Of a stretch of 64,000 nucleotides of DNA, positions 1-64,000 are shown one piece after another; the stretch's first letter is position 1; the number at the start of each line of letters is the position of its first letter. Location: assembly GCA_945873305.1 (NCBI GenBank), contig CAMCCX010000001.1, positions 1 to 64,000 on the forward strand. The letters are read 5' to 3'. The position numbers and the translations under genes are program-made. This DNA is from Akkermansia muciniphila (GTDB lineage Bacteria; Verrucomicrobiota; Verrucomicrobiia; Verrucomicrobiales; Akkermansiaceae). The notes beneath the pieces are model-generated. The model did not search any database, was not told the origin of the DNA, and saw only the letters and a program-made list of their open reading frames with translations.

Positions 1-208
1 TGCTGCGCCTTGCGCTCCAGCAGCCCAAATTCGAATCCCTCGCCAATCCATCCTTGATCCAATATCCATAATCTCCTATCAATCCGCCGCGCCCCGCACC
101 ATAGCTTAGTTTAGCCACTGAGTGGTCGGATTTTCGGGGCCGCCTCAGTTTTAGCAGAAAGTCCGGCAATGGATGGCTGGAGGCCGCCACCGCCGTCTCC
201 ATGAGGGC

Positions 209-312
209 TGCGGGTGGGTTCCGGGCGATCCATGCCGCAGCAGGCTGCGAGCATCAAGGCGGCAGCAGGCTGCACGCCGTCCAGGGCCTGCGGCGGATTT
301 GCCCGCTGCTTT
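209..312. repeat. REP-like dispersed repeat, copy 1 (two GCAGC-AG-GCTGC hairpin modules)
   Basis: tgcgggtgggttccgggcg.tccatgccgcagcaggctgc...acgccgtccagggcctgcggcggatttgcccgctgcttt is shared with 1073-1151; copy 1 carries an extra 25-nt unit gagcatcaaggcggcagcaggctgc. Confidence 0.85.
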
Positions 313-379
313 CAGTGACGCTCGATTGAAGGGGGCCGTCGCTCACGGATTAACATCGAAAAACTTGAAGTCCTGAGAC

Positions 380-733
380 TCAGCCGTTGGAGCGGATCAA
401 TTTCTGAATCTCATCATGGTTGCCGATGAAGAAGAAAACCAGTTCCGGCGGTGTCGCGATGAAGACGAAGGCCAGCCTGTCATCCAGGCCGGCCCGGCAC
501 TCGAAGATCGTTTGGGTGAGACGGCGGATGCCGATGCCTGAATGCACATGAGGTCGCCCCCAACTCGTAAGAACCCGGTTGATCGCATCGCCGATTTCCT
601 GACGCTCGGACTTCGACTTGGAGCGGATTTTCTCCAGCAGGTCCTCACTGACCCTTGCCTTCAAGGAGGGCTTCGATACCTCCGGTGAAGTCGAGGAGCT
701 TGCCTTCTTTGCGGGCTTTTTCGATTTGGCCAT
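380..733 (-). CDS. RelE-like toxin, overlapping the 3' end of its putative antitoxin
   Basis: MAKSKKPAKK...INRVLTSWGRPHVHSGIGIRRLTQTIFECRAGLDDRLAFVFIATPPELVFFFIGNHDEIQKLI; small cytotoxic-type protein directly downstream of a Phd-like ORF. Confidence 0.6.
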   Translation of the reverse strand: MAKSKKPAKKASSSTSPEVSKPSLKARVSEDLLEKIRSKSKSERQEIGDAINRVLTSWGRPHVHSGIGIRRLTQTIFECRAGLDDRLAFVFIATPPELVFFFIGNHDEIQKLIRSNG

Positions 734-938
734 GAGTGCGTTGTTCGAATTGATGCAATTCCGCCGCTGTCGCACCGTACTCGCGCAGCGCGTAATCCGT
801 GGATTCCACGGTGACAGGACGGAGCGCAACGATCTTGCCATCGACCACGATGCCGATGTCGTCACCCTTGAGCGCCCGGCGCAGCAGCTCGGAGAGATTG
901 CCACGGGCGGCAGTTGGCGTGAGGGTAAGCATGCTCAT
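645..938 (-). CDS. Phd/YefM-like antitoxin
   Basis: MSMLTLTPTAARGNLSELLRRALKGDDIGIVVDGKIVALRPV; ATG at 938. Confidence 0.6.
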   Translation of the reverse strand: MSMLTLTPTAARGNLSELLRRALKGDDIGIVVDGKIVALRPVTVESTDYALREYGATAAELHQFEQRTHGQIEKARKEGKLLDFTGGIEALLEGKGQ

Positions 939-1072
939 GCCTGCAAAGTGGCGCATTTCCGTCGCAGATGCGAGCGGCATTTCAAAATCTTCCTGCACGC
1001 CCTCTCCGTGGCCGACGACGCCTCCGACACCGGAGATGGACGTCACCCATTCGTCGCCGTCTCGATCAGGGG

Positions 1073-1151
1073 TGCGGGTGGGTTCCGGGCGCTCCATGCC
1101 GCAGCAGGCTGCACGCCGTCCAGGGCCTGCGGCGGATTTGCCCGCTGCTTT
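1073..1151. repeat. REP-like dispersed repeat, copy 2 (one hairpin module)
   Basis: Near-identical to 209-312 except for lack of the 25-nt second hairpin unit. Confidence 0.85.
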
Positions 1152-1213
1152 GGGTGACACCTGCTTGAAAATCCTCGTTTGACAGCGCGTTGCAAACGCA
1201 ACACTTTGGGATC

Positions 1214-1471
1214 ATGAAAACCGCCGCCGTTCACAGTCGAATCCAGCCTGAGATCAAGGAGAAGGCTGAAAGGATTCTGCATCGCCTGGGCTTGAGTCCG
1301 ACCGAGGCGATCCGGATGTTCTACACCCAGATCACTTTGAAAAACGGCCTGCCTTTCGATGTGGTCATCCCCAACGAGGAGACGGTCAAGGCCTTGGAGG
1401 ACTCAAGGGCGGGAAAGAATCTGGAGAAGTTTGATTCCGTTGAAGAACTTTTTGAGAGCTGGAATGCATGA
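1214..1471 (+). CDS. RelB/DinJ family antitoxin
   Basis: MKTAAVHSRIQPEIKEKAERILHRLGLSPTEAIRMFYTQITLKNGLPFDV is typical DinJ/RelB ribbon-helix-helix. Confidence 0.85.
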   Translation: MKTAAVHSRIQPEIKEKAERILHRLGLSPTEAIRMFYTQITLKNGLPFDVVIPNEETVKALEDSRAGKNLEKFDSVEELFESWNA

Positions 1472-1737
1472 AGTCCATTTTTCAAACCCGCCAATTCAAG
1501 AAAGACTTCAAAAAACTGAGGAAGAGAGGGAAGGATATCGAGAAGCTCAAGGGCGTGGTGAGAGCCTTGGCGGCAGGTGAACCACTGGAAGAGCGACATC
1601 GGGATCAACCGCTGATTGGTAACTGGTCAGGCTTTCGTGACTGCCATGTCGAGCCGGACTGGATCTTGATTTACCGGGTGGAGGACGGGTGCCTTTACCT
1701 TGAACGAACGGGCAGCCACAGCGATCTCTTCAGATAG
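1468..1737 (+). CDS. YafQ family mRNA interferase toxin
   Basis: MKSIFQTRQFKKDFKKLRKRGKD...RDCHVEPDWILIYRVEDGCLYLERTGSHSDLF; ATGA overlap with the antitoxin. Confidence 0.9.
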   Translation: MKSIFQTRQFKKDFKKLRKRGKDIEKLKGVVRALAAGEPLEERHRDQPLIGNWSGFRDCHVEPDWILIYRVEDGCLYLERTGSHSDLFR

Positions 1738-1755
1738 AAAAACATCCGATTACCC

Positions 1756-3006
1756 ATGGCCACACCCGACACCACCGCCGCCTCCGCACCTTGGGATACC
1801 AAGCGCGGCCCGAACGGGCAGCACCTTGTCCGCCGCTCGCTGCCGTGGCTCGGCGGGATTTTCCTGCTGTCGCTGATCGCCTGGGGACTCTGGCCGAAGC
1901 CGGTCGTCATCGAGACCGGCGCTGTGGTGCGCGGGCCGCTGACGGTGCGGGTTTCCGAGGAGGGCAAAACCCGTGTTAGGAATCGTTACGTGGTGGCCGC
2001 GCCCGTCGCCGGGAAAATGCGGCGGGTTCCGCTCAAGCCGGGTGACGAGGTGAAAGCGGGCGAAACCCTGCTCACCGCCATCGAGCCGGTGGCCTCGCCG
2101 CTGCTCGATCCCCGCGCCCGCGCGCAGGCGGAAGCGATGGTCTCGATGCACGAGGCGTCCCGCAAGCAGGCCGCCGAATCGCTGGCGGCGAAACGCACCG
2201 CCTTGCAAGTCGCGGAAGCCGAGCGCGAACGCATCCGCTCGGTCACCCGTGCGGGAACCGTTTCGGATTCCGACCGCGACCGCGCGGAAGGCGACGCCGC
2301 GATGCGGGCCGCCGAGGTCCGCGCGGCGGAGTTTTCGCTGCAAGTCATCGACTACGAACTCGCCCAGGCGCGTGCGGCGTTAGAGCGGCCGGATCCGGTC
2401 ACCGCCGGCAATCTGGTGGAGGTGAAATCGCCCGTTTCCGGCCGCGTTCTCAAGGTGATGCAGGAGAGCGAAATGGTGGTGACGCCCGGCACGCAGATCT
2501 TGGAAATCGGGGATCCCGCGGATATCGAAATCGAGGCGGAAATTCTCTCCCGCGACGCCGTGGCGATCCGTCCCGGCGATGCCGTGGAGGTCGAACAATG
2601 GGGCGGCGAAAATCCGCTCAAAGGCTGCGTCCGCCGCATCGAACCCGCCGCGTTCACCAAGATTTCCGCGCTCGGCGTGGAGGAGCAGCGGGTCATCGTG
2701 CTCAGTGATCTGTTGGATATTCCGGAAGCGGCGAGGGCGCTGGGAGATCGGTTCCGTGTCGAGGTCCGGGTGGCAGTGTGGCATGCGGACGACGTGCTCA
2801 TCGTCCCGGCGGGAGCGCTGTTCCGGGAGGGAAACGCGTGGAAAACCTACGTTTTCCGCAATGGCGAAGCCAAGCTCACCGCGGTCGATGCCGGCCACAC
2901 GGACGGTCGCCTGACCGAAATCATTTCCGGCCTGCAAGCCGGGGACGAGGTGCTGCTCCACCCGCCGGACACGGTGACGGACGGCACGTCGGTGAGGAAA
3001 CGATAG
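1756..3006 (+). CDS. HlyD/RND efflux periplasmic adaptor subunit
   Basis: N-terminal TM, coiled coil, lipoyl-like halves (VVAAPVAGKMRRVPLKPGDEV; VKSPVSGRVLKV). Confidence 0.8.
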   Translation: MATPDTTAASAPWDTKRGPNGQHLVRRSLPWLGGIFLLSLIAWGLWPKPVVIETGAVVRGPLTVRVSEEGKTRVRNRYVVAAPVAGKMRRVPLKPGDEVKAGETLLTAIEPVASPLLDPRARAQAEAMVSMHEASRKQAAESLAAKRTALQVAEAERERIRSVTRAGTVSDSDRDRAEGDAAMRAAEVRAAEFSLQVIDYELAQARAALERPDPVTAGNLVEVKSPVSGRVLKVMQESEMVVTPGTQILEIGDPADIEIEAEILSRDAVAIRPGDAVEVEQWGGENPLKGCVRRIEPAAFTKISALGVEEQRVIVLSDLLDIPEAARALGDRFRVEVRVAVWHADDVLIVPAGALFREGNAWKTYVFRNGEAKLTAVDAGHTDGRLTEIISGLQAGDEVLLHPPDTVTDGTSVRKR

Positions 3007-3088
3007 CGGCCACTTGAAACAAAGGGCGTTTTTGGAACGGCGATCAAGTTGACGCCCTCGGAGGCGCGGCTTAGGGTGCGGCTCTTCC

Positions 3089-3832
3089 ATGAAAAAACGC
3101 AGTTTTCTCACCACCCTCCGCCCCGGCGGCATTCTCCGCTGGTCCACCGCTTGTATTCTCGCAGGCACTCTCAGCAGTTGTGATCGCGGCGTGAACCACG
3201 TGATGAGCGAGCAGGACGAGGCGGTCGCCGAAACGCAGTCGCAGATCGAGAAGCTGGACACGGAAAAATCCAAGCTCATCAACGGCGAGGTTTCCCATAA
3301 TTTCCACATCCCGCGAGTCGGCTACTATCATGCCAGCGCGCAGAACTTCTATGAACATCCCTACGGCTTTGCCAAAGACGGCCGTTATTTCATCAACGGT
3401 GTCTGGCAGGATGAGAACGTCCCGGAATCGGTCACCGCGAGCCGGCCGGCGCCCGAGGCCTTGAAAAAGGTCGAGGGCGCGTTGGAAGCGGAACAGAAAA
3501 CCGCCTCTCACTCATCCAGCCAGCCCCACGGAGGCGGCGGCTTCGGCATGGGGAACGCGTTGATGATGTATTGGCTGCTAGCCGGCAACCGCGGCATGTT
3601 CTCGCCCGGAAACGGATTCCGCCAGGCGAGCGGGCAGGCCGGAAACTGGCAGCGCGGAGTGGATGACCAGCGCGGCGCGGTGAGTCGCTACGCCGCCGCC
3701 AATCCCGGCTATCAGCGGATGGCCGAGCAGAGCCGCGCCACCGGAGTGCCCGTGAAAGCCGGCCAATCCGTGCGCGGCGGTTTCGGATCATCCTCGTCGC
3801 GAACCAGCGGCCGCTCCTCCTTCGGAAGCTGA
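3089..3832 (+). CDS. DUF1190/YgiB-like lipoprotein
   Basis: Lipobox LSSC; low-complexity GGGGFGMG and S-rich C-terminus; directly upstream of a YgiC-type ATP-grasp gene as in ygiB-ygiC. Confidence 0.55.
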   Translation: MKKRSFLTTLRPGGILRWSTACILAGTLSSCDRGVNHVMSEQDEAVAETQSQIEKLDTEKSKLINGEVSHNFHIPRVGYYHASAQNFYEHPYGFAKDGRYFINGVWQDENVPESVTASRPAPEALKKVEGALEAEQKTASHSSSQPHGGGGFGMGNALMMYWLLAGNRGMFSPGNGFRQASGQAGNWQRGVDDQRGAVSRYAAANPGYQRMAEQSRATGVPVKAGQSVRGGFGSSSSRTSGRSSFGS

Positions 3833-3842
3833 TTTCCAGCCG

Positions 3843-4988
3843 ATGAAATCCAACATTCGTCTCGAAGCGAACGCCCCGCGCGCGGATTGGAAACAACGCG
3901 TCGAGGAGTCCGGCTTGATCTGGCACGGCGCGGGCGGCGAGTCTTACTGGACCGAGGACGAGCATCTCGTGCTCACCCTGAAAGCGGCGGAAACCCTGGA
4001 GGACGCCGCCAGCGAACTGCACGCGCTTTGCCTGGAAGCCTGCGAGCAAATCGTCAAACGAGGCTGGTGGGACCGCCTTGCCATTCCGGACGCGGCTGCA
4101 GGTCTGGTGCAGACGTCGTGGATGGCTGCGGATTTCTCGCTCTACGGCCGCTTCGACCTCGCCTGGGATGGCGCGGGCCAGCCGAAACTCCTCGAATACA
4201 ATGCCGACACGCCGACCTCGCTGCTAGAAGCGGCGGTCATCCAGTGGCAATGGCTGGAAGCGGTTTTCCCGGAAGGCGACCAGCTCAATTCCATCCACGA
4301 GGCGCTGGTGGAGCGTTGGAAATCGATCCCGGAAGCCACGGTGCATTTCGCCTGCGCGTGGGAAAATCTCGAAGACCGCCAGACCATCGCCTACCTCGCG
4401 GAGACGGCCGAGCAGGCGGGGAAATCCGTCGAGCTGATGGACATGTCGGAGATCGGATTCGCCGAAGGCGGCTATTTCACCGGTCCTAACGAGCAACCTG
4501 TCGAGAAGGTCTTCAAGCTCTATCCGTGGGAGTGGATGATCGAGGAACCGTTCTTCGCCGAGATCGGCCAGGAGCGGTCCCGCTTCATCGAGCCGGCGTG
4601 GAAGATGATGCTTTCGAACAAGGGTTTGCTACCGATTTTATGGGAGCTTAATCCCGGGCACCCGCTGCTGCTGCCGGCCTATCTATCAAGGGAAGCTCTT
4701 TGTTCACAGGGTGTTTCGCACTGGGTGGAAAAGCCGTTCTTCGGCCGCGAAGGCGCGGGCGTTTCCCTGATGGACCGGGGAAATCCGCTCGCCACCGGAG
4801 CTCCCGGTCACCAGGGCGAACCGGCCGCCTATCAGAAGGCCGCGAATCTGTTTTCCGCCAAACAACAGCATTTCGTCTGGGGCTTGTGGATGATCGGCGA
4901 CGAGTGCCGCGGCCTTTCCGCGCGCGGCGACCGCTCGCCGATCACGGGCAATCTCAGCCGCTTTTTCCCGCACCGGATCGAGGGCTGA
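3843..4988 (+). CDS. Glutathionylspermidine synthase-like ATP-grasp protein (YgiC/YjfC family)
   Basis: LLEYNADTPTSLLEAAVIQWQWLE...KPFFGREGAGVSL. Confidence 0.85.
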   Translation: MKSNIRLEANAPRADWKQRVEESGLIWHGAGGESYWTEDEHLVLTLKAAETLEDAASELHALCLEACEQIVKRGWWDRLAIPDAAAGLVQTSWMAADFSLYGRFDLAWDGAGQPKLLEYNADTPTSLLEAAVIQWQWLEAVFPEGDQLNSIHEALVERWKSIPEATVHFACAWENLEDRQTIAYLAETAEQAGKSVELMDMSEIGFAEGGYFTGPNEQPVEKVFKLYPWEWMIEEPFFAEIGQERSRFIEPAWKMMLSNKGLLPILWELNPGHPLLLPAYLSREALCSQGVSHWVEKPFFGREGAGVSLMDRGNPLATGAPGHQGEPAAYQKAANLFSAKQQHFVWGLWMIGDECRGLSARGDRSPITGNLSRFFPHRIEG

Positions 4989-4992
4989 TCGA

Positions 4993-5841
4993 TCACGTCT
5001 TGAAATCGCGGGTCTGGAACGAGAGCCAGCCGAGGGTGAACAAGGTGACGTTGAGCCCGAACAGGAACGCGTAGGATTCGATGATTTTCGGCCACGAGAG
5101 CTGCTGCTCCATCATGAAGACCCAGGCGCTCATCCGCCAGGTGATGAAGTAGCTTTCGTAGGGTTTGAAGAACGGGAAACCCTGCAGGATCATGTCCACA
5201 AACAGAATCGTCAGCGTGATGATGGTGGCGGCGGCGGGTTTGATTTTGAAACAGGAAAACATGAACGCGATCGATGATAGAGTGATCATGCTCACACCGA
5301 TCCCGGCGGCGGACAGGGCGAGCCGGCCCGCGCCTTGCCACCAGTCCGGGTAGGCGGCGAAGACTTTCATTTTCGGCTCCATCACGAACAAGCCGCCTTC
5401 CCAGCCGACGGCGGCGACTGCCATGGCGTAACCTGAGATGCCCACAAAAAAGACGAACGAAAACGTGTAGAGCGAGACGGCGGTGTATTTCACCAACAGC
5501 AGGCGCAGGCGGCTGATGGGTCGGGCGAAGACGAGCCGCAGGTTCCCGTCCTCGTTTTCCTTGGCCACGATGTCGCCGGCGACCAGCGCGAAATAGATCG
5601 ATCCTAGCAGGAACATGCTCAGCAGCATGATGGTGAAGGTGATGGTCAGCGAGCTGTAGTAGGTGCCGAATTCCAAGCCGTTGCGCTCCAGCATGCCGTG
5701 CATGTAGTTCTGGCTGCGGGGCAGCTTGTAAACAAACAAAATGACGGCCTCCATGATGAGGAAGGCGCCGTAGCCCATCCAGGTGCGGGGCCGGGCGAAG
5801 AGCTTGCGGAGCTCGCCGCGGAGTTGTTGGAGGAAGAGCAT
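4993..5841 (-). CDS. ABC-2 type transporter permease
   Basis: Multi-TM protein; KENEDGNLRLVFARPISRLRLLLVKY. Confidence 0.75.
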   Translation of the reverse strand: MLFLQQLRGELRKLFARPRTWMGYGAFLIMEAVILFVYKLPRSQNYMHGMLERNGLEFGTYYSSLTITFTIMLLSMFLLGSIYFALVAGDIVAKENEDGNLRLVFARPISRLRLLLVKYTAVSLYTFSFVFFVGISGYAMAVAAVGWEGGLFVMEPKMKVFAAYPDWWQGAGRLALSAAGIGVSMITLSSIAFMFSCFKIKPAAATIITLTILFVDMILQGFPFFKPYESYFITWRMSAWVFMMEQQLSWPKIIESYAFLFGLNVTLFTLGWLSFQTRDFKT

Positions 5842-5906
5842 GTCGGTTTCAGTAGATTCCCGCCCTTACGCCGGGAATTCACATGCGCTCACTTTTTGTC
5901 TGAAAT

Positions 5907-6161
5907 TCATGACCCTGCCGGGTATTGTTGGAAATGATCGGCAAGAGCCATTTTGATGAGTGATTGATAGGGCACGTCGCGCTTGTTCGCCTCGATCTTG
6001 ATGGTTTCGAGGAGGGTGGCTGGCATGCGCAGGGAAATCGTCTCGGTGGAGAGTTTCAAATTTGGCAGCGCGACGCGTGCGGCCTGGGAGAGGTCGAGAT
6101 GGTCGGTGCTGTCGGCGGGTTCCGTGGGAACCTGAAGGGCGGTGGTTTTTCTAGTAGCCAT
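5907..6161 (-). CDS. BrnA/CopG-like antitoxin
   Basis: ISLRMPATLLETIKIEANKRDVPYQSLIKMALADHF RHH segment; overlaps brnT-like ORF by 11 nt. Confidence 0.75.
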   Translation of the reverse strand: MATRKTTALQVPTEPADSTDHLDLSQAARVALPNLKLSTETISLRMPATLLETIKIEANKRDVPYQSLIKMALADHFQQYPAGS

Positions 6162-6444
6162 AGGATTTCCTTTCGCGGGAGTTCATGGGGCGGGCGGAGA
6201 TGATGCGGATGAGCGGGTGACGGATGGTGAAGGTGATGCTGAGCGGGCGGTGGTGGCTGGAGGTGGCGAAGGCGTGCCAGCGGGATTCGGCGGGAGTGGA
6301 GTGTTTCGGGTCTTCAAGGATGCGGAGGTCAGTGGCGAGAAAGACCGATTCGGCCTCCGGACATCCGACTCCGTGCTTGTCGTGGTTTTTCGTGGCGTTC
6401 GCCCCGTCCCACTGAAATCCGGTGATGGCGGTCCAATCGATCAT
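6151..6444 (-). CDS. BrnT family toxin
   Basis: FQWDGANATKNHDKHGVGCPEAESVF...RIISARPMNSRERKSYGY is characteristic of BrnT. Confidence 0.85.
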   Translation of the reverse strand: MIDWTAITGFQWDGANATKNHDKHGVGCPEAESVFLATDLRILEDPKHSTPAESRWHAFATSSHHRPLSITFTIRHPLIRIISARPMNSRERKSYGY

Positions 6445-6507
6445 TCCCGCACGGTTGTATATGCCAAAAACATACGGCAGTCAAGGTCTCGGTGCTTTTG
6501 GGGCCTG

Positions 6508-7404
6508 TCAATTTGGACTTCCCGCGCCGTTGTGGATTTCCATGTAGAGGTCTTCGAGCGAGCGGCGGACCGGCGAGAAGGCGCGGACGCGGACGCCGGC
6601 GCGGACGAGGGATTCCACCAGCACGGAGGGATCGGCGGCGTGTGGCAGGCTGATCCGGCCGGCGGAGAGGATTTCGCCACCCGCGCTGTGGACGATGCCG
6701 CAGGCGATGCCCCACGGCTCGAGATCGACCTCGAAGACGGGCGCGTCGTCCTGCAAGCCGCCGACGCTGCCTTCGAAGACGCGTTTGCCTTCGCGGAGGA
6801 TGGCGACCCGGTCGCACATCAGTTCGACTTCGGCAAGCAGGTGGGAGTTGAACAGGACGGTCATGCCGCGCTCGTCGCGGAGCTTGAGGATGAAGTCGCG
6901 GAACCACTTGATACCTTCCGGGTCGAGGCCGTCGGTCGGCTCGTCCAATAGAAGGACTTCGGGTTCGGGGAGAAGCGCCTGGGCGAGGGCGAGGCGCTGG
7001 CGCATGCCGTGGCTGTAAGTTCTAACTTTCGAGTGGATCCGCTTGGAGAGGCCGACGCGCTCGACGACGGCGAGCGCGGCGGCGGGGTCGAAACCGGCGG
7101 AGTAGCCCATGAGGATTTTGAGATTCTCCCAGCCACTGAGGTAGTCGTAAAACGCGGGCGCTTCGAAGATCGCGCCGACTTTGCGCAGGGCTTTCGAGCG
7201 GTCCTTAAGCACGGAAACTCCGTCGATGGTGACGTCCCCGCTATCAGGCATGACCATGCCAAGGATGATGCCGAGCGAGGTGCTTTTCCCCGCGCCGTTG
7301 TGGCCGAGGAGGCCGTAGATTTCGCCGCGCTTGACGTGGAACGAGACGTCGGCGAGCGCGGGTTTCCCGCTGAATTTCTTGAAGAGTCCGTTAGCGACGA
7401 GCAT
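6508..7404 (-). CDS. ABC transporter ATP-binding protein
   Basis: Walker A GHNGAGKST, signature YSHGMRQRLALAQALL, Walker B LLLDEPTDGLDP. Confidence 0.95.
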   Translation of the reverse strand: MLVANGLFKKFSGKPALADVSFHVKRGEIYGLLGHNGAGKSTSLGIILGMVMPDSGDVTIDGVSVLKDRSKALRKVGAIFEAPAFYDYLSGWENLKILMGYSAGFDPAAALAVVERVGLSKRIHSKVRTYSHGMRQRLALAQALLPEPEVLLLDEPTDGLDPEGIKWFRDFILKLRDERGMTVLFNSHLLAEVELMCDRVAILREGKRVFEGSVGGLQDDAPVFEVDLEPWGIACGIVHSAGGEILSAGRISLPHAADPSVLVESLVRAGVRVRAFSPVRRSLEDLYMEIHNGAGSPN

Positions 7405-7417
7405 GGTTGGGAGAAGG

Positions 7418-7930
7418 TCAGTTGCCGGCGGCGAAGCGAGGTTTGCTAGAGATGCTGGAGTCAGCGTAGAGGAAATTGGTGCCGCCGGGATGCCAGGATT
7501 CCTTGTCGGTGATCAATGGAATCTTGTCGGGCCGGTCCTTGATTCCGAAGAAGGACAGCTGCGAGACATGCAGTCCATTCTGGGTGGAGTTCCACAGGTA
7601 GCTGGAGCCGGATTTCTCGAACTGCTCCTTGTCGGCCGGGCACTGGAAGGCGTCTGGCGCATCAAGATATGGCAGCAGGACGGTTTCCAAAACAGGCAGG
7701 TCTTCCGTCTTCGACGCGCGGCCGGTCGCGAGTTCGGGCATCTTGTCGTTGTGTTCCTGCACGTAAGTTTGCAGCGCGACTCCGAGCGAGCGGAGGTTGC
7801 CGAGGCAGGCGGCTTCGCGGGATTTCGCGATGAAGGAACGGGTTACCGGATAGCCGATGCCGGCGAGCGCGCCGATGATGGCGAGCACGACGAGCATCTC
7901 GGTTAGGGAAAATCCGCGGGGCTTGCTCAT
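7418..7930 (-). CDS. Type II secretion/pilin-like protein with prepilin N-methylation motif
   Basis: GFSLTEMLVVLAIIGALAGIGYPV; C-terminal Verrucomicrobia-style FLYADSSISSKPRFAAGN. Confidence 0.8.
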   Translation of the reverse strand: MSKPRGFSLTEMLVVLAIIGALAGIGYPVTRSFIAKSREAACLGNLRSLGVALQTYVQEHNDKMPELATGRASKTEDLPVLETVLLPYLDAPDAFQCPADKEQFEKSGSSYLWNSTQNGLHVSQLSFFGIKDRPDKIPLITDKESWHPGGTNFLYADSSISSKPRFAAGN

Positions 7931-8556
7931 TGGCGTGGGCCGAATTCGTTGCCGCGGAGGCCTTGCATGGTTTCGTTCATCGCTTCCATCAGCGGGGCGA
8001 GATCGAGCTTGGTGTCGGCGCTGGACTTGTCGAAATAGGCGCGCATGCCTTGCTGGCTGATTTTTTCCAGCAGGTCCGCGCCGAGCTCGTCGGTGCGCGC
8101 CATTTCTTCCTGCGTGCGCCCGCTTTGGATTTCCTTCATCCCTTGCTCGACGAATTTCTTGCGCTGCTCGGGCTTCATCGCGTCGAGCGACTCCATGAAA
8201 CGGCTCATGGATTCGACGATGGTGAGCTCGATGAAGAGGCTCTTTTCACCGGGGGCGAGCTTGCGGAAGAAATTCTCACCAGCGCGGTTTTCGCGGTTTT
8301 TCTCACGCTCTTGGAAGTCGAGACGATTGACCAATCCCGCGATGTTGCGGAGTTCCTTTTCCCGGCGTGCGGCCTCGGAGCGATCCGGCGGCGACGCATG
8401 ATCGGACCAGTCGGCGAAGCGCGCGGCGGCGACCTCTCGGTCAAGCCGCTCCGCGGTGATTTTCTTGGATCCCGCATACGCGCGGACGCCCCAGACGCCC
8501 GCCCAGACGACCAGAAGAACCAGAACCGCTTTTAGAATAACATCCCGACGTGCCAT
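7927..8556 (-). CDS. Hypothetical protein, single N-terminal TM
   Basis: Intact ORF overlapping the downstream pilin start by 4 nt. Confidence 0.6.
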   Translation of the reverse strand: MARRDVILKAVLVLLVVWAGVWGVRAYAGSKKITAERLDREVAAARFADWSDHASPPDRSEAARREKELRNIAGLVNRLDFQEREKNRENRAGENFFRKLAPGEKSLFIELTIVESMSRFMESLDAMKPEQRKKFVEQGMKEIQSGRTQEEMARTDELGADLLEKISQQGMRAYFDKSSADTKLDLAPLMEAMNETMQGLRGNEFGPRQ

Positions 8557-8635
8557 ATCTGCCGGATCCTAGGCCAAGACGGATTGCGCGCAAGGGGGCA
8601 ATGGAGCGCGTTCATTTTTGAACGCTGTTTGCCTT

Positions 8636-8684
8636 GGACATCCTGTCCGATGCAGATAGCCGCCAGGATGGCGGCGCTCCTAAA
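8636..8684. repeat. Tandem hairpin pair at the helicase stop codon
   Basis: ttggaca-tcc-tgtccga and gccgcca-gga-tggcggc stems, then gctcctaaat (contains the TAG stop). Confidence 0.6.
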
Positions 8685-11223
8685 TCGGCGCGAGTGATTC
8701 GAGGTGGAGGACGGGAGTGCGGGCTTCGTTGGATTTCTCGGGATCGAGTGTGAGGTGGATCGCCCAGTCGTTGAGGTCGTCGGGGTCGATGAGGGTTTGG
8801 TGGATGGTGAGGCCGTCTTCGGAAAGGTGGGTGTGGCGGGCGTTGCGGGCTTCGGGATCGAGGCGGATCTGGTGGCGGGCGGCGTGGTAGATGTTGAGCT
8901 GTTGGAGGAGGCGCTCGTTGGACCAGAGCTTGCCGTCGGAGTCATGGGTGGCGATGAGGCTGAGGGCGGCTTCGGTGTCGTAGCGGGAGAGTGCGGTGAC
9001 GAGGGTGAGGACGTGGTTGCGGAGGTGGCGGGTGAAGGCGGTCTTGTCCTTGGAGTAGGGAATTTTCTTTTTGAATTTTTCGATTTCGGATTTCGGATCG
9101 GGCGTTTGCGGGGACGAGACGTCCCCGCCCCTTAGTGCTTGCCACTCGTCTAGCAGGCTGGAGTCGGTGTGGCGGACGATGAGTTCCAGGAAGGACTCGG
9201 CTTCGTGGAGGTGCTCGGTTTTGGCGTGATCGGGGACGGTTTGGGCGAGGACTTTGTAAACTTCGCCGAGGTGGCGAAGGAGGACGGCTTCGGCGCGCTC
9301 TAACTTATAGGTTTTAACATAGTCTTCGAAGGACTGGTAATTTTCGATCATTTCCCGGGCGACGGTCTTGGGTTTGACGTTTTCGCTGCCGAGGTAGGGG
9401 TGGCGGAGCTTGAAGGCGTTGAAGGTGGTGTAGATGAATTCGGCTCCGGGCTTGGGGTGTTCGACCTGGTCGAGCATTTCGATGCGGTCGTCGAATTCCA
9501 TACCCTCGTCCTTGAGGCGGGCCATGAGTTCGGACTTTAACAGATCGACCTGTTTGCGGAGGACGATGTCGGGGTTTTCCAAAATGGACTCGATGAGGGA
9601 GACGACGTTGAAGGCATAGTCTTCGGCTTCCTTGTCGAGCTGCGGGATGGCGTCGAGCAGGTAGAGGCTGAGGGCGTGATTGATGGAGAAGTCCTCGGGC
9701 AGCGAGACATCGACAGCGATTTTCTGCGGGCCGCTGCGTTTGGCGGGCGGGATGATGTGGAGGATTTTCGCGCCGATGAGGCCGCGGAAGAGTTTGAAGG
9801 CGTGTTTTTTGAGGAGCTTCTTTTTGGAGGGCGGCTCGTGGCTGTCGTCGATGATTTTTTTCAACGCGGCGCAGCCGTCCTCGGTGGTGCGGGAGAGGAC
9901 GTTGAGGAGGGTGTGGTGGTGGACGGAGAAGCTGGAAACGAGCGGCTCGGGCGGGGCGGTCTGGAGTTTGGCGAAGGTTTGTTCGTCCCAATGGACGTAG
10001 CCTTTTTCCGGCGGTTTGCGTTTTTCAAAGGACTTCTTTTTGTTAGCGGTGGCCTTGGCGGCGAGGCGGAGGTTCTCGATGATGTGCTCGGGGGCCTGGG
10101 CGACGACGTAGCCGGTGGTGTCGAATCCGCGGCGGCCGGCGCGACCGACGATCTGGCGGAAATCGCGGACTGCTAGAATCTTGGTGCCACGGCCGTCGTA
10201 TTTGCAGAGGCCTGTTAACATCACGGTGCGGATGGGGACGTTGACGCCGACGCCGAGGGTGTCGGTGCCGCAGACGACCTTGAGCAGGCCGCGGGCGGTG
10301 AGTTTTTCCACTAACAACCGGTATTTCGGCAGCAGGCCGGCGTGGTGGATGCCGACGCCGTGACGGAGGATTTTCGAAAGTTCGCGACCGTAGGGGGAGC
10401 GGAAATCGGCGTCGTCGAGGGCGCGGGCGATGGCGTGTTTTTCCTCCTTGGTGCAGAAGTTGGTGGAGAGCAGGTCGCGGGCGGTGTCGGCGCAGGCGTT
10501 CTGGGTGAAGTGGACGAGATAAACGGGCGAGCGGCCTTGTTCGTTGAGTTCTGCGACTTTTTCCTGGAGCTGGGTGGTGGAGTATTCGAACTCAAGCGGG
10601 ACCGGGCGTTGGTCGGACTGGACGAGGGTGGTGGGTGCGCCTGTCAGGTCGGTGAGTTGTTTGGAAAAAAACGACGAGTCGCCGAGGGTGGCGGACATGA
10701 GGAGGAAGCGGGCGCGAGGCAATGTTAGCAGCGGGATTTGCCAGGCGGCGCCGCGCGAGTGGTCGGAGTAGTAGTGGAACTCGTCCATGATGACGTCGTC
10801 CACTGGGGCGTGCGCGCCGTCGCGGAGGGCGATGTTGGCGAGGATTTCCGCGGTGCAGCAGATGACCGGCGCGTCACGGTTGACGGTGGCATCACCGGTG
10901 ATCATTCCGACGTTTTCCGGGCCGAGCACATGGCAGAGCGAGAGGAATTTCTCGTTGGCGAGCGCCTTGATCGGGACGGTGTAGTAGGAGCGGCGGCCTT
11001 GGCAGAGAGATTTAAACTGGAGCGCGAGCGCGACGAGCGATTTCCCGGAGCCGGTGGGCGTGTTGAGAATAACATTGTTGCCGGCGAAGAGTTCGAGAAT
11101 GGCTTCTTCCTGGTGGTCGTAGGGCTCGGTGTCGGTGGCCGCGAGGTATTCGAGAAAAACGTTGAGGATGCCGTCCGGGGTGGGTTTTTCGGGGAGATTC
11201 TTGCGGCTGAGCGGGGCGGACAT
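8680..11223 (-). CDS. Ski2-like DEAD/DEAH RNA helicase (DUF3516-type C-terminus)
   Basis: [23 protein letters not shown]...TPTGSGKSL...DEFHYYSD...LMSATLGD...[18 protein letters not shown]. Confidence 0.85.
9104..9135 (-). repeat. 32-bp palindromic element, in-frame inside the helicase CDS (peptide [11 protein letters not shown])
   Basis: CTAAGGGGCGGGGACGTCTCGTCCCCGCAAAC on the minus strand; same element and frame in pheT. Confidence 0.85.
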
Positions 11224-11232
11224 GCGGGGAGG

Positions 11233-11266
11233 ATTGAACACTGAACGCCCGACATTGAACATTGAA
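11233..11266. repeat. AACATTGAAC-type dispersed repeat, copy 1
   Basis: attgaacactgaacgcccgacattgaacattgaa; related copy at 16280-16316. Confidence 0.65.
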
Positions 11267-11389
11267 ATAAGAGGAAGAGTGGAGCGCAAAGAAGCGGGGG
11301 CAATGGATTTCTCCAGCGGACATTGATTTCAAAGGTGGCGGCAGCAAGCAAATCGACCATATGCTGGGAAATTACTATTATTGAGCCGA

Positions 11390-11929
11390 CTACTGGTTCG
11401 GCGGGTATTTCTGGAGCTTCCGTTGGAGCGACCTCCGGTGCAGTCCCAGCGCTTCCGCCGCTCGACTGATATTCCCGCCATGGTCGTGGAGGACCCGCTG
11501 GATGTGTTCCCATTCGAGACGTTCGAGCGATGGAGGCTGATAGTTTTCGCATTCCGGCGTGCTCGACCGGGAGCCATACAGGACGGCGAAAATCTGCTCG
11601 GCGTCGGCCGGTTTCGTCAGGTAATCGATGGCTCCGGCACGCACGGCTTCGATGGCGGTGGCGATGCTCCCGTAGCCAGTGAGGATCACCGCGCGGATGC
11701 CCGGATGTTCGTCGATCAGACGTTTCAGGCACTTCAGTCCGTCGCCGGGCATGCGCAGGTCGAGCACGGCGGCTTGTGGCGAGAAATCGCGGGCGACCCG
11801 GACGCCGGAGTCCGTGTCTCCCGCTGTCGCAGTTTCGTAGCCAGCTTCCCGGAACGAGCGGGCGAGTCGCTCCCGATAGATTGTATCGTCATCGACGATG
11901 AGGATGCGCTGGAAAGGTTGTGTGGTCAT
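11390..11929 (-). CDS. RegA/PrrA/ActR-like response regulator
   Basis: ILIVDDDTIYRERL, LDLRMPGDGL, Fis-type HTH NISRAAEALGLHRRSLQRKL. Confidence 0.8.
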   Translation of the reverse strand: MTTQPFQRILIVDDDTIYRERLARSFREAGYETATAGDTDSGVRVARDFSPQAAVLDLRMPGDGLKCLKRLIDEHPGIRAVILTGYGSIATAIEAVRAGAIDYLTKPADAEQIFAVLYGSRSSTPECENYQPPSLERLEWEHIQRVLHDHGGNISRAAEALGLHRRSLQRKLQKYPPNQ

Positions 11930-13182
11930 TCAAGGCCGGGTTTGACGGGCAGTGTGAGGGTGGCGCAGGTGCCTCCGCCGACGGATGGCAGCAGGGTGCA
12001 GGAACCGCCGAGGTGGCCGGTTAGCGTCTGGACGAGAAACAGCCCGAGCCCCATGCCGGACTGATCCTGTTTCGTAGTGAAAAACGGCTGGCCGATCCTG
12101 TTGCGGAGATGGGCGGGTATGCCCGGCCCGTGGTCGGTCACTCGGAAGACGATTTCGTCCGGCTCCTGGATGCGGATTTCGAGGGTGACCGGCTTTACAG
12201 AGGAATCGGCCTCGCAGGCATTTTCGATCAGCACGACGAGCGCTTGAAGGATGGCTCGCATGGATAGCAGCAGCGGAAATCCCTGGGTGCGGTCATCGAT
12301 CCTCACCCGCACGAACATGGCGGCGGAGAGGTGCTTCTCTAACTGCCCGCAGAGCATGGCGGCGGTGCATGGCTCCGGGGATTCGCCGGTCCGGCGAGTG
12401 GAGCGGCGATCAAGCCGGTCAAGAATCTGGCGGCATCGGTCCACCTCGCTGCGGATGAGGCGGGCATCTTCCTGCCAAGCCGGGGCCGCGCCTTGGCGCT
12501 GGAGCGAGCGTTCCAGGTCCTTGCTGGCAATGGCGATGGTGCCTAACGGCGAGCCGAGTTCGTGGGCGACTCCGGCCGCGAGAGTCGCCAATGCTTGGAA
12601 TCGGCTGGCTGCGGTGACCTGGCGCTCCGCCTCGGCGAGTGCCATTTCCCGCTCGCGGAGCTGCCGGTTCATACGGTGGACGAAGAATGCGAGGCAGGAG
12701 GCGATAAGCAACAGCGAGACTCCCCAGCCAGTCAGGAAAACGGAATAGGTCAGCCTGCCGTCATTCACAACCCAGGGTGGCCCCTTGAACGGAATGTGGA
12801 AATACCAGAGAACCATCACTTCCACCGTGGCCAGTCCCAGCAACGCACAAAGCGATTTCCCGGACAAAGTCATGGCCGCCAGCGCAACAAGTAACAGATA
12901 GAATCCGGCAAAGGGATTGTGCACGCCTCCGGAGAAGTAGAGCATCATTGTGAGTATCAACGTGTCGCCGAAGATCAGCGCATTCATCATAGCCCGGCAT
13001 TTTTCACTGTTGCCATCGAGGCAGTCGTGCAGCAGGTGGTTGGAAAACACCGTGGCCATCAGCCCGGAGATCAGCGCCCACCATGGGAGTTCCAACCGGA
13101 AAATGAACGCCGCCACCACCAAGGCGATCATTTGCCCGATGGCCGCCACCCACCGCAGGCGCAAGGTCCAGCGGAGCAGCAA
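11926..13182 (-). CDS. RegB/PrrB-like redox sensor histidine kinase
   Basis: Multi-TM, GGVHNPF heptapeptide (GGxxNPF), LAAGVAHELGSPLGTI H-box, GMGLGLFLVQTL. Confidence 0.8.
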   Translation of the reverse strand: MLLRWTLRLRWVAAIGQMIALVVAAFIFRLELPWWALISGLMATVFSNHLLHDCLDGNSEKCRAMMNALIFGDTLILTMMLYFSGGVHNPFAGFYLLLVALAAMTLSGKSLCALLGLATVEVMVLWYFHIPFKGPPWVVNDGRLTYSVFLTGWGVSLLLIASCLAFFVHRMNRQLREREMALAEAERQVTAASRFQALATLAAGVAHELGSPLGTIAIASKDLERSLQRQGAAPAWQEDARLIRSEVDRCRQILDRLDRRSTRRTGESPEPCTAAMLCGQLEKHLSAAMFVRVRIDDRTQGFPLLLSMRAILQALVVLIENACEADSSVKPVTLEIRIQEPDEIVFRVTDHGPGIPAHLRNRIGQPFFTTKQDQSGMGLGLFLVQTLTGHLGGSCTLLPSVGGGTCATLTLPVKPGLE

Positions 13183-13372
13183 CGACGCGGCGGGAAGTGG
13201 TGATTTGTGGGTGATGGGCGGAGTCTAAGCGGACCGGGCGGGCGCAGTCGCGCCAGAAACTGCGGAAGTCGCTGCGGTGTATTGTCGCAGAGGGAACGCA
13301 GCCACAGACATTTGCGCCTGCTGCGACATTCCGCCACATTTACGGATGGAAAATCGCGCGTAAAAGCGGCGC

Positions 13373-14782
13373 ATGGATTTCCCACCCTACTATCTCGACC
13401 ACATCGCGGGCGGCCGTCTGATCATCGGCCTGATCGCCTGCCTTCATGTGCTCATCAACCACCCGCTGGCCGTGGGTGCCTATCCGCTCCTGACCTTCAT
13501 GGAATGGTGGGCGCACAAGCACAACCGCCCGGACATCGACCGGCTCGCCTACCGCATCACCTTCGTCGTGTTCCTCGTCACGACCACGGTCGGCGCTCTA
13601 ACCGGCGTGGGCATCTGGCTCTCTACCTCGCTCTTCGCGCCCTTCGGGATCGGCAGCCTGCTGCGGGTGTTCTTCTTCGGCTGGTTCGCGGAGTGGTTGG
13701 TTTTCATTTCTGAAGTGGTGCTCATCATGTGGTGGTTCTTGAGTTGGAAAAAAGCGGACACGCCTGAGAAAAAGAAAAAGCACATCAAGATTGGCCTGGC
13801 CCTGAGCATCATGTCTTGGCTGACGATGGCGCTGATCGTCGCTGTGTTGGGTTTCATGATGAACACTGGGGACTGGAGCCAGAGCCGGGCGTTTCTCGAT
13901 GCGATGACGGCCCCGCTCTACATTCCGCAGCTTGGATTCCGCACGGCCTTTGCCTTCATGACGGGAGCGGTATTCCTGTGGTTCTGCACGTATTTCTTCA
14001 CGAAAAAAGACGCCGCCGCGAGGGCGTGGATGGTCGAGCGCCTGTCGCATGTCGTGCTCACGTCCTTGATCGCTCTCTTTTTCTTCGGCGTCTGGTATTG
14101 GTTCCGCATTCCCGAAGCCATGCGGGCGAACCAGTCCGTCGCACTGCTCTCGATGAGCTTCGTGCAGTGGCAGGACAAGTTCGCGATGCTGTTGGGGTGT
14201 ACGAACGGGGTGTTCCTGCTCATCGCCATCGGCGGCCTGACGGTGCCACGGCTGATTCCACGCTGGGCGCTGCTGATACCCACGTTCATGGGAATCTGGC
14301 TGTTAGGGCACTTCGAGCGGGCGCGGGAGTTCATGCGCAAGCCGTGGGTGATCGCGGAATATCTTTACTCGAACGGAATCCGCAAGGACGAGCTCCGTTT
14401 CCTGCAAAGCGAAGGGATGCTCAAGCACGCCACCTATGTGAAACACCACACGGTAACACCCGAGAACCGCGTAGAGGCGGGCGAGGACGTGTTCATGATT
14501 TCCTGTTCGCGCTGCCACAGCACCACCGGTCTCAATGGTGTGCTGGAAAAATTCACTCTTATGTATGGCCCTGGCGAATGGAGCGAGGGCGGTATGGTTG
14601 CGTTCCTCGGCACCATGCACAAGACCAGCACCTTCATGCCGCCATTCCCCGGCAACCGGGCGGAAAAGGAAGCGCTCGTCGCCTACATCCTTGATCTCCG
14701 CAAGACCCGCGAACCGCTAACCGGCGCGCAATCCGACGGCATCCGCCTCCCCGATCTCACCCCGGCTTCCATCAAACCATGA
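13373..14782 (+). CDS. Cytochrome bd-type oxidase subunit I-like protein with C-terminal cytochrome c domain
   Basis: Multi-TM; C-terminal CSRCH haem c motif. Confidence 0.65.
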   Translation: MDFPPYYLDHIAGGRLIIGLIACLHVLINHPLAVGAYPLLTFMEWWAHKHNRPDIDRLAYRITFVVFLVTTTVGALTGVGIWLSTSLFAPFGIGSLLRVFFFGWFAEWLVFISEVVLIMWWFLSWKKADTPEKKKKHIKIGLALSIMSWLTMALIVAVLGFMMNTGDWSQSRAFLDAMTAPLYIPQLGFRTAFAFMTGAVFLWFCTYFFTKKDAAARAWMVERLSHVVLTSLIALFFFGVWYWFRIPEAMRANQSVALLSMSFVQWQDKFAMLLGCTNGVFLLIAIGGLTVPRLIPRWALLIPTFMGIWLLGHFERAREFMRKPWVIAEYLYSNGIRKDELRFLQSEGMLKHATYVKHHTVTPENRVEAGEDVFMISCSRCHSTTGLNGVLEKFTLMYGPGEWSEGGMVAFLGTMHKTSTFMPPFPGNRAEKEALVAYILDLRKTREPLTGAQSDGIRLPDLTPASIKP

Positions 14783-16098
14783 ACGCTTTCCTCTTTCTCT
14801 CCACGACTCCAGTTCCCCGTGATCTCGCTCTGCCGCTGCCACTGCCGGAGGGCTTGCTGAAGGCGCTGCTGGTCCTGTTTTTCCTGATCCACATCCTGTT
14901 CGTGAATCTAACGGTCGGCGGCTCGCTGCTGGTGGCCATCCTCGAGTATCTTGGCTTCAAAAACAAAAAATACGATGCCCTCGCCCTTGAAGTGGCGAAA
15001 ACTGTCACCGTCAACAAGAGCCTCGCCGTCGTCATGGGCATCGGTCCGCTGCTCTGCATCAACCTCGTCTACACCGTGCAATGGTATGGCGCGAATGCCC
15101 TCACCGGGCACGCTTGGCTCATCATCATTCCGCTGATCACCGCCGCGTTTTTGTTAGCCTATCTGCACAAATACACTTGGCATCGTTGGGAAACCGGGAC
15201 CGCGAAGAAATTCCACTGGGCCATCGTGCTTACGTCCACACTGCTGTTCCTGTGCATCCCTTTCGTCTTCCTTGCAAACGTCAACCTCATGCTGTTTCCC
15301 AGCGAGTGGGAGAAGGTGAAGGGCTTTTTCTCCTCGTTGAAAATAGGCAACGTCTTCCCGCGCTACCTGCATTTCCTGCTGGCCTCCATTGCTCTAACGG
15401 GTCTAGCCGGTGCCGGTTGGTTCTGGCGGATAATCGTCGTCGATCACCTCGACAACGGAATGTCCCGCGAGGAACTGCGGCGGCTTTTCTACCGAATCGC
15501 CGCGTGGGCGACCGGACTGCAATTCATCGCCGGTCCGATCCTATTATTCACCCTTCCCGGCGTGGGCATCACCCCATTGCTCTACAAAATCATCCTGCCA
15601 TCCGCTGCGCTTGGCTTAGTGCTTTTCATTTTCCTATTGAAAAAATCAAAAGGCCCAGAGGAAAGCCTCCGACATGGCTATGTGAGACTATGCGTATTCT
15701 TCTCCATAGTCGTCCTCGGCATGGGCAGCGGCCGCCACGCCTATCGAGAGGCCTCTCTTTCCAGCCATCAAAAGCAGGTCCGCGAGCGCAGCACCCATTA
15801 CGCATCTTCACTCGCCGCATGGAACCAAGCGAACCCGCCATCAGACGAAGCCGAAGAAACACCCGAACAACTTTTCGCCACCTGCGCAGCTTGCCACGCG
15901 CCTGACAGCAAACTCGTCGGCCCTTCACTTCGTGAAATCGCCACGATCTACGCGGGCAATCCCGACGGGATCGTGACCTGGGCGACTGCCCCCGGCAAGA
16001 AACGCCCGGACTTTCCGCCCATGCCACCATTTGCCCACCTAGGGCCGGACAAACTACGGGTGATTTCGGAATACATTCTCGCTACCGCGCCGAAGTGA
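14779..16098 (+). CDS. Second cytochrome bd-like membrane subunit with C-terminal cytochrome c domain
   Basis: LFFLIHILFVNLTVGGSLLVAI membrane segments; C-terminal CAACH; 4-nt overlap with the upstream gene. Confidence 0.6.
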   Translation: MNAFLFLSTTPVPRDLALPLPLPEGLLKALLVLFFLIHILFVNLTVGGSLLVAILEYLGFKNKKYDALALEVAKTVTVNKSLAVVMGIGPLLCINLVYTVQWYGANALTGHAWLIIIPLITAAFLLAYLHKYTWHRWETGTAKKFHWAIVLTSTLLFLCIPFVFLANVNLMLFPSEWEKVKGFFSSLKIGNVFPRYLHFLLASIALTGLAGAGWFWRIIVVDHLDNGMSREELRRLFYRIAAWATGLQFIAGPILLFTLPGVGITPLLYKIILPSAALGLVLFIFLLKKSKGPEESLRHGYVRLCVFFSIVVLGMGSGRHAYREASLSSHQKQVRERSTHYASSLAAWNQANPPSDEAEETPEQLFATCAACHAPDSKLVGPSLREIATIYAGNPDGIVTWATAPGKKRPDFPPMPPFAHLGPDKLRVISEYILATAPK

Positions 16099-16114
16099 TT
16101 TCAAAGCAATTGCC

Positions 16115-16280
16115 TTAGACCGTTAGCATGATGGTGTGGATCGGGACGCCGACGCCAAGGGTGTCGGTGCCGCAGACAACTTTGAGTAAGCCGCGGGCGG
16201 TGAGCTTTTCGACTAACAAGCGGTATTTTGGCAGCAGCCCGGCGTGGTGGATGCCGACGCCGTGGCGGAGGAGGATGGGA
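16115..16280 (-). pseudogene. Internal fragment of a second helicase copy
   Basis: [52 protein letters not shown] matches intact helicase [14 protein letters not shown]...[14 protein letters not shown]. Confidence 0.85.
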
Positions 16281-16316
16281 ACATCGAACATTGAGCGCTC
16301 ATCATTGAACATCGAA
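16280..16316. repeat. AACATTGAAC-type dispersed repeat, copy 2, at the junction of helicase fragment and TA module
   Basis: aacatcgaacattgagcgctcatcattgaacatcgaa. Confidence 0.6.
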
Positions 16317-16336
16317 GTGAAGAGAACCTGAGAGTT

Positions 16337-16756
16337 TCAATCCAGCCAGTTCTCAAACCGCAGGCCGGGGACTTGGACGAAGTCCACGGTGTTGCGGGTG
16401 AGGAGCGTGGCGTCGTGGGCCAAGGCGATGCAGGCGATTCGCAAATCCATAGTGCCGATGCGGATGCCTTGGCTGCGGAGGCGAGTGAAGGCGGCGGTGG
16501 ATTCGGCATCCAGGGAGAGAACCACCCAACGGGCGAAGAAGTTCACGCGCTCAATGAGCTTTTGGTAGGCGAGGATGCGTTCGTCCGGATCAAGGGTGCG
16601 GTTGGTGCGGGCCAGCACGCCGCGAAGTTCTTCTTCCAGCGTGATGACAGTAGTGAATACCTGTGCCCCGGATTGCAGCAGGCGACCCCGGAGTCGGTCG
16701 CCAAGTGGAGTGGGATAGGCCAGTTCCTTGAGGTGATTGGTATCGAGCAGGAACAT
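16337..16756 (-). CDS. VapC-like PIN domain toxin
   Basis: MFLLDTNHLKEL..., TLEEELRG, GTMDLRIACIALAHDATLLTRNTVDF. Confidence 0.88.
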   Translation of the reverse strand: MFLLDTNHLKELAYPTPLGDRLRGRLLQSGAQVFTTVITLEEELRGVLARTNRTLDPDERILAYQKLIERVNFFARWVVLSLDAESTAAFTRLRSQGIRIGTMDLRIACIALAHDATLLTRNTVDFVQVPGLRFENWLD

Positions 16757-16763
16757 GGGCGAG

Positions 16764-16976
16764 TCAGTCCTTCACGCTCTGCCGCCACGCTTCGCCGAGT
16801 TGGTCCGCTTCGCGTGAGATGGCGTCGTCTTGCCAGGTGCCGACGGTTTTGAGCCAGTCGTTTTCAGCAGGTTGGGAAGCTGCCGGGTGCGAGCGGAGAA
16901 TGTCAGCCATTTGCTGTTCCAGCGTGGCGACTCGCTTTTCGATGGGCAATTCCTGAGTTGGAGTGGCTGTATCCAT
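16764..16976 (-). CDS. Putative antitoxin partner of the PIN toxin
   Basis: 70-aa ORF 7 nt upstream of vapC-like ORF; DDAISREADQLGEAWRQSVKD. Confidence 0.6.
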   Translation of the reverse strand: MDTATPTQELPIEKRVATLEQQMADILRSHPAASQPAENDWLKTVGTWQDDAISREADQLGEAWRQSVKD

Positions 16977-16985
16977 GGGGTGAGG

Positions 16986-17838
16986 TTAGCACACCAGCTC
17001 GAGAGATGAAGTCGATTTTTCAAGGGATCGATAAACACGGGCGATGGCGTGTTTTTCCTCCTTGGTGCAGAAGTTGGTGGAGAGCAGGTCGCGGGCGGTG
17101 TCGGCGCAGGCGTTCTGGGTGAAGTGGACGAGATAGACGGGCGAGCGGCCTTGTTCGTTGAGCTCGGCAACTTTTTCCTGGAGCTGGGTGGTGGAGTATT
17201 CGAACTCGAGCGGGACCGGGCGCTGGTCGGACTGGACGAGGGTGGTGGGTGCGCCTGTTAAGGCGGTGAGTTGTTTGGAGAAAAACGACGAGTCGCCGAG
17301 GGTGGCGGACATCAGGAGAAAGCGGGCGCGGGGCAATGTGAGGAGCGGGATTTGCCAGGCGGCGCCGCGCGAGTGGTCGGAGTAGTAATGGAACTCGTCC
17401 ATGATGACGTCGTCCACCGGGGCGTGCGCGCCGTCGCGGAGGGCGATGTTGGCGAGGATTTCGGCGGTACAGCAGATGACCGGGGCGTCGTGGTTGACGG
17501 TGGCGTCGCCGGTGATCATGCCGACGTTTTCCGGGCCGAGGACGTGGCAGAGGGAGAGGAATTTCTCGTTGGCGAGCGCCTTGATCGGGACGGTGTAGTA
17601 GGAGCGGCGGCCTTGGCAGAGGGATTTGAACTGGAGCGCGAGGGCCACAAGCGATTTCCCGGAGCCGGTGGGGGTGTTGAGGATGACGTTGTTGCCGGCG
17701 AAAAGTTCGAGGATGGCTTCTTCCTGGTGGTCGTAGGGTTCGGTGTTGGTGGCGGTGAGGTAGTCGAGGAAGATATTGAGGATGTCGTCCGGGGTGGGGT
17801 TTTCGGGGAGGTTCTTGCGGCTGAGCGGGGCGGACATG
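16986..17838 (-). pseudogene. Truncated N-terminal part of a second Ski2-like helicase copy
   Basis: [21 protein letters not shown]... to EEKHAIAR, then non-homologous tail VYRSLEKSTSSLELVC*; ~8 differences in ~270 aa to the copy at 8680-11223. Confidence 0.85.
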
Positions 17839-17926
17839 CGGGGAGGATGGGGGAGGAAGAGTTGACCGCAAGGACGCAAAGTTTTCCGGATCAACTACCG
17901 CAACTCTCAGCCATCCGGGACGTGTG

Positions 17927-18742
17927 TTATGGCACGCGGGGGAATTTCGAGAAATCCGGAACGCGCTTTTCGAGGAAGGCTTGTTTCCCTTCGCGGCCTT
18001 CCTCGCTCATGTAGTAAAGCAGCGTAGCGTTTCCTGCCAGATCCAGCAGGCCCATCTGGCCGTCGCAATCCGCGTTGAGGGCGGATTTGAGGCAGCGCAG
18101 GGCGAGTGGCGAGTGGGCGAGCATTTCGCGGCACCACTGGAGGGTTTCCCTTTCGAGATCCGCGAGCGGGACGACGGTATTGACGAGGCCCATGTCGAGC
18201 GCCTGCTGGGCGTCATACTGGCGGCAGAGATACCAGATTTCACGGGCCTTTTTCTGGCCGACGATGCGGGCCAGATAGCTGGAACCGAGGCCGCCGTCGA
18301 ACGAGCCGACCTTGGGGCCGGTCTGGCCGAAACGGGCGTTGTCAGCGGCGATGGTGAGGTCGCAGACGATGTGCAGGACATGGCCGCCGCCGATGGCGTA
18401 GCCGGCGACCATCGCGACGACGGGCTTGGGCAGGGAGCGGATTTTTTTCTGCAGGTCGAGCACGTTGAGTCGCGGAACGCCATCCTCGCCGATGTAACCG
18501 GCGTGGCCGCGGACTTTCTGGTCGCCGCCGGAGCAGAACGCGAGGTCGCCGGCGCCGGTGAGGATGATGGCGCCGACTTTGGGATCCTCGTGGGCGAGAT
18601 CGAAGGCGACGAGCATTTCCTTCACGGTTTGCGGGCGGAAGGCGTTGCGCACTTCGGGCCGGTTGATGGTGATTTTTGCAATACTTCCCTCATCCGTTGT
18701 TTCGTATCGGATGTCCTCAAATTCGCGCGCGGTGGTCCACAT
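17927..18742 (-). CDS. menB: 1,4-dihydroxy-2-naphthoyl-CoA synthase
   Basis: [65 protein letters not shown]. Confidence 0.93.
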
Positions 18743-18844
18743 GGCGGGAGCTTGAATGATTCGCCGCGGGCCCGCAATCCGGCAATCGCAGCGATTTTTT
18801 AAAGCCCTTTGACACGCCACCCCTGTTTTTGCATGTTCCCGCGC

Positions 18845-19279
18845 ATGCAAGCCATGCAATTCGAGCAATCGGTCGTTTCGATCCTGAAACGCGACAAGAG
18901 ATTTGACCCGCATGCTTACTTTTTCCTGAAGGACGCCTTGGATTTCACGCTCAAGCGCATCGCCGAATCCAACGGCGGCCAGGCGCGACATGTGAGCGGG
19001 CCGGAGCTGTTGGAAGGTTGCCGGGATTACGCGCTGGAACAATTCGGGCCGATGGCTTCCACGCTGATGACCGAGTGGAGCATCCGCAAATGCCAAGACG
19101 TCGGCGACATGGTTTTCAATCTCATCGAGGAGCAGGTTTTCGGAAAACAGGAGTCGGACAAAAAGGAGGATTTCTCCGAAGTCTTCGATTTCGAGGCTTC
19201 GCTGATCGTCCCGTTCCTGCCGAAGAGCCGGGCCGCGGCACCGAAGCAAGGGCGCCGCTCGGAGCGCGCGGTTTCCTAA
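18845..19279 (+). CDS. Minf_1886 family (Verrucomicrobia/Planctomycetes-restricted) protein
   Basis: [65 protein letters not shown]. Confidence 0.8.
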
Positions 19280-20250
19280 GCGGCGGGCAAATCCGGTGGC
19301 GGCGGCGGCATCCATTTCGGGGCTTTCGGCGTCACGTCCATGCGCACGGCGACGACCGCCACGCCCAGCAATCCGGCGGCTCCGCCCCAGCCGACCGTGA
19401 GCGCCGTGACCAGTCCGAGGATGAACGGCGCGAAGACCAGCAGGCCGATGATCATTCCGCTAGGCTGCACCTCGTAGGCCATGACCGCCAGCCGCAGGCG
19501 CGAGCGGGCCAGCGCGAGTCCCATCAGCGAGTAGCAGGCCACCGCCGCGAGCGCGGTGAAATGATAGATCCAGCCGCAGCCGCCGCTTTGCGCGCCGATG
19601 CCTAGCAGCGGCACGCCGCAGCCAACCGCCATCGACGCGAGAAACAGCACCAGCACCGCCACCCGCACGCCGGTTCTTTTGAACGCCGACGCACCGATGG
19701 CGCCCGCGCTGATCATGGCGGAACCGCCTAACACCGTTCCGGCACAGGCCGCCTCGTGCCACCACTCGATCCCCCCGACCATGTAGCGCACCACCACGTA
19801 GGGCAGCAGGGAAGCGAAAGTCAGCGCGCAAAGCCCCCAGAGCGTGATGAATTTCCCGATGACGACTTTCCAGCGGTCCAGCTTGGTGAGCAGGAGCAGC
19901 TCGTGATTCCCTTCCTCAAGCTCCTGGCCCATCAGGACGAGGCCGCCCAGCGGCATGACGAGCAGGCAGATCGCGGAGACGACCATCCAGAACGGCCCGG
20001 ACGTCCAGAGCAGCGAGAGGTTCAGCGCGCCGGCGTATTCCGAACTCTCCGTGGCGTGGCCGAGCTGGAATTCCGCGGCCATCGCCACCACGGCGAACAG
20101 CTGGATCCCAAGAAACGGATAGACGAAGCTGCCACGCCGCAAGCTCTGTCGCAGCTCCTTGGCCGTCATCGGGTCGAAGCTCTCGGGCAAATCGCTTTTC
20201 CAAACCGTTTCCAATGCGGGGAACCTCTCAGCTTGAGGCCGCCGGCGCAA
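19276..20250 (-). CDS. Multi-pass membrane protein, ABC-2-like
   Basis: Hydrophobic segments; [33 protein letters not shown]. Confidence 0.55.
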
Positions 20251-20266
20251 GCGCGGTGGGCGGAGG

Positions 20267-20333
20267 AATGTGTCCCGACTGTCTCAGTCGGGAGCGGAGC
20301 TTTGGAATCCGACTGAGACAGCCGGAACACATT
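20267..20333. repeat. Long inverted repeat (25-bp arms, 17-nt spacer) in a divergent promoter region
   Basis: aatgtgtcccgactgtctcagtcgg / ccgactgagacagccggaacacatt; 2 mismatches in 25. Confidence 0.85.
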
Positions 20334-20381
20334 GTCGGAACACATTCGACAAAGCGGGTCCGCGGTGGTTTTCTCGCGGCG

Positions 20382-21452
20382 ATGATGGATGGCTCACTGC
20401 TCGTGCTCGGGATCGCCGGACCGGAAATTTCTCCGGAGGAGGCGGCGCTTTTCCGCAGGCTGCAACCGGCGGGTTACATCCTTTTCACCCGCAACATCGT
20501 CTCTGCCGAACAGACGCGGAAGCTCACCGACGACCTCCGCGACTTGTCGTCGGAAACGCCGATCATCGCCATCGACCAGGAAGGCGGGCGGGTCACGCGG
20601 ACCCGGGAAATCGCCCCGGCGGCACCTTCCGCTCCGGCGCTCGCGGCGAAGGCGGACATGCTTAAAATCGCGGAAGCGGGGGCTTTCACCGGCGACCTGC
20701 TGCGCCTGCTAGGTTTCAATCTGGACTTCGCTCCGGTGCTCGATCTCGACCATTTTCCGGAAACCCAGAACGCCCTGCGCGGCCGTTGCTGGGGGCGCGA
20801 TCCGCAACGCGTCATCGACTACGCCGGCCACTGGAACCGCTGGCTGCGGAAGCGCTCCATCGCGAGCTGCGCGAAACATTTCCCCGCCTGCGGCCGGGCG
20901 CAGTCCGACCCCCACCACGATCTGCCGTCATCGCCGGCGACACTCGAAGAGCTGCTCCGCGAGGACGTGATCCCCTACACCGCGCTGATGCCTGAGCTGG
21001 ACGCGATCATGCTGGCGCACGTGGAATTTCCTAACATAGACCCGGATTTCCCGGCCTCGCTCTCGCCGCGGATCATCCGCCGCTTTCTCCGCGACCAGCT
21101 CGGCTTCGACAAGCACCTCGTCCTAACCGACGACCTCGACATGGGCGCGATCACCACCCGCTACGGCCGCGGTCAGGACGTGAAGCTCGCCATCGAGGCG
21201 GGCAACGATCTGGCACTGATTTGCCACCGCACCGACACCGCGGAAATCGCGGCGCGGGCGGTCGCCGAGCTGCCGCACTGGATGACCGAGGACGCGCGCG
21301 AGCGGGTGGAGAAATTCCGCCGCAAGCTGCGCGGGCCGCTCGTGTGGTCGGACAAGAAATGGCGGGAAACCTGCGAGTCGCTCGCCAAGCTGGCGGCCGA
21401 GGTTCCTGAAATCGAAATCACCCAGGCCGGCAGCCCGGTGGCGGATTACTGA
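20382..21452 (+). CDS. Glycoside hydrolase family 3 N-terminal / NagZ-like protein
   Basis: IIAIDQEGGRVTR, DFAPVLDLD, KHFPACG, VLTDDLDMGAI. Confidence 0.82.
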   Translation: MMDGSLLVLGIAGPEISPEEAALFRRLQPAGYILFTRNIVSAEQTRKLTDDLRDLSSETPIIAIDQEGGRVTRTREIAPAAPSAPALAAKADMLKIAEAGAFTGDLLRLLGFNLDFAPVLDLDHFPETQNALRGRCWGRDPQRVIDYAGHWNRWLRKRSIASCAKHFPACGRAQSDPHHDLPSSPATLEELLREDVIPYTALMPELDAIMLAHVEFPNIDPDFPASLSPRIIRRFLRDQLGFDKHLVLTDDLDMGAITTRYGRGQDVKLAIEAGNDLALICHRTDTAEIAARAVAELPHWMTEDARERVEKFRRKLRGPLVWSDKKWRETCESLAKLAAEVPEIEITQAGSPVADY

Positions 21453-21459
21453 GCCACTG

Positions 21460-22611
21460 TCATTTCCCGAGCACCCAGGAAATGTGCGGGGTGTAGAGGT
21501 CGGGCTCTAGCAGGAACGAGTCGTGGCCCTTGTCGGAATGCACGATGATGTGCATGACATCGACCTTGGCTTCCTCCAGGTGCTTCACCAGCTCCGCCTG
21601 CTCCTCCGGATAGAAACAGAAGTCGGAGTCGATCGAGAAGACGAGCCAGCGCTGGCCGGCGAGCTGCGCGCGGGCGAACAAATCGGCGGGCGTTTCAGCA
21701 TCGCCTTCCTGGGTGGCGTCGTAGCGCGACCACAAGTCGATGATCCGCAGATAGGTGTTCGCATCGAAGCGGCGGACGAATTTTTTCCCCTGATGGAGCA
21801 TGTAGCTCTGGAACTGATCGCGCACGCGATACCAAGCGAGCACGTCGTCCGGCTGCACCACGTCCTGCCGCGCGCGGCGCTCGATGGCGTCGAGGTGGAC
21901 GAAGGTTTTGTGGGAAATCATGCGGGCGAGCACCAGGCCGTAGAGCGGGGCCTCGGCGGCGTAGTAGTCGCCGCCGTTGAAATGCGGGTCGTTCTCGATG
22001 GCGAGGATTTGCTCAAACAGAATCAGCCGGTTGAGGACGGTGGTTTTGAATCCCGAGGCGATGATGATCACGTTATGAACGCGCTCGGCGAAGCGGGTGG
22101 CGAAAGTCAGCGCGACCAAACCGCCGACCGACGGGCCGACCACCGCGTGCAGCGCGTAGATGCCGAGGTGATCTAGCAGCGAGGCGAAAACCTCCACCTG
22201 GTCCGCCGCGGTCACCGCGGGGAACGCGGAGCCCCACGGTTTTCCCGTCTCCGGATCGATGGAGGCCGGGCCGGTGCTGCCATAACAGCCGCCGAGGTAG
22301 TTCGCGCAGATGACGAAATATTTGTCCGTGTCGATGGCCTTGCCCGGCCCGATCATTCCCTCCCACCAGCCTTCGTGCATTTCCGGCTGCCAGAGTTCGC
22401 CGACGCCTTCGATGCCGGGATTGTAGCCGACCGCGTGGTGCGAGCCGGAGAGCGCGTGGAAGAGGAAAATCGCGTTGGATCGCCCGGCGTTGAGCTCGCC
22501 CCAGGTTTCGTAGGCGAGCGTGATTCCCGGCAGCAACCCGCCCTCGCGCAGCCTCACCGGATCGGCGGGGCTTCCGGTTTGGAAAAATTGGGTGCGGGTC
22601 TCGGCGGGCAT
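21460..22611 (-). CDS. metX: Homoserine O-acetyltransferase (alpha/beta hydrolase)
   Basis: LAYETWGELN, GGCYGSTGPASIDPETGKPWGSAFP, VVGPSVGG, SDKGHDSFLLE. Confidence 0.9.
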   Translation of the reverse strand: MPAETRTQFFQTGSPADPVRLREGGLLPGITLAYETWGELNAGRSNAIFLFHALSGSHHAVGYNPGIEGVGELWQPEMHEGWWEGMIGPGKAIDTDKYFVICANYLGGCYGSTGPASIDPETGKPWGSAFPAVTAADQVEVFASLLDHLGIYALHAVVGPSVGGLVALTFATRFAERVHNVIIIASGFKTTVLNRLILFEQILAIENDPHFNGGDYYAAEAPLYGLVLARMISHKTFVHLDAIERRARQDVVQPDDVLAWYRVRDQFQSYMLHQGKKFVRRFDANTYLRIIDLWSRYDATQEGDAETPADLFARAQLAGQRWLVFSIDSDFCFYPEEQAELVKHLEEAKVDVMHIIVHSDKGHDSFLLEPDLYTPHISWVLGK

Positions 22612-22690
22612 GCGCGGAGCCTAGACGGCGTCCGCCATCAAACGCAAGGGCGGGAACGCCTCTGGGTGGCACTGAGAATGATGGGCAAAA

Positions 22691-22719
22691 TAAGGGGAGT
22701 GGACATTTTGTCCACTTGC
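22691..22719 (+). repeat. Intergenic copy of the TAAGGGG palindromic element
   Basis: taaggggagtggacattttgtccacttgc; stem gtggaca/tgtccac. Confidence 0.7.
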
Positions 22720-22774
22720 CGATGCGCGGCGAAAGCGGAAGCGCGAAGCTCATCTCTTTCTCTTCCCATCGTCC

Positions 22775-22802
22775 AGGCGGACAAAAATGTCCGCCCCCCT
22801 TA
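22775..22802 (-). repeat. Intergenic copy of the TAAGGGG palindromic element, opposite orientation
   Basis: aggcggacaaaaatgtccgcccccctta; stem ggcggaca/tgtccgcc. Confidence 0.7.
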
Positions 22803-22860
22803 TGGCAGCCTCTTGCCAGCCGGGCGGGCGACGGCTATCGATTGGGAAATTCCCCGCTCC

Positions 22861-23610
22861 ATGAAATCCGCGCTCCTTCTGTCAGTTTCGCTCCTGCTCT
22901 GCGCCTGTGGTCCCGCCAACGGCCCGAGCCTCGCCGCCGGAGGCTCCCCGCCGACGCAAGAGGGCCTCGGATTTCTACCGAAGGAGCCGGAAAAGGGCAG
23001 CTTGTTCACTTACTATCAGCCGAAAAACCCGTCGAAATGGCGGAACAACTGGACTTCCAAGCTCGATCTCACCGGCGTCTCGTGGAACGACTCGCGGACG
23101 GCGACGCTGATTTCTCCCAGCCACGTGGTGATGGCCGCCCATTTCACGAGGCCCGCGAACGTGTCAGTGATGTTCCATGACAAGCGCGGCAAGCCTCACG
23201 AGCGCTTCATTTCATCGGTGAAAATGCTCACCAACGTCGGCGATATCGCCGTGGCGAAATTGAACCTGCCGCTGCCGCCGGAGGTGAAATATTATCGGCT
23301 CGCCAGCGCGGGCGACGCCGCCGTCGGGCGGCCGGTTCTCGTTTCGGACCAGACGAACACGCTCTCGGTGCATCAGATCGAGGGAGTTTCCGGCGGCGTC
23401 GTGCGGCTGGGATTCGTCCCCGGGCTGAATCCGCTCTATCAGCGGAATTTGGTGGTCGGCGACAGCGGCAACCCGTCGTTTTTGTGGAAAAACGGCGAGC
23501 TCGTCCTACTCGAAACGCACACCACCGGCGGCCCCGGTGCGGGTCCGTTTTACGGCGACCCGCAGGTACAGGCCGCCATCCGTGCGGCGATCTCCGAGCT
23601 CGGCCGCTGA
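22861..23610 (+). CDS. Trypsin-like serine protease-fold lipoprotein
   Basis: Lipobox LCAC; VVMAAHF, VGDIAVAKL, VVGDSGNPSF triad-like motifs. Confidence 0.6.
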   Translation: MKSALLLSVSLLLCACGPANGPSLAAGGSPPTQEGLGFLPKEPEKGSLFTYYQPKNPSKWRNNWTSKLDLTGVSWNDSRTATLISPSHVVMAAHFTRPANVSVMFHDKRGKPHERFISSVKMLTNVGDIAVAKLNLPLPPEVKYYRLASAGDAAVGRPVLVSDQTNTLSVHQIEGVSGGVVRLGFVPGLNPLYQRNLVVGDSGNPSFLWKNGELVLLETHTTGGPGAGPFYGDPQVQAAIRAAISELGR

Positions 23611-23705
23611 GCAAAGGGCCGCGCCGCCCCCGCGATTTCCCGGCATCCGGACTTGGCAGCACCTTCACACCGGGCATTCTCCCCGCGTCTTTCCGCACTC
23701 TTCCG

Positions 23706-24887
23706 ATGTCTCCCGAACAACAACTCGCCCAACTCACCGCCGGCACCGCCAAGGTCCTATCCGAAAAGGAACTGCTGGAAAAACTCCGTCTCGGCCGCCC
23801 GCTGCGCATCAAGCTCGGCGTCGATCCCACCGCCCCGGACATCCACCTGGGCCACACCGTCGCGCTGGAGAAACTCCGCCAGTTCCAGCTCCTCGGCCAC
23901 CAGGCCGTGCTGCTCATCGGCGACTTCACCGCCACCGTCGGCGACCCGACCGGCCGCTCGTCCACCCGCCCGCCGCTCACCCGCGACGAGGTGTTAGTAA
24001 ACGCCGCCACCTACACCGACCAAGCCTTCAAGATCCTCGACAAGTCGAAAACCGAGATCGTTTACAACGGCGACTGGTTCCGGAAAATGACCTATGAGGA
24101 AATCCTCAAGCTCAACGGCCGCGTCACCCTCCAACAGATGCTCCAGCGCGAGGACTTCCGCACCCGCCTCGACGCCGGCCAGGAAATCCGCCTCCACGAG
24201 CTCCAATACCCCATCATGCAAGGCTGGGACTCCGTGGAAATCCGCGCCGACGTCGAGATCGGCGGCACCGACCAGCTCTTCAACATCCTCGTCGGCCGCG
24301 ACCTCCAGAAAGAAGAAGGCCAGCCGCAGCAAGTCGTCATGGTCATGCCGCTGCTAGAGGGCCTCGACGGCGTGAAGAAAATGTCCAAGTCCTACGGCAA
24401 CTACGTCGGCGTCAGCGACGCGCCGCAGGAAATGTTCGGCAAGCTCATGAGCGTCTCCGACGAACTGATGGACCGCTACTACCTCCTCCTGCTAGGTGAG
24501 GCCCGCGACCCGTCCGGTCACCCGATGGACGCCAAGAAATCCCTCGCCGAGAAAATCACCAGCCGTTACCACGGCGAAGCAGCCGGCCCCGCCGCCCGCG
24601 CCGACTGGGACACCCGTTTCTCCAAAAAAGACCTCGCCGCCGCCGAGCTGCCGGAACTTCCCCTCGCCGATCTTCCCGCCGATCTCACCGTCCTCAGCCT
24701 CACCGCCTTCGGATTCCAAGCCGCCTACAGCCTGGAAAAATCCAACGGCGAGCTGAAGAAGCAATTCATCACCACCGGCTCCGTCCAGCTCAACGGCGAA
24801 AAGCTAACCGACCCCAACGCCGCCATCTCGCCGACAGCGGGCGACGTCCTCAAGCTTTCGAAAAAGCACGCGGTGAGATTCATCTGA
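23706..24887 (+). CDS. tyrS: Tyrosyl-tRNA synthetase
   Basis: KLGVDPTAPDIHLGHTV (HIGH), KKMSKSYGN (KMSKS), C-terminal S4 domain. Confidence 0.96.
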   Translation: MSPEQQLAQLTAGTAKVLSEKELLEKLRLGRPLRIKLGVDPTAPDIHLGHTVALEKLRQFQLLGHQAVLLIGDFTATVGDPTGRSSTRPPLTRDEVLVNAATYTDQAFKILDKSKTEIVYNGDWFRKMTYEEILKLNGRVTLQQMLQREDFRTRLDAGQEIRLHELQYPIMQGWDSVEIRADVEIGGTDQLFNILVGRDLQKEEGQPQQVVMVMPLLEGLDGVKKMSKSYGNYVGVSDAPQEMFGKLMSVSDELMDRYYLLLLGEARDPSGHPMDAKKSLAEKITSRYHGEAAGPAARADWDTRFSKKDLAAAELPELPLADLPADLTVLSLTAFGFQAAYSLEKSNGELKKQFITTGSVQLNGEKLTDPNAAISPTAGDVLKLSKKHAVRFI

Positions 24888-24993
24888 TCCCATCAAATCC
24901 GTGCGCCCCGGAAGCCCACGCGCAGTCCAACTCAGCGGCGCGGCCAAGACTCTGCTGGCCGGGGTGTGGCGTGGTCCGCTCACAAACGCCCCC

Positions 24994-25039
24994 ATCCATG
25001 CCGCAGCAGGCTGCGAGCATCAAAGCGGCAGCAGGCTGC
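24994..25039. repeat. REP-like dispersed repeat, copy 3
   Basis: atccatgccgcagcaggctgcgagcatcaaagcggcagcaggctgc. Confidence 0.85.
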
Positions 25040-25061
25040 CGTCAGTCCAAGGTGATAGGCT

Positions 25062-27440
25062 TCACCGAAATTTCACGCCCAGCCCCTTCGTCAGCGCTTC
25101 GAGCACTTTCTGGTGGGCGGTGTCGATTTCCTCGGTCTTGAGCGTGCGGGTGGGCTCGCGGTATTGGAAGCGGTAGGCGACGGACTTGCTGTCGGCGGCG
25201 ATCTTCTGGCCGGTGGGGTCGGTGAAGACGTCGAAGCACTCGGCGGAAATAAGCAACGGCTCGGCGAGTTTGGCGATGACGGCTTCGATCTGCGCGTTCG
25301 GCGTGGTGAGCGGGAGTTCCATCGCGGCGTCGCGGGAGGAGCCGGGGAACTGCGGGAGGTCCTCGACGTGGCTGATGCCGTTGAGGAGCTTGCGGAGTTT
25401 TCCGAGGTCGAGCTCGGCGACGAAAACGGGGGTGGTGAAATCTAACTCACGCTCGCGGGCGGGGGTAAGGCGGGCGAAGACACCAAGGGTTTGGTCATCG
25501 ACCTTGATGTCGCTGGCGAGCACGAAGCCGGGGCGGTCCTTCGGGGTGAAGGTGATTTTTCGGTCGCCTAGCAGGGCGGTGAGGATGCCTTTGAGGTCGT
25601 AGAGATCGGCGGCGCGTTCGGCTTGGGACCAGCCGGTGGGTTGGGCGGAACCGGAGAGGAGCAGGGCGAGGGTTTCGCTTTCCTGGTCCTTGGCTTTGCC
25701 GCCGCCGGCGTTGCGGAAGACGCGGCCCATTTCGAAGAAGCGCAGGGACTTTGCCTGTTGGCGGATGTTTCTAGCAGCGGAGGCGATGAGGCCGGGGACG
25801 ATGCTCGGGCGCATGACGGCATGGTCCTCGCTGAGCGGGAGTTTTACGCGGATGACGTCGCCGTCCTGCATGGGGCGCAGCGGCAGGATGTCGGAAACCT
25901 GGGCGTCCGAGATGAGTTTGATGGTCTGACATTCGTGCAGGCCGAGCGCTGCCAGGCGGCGGCGGAGGACCATGTCGGCATCGTAAGCGGCATCGACCGG
26001 GCTGGCGGGGACGAAGGTGCCGAGGAAACGCGATGGAACGTTTGCCAGGCCGTGGACGCGGGCGATTTCCTCGACGAGATCGATGTGGCGCTGGAGGTCG
26101 GCGCGGAAGGATGGCACGTCCCAGGCGCCGTCGGCGAGCTTGGTGAGGCCGAGGCGGGTGAGGATCTCCTCGGCGTCTGTTAGTTCGATGGAGCCGCCCA
26201 TGAGTTGGTCGAGCTTCTTGGCGTCCAAGGTGACGGGCTTGGTTAGGACAGGAGCTTCGCCGGCGACCTGGGTGGTGGCTTCGGCGGCGCCGCCGGCGAG
26301 TTCGAGGATGAGTTTCACCGCGAAGGCGGAGGCGGTGAGGACGCCCGCGGGATCGACGCCGCGCTCGAAGCGGTAGGAGGAGTCCGATGATAGGGCGGTT
26401 CGGCGCGAGGTGCGGCGGATGCCTTGCGGGGTGAAATAAGCGGACTCCAACAGAATATCGGTGGTGGTCTCGGTGACGCCGCTGGTGAGGCCGCCCATGA
26501 CGCCGGCGAGGGCGAGCGCCGCTCCGGATTCGTCGGAGATGAGGAGGTCGTCCGGGGTGAGGACGTGGGTGGATTCGTCGAGCGCGAGGAAGGTTTCGCC
26601 GTCGGCGGCGTTGCGGACGACGATACTGCCGGTGAGTTTCGCAGCGTCGAAGGCGTGGAGCGGTTGGCCGAGTTCGTGGAGGACGTAATTCGTGATGTCC
26701 ACGATGTTGTTGATCGGGCGCAGGCCGATGGATTCGAGGCGCTGTTTGAGCCAGGCGGGGCTTTCCTTGATGGTGACGCCGGTGATTTTAACTGCGGTGT
26801 AGAGCGGGCAGGCGGCGGGCGCGTCGATGCGGATGGTTTGTGCGGACGAGACGTCCGCACCCCTTAGGTCCATGGGGATCAGCGGGGTTTTGAGGAGTGT
26901 CGCAAGCTCGCGGGCCATGCCGCGGTGGCTGAGGAGGTCGGGGCGGTTCGGGGTGACTTCGAGCTCTAGCAGCGTGTCGGAGTCGAAGAGTTGTTTCACG
27001 GGTTTGCCGATTTCCGAGTCCGGCGGAAGGATGAGCAGGCCGTTTTCGCCTTCCGGCAGTCCGATTTCGGAGGCGGCGGCGAGCATTCCCTTGGATTCCA
27101 CGCCGCGCATTTTGGTTTCGCCGATGGTGAAGCCGCCGGGGAGTTCCGCGCCGGGGAGGCAACAGGGGACTTTGTCGCCGACCTTGTAATTCTGCGCGCC
27201 GCAGACGATCTGGCGGAGCTGGCCCTCGCCGGCGTCCACTTGGGTGACCTTCAGCTTGTCCGCGTTCGGGTGTTGGACGGCTTCCATGATCTGCGCGACG
27301 ACGATTTTTTCCGAGGCGATGCCTTTCGAAACAATGCCTTCGACTTCGACGCCGGCGAAGGTGAAGAGGTCGTCGATTTCCTTGATGGATTTGCCGGATA
27401 GATCGAGGTGGGTGGCGAGCCAGTTGAGAGAGACGTTCAT
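25062..27440 (-). CDS. pheT: Phenylalanyl-tRNA synthetase beta subunit
   Basis: MNVSLNWLATHLDLSGKSIKEIDDLFTFAGVEVEG..., RFERGVDPAG, C-terminal anticodon-binding domain. Confidence 0.96.
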   Translation of the reverse strand: MNVSLNWLATHLDLSGKSIKEIDDLFTFAGVEVEGIVSKGIASEKIVVAQIMEAVQHPNADKLKVTQVDAGEGQLRQIVCGAQNYKVGDKVPCCLPGAELPGGFTIGETKMRGVESKGMLAAASEIGLPEGENGLLILPPDSEIGKPVKQLFDSDTLLELEVTPNRPDLLSHRGMARELATLLKTPLIPMDLRGADVSSAQTIRIDAPAACPLYTAVKITGVTIKESPAWLKQRLESIGLRPINNIVDITNYVLHELGQPLHAFDAAKLTGSIVVRNAADGETFLALDESTHVLTPDDLLISDESGAALALAGVMGGLTSGVTETTTDILLESAYFTPQGIRRTSRRTALSSDSSYRFERGVDPAGVLTASAFAVKLILELAGGAAEATTQVAGEAPVLTKPVTLDAKKLDQLMGGSIELTDAEEILTRLGLTKLADGAWDVPSFRADLQRHIDLVEEIARVHGLANVPSRFLGTFVPASPVDAAYDADMVLRRRLAALGLHECQTIKLISDAQVSDILPLRPMQDGDVIRVKLPLSEDHAVMRPSIVPGLIASAARNIRQQAKSLRFFEMGRVFRNAGGGKAKDQESETLALLLSGSAQPTGWSQAERAADLYDLKGILTALLGDRKITFTPKDRPGFVLASDIKVDDQTLGVFARLTPARERELDFTTPVFVAELDLGKLRKLLNGISHVEDLPQFPGSSRDAAMELPLTTPNAQIEAVIAKLAEPLLISAECFDVFTDPTGQKIAADSKSVAYRFQYREPTRTLKTEEIDTAHQKVLEALTKGLGVKFR
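26836..26867 (-). repeat. 32-bp palindromic element, in-frame inside pheT (peptide LRGADVSSAQT)
   Basis: CTAAGGGGTGCGGACGTCTCGTCCGCACAAAC on the minus strand. Confidence 0.85.
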
Positions 27441-27473
27441 GAAAAGAGAAAGGTTGAAGCGAAACGCGGAGGG

Positions 27474-28490
27474 TTAGGCGAACTGCTTGAGGAATCGGGC
27501 GTCGTTTTCGATAAGCAGGCGGATGTCCTTGATGCCCCAGCGGATCATGGCGAGGCGGTCGAGGCCCATGCCGAAGGCGAAGCCGGTGACTTTTTCGGGG
27601 TCGAAGGCGTTGTCTTTTCGCGACTTGTTGATGGATTCGAAGACGGCGGGATCGACCATGCCGCAGCCGGCGACTTCGATCCAACGCGGGGCCTGGCCCT
27701 TGACGGTGAGCTTCACGTCGATCTCGAAACTCGGCTCGGTGAAGGGGAAGAAGTGCGGGCGGAATCTCACTTCGGTCTGCGGGCCGAAGAGTTCGTGGAG
27801 GAAGTATTCGAGGGTGCCCTTGAGGTCGGGGAGGGAAACGTCCGTGCCGATGTAGAGGCCTTCGAGCTGGTTGAAAACGGAGAGGTGGGTGGCGTCGATC
27901 TCGTCGCGGCGGTAGGCGGAGCCGGGGGCGATGATGCGGATCGGCGGCGTCTGGGTTTCCATGGTGCGGATCTGCACGCTGGAGGTGTGGGTGCGGAGGA
28001 GTTTTCCGGAGTCGAAATAGAAGGTGTCCTTTTCGTTGCGGGCCGGGTGATCGGCGGGAGTGTTGAGGGCGTCGAAGCAGTGGAACTCGTCCTCGATTTC
28101 CGGGCCGTCGGCGAGGGCGAAACCCATGCGGCGGAGGATGCCGATGGCTTGGTCGCGGATCAGCGTGAGCGGATGCAGCGAGCCGACTTGGAGCTGGCGG
28201 GCGGGGAGGGTGACGTCGATGCCGGCGAGAGCGGCGCGGTCGGCGATTTCGCGGAGGGCGAGTTGCTTTTCCTCGAGCGCGGCGGTGATGGCGGTGCGGG
28301 CGGCGTTGAGGAGCTGACCGACGGCGGCTTTGTCCTCTTTCGGCACGTCCTTGATGCCGGCAGCGACGAGGGTGAGGCTGCCTTTTTTGCCGAGCACGGC
28401 CACGCGGGCGTCGTCGAGCGCGCGCTCGTCCGCGGCGGCGGTGATTTGCGCAAGCGCTTCAGTTTGGATGGCTTCGATTTGCTCCTTCAT
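27474..28490 (-). CDS. pheS: Phenylalanyl-tRNA synthetase alpha subunit
   Basis: HPLTLIRDQAIGILRRMGFALADGPEIEDEFHCFDALNTPADHPARNEKDTFYF; GFAFGMGLDRLAMIRWGIKDIR. Confidence 0.96.
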   Translation of the reverse strand: MKEQIEAIQTEALAQITAAADERALDDARVAVLGKKGSLTLVAAGIKDVPKEDKAAVGQLLNAARTAITAALEEKQLALREIADRAALAGIDVTLPARQLQVGSLHPLTLIRDQAIGILRRMGFALADGPEIEDEFHCFDALNTPADHPARNEKDTFYFDSGKLLRTHTSSVQIRTMETQTPPIRIIAPGSAYRRDEIDATHLSVFNQLEGLYIGTDVSLPDLKGTLEYFLHELFGPQTEVRFRPHFFPFTEPSFEIDVKLTVKGQAPRWIEVAGCGMVDPAVFESINKSRKDNAFDPEKVTGFAFGMGLDRLAMIRWGIKDIRLLIENDARFLKQFA

Positions 28491-28630
28491 GGGAAAGGCG
28501 TCGGGAATAGACACAAACCCGACATCGGTCAAAGCCAAGCTGCGGGAAGTGATTCCCGACCGCGTCGGCGTATGCCCGTTAATCCTAGAAATCACTTTAC
28601 AGGAGTCGTCGGGAGGTTAATGCAAACGGC

Positions 28631-29368
28631 GTGCGTTTTTTGATTCCGTTCATCGCCTGCACGTCCATCGTCCTCGCGCATGAGGATAACAGCGAACTGA
28701 TCTTTGGCCGTTTTTTCGACGGCGAGGACGGATGGAACTTCCATGAGCACGTCGATTACGAAAGCCGCTACGCTTCGGAGGGGCGGGACGCGCTGGATGG
28801 AGACAGTCTGTTTTCCGGGACTTTCGAGGCGGGATGGAACGCTCTATCCGCCGGCATTTGGTATGCCAAAAGCCCCAACCAGTCGTATGACGAGCTCCAG
28901 CTTTCCACCGCCCTGAGCTGGGTATGGAAGGATCTGGAGTGTTATATGTCCTATACCCATCTCCGTTTTCCGCAGGATGGGGGGCACGACCATGAAATCG
29001 GTGCCGGAGTCTCGTGGGCAGGGCTTCCCGGGGAGGTCGCGCTGGGTGTGGACGCCTACTATTCCTTTGACGCCGATGGCACGTTCATCGTGACGGCGCT
29101 GAGTCGGGAGTTCGAACTGAATGACCGGCTACAACTCACTCCGGCCGTCGTTTTCGGGGTGAACCAAGGCTACGTCACCGATGGTCACGACGGCGCGAAC
29201 CACTTCGAGCTGAGGCTGGGCGGTGCGTATTCGTTTACGGAGGCGCTCGCATTGACGGCTCATTTGAGCTATAATCTGGCGATTGATCGCGATGCGGCGC
29301 GATTCTCCGGAGACGAACTCCTGAGGAATTTCCTCCACGTCGGTGTCGGACTGGCTTACGAGTTCTGA
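28631..29368 (+). CDS. Putative outer-membrane beta-barrel protein
   Basis: Signal peptide-like N-terminus, alternating beta strands, terminal VGVGLAYEF. Confidence 0.5.
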   Translation: MRFLIPFIACTSIVLAHEDNSELIFGRFFDGEDGWNFHEHVDYESRYASEGRDALDGDSLFSGTFEAGWNALSAGIWYAKSPNQSYDELQLSTALSWVWKDLECYMSYTHLRFPQDGGHDHEIGAGVSWAGLPGEVALGVDAYYSFDADGTFIVTALSREFELNDRLQLTPAVVFGVNQGYVTDGHDGANHFELRLGGAYSFTEALALTAHLSYNLAIDRDAARFSGDELLRNFLHVGVGLAYEF

Positions 29369-30180
29369 GGCGGGTTGGTGAGCGTCGCCGCGACGGATTC
29401 CGCGGCGTCGATGAACGACCGGAAATGCGGCTGCCAGCCGGTGGCGCGGAGTTTTGCGTTGGAGACCTGCTTGTGCGTCCAGCCGCGCTTGCGGTTGAGG
29501 TCGCGCGGGCCGGACGGGGGCAGCGGGCGGGAGAAAATTCCGGCCAGTTTTTCATAACAGCCGAGCTGGCTGAGCGGGGTGGAGTCGCTGACGTTGAAGA
29601 CGCCGGCGGCTTGCGTGGCGGCGAGGTGATAGATCGCGCGCGCCGCGTCGTCGCGGTGGATTTGGTTGAGGAAACGCCGGCCGTCTTCCTCGATCACCGC
29701 CTCGCCGCTGAGGAATTTTTTCAAAATCACGCTGCGGCCGGGGCCGTAAATTCCTGCCAGTCGCGCGACCACGCCGCCAGCCGCGAGGGTGACGCGCTCG
29801 GCTTCCAACAACAAGCTGCCGGTCTCGCGGTCCGGGGTGGCCGGACTTTCCTCGGTGACGAACGAGCCGTCGGTCTGCGCGTAAACCGAGGTGCTCGAGG
29901 TGAACAACAACGGCGTGCCGGGAAATTTCTCGGCTAGATTCCGGCAGCCATCGACATAGACACGCTGATAGGCTTCCGCTCCGCCGCGGCCGGAAGCGGC
30001 GCAGTGGACGATGAAATCGGCGGGCGGGAGCTTGGCGACGTCATCGGGATTTCCCACGTCGCAGGGGACCGTGTCGTTGTCGCCGGAGAGCGAGGTGGCG
30101 GTGACTTCCCAGCCGTGCTCGCGGAATTCCCGGGTGACCGCCTGGCCGAGGTAACCGTGGCCGATGAGCAGGAGATTCAT
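29356..30180 (-). CDS. NAD-dependent epimerase/dehydratase family (SDR) protein
   Basis: MNLLLIGHGYLGQAVTREF Rossmann start; TSSTSVYAQTDG. Confidence 0.75.
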   Translation of the reverse strand: MNLLLIGHGYLGQAVTREFREHGWEVTATSLSGDNDTVPCDVGNPDDVAKLPPADFIVHCAASGRGGAEAYQRVYVDGCRNLAEKFPGTPLLFTSSTSVYAQTDGSFVTEESPATPDRETGSLLLEAERVTLAAGGVVARLAGIYGPGRSVILKKFLSGEAVIEEDGRRFLNQIHRDDAARAIYHLAATQAAGVFNVSDSTPLSQLGCYEKLAGIFSRPLPPSGPRDLNRKRGWTHKQVSNAKLRATGWQPHFRSFIDAAESVAATLTNPPQNS

Positions 30181-31352
30181 GGTTGGGCGGCGGCGTTTTG
30201 GAACGCACCGCGCAGCTCGGAGCCGTCGGCACCGCCTTGGTTGGTGAAATTCGAGCGTTGGACCAGCAGCAGGTAAATCCGCTGTTTCACCGGATCAATC
30301 CACGCTTGGGTGCCGAACAGCCCGCCGTGGCCGAAGGTTCCCGGCGAGAGCGGGGCGGTCACGCCCTGAGGTTCCCGGACGATGCTCCAGCCCAGCCCCC
30401 AAGCGCTGCCGGGGATGAATCCGCTGGCGAGATCGCCGCTCTGAACGCGGGTCATTTGGCGCACGGTTTCCTCTTTCAAAAAGCGTTTCCCGCCCGACTC
30501 GCCGCCGCGGAGGATCATTTGCGCGAATTTCAAATAATCCGCCGCGGTGGAAAACAAGCCGCCGTTCGCTAGCGGGTAGCGCGACTTGTCGGCGATGGAT
30601 TTGCCGCCGAGGAAGGTGATTTGAGATTGCTGCAATTGCCCGTCCTCGCCCCGCTTGTAGGAATTCGCGAGGCGCGAAAGCTGCGCGGCGCTCGGGTAAA
30701 AACTCGTGTCCGCCATTCCCAGCGGGCCGAGAAGCCGCTCTTGCAGGAACTCGGGAAACGCCTTGCCGGAAACGACCTCCACGACGCGCGCCGCCGCGTT
30801 GATCCCGGTCTGGCAATACTGCCACTTGCTGCCGGGCGCAAAAACCAGCGGCTTCGCGGCAAATAGCGGCATCAGCTGCTTGAGCGTGGTGACGCTTTCG
30901 CTTTCCTCCCCCGTGACTTCGCTCAAGCCGCTGGTGTGGGTGAGGCATTGCTGGATCGTGATGCCCGCCTTGTCGCCCGTGAACTCCGGCAGGTATTTGG
31001 AAACCGGGTCGTCCACCGAAAGTTTCCCCTCCTCCTGCATCATCATCACGGCGGTGGCCGTGACCGGCTTGGTCATCGAGGCGATCCAAAAAATCGAGTT
31101 CGCCGTCATCGGCCGGTCCTTTTCAATATCCGCCAGCCCCGCCGCGGAAAGGTGCAGGATTTTTTCCCCGTCCGCCACCAACGTCACGGAGCCGGAAATT
31201 TCCTTCGACTCCACGAAACCCTTCATCCGCTCGGCCACCGCCTCCATCACCGGCGGTGCGGCGTGCAGCGGGCCGAACATGGCGGCGGCTGAAATCAAAC
31301 GGCGCGAGATCATTGTCATGGAGCAAGGCAACCGGAATTCTCCGCCCGCCAC
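30177..31352 (-). CDS. Class C beta-lactamase-like serine hydrolase
   Basis: FWIASMTKPVTATAVMMMQEEGKLSVDDPVSKYLPEF (SxxK). Confidence 0.85.
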   Translation of the reverse strand: MAGGEFRLPCSMTMISRRLISAAAMFGPLHAAPPVMEAVAERMKGFVESKEISGSVTLVADGEKILHLSAAGLADIEKDRPMTANSIFWIASMTKPVTATAVMMMQEEGKLSVDDPVSKYLPEFTGDKAGITIQQCLTHTSGLSEVTGEESESVTTLKQLMPLFAAKPLVFAPGSKWQYCQTGINAAARVVEVVSGKAFPEFLQERLLGPLGMADTSFYPSAAQLSRLANSYKRGEDGQLQQSQITFLGGKSIADKSRYPLANGGLFSTAADYLKFAQMILRGGESGGKRFLKEETVRQMTRVQSGDLASGFIPGSAWGLGWSIVREPQGVTAPLSPGTFGHGGLFGTQAWIDPVKQRIYLLLVQRSNFTNQGGADGSELRGAFQNAAAQP

Positions 31353-31376
31353 AATCCCGAAACCACGACGCCCCCT

Positions 31377-31400
31377 CCCGGCTGAGACAGCCGGGACACT
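31377..31400. repeat. Partial copy of the TGTCTCAGNCGG palindromic repeat seen at 20267-20333
   Basis: tcccggctgagacagccgggacac. Confidence 0.55.
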
Positions 31401-31464
31401 TTCTCTCGGTGTGCTAGAAATTTCCGCTGGGTAACGGCTGCGGGTTGTTTAGTTTCCCGGGCAA

Positions 31465-31683
31465 ATGAATTTCAGCCTGGATCCCTACAACCTTCTCGCG
31501 GGCTTTATCTTCGGCACCATCGGCTGGGGGGCGTTTTCCTATGGGCGGCGGCTGGACTTGTGGCAGCCGCGGGCGATCGGGGTGGCATTGATGGTTTATC
31601 CTTATCTGTTTACCAATAACTGGGCGCTGTGGGGGATCGGCGTGGGGTTGATGGTGCTGCTGTGGTTTTACCATCACGAGTGA
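31465..31683 (+). CDS. Small membrane protein
   Basis: 72 aa with two hydrophobic segments; unobstructed ORF between annotated genes. Confidence 0.5.
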   Translation: MNFSLDPYNLLAGFIFGTIGWGAFSYGRRLDLWQPRAIGVALMVYPYLFTNNWALWGIGVGLMVLLWFYHHE

Positions 31684-31741
31684 GATGGCACCGGATTTCC
31701 CTTGGCAGAAGGGCGGTTTTTCCCGCTAGTTTCCCCCGCCC

Positions 31742-32704
31742 ATGCCAACCGAAGCGATCCTTTCCACCGTGCGCCAATTCCTCGGAGTGGACCCGACCGT
31801 GCGAATCACGCTCGAGCCGATCAAACGCGGCGCCTCGGGCCGCACCATCGTGCGGGTGAAAACTCCGGGCCACGAGCCGTTCATCGGAGTGCACTGGAAC
31901 GAGGAGCGCGAGGATAACTCGCAGTTTGTCCCGGTCGCGCAGTTCCTGAAACAGGCGAAACTCCGGGTGCCGACCATCATTCATGACCGGGCGAGGTATC
32001 GCGTGGCGCTCGTCGAGGACTTGGGCGACGTCGATTTGCTCTCGCTGAAAAACCGGCCGTTCGCCGAGCGGCTGCCGTATTACCGGATGGCGTTCGAGCA
32101 GGTGGACAAGCTGTTTTACGCGAAGCCCGCGAAGGAGTTCCACCTGATGCCGCCCTTCGACGCGGCGCTCTACCGTTGGGAGCAGAACTACTTTTTCGAG
32201 TTTCTCGTCGAGGAATTCCTGGGCATGGATGCCGACGAGCTTCGCAAAAACGAGGCGTTCACCGACCTCTCGCAGCGCCTCGGCACGGTGGCGCGGCATC
32301 TGGTGCATCGGGATTTCCAGTCGCAAAATCTGATGATCAAGGACGACAAGGTCTGGCTCATCGACTTCCAAGGGCTCCGCCGCGGACGTCAGGAATATGA
32401 TCTCGCGTCGCTGATTTTCGACCCTTACCTCGACCATTCCGCCGAGGAACGGGAGCAGCTGCTCAAGCTTTGGGAAGAAATCGCCGACGAGCGGCCGCTG
32501 GAAAAACTGTTCCACGAATGTGCGGCGCAGCGCCTGATGCAGGCGCTCGGAGCCTTCGCCAACATTGTGAAAAACCGGGGCGACGAGTGGTATCGTCCGC
32601 ACATCGCCACGGCCGCGCGGCTGCTCGGCGAGGTGACCGCCGGCACGCCGCTGGAGGCTCCGCTCGCGCCGGTTCTCAAGGCGATCCGCCAATCCGAAAA
32701 GTGA
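31742..32704 (+). CDS. Aminoglycoside phosphotransferase-like kinase (AmgK-like)
   Basis: LVHRDFQSQNLMIKDDKVWLIDFQGLRRGRQEYDLASLIFDPY. Confidence 0.82.
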   Translation: MPTEAILSTVRQFLGVDPTVRITLEPIKRGASGRTIVRVKTPGHEPFIGVHWNEEREDNSQFVPVAQFLKQAKLRVPTIIHDRARYRVALVEDLGDVDLLSLKNRPFAERLPYYRMAFEQVDKLFYAKPAKEFHLMPPFDAALYRWEQNYFFEFLVEEFLGMDADELRKNEAFTDLSQRLGTVARHLVHRDFQSQNLMIKDDKVWLIDFQGLRRGRQEYDLASLIFDPYLDHSAEEREQLLKLWEEIADERPLEKLFHECAAQRLMQALGAFANIVKNRGDEWYRPHIATAARLLGEVTAGTPLEAPLAPVLKAIRQSEK

Positions 32705-34098
32705 CCAGCTCGTTCCATCGCCGGCTGCGGCTGCTGCTTGTTTCGGCGGCGGCGCTGGTGGTTTGGATCGTGGCACCGGGCACCGGACTGGACCGCGCGG
32801 CCTTCACCACGGTGGCCCGGAGCTTAGTGAATCCGCCGCTTTTCGTCAGTGGAAATGGAACCCGCGCGGATCCGTGGAAGCTGCGGGCATTTTCCCCGGA
32901 CTCGAAGTCAGACCGCCGCAACGCTCCGGTGATCGTCGCGCTGGAAGACGATCCGGAGGGCTTTTTCCAATCCTCGCCGCCCGCGCCCATCGACCTGGCG
33001 GTGATTTTCACGAATTTCCACCGGCTCGGCGCGAAAAAGGCGGCCGCGGCCGCGGTGCTGGCTTGGGAAACTCCGGACCCGATCGGGCTGGCGGCGTTGG
33101 AGAAATCGCTGGCGCGCTTCGATTCGCTGGTGATGGCCGCGCCGCTTTCCCGCGGCGCGGTCGCCTCGGCAATGCCGCGGGCGTTCCGCCGCGCATCGAT
33201 CCCCCTGTCGGCCGTGCGGGGAGACACCTCGTCGCTGCCGGTGGTCAACCGGGTCCCGATTCCCGGCGTGATCTTGGGCGGACAAAACGCGCTGGCGGGA
33301 TTTTCCGTGCTCGAAGCCGAAGCGGCGGATCGCTTTCCCCCGCTGCTGGCGCGCTGGGAGGACCGCGTGGTTCTCGGCTTTCCGCTGCTCACCGTGCTCC
33401 AGCGGCTCGATCTCCCGACCGACGGCGTGGAAGTGCGGCTCGGCGAATACCTCAAACTCAGCCCGGCCGGGCCGACCGTTCCGATCGACGATTACGGCCG
33501 CCTCGCCGTGCCGCTGAAACCGATCCGCGGCCTCGCCGAAATTTCCGCCGAGGCGTCGATCGATGGCGGCGACGATTTGTTCCCGAAACAAGCGCCCGAC
33601 CCGGTCATCCTGCGCGACGACCGCAGCGCCGCGGAACCCGCGACGCGGACCTTCTCGCAGAATCTATCCGCCACGATCGCCGCCATCGCGTCCGACGAGG
33701 GACTGGCCGAGGTCCGCGAATATCCGCGGCTGGCGCCAGTCTGGGAAATCGAGTTTCTGGCGGTGTTCGTCGTCGTTCTCACGCTGCTTTGCGGCGCGGC
33801 GGATTTCACGCGGCGGCTGGGTTTCCTGGTGGTCGCCGGCGTCTGTCTATCCGCGCAATGGATCGCTCTTGGAATGGCGTCCGTCTGGCTGCCCGGCCTG
33901 GCGGTGCTCGCCGCGATTTTGACGGCGCTCGCCGCTACACGAGTGATCCGTGAAATGGCTCCAAAGCCGGTTCCCGAACCCGCGCCGCCGGCGAGAAAAC
34001 CCCGCGCCCCTTCAAAACAAGCTCCGCCTGAGAAAAAGGCACCCGCGAAAAAGACGGCCGCCAAAAAAGCCGGCTCTCGCCGCAAATCGGAAGATTAG
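32701..34098 (+). CDS. CHASE2-like membrane protein with Lys/Ala/Pro-rich tail
   Basis: GTG start overlapping the upstream stop; extracytoplasmic region then TM segments, tail APEKKAPAKKTAAKKAGSRRK. Confidence 0.5.
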   Translation: MTSSFHRRLRLLLVSAAALVVWIVAPGTGLDRAAFTTVARSLVNPPLFVSGNGTRADPWKLRAFSPDSKSDRRNAPVIVALEDDPEGFFQSSPPAPIDLAVIFTNFHRLGAKKAAAAAVLAWETPDPIGLAALEKSLARFDSLVMAAPLSRGAVASAMPRAFRRASIPLSAVRGDTSSLPVVNRVPIPGVILGGQNALAGFSVLEAEAADRFPPLLARWEDRVVLGFPLLTVLQRLDLPTDGVEVRLGEYLKLSPAGPTVPIDDYGRLAVPLKPIRGLAEISAEASIDGGDDLFPKQAPDPVILRDDRSAAEPATRTFSQNLSATIAAIASDEGLAEVREYPRLAPVWEIEFLAVFVVVLTLLCGAADFTRRLGFLVVAGVCLSAQWIALGMASVWLPGLAVLAAILTALAATRVIREMAPKPVPEPAPPARKPRAPSKQAPPEKKAPAKKTAAKKAGSRRKSED

Positions 34099-34304
34099 AT
34101 ACGATCCATTCGTCCTGTCAGACGATTTCACACTGCATCGCAAACCATGAACACAGGTAAGGTTTGGATAGGTCTCGGTAGCCTCGTCGTCGGTCTGGCA
34201 GGAGGCTATTTTATCCCGCGCTCCGACGAGCGGATTCCCGAGCAAGCGCTGGTCTCCGCCTTCCACCCTCGCCCGCGCCTGGGGAGAGGAGCAGGAAGAA
34301 TGAC

Positions 34305-34390
34305 TCGCGCAAAGCCGCAAAGGCGCAAAGTTTTAAGAATCCAGAAATCCAAAACCCTTTCTTCCTTTGCGTCTTCGCGCCTTTGCGCGA
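34305..34390. repeat. 86-bp hairpin element R, copy A
   Basis: 26-bp arm TCGCGCAAAGCCGCAAAGGCGCAAAG, 34-nt centre, arm CTTTGCGTCTTCGCGCCTTTGCGCGA. Confidence 0.92.
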
Positions 34391-34498
34391 GAAAATCTTA
34401 ATCCCCACCCCGCCAACCGCGAACTGATCACCCGCTTCGAGCAAAAGATCCTCAATCCACCCTCGCCCGCGTCTGGGGAGAGGAGAAGGAAGAATGAC

Positions 34499-34584
34499 TC
34501 GCGCAAAGCCGCAAAGGTGCAAAGTTTTAAGAATCCAGAAATGCAAAACCCTTTCTTCCTTTGCGCCTCCGCGCCTTTCCGCGA
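34499..34584. repeat. 86-bp hairpin element R, copy B
   Basis: Same element with a few substitutions; shares upstream module ccaccctcgcccgcgtctggggagagga with copy A. Confidence 0.92.
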
Positions 34585-34610
34585 ACTATTCTTCAATCAA
34601 AACCACAATC

Positions 34611-34994
34611 ATGACCGAAAACGAAATCAGCAAAATTGTCGTCGATGCCGCAGTGAAGCTCCATCAGGAGCTCGGCCCCGGACTGCTTGAATCCGTCTAT
34701 GAAACCGCGCTCGCCTACCTTCTTCTCAAGCGCGGCTTGTCCTGCGTCCGCCAGCACCCCATTCCGATCCACTACGACGGACTTGAATTCGACGAAGGCT
34801 TCCGAGCCGATATTGTGGTCAACAACCTCGTCATCCTCGAACTGAAATCCGTCGAAAACATCTCTCCGGTTCATCGCAAGCAGATCCAGACCTACATCCG
34901 ACTCGCTGATAAAAAGCTCGGCCTGCTATTGAACTTCGGCGCACCGCTCATGCGTGACGGCATCGTCCGCGCCGTCAACAACCTGCCCGAATAA
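34611..34994 (+). CDS. GxxExxY protein (PD-(D/E)XK nuclease superfamily, PDDEXK_3 type)
   Basis: GPGLLESVYE motif (G-L-L-E-S-V-Y), FRADIVVNNLVILELKSVENISPVHRKQIQTYIRLADKKLGLLLNFGAPLMRDGIVRAVN. Confidence 0.95.
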   Translation: MTENEISKIVVDAAVKLHQELGPGLLESVYETALAYLLLKRGLSCVRQHPIPIHYDGLEFDEGFRADIVVNNLVILELKSVENISPVHRKQIQTYIRLADKKLGLLLNFGAPLMRDGIVRAVNNLPE

Positions 34995-34998
34995 GTTC

Positions 34999-35085
34999 TC
35001 GCGCAAAGCCGCCAAGGCGCAAAGCTTTAAGAATCCAGAACTCCAAAACCCTTCTCTTCCTTTGCGTCTCCGCGCCTTTGCGCGA
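34999..35085. repeat. 87-bp hairpin element R, copy C
   Basis: Begins 4 nt after the GxxExxY stop codon. Confidence 0.92.
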
Positions 35086-35137
35086 GAAACTCTTCCCTCG
35101 TCCGCGTCTGGGAGGGAGAACCCATCGGAAGAAGGGC

Positions 35138-35223
35138 TCGCGCAAAGCCGCAAAGCCGCAAAGTTTGAAGAGTCCAGAAATCCAAAACCCTTTCTTCCTT
35201 TGCGTCTCCGCGCCTTTGCGCGA
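35138..35223. repeat. 86-bp hairpin element R, copy D
   Basis: Same hairpin, upstream of argB. Confidence 0.92.
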
Positions 35224-35327
35224 GAAAATCTTCATTTCGGCCTCGCCCGCGTGTGGGGAGAAGAAGCATCGGAAGCAACAAGCTTGAAACTTCCACCCGG
35301 TGATGGGAAAACCCACTCACGCCCGCC

Positions 35328-36197
35328 ATGGACCCCATCGAAAAAGCCAACACCCTCATCGAAGCCCTGCCCTATCTGCAAGCTTTCCGCGGCACGACCT
35401 TCCTCATCAAAATGGGCGGCTCCGCGATGGAAGACCCGGATCTGGTGGCCCGCGTCATGCGCGACATCGTTTTCCTGGAAGTCGCCGGCATCAATCCCAT
35501 CGTCGTCCACGGCGGCGGCAAGGCGATCTCCGCGGCGATGGAAGCCGCCGGGCTTGAGGCGAAATTCGTCGGCGGATTCCGCGTCACGACGGACGAGGCC
35601 ATCGACATCGTCGCCCGCGTTCTATCGGAGGAAATCAACCCCGGCCTGGTCCGCATGATCCGCGATTTCGGCGGCAAGGCGGTCGGCATTCCGGGCAACG
35701 ACGTTTTCCTCGGCGAGAAAATCAAAGGCACGGACGCTGACGGAAACCGCGTCGATATCGGCCGCGTCGGCGAAGTCGTGGGCTGCCAGCTCGCGCACAT
35801 GGACGCCGCGCACCAGGCCGGAATCGTCCCGGTGATTTCCCCGCTCGCCGCCGAGCTCGCCACCGGCAAGCCGCTCAACATCAACGCCGACCTCGCCGCC
35901 GCCGCGCTGGCGAAGGAACTCCGCGTGGCGAAACTGGTCTATCTCTCGGACGTTCCCGGCCTGCTGTCCGACCCCAAAGACCCGTCCACGCTGGTCAAGT
36001 CCGTCACCCGCAAGGAAGCCGACGCGATGATCGCGGACGGCACGATTTCCGGCGGCATGATCCCGAAAATCCGCAGCGCCGTGGACGCGCTCAACGCCGG
36101 GGTTAGAAAAGTCCACTTCGTCGATGGCCGCCTGCCGCACGCGCTGCTGTTGGAAATTTTCACCGACGGCGGCATCGGCACCGAAGTGGTGCGCTAA
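35328..36197 (+). CDS. argB: Acetylglutamate kinase
   Basis: FLIKMGGSAMEDPDLVARVMRDIVFLEVAGINPIVVHGGGKAIS; NINADLAAAALA. Confidence 0.95.
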   Translation: MDPIEKANTLIEALPYLQAFRGTTFLIKMGGSAMEDPDLVARVMRDIVFLEVAGINPIVVHGGGKAISAAMEAAGLEAKFVGGFRVTTDEAIDIVARVLSEEINPGLVRMIRDFGGKAVGIPGNDVFLGEKIKGTDADGNRVDIGRVGEVVGCQLAHMDAAHQAGIVPVISPLAAELATGKPLNINADLAAAALAKELRVAKLVYLSDVPGLLSDPKDPSTLVKSVTRKEADAMIADGTISGGMIPKIRSAVDALNAGVRKVHFVDGRLPHALLLEIFTDGGIGTEVVR

Positions 36198-37081
36198 CCG
36201 ATCCGCGCCGCGATGTGGAACGCGGCGGCGAAGAAAACCAGCTGCACGCCACCGAGCGCGAGCAGGCGGTTGAAGGCCGGGCCCGGCGGAATCGTCATCA
36301 CGCCCCAGATGATCCGCAGGCCGATGAGAAACACCGGAGCTCCCGCGATGGCCAGCGACGGGTGGCCGAAGGCGATCCAGCCGAGGCCGGCGAACACCGC
36401 GATTTTCACTTCCAGCCAGATGACCGCCACCGCGAGTTTCGGGCCGAAGCGGACGGCCAGCGTGCGCTTGCCGGTGGTCGCGTCCTCCTCGCGGTCGCGC
36501 AGGTTGTTGATGGAAATGAGGACCGAGGACAGCATGCCGATCTGCAGTCCTAGCAGCAACGCCTCGCGCGGCCATTCGCCGGTCTGGATGAACACCGTGC
36601 CGGCCACCGCCACCAGCCCGAAGAAGCCGATCACGAACAGCTCGCCCATCCCGCGGTAGGCAAGCGGAAACGGCCCGCCGGTGTAGCCGTAGGCGAGAAA
36701 CAGCGAGGGAATCCCGATGGCGACGATGGGCCAGCCGCGGGCTTGATAGAGCGCCACTCCGCAAAGCACCGCGACTCCGAGAAACAGCGTCGCCAGCCGC
36801 ATCACCGTTTGCGGTTGCATCATCCCCGAGGCCGTGACCCGCGTCGGGCCGAGCCGGCGCTCGGTGTCCGCGCCTTTGCGGGCGTCGATCGCGTCGTTGA
36901 AAAAGTTCGTCGCGATCTGGATCGCCACCGCGCCGCCGAGCGTGCAGAGAGCTAGCAGGAAATCGAAAGAGCCGCTGAGTTTCCAGGCGAGCACACAGCC
37001 CGCCCACACCGGGACGACGGCGGCGGGCAAGGTCTTCGGGCGCGCCGCGAGGACGCAGGCTTTGAGGGTGGAAGCGGTCAC
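36194..37081 (-). CDS. menA: 1,4-dihydroxy-2-naphthoate polyprenyltransferase (UbiA family)
   Basis: ARPKTLPAAVVPVWAG, NFFNDAIDARKGADTERRLGPTRV. Confidence 0.88.
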   Translation of the reverse strand: MTASTLKACVLAARPKTLPAAVVPVWAGCVLAWKLSGSFDFLLALCTLGGAVAIQIATNFFNDAIDARKGADTERRLGPTRVTASGMMQPQTVMRLATLFLGVAVLCGVALYQARGWPIVAIGIPSLFLAYGYTGGPFPLAYRGMGELFVIGFFGLVAVAGTVFIQTGEWPREALLLGLQIGMLSSVLISINNLRDREEDATTGKRTLAVRFGPKLAVAVIWLEVKIAVFAGLGWIAFGHPSLAIAGAPVFLIGLRIIWGVMTIPPGPAFNRLLALGGVQLVFFAAAFHIAARIG

Positions 37082-37130
37082 GGGCGGAGTGAAACCCGGA
37101 CCGCGCGCCGAATCGACATCATTTCCCGAT

Positions 37131-47971: not shown

Positions 47972-49032
47972 CGAGCGCGGAGTTCTGGAACGAGCCGGCA
48001 TCTTTGAGCCCGGAACTCACCGGGCACGTCCTGTTCGAAACCTCCGGCAGCTCCGGCAGGCCCAAGTCAGTCGCCATTTCCAAACCCGCGCTGCTCGCCT
48101 CGGCCGCCGCAGTGAACCGGCATCTAGCTGTCACTCCGGCATCCTGTTGGGGACTCGTCCTGCCGCTCCACCATGTCGGTGGCTTCGGCGTCGCGGCCAG
48201 GGCCTACGAAGCGGGATGTAAGTTACAACAATTCGCCCAACGCTGGGAACCCGGCATATTCCGCGATTGGCTCGAAACCTCCGGCGTCACCCACACCTCG
48301 CTGGTCCCCACCCAAGTCCACGACCTGGTCAAGGCAGGACTAACCTCCCCAACAAATTTACAAGCCTTCGTCGTCGGCGGCGGCCACCTGGAACCCGCCA
48401 CCGGCCAGGCCGCGCGCGATCTCGGCTGGCCGGTGCTCACCAGCTACGGCATGACCGAGGCTTCCTCGCAAATCGCCACGCAGACTCTCGCTTCGCTCGC
48501 ACATCCCTATCAATCCGCGCCCATTCCCCTGTTGCCGATCTGGGAGGCTCGCGTTTCCTCCGACGGCCTGCTCGAAATCTCGGGCCCCGCGCTCTTTTCC
48601 GGCTATGTCACCGGCGGGAAATTCACTCCCCGCGAAACCAACTGGCATGCCACGTCCGACCGCGTGCTTCTGGAAAACCGCACCATCACTCCGCTCGGCC
48701 GCGCCGACACCCTCGTGAAAATCCTCGGCGAGCTCGTCGATCCCGAGGCTATCGAGCGCGAACTGATTTCCCTATCCGAAGGCCAGCTAATCCCCGGCAC
48801 CTTCGCCGTCATCACCATCCCCGACGAGCGGGCCGGTAGCGCACTCGTCCCGGTTTTCGAAACATCGGTTAGCCGGCAAGTCATCGACTCCACGCTTGCT
48901 CTTTACGAAAAACAAGCCCCCGGTTTCCGCAGACTCCGCCCCGCCGCCGTCATCGCGGATTTCCCCCGTAGTGAGTTAGGCAAGCTCCGCAGAAACGAGC
49001 TAGCGGTGATGGTTCGGCTCCAAACGGGTTGA
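47953..49032 (+). CDS. menE: o-succinylbenzoate-CoA ligase-like AMP-binding protein
   Basis: VLFETSGSSGRPKSVAIS, LPLHHVGGFGV, TSYGMTEASSQIAT. Confidence 0.78.
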   Translation: MDASLLTSAEFWNEPASLSPELTGHVLFETSGSSGRPKSVAISKPALLASAAAVNRHLAVTPASCWGLVLPLHHVGGFGVAARAYEAGCKLQQFAQRWEPGIFRDWLETSGVTHTSLVPTQVHDLVKAGLTSPTNLQAFVVGGGHLEPATGQAARDLGWPVLTSYGMTEASSQIATQTLASLAHPYQSAPIPLLPIWEARVSSDGLLEISGPALFSGYVTGGKFTPRETNWHATSDRVLLENRTITPLGRADTLVKILGELVDPEAIERELISLSEGQLIPGTFAVITIPDERAGSALVPVFETSVSRQVIDSTLALYEKQAPGFRRLRPAAVIADFPRSELGKLRRNELAVMVRLQTG

Positions 49033-49043
49033 CTCTCTATCTA

Positions 49044-49337
49044 TTAACTCACCACGATGCTATGGAATCCCCCATAGACCATGCGTCTGTAATTGAAGAG
49101 CGGGTTGGCGCCCGCTAGATCCGGAAATGAGGTCATCTCATTTGCCTCCATATCGTCGCCCACGGCCTCGACGTATTCCAGCGCACCGTGCTCTTTCCAG
49201 ATCGCGGCGGCCTCAGGAGCCTCATCGAAGCGCGTCAGCATCACGCGCTTCGCGCCAAGGGCGGATTCGTAGAATTCAAAGGCCTCCTCGCAGCGTCCGC
49301 CGAAGAAGAGGCAAGGTTCAAGGATTGGCTTTTTCAT
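49044..49337 (-). CDS. VOC/PhnB-like protein, possibly truncated or decayed
   Basis: MKKPILEPCLFFGGRCEEAFEFYESALGAKRVMLTRFDEAPEAA; short with atypical C-terminus. Confidence 0.5.
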   Translation of the reverse strand: MKKPILEPCLFFGGRCEEAFEFYESALGAKRVMLTRFDEAPEAAAIWKEHGALEYVEAVGDDMEANEMTSFPDLAGANPLFNYRRMVYGGFHSIVVS

Positions 49338-49367
49338 GGTTGTGATATAGCCCCCATCACCCGCTGA

Positions 49368-51339
49368 CTAAAGCGCGCTCCGCTCGGCACGCTTGAGCAG
49401 GACCTGATAGCGATTTTCCAACATCACGGCGCGTTCCTCGTCACCCGCGGCCCGGTAGTAGCCGCAGATCATCTTGTAAATCGAAGACTCGGTTTTCGCG
49501 CGAAACCAATCCTTCGTTCCGGTTTCCACCACGCGCTTGAAGGCCAGCTCGATGTCGCGCGCCGCCTTGTGGGCGAGCTCCGGGTCCTCTTTGAGGAAGC
49601 CAAAGTAATCATCGGCCATCATTTTGAAGCCGGTGATGCTGCCGCCATATTTCCGCAGGGCGCTGTCGTAGAGATTGCTGATATCCTTGTTGGCGGTTCC
49701 GCCGCCCCGCTTGTGAATCAGAGCGGCCTCGCGCTTGAGCGACTCGGCGACGAGATCCATTTGCTCACCGGAATTGCGTTCGATCCGGCGGCGCTCCCGC
49801 CCGAGCATCCTCGAAGCGTCACCCCCTTCACCGTAGGGGAAAACATATTCGTTCTCCGCCTCCGCCGCCAGCGCCGCCATCCGCGGGTTATCTTTGAATT
49901 CCTGACGCATCGCCTTGGCGAACGACTGCCATTCCTCCAGATTTCCCGGCTTGGCGGGCTCACCGGTGAGCTTTGTTTGTTTCTGAAGCGACGCATACAA
50001 AGCGGCCCACGTTTCGGTGAACGAGGGGCCGAGTTGATTTGCCAGCCGCACGGTCACGGCGTGATCGTCGTCCTTGCCGGTGGCCCCGAAGTAGTCGGCT
50101 AACCAAAGATGACGCATCACGGATAGGGTCGTCACCGGGCTTTGGTGGGCGCGGTCGCTCCATAGCTGCACTTCCTGCTCGGTGATCGAGCCGCCGGTCT
50201 GAGGATGCCCGGTCATGCCCTTGGAAACCCCGCCGATCCTGCCGACGCCGGTGGTCCATTCGTCTGACTGGATCTTGATTCCCACCCAGGCGTGGCCGCC
50301 CAGATCGGTTTCTCCACCGAAGGTCATTGCCGGAATCCCCTGGGCACGGGCGCCGCTAACAAACCCTTCTCGTTCTTCTCGATAAACCACATGAAGCGCG
50401 GCAAGGCGCCGACGGTGACCTGCCCGGCGTAAGGCCCCGCGACGGGATTGGAAATCGCAACCTCCTGGTCGAACACCACCGCGCAGGCCAGCGCGAGCGG
50501 GAAATATTTCTCCATCATGCCGGTTGTGTTCGGCCAGGCGTCGATGAGGAATTTCAACACCTTCCCGCCGTCGTCCTCTGGCTTGATCGTCAGCAGGAAC
50601 TCTTCCATCGCCGGGGTGTTATAACAAAGCCAGGTGAGCATCTCGCCGGAGTAGCTGTCGCCAACCAGCCCTGAAATTTCCTCTTCCGACAAGCGGCCAA
50701 GCAGTTTCCAGCGGAGGAAAGCCTGGTAGAAAACAGGTTCTTTCCAGACAGCATCGAACCGGTTCAAGCCCTGGCCCTTCGCCAGCTCCTCCAACCCGGG
50801 CTCCATGGACCTCGCGAGCAAGCCTCGATAGGCATTCCACGCCTTGCCCTCGATGGCTCGCCTGAAGAGATCCTTGTCGCGTCGGATCGCGTGCTCTCGC
50901 CGGGAATCCAGATCCGTGAGGACGAGCTGAGGCTCTTTGTCTAGCAAGTCGGCCTCGTTCGGATTGGCGACGACGGCCTCCTTCGGCACGGGCGCCTCGG
51001 TCGGCGGCGGAAGCGGAGTTGCCGGTGTCGCCCCCGCTGGCCGGGGATCACTTGCTCTTCTGCCACCGCCGGAGGTGCCGCATCAGGTTGGTTCGCGGGT
51101 TTCGGCACGGCTTCACGCACGATCACAACTGGTGCTTTCGGTGCTTGTCGCGATAATTCCAAACCCACGAAAACCGCACCGATGACAACCACGCCAATCG
51201 TCAGCGATCGCAACTGGCCCGCCCTCTCATTCCCACGCGCCGACTGGGTCGCCACAGTTTGATCGCGAGCTGCCAGAACCGGCTCCGGGCGTTTTACCGG
51301 CGCTGGAGGTTTCTCCGCCGGATGAATTTCTCGCTTCAT
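49368..51339 (-). pseudogene. Transglutaminase-like or membrane-anchored protein split into three frames by two apparent 1-nt indels
   Basis: ORFs 50941-51339, 50324-50989 and 49368-50390 are contiguous pieces of one protein; joins fall near ccccgg/ggggg and ccc/gggg runs. Confidence 0.65.
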
Positions 51340-51584
51340 GATAGAGCGGCCAAATGATGCCGGAGTCGGACTTCCTGCTCGTGAAAAGTAAGGCGAAGTC
51401 AGCCACCTTGCAATCCAGTTTACCGCCCGGGTTTGCTGGATGCTTCCGGGCCATGAGGACGTGCGGATCGAACTCCCCCGCTTGGCGATGAACTAAAAAT
51501 ATTGTTCGAAGCGCCCCGCTGGTAGAGTGCCCGATCTGGGTGGGTTTTAGGGGAAAATTGCCCTTGCGGTGAAACATCGAGACC

Positions 51585-51835
51585 TCGTTGACGAAATCTC
51601 CGGTGAAAACGTTAAGTTTTCCGGTATCGGCGAGGAATTCGCCGGTCCCGTTGGGGACAGATTGGCAATTGTTGAGGAAAGGCGGGACGGCGTTGAGGAA
51701 ATTGATTCGGAAAACGACGAAATCCCGGACTCCGTTGGCGAAAACGGGTGTCCGTTGAGGAAACCGGAGGTGCCGTTGAGGAAAATGATGACTCCGTTGA
51801 CGGGAATTTTGTCTCCGCCGAGGAAATCGCGCCTG
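51585..51835. repeat. Array 2: 12 tandem 21-bp units (12-bp semi-conserved ccgttgaggaaa + 9-bp variable)
   Basis: 251 bp = 11x21 + 20; e.g. ccgttgaggaaa|ccggaggtg|ccgttgaggaaa|atgatgact|ccgttgacggga|attttgtct|ccgccgaggaaa|tcgcgcctg. Confidence 0.92.
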
Positions 51836-51857
51836 CCCCCAAGATTATCGGGGCTCT

Positions 51858-54077
51858 TCAGGAGAAATTCAGCGCGTCCATGTCGAAGACGACGGTGACG
51901 TCTTCGGGCAGCGGGGTTTTCGCTAGAATCTGTTGGACGTGGCGGGTGAGCGGGCGGGCGCGGTGGGAGCGCAGGGTGATTTGGAAACGGAACTGGCCGT
52001 GCGAGCGGATGAGCGGCGAGGGCAGCACTTCGCCGAGGGTGATGCCGGCGGGGAGGTTTTCCGCGAGGCGGAGGTGGAGGGTTTGCAGGGTGAACTCGGC
52101 GCGGCGCTCGTGGGTGGAGCGGCTTGTTAGCACGGCGCAGTGGGCGTAGGGCGGGAACGAGAACTCGCGGCGGAACTCCATTTCCTGCTCGGAGAAGCCG
52201 TCGAAGTCGTGCTTGCGCGCATACTGGATGGATGGCGAGTGCGGGGTGAAGGTTTGCACGATGACTTCGCCTGCTAGATCGCCGCGGCCGGCGCGGCCGG
52301 CGACCTGGGTGATGAGCTGGAAGGTGCGCTCGCCGGCGCGGAAGTCCGGCACGTGCAGGCCGAGGTCGGCGTTGAGGATGCCGACGAGGGTGACGTTGGG
52401 GAAATGCAGGCCCTTGGCGATCATCTGCGTTCCTATCAGGATGTCGATCTTGTGGGCCTTGAAGGCGGCGAGCGTGTCGCGCAGGGCGTTTTTCCGGCGC
52501 ATGGCATCGGCGTCGATGCGGGCGAACTTGGCCTTCGGAAAAACCTTGGTGAGCACTTCCTCGACCTTTTGCGTGCCGTAGCCTTGGAGGAGAATGTTAG
52601 GATCGCGGCACTCGGGGCACTTGCGCGGGACGATGGATTGGTAGCCGCAAACGTGGCAGACGAGCCGCTCGTCGGTGCGGTGATAGGTGAGGGCGACGGC
52701 GCAGTGCGGACACTGGCAGACGTGGCCGCAGGCGGTGCATTGGAGCGATCTGGCAAACCCGCGCCGGTTGAGGAAGAGGATGGATTGCTCGCCCTTTTCG
52801 AGCCGCTGCTCAAGCGCGGCGCGGAGCTTGTCGGATAGAATGGCGGGGCTGCCCTTGTGCTTGGTTTGCTCCAGGCGCATGTCCACCACGCGGACGAGCG
52901 GCATGGAGGCGCCGTCGGCGCGCTCGTTGAGGCGGAGCAGGTCGTATTTGTCGGTTAGCGTGTTGTTCCAGGATTCGAGCGACGGCGTGGCGGAGCCTAA
53001 CACGATGGCGCACGGCTCGAAGGCGGCACGCAGCACGGCGACGTCGCGGCCGTGGTAGCGCGGGACGTTTTCCTGCTTGTAGGTGTTTTCGTGCTCCTCA
53101 TCCACGAGGATCAGCCCGAGGTCCGGCAGCGGCGCGAAGACGGCGGATCGCGCGCCGATGACGATGCGCGCGGCGCCCTTGCGGATGCGGTGCCACTCGT
53201 CGAAGCGCTCGCCCTGGGAGAGATTCGAGTGGAGCACGGCGACCTGGTCCTGCATGCCGGCGAAGCGGGATTTGAAGCGGCGGACGGTCTGGGGCGTCAG
53301 GGAGATTTCCGGGACGAGGACGAGCACGGTTTTCCCGAGGTCGAGCGCGCGTTGGGCGGCTTGCAGATAAACCTCGGTTTTGCCGGAGCCGGTCACGCCT
53401 AGCAGGAGAATGGGTTTCGCGGTGGTGGGATTCGCGACGGCGGCGAGCACGACATCGAGCGCGGCGGACTGGCCGGGGTTGAGTTCGAGCGGCTTGGATT
53501 CGAGGATTTCCTCGACGTTGTCGGCGTCCGGATCGCGGCGGACTTCCTCGGCGACGAGGCGGAGTAAACCCGCCTTCTCCATGGACTTGAGCGCGGCGGC
53601 ATTGCCATCGCCGAGGTCGGCGACTGGCAGGCGCATTTCCGGGGCGTGGCTGAGAAGGGAGAGGATGGTGAACTGCCGCGGCGCGCGCTTTTCCAATTTC
53701 GTGAGCACGGCCGGCTCAGGCTTGGCGTCTAGCACGGCGACGCGGCGGGTTTTCGCGGAATTTTCCTCCGAGCGCACGCCCTCGGGCAGCACCGAGCGGA
53801 TCACCGACTCGATGCTGGAGCCATAGTAATGGGCGATCCAGTCGGCGGTCCGCAGCAGGACCGGCGTGATCAGCGGCTCGGGGTCGATGAGGGATTCCAA
53901 CTCTCGCAGGGCGAAATCCGCCTGCTCGGACTCGCCCGTGGAAAGCACGGTGCCGGTGGCGGATTTCCGCCGCAGCGGGATGCGGACGCGGCAGCCGGGA
54001 CGCACGTGGAGCCCTGCCGGGATGGCATAGTCGAAGACGAGCTCCGAAGGTCCGTCGATCAGCACGCGGGCGTTCAC
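51858..54077 (-). CDS. priA: Primosomal protein N' (replication restart helicase)
   Basis: LLGVTGSGKTEVYLQAAQ, VDEEHENTYKQENVPRYHGRDVAV, zinc Cys pairs CTACGHVCQCPHC / CHVCGYQSIVPRKCPEC. Confidence 0.96.
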   Translation of the reverse strand: MNARVLIDGPSELVFDYAIPAGLHVRPGCRVRIPLRRKSATGTVLSTGESEQADFALRELESLIDPEPLITPVLLRTADWIAHYYGSSIESVIRSVLPEGVRSEENSAKTRRVAVLDAKPEPAVLTKLEKRAPRQFTILSLLSHAPEMRLPVADLGDGNAAALKSMEKAGLLRLVAEEVRRDPDADNVEEILESKPLELNPGQSAALDVVLAAVANPTTAKPILLLGVTGSGKTEVYLQAAQRALDLGKTVLVLVPEISLTPQTVRRFKSRFAGMQDQVAVLHSNLSQGERFDEWHRIRKGAARIVIGARSAVFAPLPDLGLILVDEEHENTYKQENVPRYHGRDVAVLRAAFEPCAIVLGSATPSLESWNNTLTDKYDLLRLNERADGASMPLVRVVDMRLEQTKHKGSPAILSDKLRAALEQRLEKGEQSILFLNRRGFARSLQCTACGHVCQCPHCAVALTYHRTDERLVCHVCGYQSIVPRKCPECRDPNILLQGYGTQKVEEVLTKVFPKAKFARIDADAMRRKNALRDTLAAFKAHKIDILIGTQMIAKGLHFPNVTLVGILNADLGLHVPDFRAGERTFQLITQVAGRAGRGDLAGEVIVQTFTPHSPSIQYARKHDFDGFSEQEMEFRREFSFPPYAHCAVLTSRSTHERRAEFTLQTLHLRLAENLPAGITLGEVLPSPLIRSHGQFRFQITLRSHRARPLTRHVQQILAKTPLPEDVTVVFDMDALNFS

Positions 54078-54133
54078 TGCGGCGGAGCGTGGCTGCGGGA
54101 ACGGGGCGGGCCAAGGTTCATTTTCAATTCAAC

Positions 54134-54155
54134 AAAGTGTTCCAATGAACACTTT
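54134..54155. promoter_or_regulatory. Perfect palindrome AAAGTGTTC-CAAT-GAACACTTT, candidate LexA box
   Basis: Contains TGTTC-N4-GAACA between divergent priA and the Whirly-like gene. Confidence 0.7.
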
Positions 54156-54214
54156 TTAATTGCGCCATGATTCCGAACCTGCCATTTTGCAAAAGTATCC
54201 AACCAAACAACGCC

Positions 54215-54682
54215 ATGAATGACACCGTCCTAGAATCCTCCCCGTCCGCCACGGAACGCTCTTCCGAATACGCGATCTACAAGCCGAATTCCCGAGGCAG
54301 CGGCGGCGTGGTTCGTTTCGGTCTCAATCCCGCCAAGGGGGCCGTTTTTGTCGATGCCGCCGCGCAGTCCGGTGAAAAGCAGTTCGACTGGGAAAATAAA
54401 ATCATCATGAAGTGGGGGCTGTCTGATCTGGGGGCCGTGCTCGCCGCATTGCAAGGCCGACAGGCTCAGGCGAAGCTTTTCCATCAGTCCGAGAAGGCGA
54501 ACAGCGCGTTCGAGCTGAACTATCAGGATGATCCGGAGCGCGCGCCCTATCTCCTGAGTATTTCCCGCCAGACCACGGAGGATAAATCACTGCGCAAGGT
54601 GACCATCCCGCTCAGCCATGGCGAGGCGGCGGTCTTGGAAACCGCGTTGCGCGCCGCGATCACCCGACTTCTGGCCTGGTGA
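54215..54682 (+). CDS. Whirly-like ssDNA-binding protein
   Basis: GEKQFDWENKIIMKWGLSDLGAVLAAL...KLFHQSE...LRKVTIPLSHGEAAVLETALRAAITRLLAW parallels plant Whirly YDWEKRQKFALSPTEVGSL...FFHDPS...[25 protein letters not shown]. Confidence 0.7.
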   Translation: MNDTVLESSPSATERSSEYAIYKPNSRGSGGVVRFGLNPAKGAVFVDAAAQSGEKQFDWENKIIMKWGLSDLGAVLAALQGRQAQAKLFHQSEKANSAFELNYQDDPERAPYLLSISRQTTEDKSLRKVTIPLSHGEAAVLETALRAAITRLLAW

Positions 54683-54685
54683 ACA

Positions 54686-56479
54686 TCACTGTTGAGTTCT
54701 CCCCGCTTCACGGATTTTACGCGTGGGGGATTCGTCCGTGGGGGGTTCGGGATCGCCGATTGCAACGGCCAGCTCCGCGGCCACTTCCTCGTGGACGCGG
54801 ATCATTGCCGAGTAGGCGGCAAAGCTCTCGGGATTGTTGAAGTTGAATTGATCGCGAGCCCTGAGAGCACGCTCCAGAGGGCGGAGGGTGGCGACCATTT
54901 CCTGAACCCGGACCAGCAGTTCGCGGTCGCCTTTTTCCGCATAGCGAAAAAGCCGGTTCACCTCGCTTCGGCAGGATTCATGGGTGGGTCCGAGTTGGTT
55001 CACCTCGGATGGTTCGAAGCGGTTGTCTTCATCTTTCACGATCCAGTCGATGGGCTCGGTGGCACGGCGGAGCTCGAAGGCGAGCACGTCGCGGCGGACG
55101 AATGCGGGTCGATTTCCAGCGCCTTGGAGCGCGAGCATTTTGGCCGAGTAGTGATAGGCTGCGTCTTGGGTGATTTCCGCAAGGCGGCGGCGGACGAAGC
55201 TGTTAGCGAGGTATTGGCCGGTTGCTTGGGGGGCGGCTTTTTCGCGGATTTCCCGGAACTGTGCGGAGGCCTTTTCCACGGTCCCTTGGGGGATTTTTGC
55301 CGAAAAATCGAGGAGTTCTTGGAAGTTCGCGGCCAGAAGGATTTCGTAATCGAAAAAGAATCCCGGCTTTTCCAAAGCCAGCATCGAGGGCAGGTAAGTG
55401 GCGGCGGCGGAAGGGAGGACCAAGCGCCCCCCTTGACCCTGACCTAACGACTGGAGTTGCTCCCAGAATCCGGTTGGCAGCGTGAAGGCGCCGGTTTCAT
55501 CGATCAGGCCGATGATCGTGGCGGCCGGCTCGCGGCCGGAAATCGCGGAGCTCGCGAGAACGGCGGCGGCGGCGCTGATCGCCAAGCGTTTGTTAGGCGG
55601 CGGCGACGCCAAGGCATCGCTGGTGATGATGACACGGCCGCCCGCAGGCAGGCTTCCGTGTTGTTTTTTAAGGACTTTAAGAAGCGCGACACTCAGTAGC
55701 CCGAGCCGGCGCTCGTGATCCGTGGAGCCGACAATGATTGAAAAGGGTTGCTCTACACCTCCTTCCGCGGGGACCATTTCAGCGGACATCTGGAGTGGTG
55801 CGGGGCTGAGAATCCATTTTGCGGACTCGATCTTGCCGACTTTTTTCCAAAGCGGTGCGAATACCACGGCTTCGGAAAGCAGGATGCCGGGCTTGGCGAT
55901 GGAAGGTTCTTCGGGTGGTGTGGATTTGACCTCGACCACAGGCTCGTAGGCGGCGATTTCAGGGATCCATCCCTTCCATGCGCCGTGTTCTTCGGCGGCG
56001 CCCAAGCCTTCCGTCCGCGGATTTTCGGGATCCGAAATAAGCATGACGTCCATCAGGCAGGCGGCAAGCGCTTGGCCATGGGTCCCGGCCGCCGGCGTCT
56101 CCAACCACGTTAGACAATGCCGGACCCGCTCCCGGCATTTCGCCACTTCCGCCGGATCGGCGGCTGTTGGATCATGACCTTTTTGGAATCTGTCGATAAG
56201 CTCCCGCGTATTGCTGTTAGCCGGATCGAGCGCGGCCGAGAGCGCGAGCATCTGAGCCGCGGCCCGGCGGTTTGCGGCCGTTTGGAAATCCAGTCCCTCC
56301 GCGAGTGTCGCGAGCTGCCGGGACAGGCCCGCCATCGCCTCGGCATCCAGCGGGACCCGGTCGCGCCGGAACGCCACAGGTCCTTCGGCAGGCGGCGCGA
56401 AATTTTCCGCCCAAAGGCAGGTCGCTGCGGCCAGCAACAATCCCGCGACTCGCAACAGATGGAATTTTCCCGGATGCAT
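54686..56479 (-). CDS. Protein with Lon (S16)-like C-terminal domain
   Basis: VIITSDALASPPPNKRLAISAAAAVLASSAISGREPAATIIGLIDETGAFTLPTGFWEQLQSL, Lon-proteolytic-domain-like layout. Confidence 0.5.
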   Translation of the reverse strand: MHPGKFHLLRVAGLLLAAATCLWAENFAPPAEGPVAFRRDRVPLDAEAMAGLSRQLATLAEGLDFQTAANRRAAAQMLALSAALDPANSNTRELIDRFQKGHDPTAADPAEVAKCRERVRHCLTWLETPAAGTHGQALAACLMDVMLISDPENPRTEGLGAAEEHGAWKGWIPEIAAYEPVVEVKSTPPEEPSIAKPGILLSEAVVFAPLWKKVGKIESAKWILSPAPLQMSAEMVPAEGGVEQPFSIIVGSTDHERRLGLLSVALLKVLKKQHGSLPAGGRVIITSDALASPPPNKRLAISAAAAVLASSAISGREPAATIIGLIDETGAFTLPTGFWEQLQSLGQGQGGRLVLPSAAATYLPSMLALEKPGFFFDYEILLAANFQELLDFSAKIPQGTVEKASAQFREIREKAAPQATGQYLANSFVRRRLAEITQDAAYHYSAKMLALQGAGNRPAFVRRDVLAFELRRATEPIDWIVKDEDNRFEPSEVNQLGPTHESCRSEVNRLFRYAEKGDRELLVRVQEMVATLRPLERALRARDQFNFNNPESFAAYSAMIRVHEEVAAELAVAIGDPEPPTDESPTRKIREAGRTQQ

Positions 56480-56627
56480 CCTGCTGGATTAAGCAAATCC
56501 CCGCGCCGCCTCACAAGCGAACATTGCAGGAAAGAATACGGACGGTCCGTGGCAACCTTGATTGCGTTTTTGTTCGCCCCGGCGTCTTCCCGCTTGGCCT
56601 GGCGCGTTCTTGTGGCAAGTTATCTTC

Positions 56628-57632
56628 ATGGAAGACGACGATTCAGCGGCATTGGGTAAAGGATTGGTTTTCAGGGAATTCGGGAATCCCAAGGATGCCC
56701 TCGAGTTCGAGGGAGCCTGCTTGATGTCGCAAGCACTTGATCCCGGGGATGTCTTGGTTCGCATTCTTGCAGCACCGGTGAATCCGGCGGATCTGAATAT
56801 CATCGAAGGCACTTACGGGGTGAGGCCGCCGTTGCCGGCGACGCCGGGGATCGAAGGTTGCGGGGTGGTGGAGATGAGCAATTCCGCGGATTTCGAGGAA
56901 GGCGACCGGGTGATTTTCCTGCGCCGGGCATCGACCTGGGCGTCGCACACGACGGTTCCCGGCGAGAGTCTTTTCAAATTGCCAGCGGGCATCGACCCGC
57001 TCCAAGCGGCGATGCTCAAGGTGAATCCGGCGACGGCGTGGCGCTTGTTGCATGGCTTCGGCGAGGTGGAAAAAGGCGGGTGGATCGTGCAGAACGCGGG
57101 CAACTCCGCGGTCTGCCGCTGCGTGATCCAGCTCGCGCGCGATCTCGGCATTCGCACGATTTCCTTCGTCAGGCGGCCCGAGGTGATCGAGGAACTTCGC
57201 GGTCTCGGCGCGGACCAGGTTTTCCTCGATGACGAAACGGGTTATGCCGCCGCGAAAGAGGTTCTCGGCGGTGCCAATGCCGCGCTCGCCTTCAACGCCG
57301 TGGGCGGCGAGAGCGCGCTGCGCCTGATGAAATTGCTGCGCGAAAGCGGCAGCCACATCACTTACGGCGCGATGGGCCGCAAGCCGGTGACGGTTCCTAA
57401 CGGGCTTCTGATTTTCCGCGACATCCAGGTGCGCGGCCTGTGGGTGAGCCGCTGGATCGAGAACGCGCCGCGCGACGAGGTGCAGGGAGTTTATGAAAAT
57501 CTAGCCGCCCGCGTGACCGCCGGGAAACTCGTGCAGCCGGTCGATTCCACCTATCCGCTCGAAGCGTATCGTGACGCGCTTGCCCGTCTTGAAGCGCCCG
57601 AGCGCTCGGGGAAAGTGCTGTTCGTGCCGTGA
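56628..57632 (+). CDS. MDR-family 2-enoyl thioester reductase (MECR/ETR-like)
   Basis: VLVRILAAPVNPADLNIIEGTYGVRPPLPATPGIEGCGVV; IVQNAGNSAVCRCVIQLARDLGIRTISFVR. Confidence 0.85.
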   Translation: MEDDDSAALGKGLVFREFGNPKDALEFEGACLMSQALDPGDVLVRILAAPVNPADLNIIEGTYGVRPPLPATPGIEGCGVVEMSNSADFEEGDRVIFLRRASTWASHTTVPGESLFKLPAGIDPLQAAMLKVNPATAWRLLHGFGEVEKGGWIVQNAGNSAVCRCVIQLARDLGIRTISFVRRPEVIEELRGLGADQVFLDDETGYAAAKEVLGGANAALAFNAVGGESALRLMKLLRESGSHITYGAMGRKPVTVPNGLLIFRDIQVRGLWVSRWIENAPRDEVQGVYENLAARVTAGKLVQPVDSTYPLEAYRDALARLEAPERSGKVLFVP

Positions 57633-57638
57633 GCGGAT

Positions 57639-58523
57639 TCATTCCGCCAGAGTCCGCCGCCACGTGTCGGGCGCTTGTCCGTAGGCTTTTTTGAACGCGT
57701 TCGAGAGGTGGAAGCCGGAGCTGAATCCGACGCGCGCCGCGATGTCGTCGAGCTTGGCGTCGCTGGACGCGAGCAGCCGCCGGGCGCGTGTGAGGCGCAG
57801 GTGGATGACGTATTTCCAGGGCGCGAATCCGGTCCGAGCGCGGAACGCGCGGCGGAAGTGCGAGTAGGCCACGCCGAGTTTCACCGCGAGCTCCTCGACG
57901 TTGACCGGCTCGGCATGGTGCTCGTTGAGGAATCGCTCCGCGTCATCGACCGCGCGCTGGATGCGAGACGGGCGGACGCCGCTCCGGGCGGTTCGTGCGC
58001 ACAGAGCGAGCACCCGCAGCGCGGCGGCGGATAGCTCGGGCTGGGAACTGGATCCTATCAAGACTTGCCGGTGGATGGCGTCGAGAGCTTCCTCCAGCCC
58101 GGCATCGATCGCGCCCGGATAGAGGATGGAGGCCGGTGGAAATGTCCCTGCCGACAGCAGTCCATCCACCACCGGGCCTTGGACTTCGATCCAGCTTTCC
58201 GTCCAGCCGGTTTGTGGATCGGGGCGGTAGCGATGCCAAGTGGCGGGCAGCAGCAGAAACACCATGCCCGCGCGCACGCGGCGGCGGCCGGTCGCGCGGG
58301 TTTCCAGCCAGCCCGCGCCTTCGGAAACGAGCACGATTTGAAGCGCGTCGAGCACCCGCCCGTGAGACCAGTTGAGTTGATGGTCGTGCGGATGGGAAGC
58401 GGGTGGGTACAAGGTTCCTGCCCGGATGCGGGTGTGTCCGGCCGCCGTCACGCCGAGGCCCCAGAGTTCGATGTCCGGCGTGGCGGGAAAGTAGCGGAAA
58501 TAGTCGCTGGCAGGTGAGGTCAT
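57639..58523 (-). CDS. AraC family transcriptional regulator
   Basis: C-terminal HTH VEELAVKLGVAYSHFRRAFRARTGFAPWKYVIHLRLTRARRLLASSDAKLDDIAARVGFSSGFHLSNAFKKAYGQAP. Confidence 0.92.
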   Translation of the reverse strand: MTSPASDYFRYFPATPDIELWGLGVTAAGHTRIRAGTLYPPASHPHDHQLNWSHGRVLDALQIVLVSEGAGWLETRATGRRRVRAGMVFLLLPATWHRYRPDPQTGWTESWIEVQGPVVDGLLSAGTFPPASILYPGAIDAGLEEALDAIHRQVLIGSSSQPELSAAALRVLALCARTARSGVRPSRIQRAVDDAERFLNEHHAEPVNVEELAVKLGVAYSHFRRAFRARTGFAPWKYVIHLRLTRARRLLASSDAKLDDIAARVGFSSGFHLSNAFKKAYGQAPDTWRRTLAE

Positions 58524-58587
58524 TTTCCGTATGCGAATGATCAATAGTCCTATTTCCAAAGCGCTGGCCATCCGATAGTTTCCGGGG

Positions 58588-60018
58588 ATGAAAAACACTC
58601 CAGTTCGCGTTGGGCTTTTTGGGATCGGCTTGGACACTTATTGGCCGCAGTTCGCGGGCTTGAAGGAGAGGCTGGAAGGTTATCTCGGCGAGGTGAGCGC
58701 GAAACTTGACCGGCCGGGCGTGGAAATCGTCAACCTCGGGCTGATCGATTCGCCGGAAAAAGCGATGGACGCGGGGCACCAATTCCGCCGTGAGGACGTG
58801 GACATCATTTTCCTCCACGTCACCACTTACGCGCTTTCCTCCACGGTGTTGCCGGTCGTCCGCCGGGCGAAGGTTCCGGTGATCATCCTGAATCTAGCAC
58901 CCGAGGCGGCGATCGATTACGCGAAGTTCAACAAAATGGGCGACCGCACGGCGATGACCGGCGAGTGGCTGGCGCATTGCTCGGCGTGTCCGGTGCCTGA
59001 AATCGCCAATGTCTTCAAACGCGCGCGCATCCCGTTCGAGCAAATCACCGGCATGCTGCACGACGATCCTGAGTGTTGGGACGAGGTGGACGCATGGATC
59101 GAAGCCGCCCGCGTCGCCCATGTGATGTCGCACAACCGCCTCGGTCTGATGGGTCATTATTACAATGGCATGCTCGACATTTATTCCGACACCACGCTCC
59201 AGTGTGCGACCTTCGGCGGGCATCTCGAAATCGTGGAGGTCGACGAGCTCGCGGCGATGCGGCGTGATGTTAGCGATGAGGACATCGCCGCGCGGGTGGG
59301 GCTTTTCCGAGAGCAGTTCGATGTGCAGGACGATTGCTCGCAGGAGGAACTGGAGCGGGCGGCTCGGACTTCCGTGGCGCTGGACCGCCTGGTCGCGGAG
59401 CACGATCTCGGCTCGCTGGCTTATTACTACATGGGCACTGGCAACGTGGACAACGAGGACGCCATCAGCTCGATCATTCTCGGGAATTCCCTGCTAACCG
59501 CCCGCGGCGTCCCGGTCGCCGGGGAATACGAAGTGAAGAACGCGCAGGCGATGAAGATCATGGACAGCTTCGGCGCGGGCGGTTCTTTCACCGAATATTA
59601 TGCCATGGATTGGAAGGAGGACGTGGTGCTCATGGGCCACGACGGACCCGGCCACATCGCCATCGCGGAGGGGAAAACCAAGGTGCGGCCGCTCGATGTC
59701 TATCACGGCAAGGTCGGCCGCGGCTTGTCCGTCGAGATGTCGGTGAAGCACGGGCCGGTCACGCTGCTCTCGGTCGTCGAGACCGAGGACGGGCGGCTCA
59801 AGCTGCTGGTCGCCGAGGGCGAATCCGTCCCCGGCCCGGTGCTGGAAATCGGCAACACCAACAGCCGCTACAAGTTCAGCATCGGCGCCCGGCGCTTCAC
59901 CAACGACTGGAACGCCCAAGGCCCGGCGCACCATTGCGCGGTCGGGGTGGGGAATCTGGCCCGGAAAATCGAAAAACTCGGCCGCTTGCTCGGAGTCGAG
60001 ACGGTTCAAATCTGCTGA
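58588..60018 (+). CDS. L-arabinose/L-fucose isomerase-like protein
   Basis: VGLFGIGLDTYWPQFAGLKERL; HVTTYALSSTVLPVV; RLGLMGHYYNGMLDIYSD; GAGGSFTEYYAMDW. Confidence 0.8.
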   Translation: MKNTPVRVGLFGIGLDTYWPQFAGLKERLEGYLGEVSAKLDRPGVEIVNLGLIDSPEKAMDAGHQFRREDVDIIFLHVTTYALSSTVLPVVRRAKVPVIILNLAPEAAIDYAKFNKMGDRTAMTGEWLAHCSACPVPEIANVFKRARIPFEQITGMLHDDPECWDEVDAWIEAARVAHVMSHNRLGLMGHYYNGMLDIYSDTTLQCATFGGHLEIVEVDELAAMRRDVSDEDIAARVGLFREQFDVQDDCSQEELERAARTSVALDRLVAEHDLGSLAYYYMGTGNVDNEDAISSIILGNSLLTARGVPVAGEYEVKNAQAMKIMDSFGAGGSFTEYYAMDWKEDVVLMGHDGPGHIAIAEGKTKVRPLDVYHGKVGRGLSVEMSVKHGPVTLLSVVETEDGRLKLLVAEGESVPGPVLEIGNTNSRYKFSIGARRFTNDWNAQGPAHHCAVGVGNLARKIEKLGRLLGVETVQIC

Positions 60019-60080
60019 TGTTTGGGGGAGCCGCCTCCGCCCTTGCGCGATTCAGCTTTGATCGCTAAACGTCCGCCCGC

Positions 60081-61313
60081 ATGGCCACGATTAATTCCAA
60101 TTTCCTCAAGCTCAAAGCCGGTTACCTGTTCCCTGAAATCGCCCGCCGGGTGCGCGTTTACACCGAGCAAAACCCGGACAAAGCCGCCCGCATCATCCGT
60201 TGCGGCATCGGCGACGTGACCGAGCCGCTGCCGCCCGCGGTGGTCAAGGCGATGCACGAAGGCGTCGATGAAATGGCTGACCGCGCCACCTTCAAGGGCT
60301 ACGGCCCGGAGCAGGGTTATGAGTTTCTCCGCCAAGCGATCGTGGACAACCAGTTCGCCGACCTCGGCATTTCCGCGGACGAGGTTTTCATCTCGGACGG
60401 CTCCAAGTGCGACACCGGCAACATCCTCGACATCTTCGGAAAAGGAAACGTCATCGCCATCACCGATCCCGTCTATCCGGTTTACGTCGATACCAACGTG
60501 ATGGCCGGCAACACCGGCGACGCGGATGAAAAAGGCGCCTACGCCGGCTTGCTTTATCTCCCCTGCAACGCCGCGAACAAATTCGTCGCCGACGTTCCCA
60601 CCAAAAAAGCCGACCTCATTTACCTCTGTTTCCCGAACAACCCGACCGGAGCCGTCGCCACCCGCGCGCAACTCGAGGCCTGGGTGAAATACGCGAAGGC
60701 AAACGACGCGATCATCCTCTTCGACGCCGCTTACGAGGCGTTCATCCAGGACCCGGAAATCCCGCGTTCCATCTTTGAAATCGAAGGCGCGCGCGATTGC
60801 GCCATCGAATTCCGCAGCTTCTCGAAAAACGGCGGCTTCACCGGCGTCCGTTGCGCCTACATCGTCATCCCGAAAACCGTTAGCGGCAAGTCCGACACCG
60901 GCGAGCGCATCCCGCTCCACCAGCTCTGGTCGCGCCGCCACAGCACCAAGTTCAACGGTGCCAGCTACCCGGTCCAAAAGGCCGCTGCCGCCGTGTTTTC
61001 TCCCGAAGGAAAAGCCCAGGTCTCCGCGCTCATCGAACACTACATGGGCAACGCCAAGCTCCTCCGCGAGGCCGCCGCCGCTGCCGGACTCCCCGTCTTC
61101 GGCGGTGAAAACGCGCCCTACGTCTGGGTCGGCTGCCCGGCCGGCCTCAGCTCGTGGGACATGTTTGATAAAATGCTCGGCGAGGCCCAGGTCGTCATTA
61201 CCCCCGGTTCCGGCTTCGGTTCCGCGGGCGAAGGCTATTTCCGCATCTCCGCCTTCAACTCGCGGGCGAACGTGGAAGAAGTCTGCCGCCGCTTGAAAGC
61301 GCTGGTGGCTTGA
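60081..61313 (+). CDS. dapL: LL-diaminopimelate aminotransferase
   Basis: [58 protein letters not shown]. Confidence 0.95.
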
Positions 61314-61469
61314 TGATCGGCTGGCGCGGCGGAATTTTTAAAATTTCCACCGCGGACAGCAATTATCTTGCAAATCCGAGCCCCGGACGCTTTCTTCCGC
61401 GCTCAACCATCAACCTAGGACGGCCCGGCCCTTGTTTATTTGAAGAAGCTGGACCCATCCCCTACGACC

Positions 61470-61727
61470 ATGAGCACTAAAGAAATCGACCTCAAAGCAT
61501 ATCAACTCCACGAAGGAGACACCGGCAGCGCCCCGTATCAAGTGGCCCTCCTCACCGCTCGGATTTTCCATCTGACGGACCACCTGAACATCCACAAGAA
61601 GGACTTCTCGTCCCGCCGTGGCCTTCTCACCTTGGTTTCCCAGCGCCGCAAGTTGCTGGATTACATCAAAAAGGGTTCCGAGGAGAAGTATCAGCAGATC
61701 ATTGCCAGCCTCGGACTCCGCCGCTAA
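61470..61727 (+). CDS. rpsO: 30S ribosomal protein S15
   Basis: [50 protein letters not shown]. Confidence 0.96.
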
Positions 61728-61742
61728 ACCACTCTCCGCAAG

Positions 61743-61770
61743 ACAGCCACTGGACAAACCCAGTGGCTGT
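61743..61770. terminator. rpsO-pnp intergenic hairpin (terminator or RNase III-type processing stem)
   Basis: Perfect 11-bp stem acagccactgg-acaaac-ccagtggctgt followed by a short T run. Confidence 0.7.
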
Positions 61771-61936
61771 TTCGCGAAACGGCCCGGGCACCAAAATTCC
61801 GCCCGAGTCGCCGGACAATTCCCTCCGCCGCCCGCCAATATGCGAGCCGCGGATTTTTGTCCGAAACCGATGAATGCCCGTTCCGCACCCCGCTGGACGG
61901 GCCGTACGCACTGAAAAAAGAAAACAAATACTGATT

Positions 61937-64000
61937 ATGAACATCCATACACTTACGGCCGACGTCGGCACCAACCCGATGACGTTCGAAACCGGCAAAA
62001 TTGCCAAACTCGCCGATGGCGCCGTCACCGTCCGCTGCGGCGACACCATCATCCTCGTCACCGCCGTTTCCTCCACGAAAGTGAAGCCCGGCCAGACTTG
62101 GTTCCCACTTTCCGTGGAATATAAGGAAAAAGCCACCGCTGCCGGCGTCTTCCCAGGCGGCTACTTCAAACGCGAAGGCCGCCCGACCGAAAAGGAAATC
62201 CTCACCTGCCGCATGACGGACCGCCCACTGCGTCCGCTGTTCCCGAAAGGTTACCTCTACGAAACCCAGATCGTCGCCATCCTCCTCAGCGCCGATGGCG
62301 TGAATGACTCCGACATCCTCGCGATGAACGGCGCGTCCGCCGCCCTCTGCCTTTCCGACATCCCGTTCGCCGGCCCGATCGGTGCGGTGCGCGTCGGCCG
62401 TGTGAACGGACAATTCCTCATCAACCCGACCCACGACGAGCGCGCTGACAGCGACCTTGACCTGATCTACGTCGGCGACAAGACCAACGTCATCATGATC
62501 GAAGGCCAAGCCGACGAAATCCCGGAAGACGAATTCATCAAGGCTCTCCATTTCGCCCAAGAAGCCGTCGCCAAACTGGTGGCAGCCCAGGAAGAACTGG
62601 TGAAACTCGCCGGCAAGGAAAAGCGTTCCTACGAACTCACCCTCGCCAAGGAAAACCTCCTCGAAATCGCCTACGAAATCGCCGGCGACCGCATCGAGTC
62701 CGCAATCTACGCGCCTTCGAAAACCGAGCGCGCCAAGAAAGTCGGCGCTCTCCGCGACGAAGTGGAAGCCGCCATCAAGTCGCGCGCTCCCGAGGCCACC
62801 GACTTCGACGTCGAGCAAGCCTTCGAATACCTCCAAAAGAAGGCATTCCGCATCTCCATCATGGAAAAAGGCGTTCGCGCCGACGGCCGCAGCATCGGTG
62901 ACCTCCGCACTCTCTATGGAGAAGTCGGCACCCTTCCACGCGTTCACGGTTCCGCCATTTTCTCCCGCGGAGAAACCCAGGCGCTCGCCATCACCACCCT
63001 CGCCCCAGCTGACGAAAAGCAACATTTCGACAACTACGCCGGTGGCGAAGATGAGAAGCGCTTCATCCTCCACTACAACTTCCCTCCATTCTCCGTCGGC
63101 GAATGCGGACGCATGGGTGGCATCAACCGCCGCGAAATCGGCCACGGTTCGCTCGCCGAGCGCTCCATCGAGCCCGTCATCCCTGACGAATCCGTCTTCC
63201 CCTACGCCATCCGCGTTTCCTCGGAAGTCATGGAATCCAACGGTTCCACCTCGATGGCCTCCGTTTGCGCAGGCACCATGGCTCTCCTCGACGCCGGTGT
63301 CCCGCTCATCCGCCCGGTCGGTGGTATCTCCGTCGGTCTCGTCACCGAGAACAACGAAGACGGCTCCATGAAATCCCACAAAATGCTGTTGGACATCATC
63401 GGCTCCGAAGACTTCTACGGCGACATGGACTTCAAGCTCTGCGGCACCAGCGAAGGTGTCACCGGCTATCAGCTCGACCTCAAGCTCGCCGGCCTCCCGC
63501 TCGCCATGCTTGAAGAAGCGATCCACATCGCCAAGGCCGGCCGCACCAAGATCATCGAAAAGATGGCCGAGTCGATCATCGAGCCGAAGCCGCTCAGCCC
63601 GCACGCCCCGCGCATCGTTTCCGTCAAAATCCCGGCAGACCGCATCGGCGAGCTCATTGGGCCAGGCGGCAAGAACATCAAGGGCATCCAGGCCGAGTCC
63701 GGCGCCGAGATCAACATCGAGGACGACGGCACCGTGCACATCTACGCTTCCAAGCAGGAAGGCCTCGATCGCGCCAAGGCGATGATCGACCGCATGTTCC
63801 AAGAAATCGAAGTGGGCAAGGTTTACACCGGCAAGGTCGTTTCCATCACCCAGTTCGGCGCCTTCATGGAAGTGCTCCCCGGCAAGGACGGACTCGTCCA
63901 CGTCTCCGAACTCGCCGAAGGACGCACCGAAAACGTTGAAGACATCGTCAAAAAAGGCGACGTCATCACCGCCAAGTGCCTCGGAGTCGACGAAAAAGGC
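61937..64000 (+). CDS. pnp: Polynucleotide phosphorylase, truncated at the window edge
   Basis: My translation of the + strand from atg 61937 is open to the end: AGVFPGGYFKREGRPTEKEILTCRMTDRPLRPLFPKGYL...IGPGGKNIKGIQAESGAEINIEDDG (KH), S1 domain start; absent from the ORF track because no stop is reached. Confidence 0.95.
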   Translation, partial: MNIHTLTADVGTNPMTFETGKIAKLADGAVTVRCGDTIILVTAVSSTKVKPGQTWFPLSVEYKEKATAAGVFPGGYFKREGRPTEKEILTCRMTDRPLRPLFPKGYLYETQIVAILLSADGVNDSDILAMNGASAALCLSDIPFAGPIGAVRVGRVNGQFLINPTHDERADSDLDLIYVGDKTNVIMIEGQADEIPEDEFIKALHFAQEAVAKLVAAQEELVKLAGKEKRSYELTLAKENLLEIAYEIAGDRIESAIYAPSKTERAKKVGALRDEVEAAIKSRAPEATDFDVEQAFEYLQKKAFRISIMEKGVRADGRSIGDLRTLYGEVGTLPRVHGSAIFSRGETQALAITTLAPADEKQHFDNYAGGEDEKRFILHYNFPPFSVGECGRMGGINRREIGHGSLAERSIEPVIPDESVFPYAIRVSSEVMESNGSTSMASVCAGTMALLDAGVPLIRPVGGISVGLVTENNEDGSMKSHKMLLDIIGSEDFYGDMDFKLCGTSEGVTGYQLDLKLAGLPLAMLEEAIHIAKAGRTKIIEKMAESIIEPKPLSPHAPRIVSVKIPADRIGELIGPGGKNIKGIQAESGAEINIEDDGTVHIYASKQEGLDRAKAMIDRMFQEIEVGKVYTGKVVSITQFGAFMEVLPGKDGLVHVSELAEGRTENVEDIVKKGDVITAKCLGVDEKG

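Follow-up and report, generated by a model that had tools for sequence, protein, structure and literature searches.

A 21-bp Tandem Array Beside priA in an Akkermansiaceae Genome and Its Relation to Arrays Upstream of Two Uncharacterised Gene Families of Verrucomicrobiota

Introduction

The iterons of plasmids such as R6K, pSC101, P1 and F are direct repeats of ~19-22 bp that are spaced by two turns of the DNA helix, precede the gene that encodes the protein concerned and have a sequence specific to each system. In the type III toxin-antitoxin systems (ToxIN, CptIN, TenpIN) a repeat array is found directly upstream of a small protein gene, the known antitoxin repeats being longer than 21-22 nt. 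TIGR arrays, which are found with Tas proteins, are made up of repeats of 8-12 nt and spacers of 9 nt, and have two repeats, each about 36 nt, that alternate (PMC12045711).

The array described here, termed array 2, lies within a 64,000-nucleotide stretch of an Akkermansia genome (the window), in which it had been picked out from the sequence alone as a precise 21-bp period with a semi-conserved 12-bp core alternating with a 9-bp variable segment. No earlier description of such arrays was found in the open-access literature. In the following sections the array is compared with its copies in the same and other genomes, with the two gene families to which related arrays are linked, and with the systems above.

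Array 2 and Its Surroundings

The coordinates and the count of 12 units given in the original prediction proved right, and the array is real by autocorrelation, which reaches 0.46 at lag 21 and 0.45 at lag 42, the value at lag 21 exceeding the maximum of 0.40 that 1000 dinucleotide shuffles gave over all lags of 10-59. The division of the unit into a core and a 9-bp segment is likewise real (p = 0.005 against permuted columns), with a core at approximately columns 2-12 (CGTTGAGGAAA) and a low-information run of nine columns, but it does not extend to every unit, with units 2 and 7 keeping only remnants of the core. On the minus strand array 2 reads TTTCCTCAACGG..., the same orientation as the direction of the gene at the C66 locus (see below). 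While the predicted limits hold for the units themselves, the related element reaches further left, with the stretch aaa(a/c)ttgcc.ttgcgg at its left end being retained across copies (Table 1). Dyad symmetry was not in excess in array 2 (p = 0.56), which has no palindromic unit of the kind expected of a REP/BIME element, and a scan of the window with Rfam covariance models gave zero matches.

As had been predicted, the array lies between the stop codon of priA and the next minus-strand gene, starting 23 bp past the stop. The latter open reading frame is without a Pfam match and belongs to neither of the array-linked families, and the Pfam scan of the linked and adjacent proteins, including the minus-strand frames adjoining array 2, found no replication initiator and no Nop domain. 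Beside priA, at 54167-54682 of the window on the plus strand, a Whirly-domain protein is encoded (Pfam E = 2.6e-9).

Table 1. Positions of the arrays and of the features around array 2 (window positions unless a contig is given).
Feature	Position	Strand	Description
Array 1	42589..42841		22-bp period, 11.7 units; sequence unrelated to array 2; without a family gene
Next minus-strand ORF downstream of array 2 (array orientation)	50941..51339	-	
Dispersed element	51540..51840 (approximate)		Shared with C15, C66/C79 and G032:C61
Array 2	51585..51835		12 tandem units, of which 11 are 21 bp long and the other is 20 bp
20-bp unit of array 2	51732..51751		Sole 20-bp unit; gapless alignment in other copies
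priA	51858..54077	-	Primosomal helicase; Pfam PriA domains
L161 array	G000:C2:44403-44711		22/44-bp; other sequence; beside a topoisomerase-type gene
L191 array	G000:C6:14995-15224		21-bp; other sequence; beside a uvrA-like gene

Copies of Array 2 and Inheritance of the 9-mers

The genome containing the window is an Akkermansiaceae draft MAG (3.06 Mb, 171 contigs, 95% complete), and its PriA has its top matches in MAGs of the same family. The genome-wide search for further copies proposed with the original prediction was fruitful, with related arrays that keep the 21-bp spacing present on contigs C15 (72%), C66 (81%, query 1-144) and C79 (79%, query 147-243). Since the C66 and C79 matches correspond to adjoining stretches of array 2 and both run into IS sequence, they are apparently the two parts of one array copy split by an IS. 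The IS at C79 opens an OrfA-like frame and the insertion reads as IS3-type; IS3-type ends were noted at L003 1-186 and L005 1602-1743, with a possible 3-bp duplication (GAC). In another species of the genus the array at G032:C61 corresponds to the C66 copy as its orthologue, the adjoining gene being the same and 76% identical.

The copies align over ~250 bp with 0-3 gap events, and the gapless alignment of the 20-bp unit indicates that it was inherited. When copies are compared in register, identity is 0.69-0.83 in the core and 0.50-0.71 in the 9-mers, whereas the 9-mers shifted by at least one unit fall to an identity of ~0.3, showing that they have been inherited and hence are not spacers turning over. 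It had been suggested that the 9-mers are essentially unrelated; this is so among themselves within array 2, but the paralogues and the other species' orthologue keep them in the same order, so that the notion of freely variable segments was not borne out. The same retention in register supports the earlier view that array 2 is not a CRISPR, and the view that it is not a simple satellite is also upheld.

Array 2 is closer to the C66 copy (0.83 in the core, 0.71 in the 9-mers) than the C66 copy is to its own orthologue in G032 (0.71 and 0.55), and no array was found 3′ of priA in any of the relatives examined, from 97% PriA identity down, in which the 3′ neighbours of priA differ from those in the window. 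Array 2 at priA is therefore a recent, lineage-specific copy, and the importance that the original prediction implied for its position there is not supported. On the sequence comparisons array 2 is paralogous to the array that precedes C66:608-1339 but has no gene of its own; it is most likely an orphan dispersed copy that would be inert or at most provide extra sites. Short inverted GGCGGA..TCCGCC repeats were also seen at the gene-proximal ends of array copies (L003 ~385-440, L004 1800-1860, L236) and are probably another dispersed intergenic repeat.

The window's genome was surveyed for arrays in stretches amounting to ~0.85 Mb. Array 1, of which there is an 83% copy at G000:C100:1545-1771, and the arrays on C2 and C6 were found in addition to array 2 and the C15 copy, and none of these three adjoins a family gene. 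Gene-less arrays are common in this genome and not in G316, a genome rich in family loci.

Association of the Arrays With Two Gene Families

The C66 array lies ~240 bp upstream of a gene for a 244-aa protein (C66:608-1339), while L070, a priA-flanking contig, carries another array of 12 x 21 bp, different in sequence, ahead of an uncharacterised gene of a second kind. Comparison of the two families by hhalign (probability 0.6%) revealed no relationship between them. Neither has a Pfam or NCBIfam match, the Rep families, ToxN/CptN/TenpN, the Nop domain and Cas included, nor a recognisable DNA-binding domain; a PDB profile search gave no match, and the AlphaFold prediction made without an alignment (pLDDT 41) was too uncertain to be relied on. 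No match to the L070 protein was found in plasmids or phages, and no relative of either linked gene type in viral contigs. The second family is the larger, occurring in 33 of the 192 sampled genomes of the order with up to 15 copies per genome; the window's genome has one gene of the C66 type and zero of the second family.

In many second-family genes a WD-rich N-terminal stretch or a small ORF lies between the array and the core domain (e.g. MNWDQGTWDNGFWDQP or TWD..LRWGDPSYxLEPGDPGY), loci of this kind being L280, L281, L260, L263, L268 and L287. Two paralogues in one genome (L262 and L265) are identical in the C-terminal half and divergent in the N-terminal half, suggesting gene conversion.

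Relatives searched with both proteins yielded a first set of loci, almost all of them with a 21-bp array on the upstream side. At a fixed threshold a 21-bp array was present upstream of 26 of 34 family genes in this set and of 13 of 942 control ORFs, the latter taken from the surveyed stretches, in which other multiples of three are as frequent as 21. The associated p value of 1.4e-34 is nominal, since the loci share ancestry and their independence is overstated. The threshold for an array was chosen after the first set had been seen and fixed before the second, a replication set confined to loci from new genomes among the 192 genomes of the order. With enough sequence available at 36 loci, a 21-bp array was found upstream in 33 and downstream in one, and at one further replication locus, L314, the period is 22 bp. 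Each of the 15 family loci of G316 has an array, with periods of 21, 42 or 63 bp, and no 21/22-bp array was found in 400 kb of other sequence of that genome. The association of the C66 type also recurs in a more distant genome (L279). As judged by these comparisons, in which the surveyed genomes are draft MAGs, the arrays constitute a class, with a period of 21 bp or rarely 22 bp, located upstream of two unrelated gene families of Verrucomicrobiota. A 41-bp array of 8.9 copies at L351 8417-8783 is the only strong tandem array in those 400 kb of G316 outside the family loci.

Properties of the Arrays

The arrays have a median of 12 units (range 7-25) and a median distance to the gene of 220 bp. 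No motif common to the arrays rose above permutation. The units of the G316 arrays are mutually unrelated (0.50 against a null of 0.50), and even beside paralogues that are 82-88% identical in protein the units are at chance similarity. Unit sequence can nevertheless persist for long, as AACC-N4-GGTT is retained in three members from three genera, with proteins 55-61% identical, across a change in the unit from 21 to 22 bp.

The arrays of the second family have more dyad symmetry than column permutation gives (combined p = 1.4e-7; 3.5e-7 for new arrays), with the excess carried by about one third of the arrays, and no such excess was found in the family of array 2. A universal palindromic unit was accordingly rejected. 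Some arrays are 92-97% homogeneous and others near 50%, many being uniform with no variable segment, and 42-bp super-periods are present in some. Substitution rates within the arrays have no codon-position pattern, and a depletion of gaps is only suggestive.

Interpretation

The reading we prefer, with a probability of roughly 0.4, is that the arrays are cis-acting, helically phased DNA elements, iteron- or operator-like, with array 2 as a gene-less paralogue or dispersed copy. The units, spaced by two turns, would all face the same side of the helix, where a putative factor could bind cooperatively with a sequence preference that differs by locus, and the bound factor would control the downstream gene in a layout like that of plasmid iterons or an operator array; the palindromic units of about one third of the arrays would suit a dimeric binder. 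The cis function, the binding, the regulation of the downstream gene and the inertness of array 2 are all steps that we infer. DNA geometry is favoured by the constancy of period and position under a changing sequence and by the occurrence of a 22-bp period, and the earlier proposal that the spacing represents two helical turns is supported, having gained weight from the 22-bp family array and from the lack of a codon pattern. Against this reading stand the want of a recognisable DNA-binding domain in both linked families and of a known binding protein, and the lack of a dyad excess in array 2's own family. Recognition by the adjacent protein itself is doubtful, given the unrelated units beside paralogues of 82-88% identity, unless specificity resides in the faster-changing N-terminal half. 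A broader proposal, possible but rather doubtful, is that of an array-plus-gene system of Verrucomicrobiota in which two families would carry locus-private phased 21/22-bp arrays whose sequence is free as long as the period, and often the dyad, is kept, with many independent copies per genome and with gene-less arrays as mobile or decoy elements.

The lack of relationship between the units of different loci, their apparent replaceability between close paralogues and the span of homogeneity down to near 50% would also be expected if 21-22 bp tandem duplications of no function, of whatever sequence was present, kept arising through recombination, slippage during replication or something that the gene product does, array 2 being a decaying copy. 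A period held strictly to 21/22 bp across genera and always on the upstream side is at odds with this, as are the excess of dyad symmetry, the retention of AACC-N4-GGTT in three genera and the conservation of core positions above the rest between copies, and we regard such an origin as unlikely, though with some weight. An array acting as RNA, with units carried on a leader or on a transcript of their own that hold the adjacent protein in check in the manner of ToxI RNA in type III toxin-antitoxin systems, would share the layout of tandem repeats directly upstream of a gene for 230-290 aa at many paralogous loci with distinct repeats, and the units are palindromic in about one third of the arrays. 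The folding of RNA from the arrays is weak and inconsistent overall, with the minus strand of array 2 folding above shuffles (z = -2.26) but its plus strand and array 1 at chance; the units of 21-22 nt are shorter than the known type III antitoxin repeats, are unrelated between close paralogues and adjoin no known toxin family, making this account improbable.

Two further readings fit far less well. Heptad-repeat peptides could be encoded by the arrays, 21 bp being seven codons, and open frames do exceed those of column-permuted arrays, with long frames crossing some of them; the 22-bp array of one family member excludes this as a general rule, the inherited 20-bp unit shifts the frame of array 2, no frame is open in the direction of the gene in two of the arrays, and with neither a codon-position pattern nor a pattern common to the heptads it is very improbable. 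The resemblance of a 12-bp repeat and 9-bp variable segment to TIGR arrays (PMC12045711), together with the 42-bp super-periods, could point to guide RNAs encoded in TIGR or CRISPR fashion, the 9-mers serving as spacers, but this is scarcely credible for 9-mers that copies in different species still share in register, for arrays many of which are uniform with no variable segment at all, and for linked families without a Nop-domain or Cas match.

Comparison With Known Systems

A fixed array of 21-22 bp provides a strong handle on two uncharacterised families that are without a family match. The differing units beside close paralogues, at a fixed period and position, raise the question of whether the functional feature is the geometry of the DNA or a private specificity of each locus. 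They also call for caution, in that one locus alone can make such arrays look like a CRISPR, a TIGR array or a satellite.

REP/BIME elements share with the arrays short, partly palindromic intergenic units and gene-less copies scattered in the genome, but the arrays described here run head-to-tail at a fixed period of 21/22 bp, are few in copy, have a sequence specific to the locus and are linked to a gene without a transposase match. With TIGR arrays, array 2 shares an alternation of short repeats and variable segments of 9 nt, and palindromic versions occur in both; here the variable segments are inherited and often absent, the linked families have no Nop domain, and there is a single repeat of period 21 where TIGR arrays alternate between two of about 36 nt. 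Type III toxin-antitoxin loci have in common with the arrays a tandem array directly upstream of a small protein gene and repeats distinct to each locus, whereas the arrays here have 21-22 bp units that are not conserved between close paralogues and no match to a toxin family. Plasmid iterons resemble the arrays in their direct repeats at a two-turn spacing (21-22 bp), their place upstream of a gene and a sequence particular to each system; the arrays differ from them in being chromosomal, with up to 15 copies per genome and 7-28 units that are often degenerate, in being linked to proteins without a Rep-family domain, and in having gene-less copies.

Follow-up and report, generated by a model that had tools for sequence, protein, structure and literature searches.

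A predicted LexA operator upstream of a Whirly-family gene in Akkermansia muciniphila

Here we describe a palindrome in the genome of Akkermansia muciniphila that we predict, with strong confidence drawn from comparison of upstream regions across relatives, to be the LexA operator of a gene encoding a Whirly-family protein. The palindrome was found in a window of 64,000 nucleotides, the whole stretch of DNA analysed, where it is placed between the divergent priA (minus strand) and Whirly-family (plus strand) genes. Compared to the canonical SOS regulon (lexA, recA, imuA-imuB-dnaE2), this genome carries the same operator at three classical members, while the Whirly-fold protein appears as an added candidate member.

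We give equal weight to the case for and against the Akkermansiaceae Whirly-family putative single-strand DNA-binding protein being a dedicated SOS effector. If true, the protection of genomes that Whirly proteins provide in plant organelles would also exist in bacteria, wired to the damage alarm and open to genetic dissection. In the searchable literature we found neither a role attributed to the bacterial homologues of Whirly nor a paper linking Whirly with the bacterial SOS response, although the 2016 Verrucomicrobia LexA gene list lay outside that search and priority is unproven. Conserved predicted LexA control would thus offer a first testable role for a bacterial Whirly protein, that of a damage-induced single-strand binding protein. 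It would add a family of plant organelle guardians to the SOS response and provide a bacterial model for steering repair away from microhomology joining.

The palindrome as the LexA-type operator of the genome

The extended LexA-type palindrome, AAAGTGTTC-CAAT-GAACACTTT (in full AAAGTGTTCCAATGAACACTTT), spans 22 bp at 54134..54155, is assigned to neither strand and consists of two perfect 9-bp arms around a 4-nt spacer. It contains the core operator TGTTC-N4-GAACA at 54138..54151, likewise unstranded, exactly as an earlier note on this DNA had described. The distances given in that note, about 57 nt to priA and about 60 nt to the Whirly-like gene, are right to within about a base: 56 nt lie between the palindrome and the GTG that starts priA at 54077 on the minus strand, and 59 nt between the palindrome and the Whirly ATG at 54215. 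On its own, this local picture is a weak statistic because about one near-match is expected in a 64-kb window (mean 1.44 sites for the core at one mismatch or fewer, given the window content). What makes the palindrome significant is instead which genes the four exact genomic sites precede, together with its conservation in relatives.

The genome searched comprises 3.06 Mb in 171 contigs and is 95% complete. Exact matches to TGTTC-N4-GAACA number four across the whole genome compared to one for the reversed-pattern control, and the four precede lexA, recA, the imuA-imuB-dnaE2 operon and the Whirly gene. At one mismatch or fewer the excess over the control nearly disappears (26 sites versus 20), thus the signal is carried by the exact sites. 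The genes behind the other three cores were identified by profile matches: lexA by TIGR00498 (156.7 bits), recA by TIGR02012 (501.9 bits) and an imuA-like open reading frame by a weak match to NF033429 (E 0.0054). Downstream of this last frame are a Y-family-polymerase-like open reading frame and an error-prone polymerase (NF004225, 1142 bits); judged by sequence, the three together are the imuA-imuB-dnaE2 operon.

Relatives tell the same story. An exact core stands directly upstream of lexA in 26 of 30 relatives' lexA genes, which fits the expectation for an autoregulated LexA operator, and the exact core usually outnumbers its reversed control across 99 relatives. With a scoring matrix built from the lexA boxes of 24 relatives, the palindrome scores 20.7 bits, compared to 26.5 for the genome's own lexA box, 11.8 for imuA and 7.1 for recA. 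The next best site of the window, at 62620 (AAAGCGTTCCTACGAACTCACC, 9.5 bits), was rejected as it has two core mismatches and lies inside a pnp-like reading frame.

Erill et al. 2016 (Front Mol Biosci 3:33) reportedly describe TGTTC-N4-GAACA as the LexA-binding motif of Verrucomicrobia. The presence of the same core before lexA, recA and imuA-imuB-dnaE2 identifies the palindrome as a LexA-type operator of this genome's own kind, and it is very probably a LexA-binding site, as predicted from sequence. The existence of more than one LexA-like protein in several relatives leaves a slight chance that the box is bound by some other S24-type or helix-turn-helix regulator sharing the LexA motif, but only one lexA match is present in this genome, and its own promoter bears the same core. 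The earlier note had read the palindrome as a candidate LexA box, had pointed to lexA, recA and dnaE2-type genes as the places to look for the motif, and had named a differing lexA operator as the observation that would speak against it. Its reading is supported: the exact core is found at recA, at imuA-imuB-dnaE2 and at lexA, whose operator in this genome thus does not differ.

Assignment of the box to Whirly rather than priA

Of 87 distinct relatives (duplicates removed), 47 have the exact core upstream of Whirly, a count of sequences that share ancestry and therefore exceed the number of evolutionary events, as do the other counts of relatives given here. Each of the 19 other permutations of the half-sites occurs in at most one of the 87 Whirly upstream regions, and spacers of 0-3 and 5-12 occur in none of them, so that the core is conserved only with its 4-nt spacer. 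The roughly one such site expected in the window at one mismatch or fewer might suggest a palindrome that arose by chance, or else a terminator or RNA hairpin with no regulatory role; 47 of 87 loci have the core at this position, while no control exceeds one, and that reading is left with a negligible probability. A terminator or hairpin was rejected given the lack of any terminator-like pattern at the box, which moreover sits between two divergent starts, and by the outer pairs, which are not kept in relatives. There the outer palindrome bases are often unpaired while the core letters stay fixed, a pattern that fits DNA recognised by a protein better than a hairpin in RNA.

The divergent neighbour of the box is priA, the replication restart helicase gene (51858..54077, minus strand; TIGR00595 at 642.6 bits, cut-off 230.35). 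With just 56 nt from box to priA start, and with the box kept at all 16 divergent priA-Whirly pairs, a single operator could serve both genes and priA could also be SOS-regulated here. We consider this unlikely on three grounds. First, the spacing to Whirly is tight (60-75 nt from box end to start, SD 2.8, in 41 of the 42 loci whose box is well upstream), whereas the distance to priA varies widely (52-113 nt, SD 21.4). Second, only 16 of 89 Whirly loci have a divergent priA next to them, and a further 29 Whirly loci, each with 1 kb or more of sequence upstream, are boxed without an adjacent priA. Third, among 22 relatives in which priA is unlinked to Whirly (eleven without a Whirly match, eleven with Whirly elsewhere), none has the box at priA even at two mismatches, the best site within 400 nt upstream having at least three.

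Taken together, the tight Whirly spacing, the boxed loci without priA and the box-free unlinked priA genes assign the box to Whirly. The gene priA is probably a bystander beside the Whirly operator, to judge from these comparisons, with a passive effect through proximity being possible. The proposal of the earlier note that one or both genes belong to the SOS regulon is thus supported for Whirly, before which the operator is kept, but not for priA (0 of 22 when unlinked). Its description of the box as common to both genes gives way to an operator at fixed spacing from Whirly that persists at Whirly loci without priA.

The Whirly-family protein and its occurrence

The Whirly-family gene occupies 54215..54682 on the plus strand and encodes 155 aa. 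Its start was picked by comparison: an in-frame ATG also exists at 54167, and relatives favour 54215. The protein matches PF08536 with E 2.6e-9 and 37.5 bits, above the Pfam curated cut-off of 23, and a profile of 20 relatives matches the plant StWhy2, WHY1, WHY2, WHY3 and p24 chains (E 1.9e-9 to 1.4e-6). An AlphaFold2 model has a mean pLDDT of 88.4, and a Foldseek search with this predicted fold places plant Whirly nearest (best E 3.4e-8, TM about 0.7). Among solved structures, plant Whirlies take the first 11 places, followed by the trypanosome MRP1/MRP2. By profile and by predicted fold, the protein is a Whirly homologue.

The likeness to plant Whirlies (WHY1, WHY2, WHY3, StWhy2; PF08536) thus extends to profile matches and predicted fold, while identity on structural alignments is about 17-19% and the host is a bacterium. 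Plant Whirlies carry a KGKAAL motif in their first strand, whereas the bacterial first strand reads IYKPNxRG in the rows of relatives; sequence profiles leave this strand unaligned. We know of no plant counterpart to LexA control of Whirly. Plant Whirlies bind single-strand DNA non-specifically and suppress microhomology-mediated recombination in plastids (PMC6447228). By analogy, the bacterial protein may bind single-strand DNA, and the prospect that it acts in repair we regard as evenly balanced.

Convergent with Whirly, on the minus strand at 54686-56479, lies a frame of 597 aa with no Pfam match above cut-off.

Whirly relatives are present in 56 of 99 related genomes, and within the family the gene occurs in 66 of 260 genomes. 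The 80 named loci are mostly recorded as Akkermansiaceae, Verrucomicrobiaceae, Luteolibacter and Prosthecobacter, species names being the titles of metagenome-assembled genomes and some of them looking doubtful. No Whirly match was found in the sampled compact, near-complete genomes of genus g21. Partial extra Whirly matches or split copies at L061 and L062 (G006, G004) and in G058 are possibly broken paralogues or contig ends. A phage origin of the gene was considered and rejected, with no PHROGs match and no relatives in viral contigs.

A tree of 86 Whirly proteins, built on few columns and with many forks open, clusters the boxed rows and contains two well-supported clades without the box (19 rows and 5 rows). 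The box is also carried by sister genera of the family (L095, L098). In the order of the box-less clades, genomes still have more exact cores than reversed controls. The two clades without the box indicate that SOS control is not universal for the Whirly family. Many other families of the phylum have distant Whirly-like genes, and none of seven LexA-like patterns was found upstream of these. Among the distant proteins, L231-L254 share a YHPNxxGxG-like start motif. One box-less clade (L126, L119, L114, L137) has in common an upstream stretch around TGTGTCGGATTC, perhaps another regulatory site.

Promoter context and a model of control

Immediately past the box, TTGCGC at 54160..54165 (plus strand) is the putative -35 element of the Whirly promoter. 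Of 42 boxed relatives, 41 have a TTGC or TTGA that starts 4-9 nt past the end of the box, and this conserved element is probably a -35, as its position and conservation suggest. For a sigma-70-type promoter, no -10 element above shuffles was found near the Whirly box. In most species the box does not overlap the presumed -35 but lies upstream of it, an arrangement that would suit LexA acting as an activator or anti-activator, with Whirly expression lower or flat after damage. We regard such control as very unlikely. In a supported clade of nine (L157, L164, L171, L172, L179 and relatives), the box lies 4 nt before the Whirly start codon (five exact, four with one mismatch) and downstream of a TTCTTG element, a position suited to repression. 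Furthermore, the partner genes lexA, recA and imuA-imuB-dnaE2 are classical repressed SOS genes. The class of these partners, together with the position of the box in this clade, leads us to infer that the direction of control is repression. In the clade of nine, the operator appears to have shifted relative to the presumed promoter with control kept.

Under repression, the following model can be drawn. In the undamaged cell, a LexA dimer would occupy the box, at one edge of the Whirly promoter, and keep the gene repressed. Upon damage, RecA on single-stranded DNA would trigger the self-cleavage of LexA, and the Whirly gene would be switched on along with lexA, recA and imuA-imuB-dnaE2. Its product, probably as an oligomer, would then cover and protect exposed single-stranded DNA, and its coating may discourage error-prone microhomology joining, as plant Whirlies do in organelles.

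At five loci (L101, L102, L103, L111, L038), a degenerate second box (TGTTCNNNNGAAAA) stands in tandem, 14 nt before the exact box.
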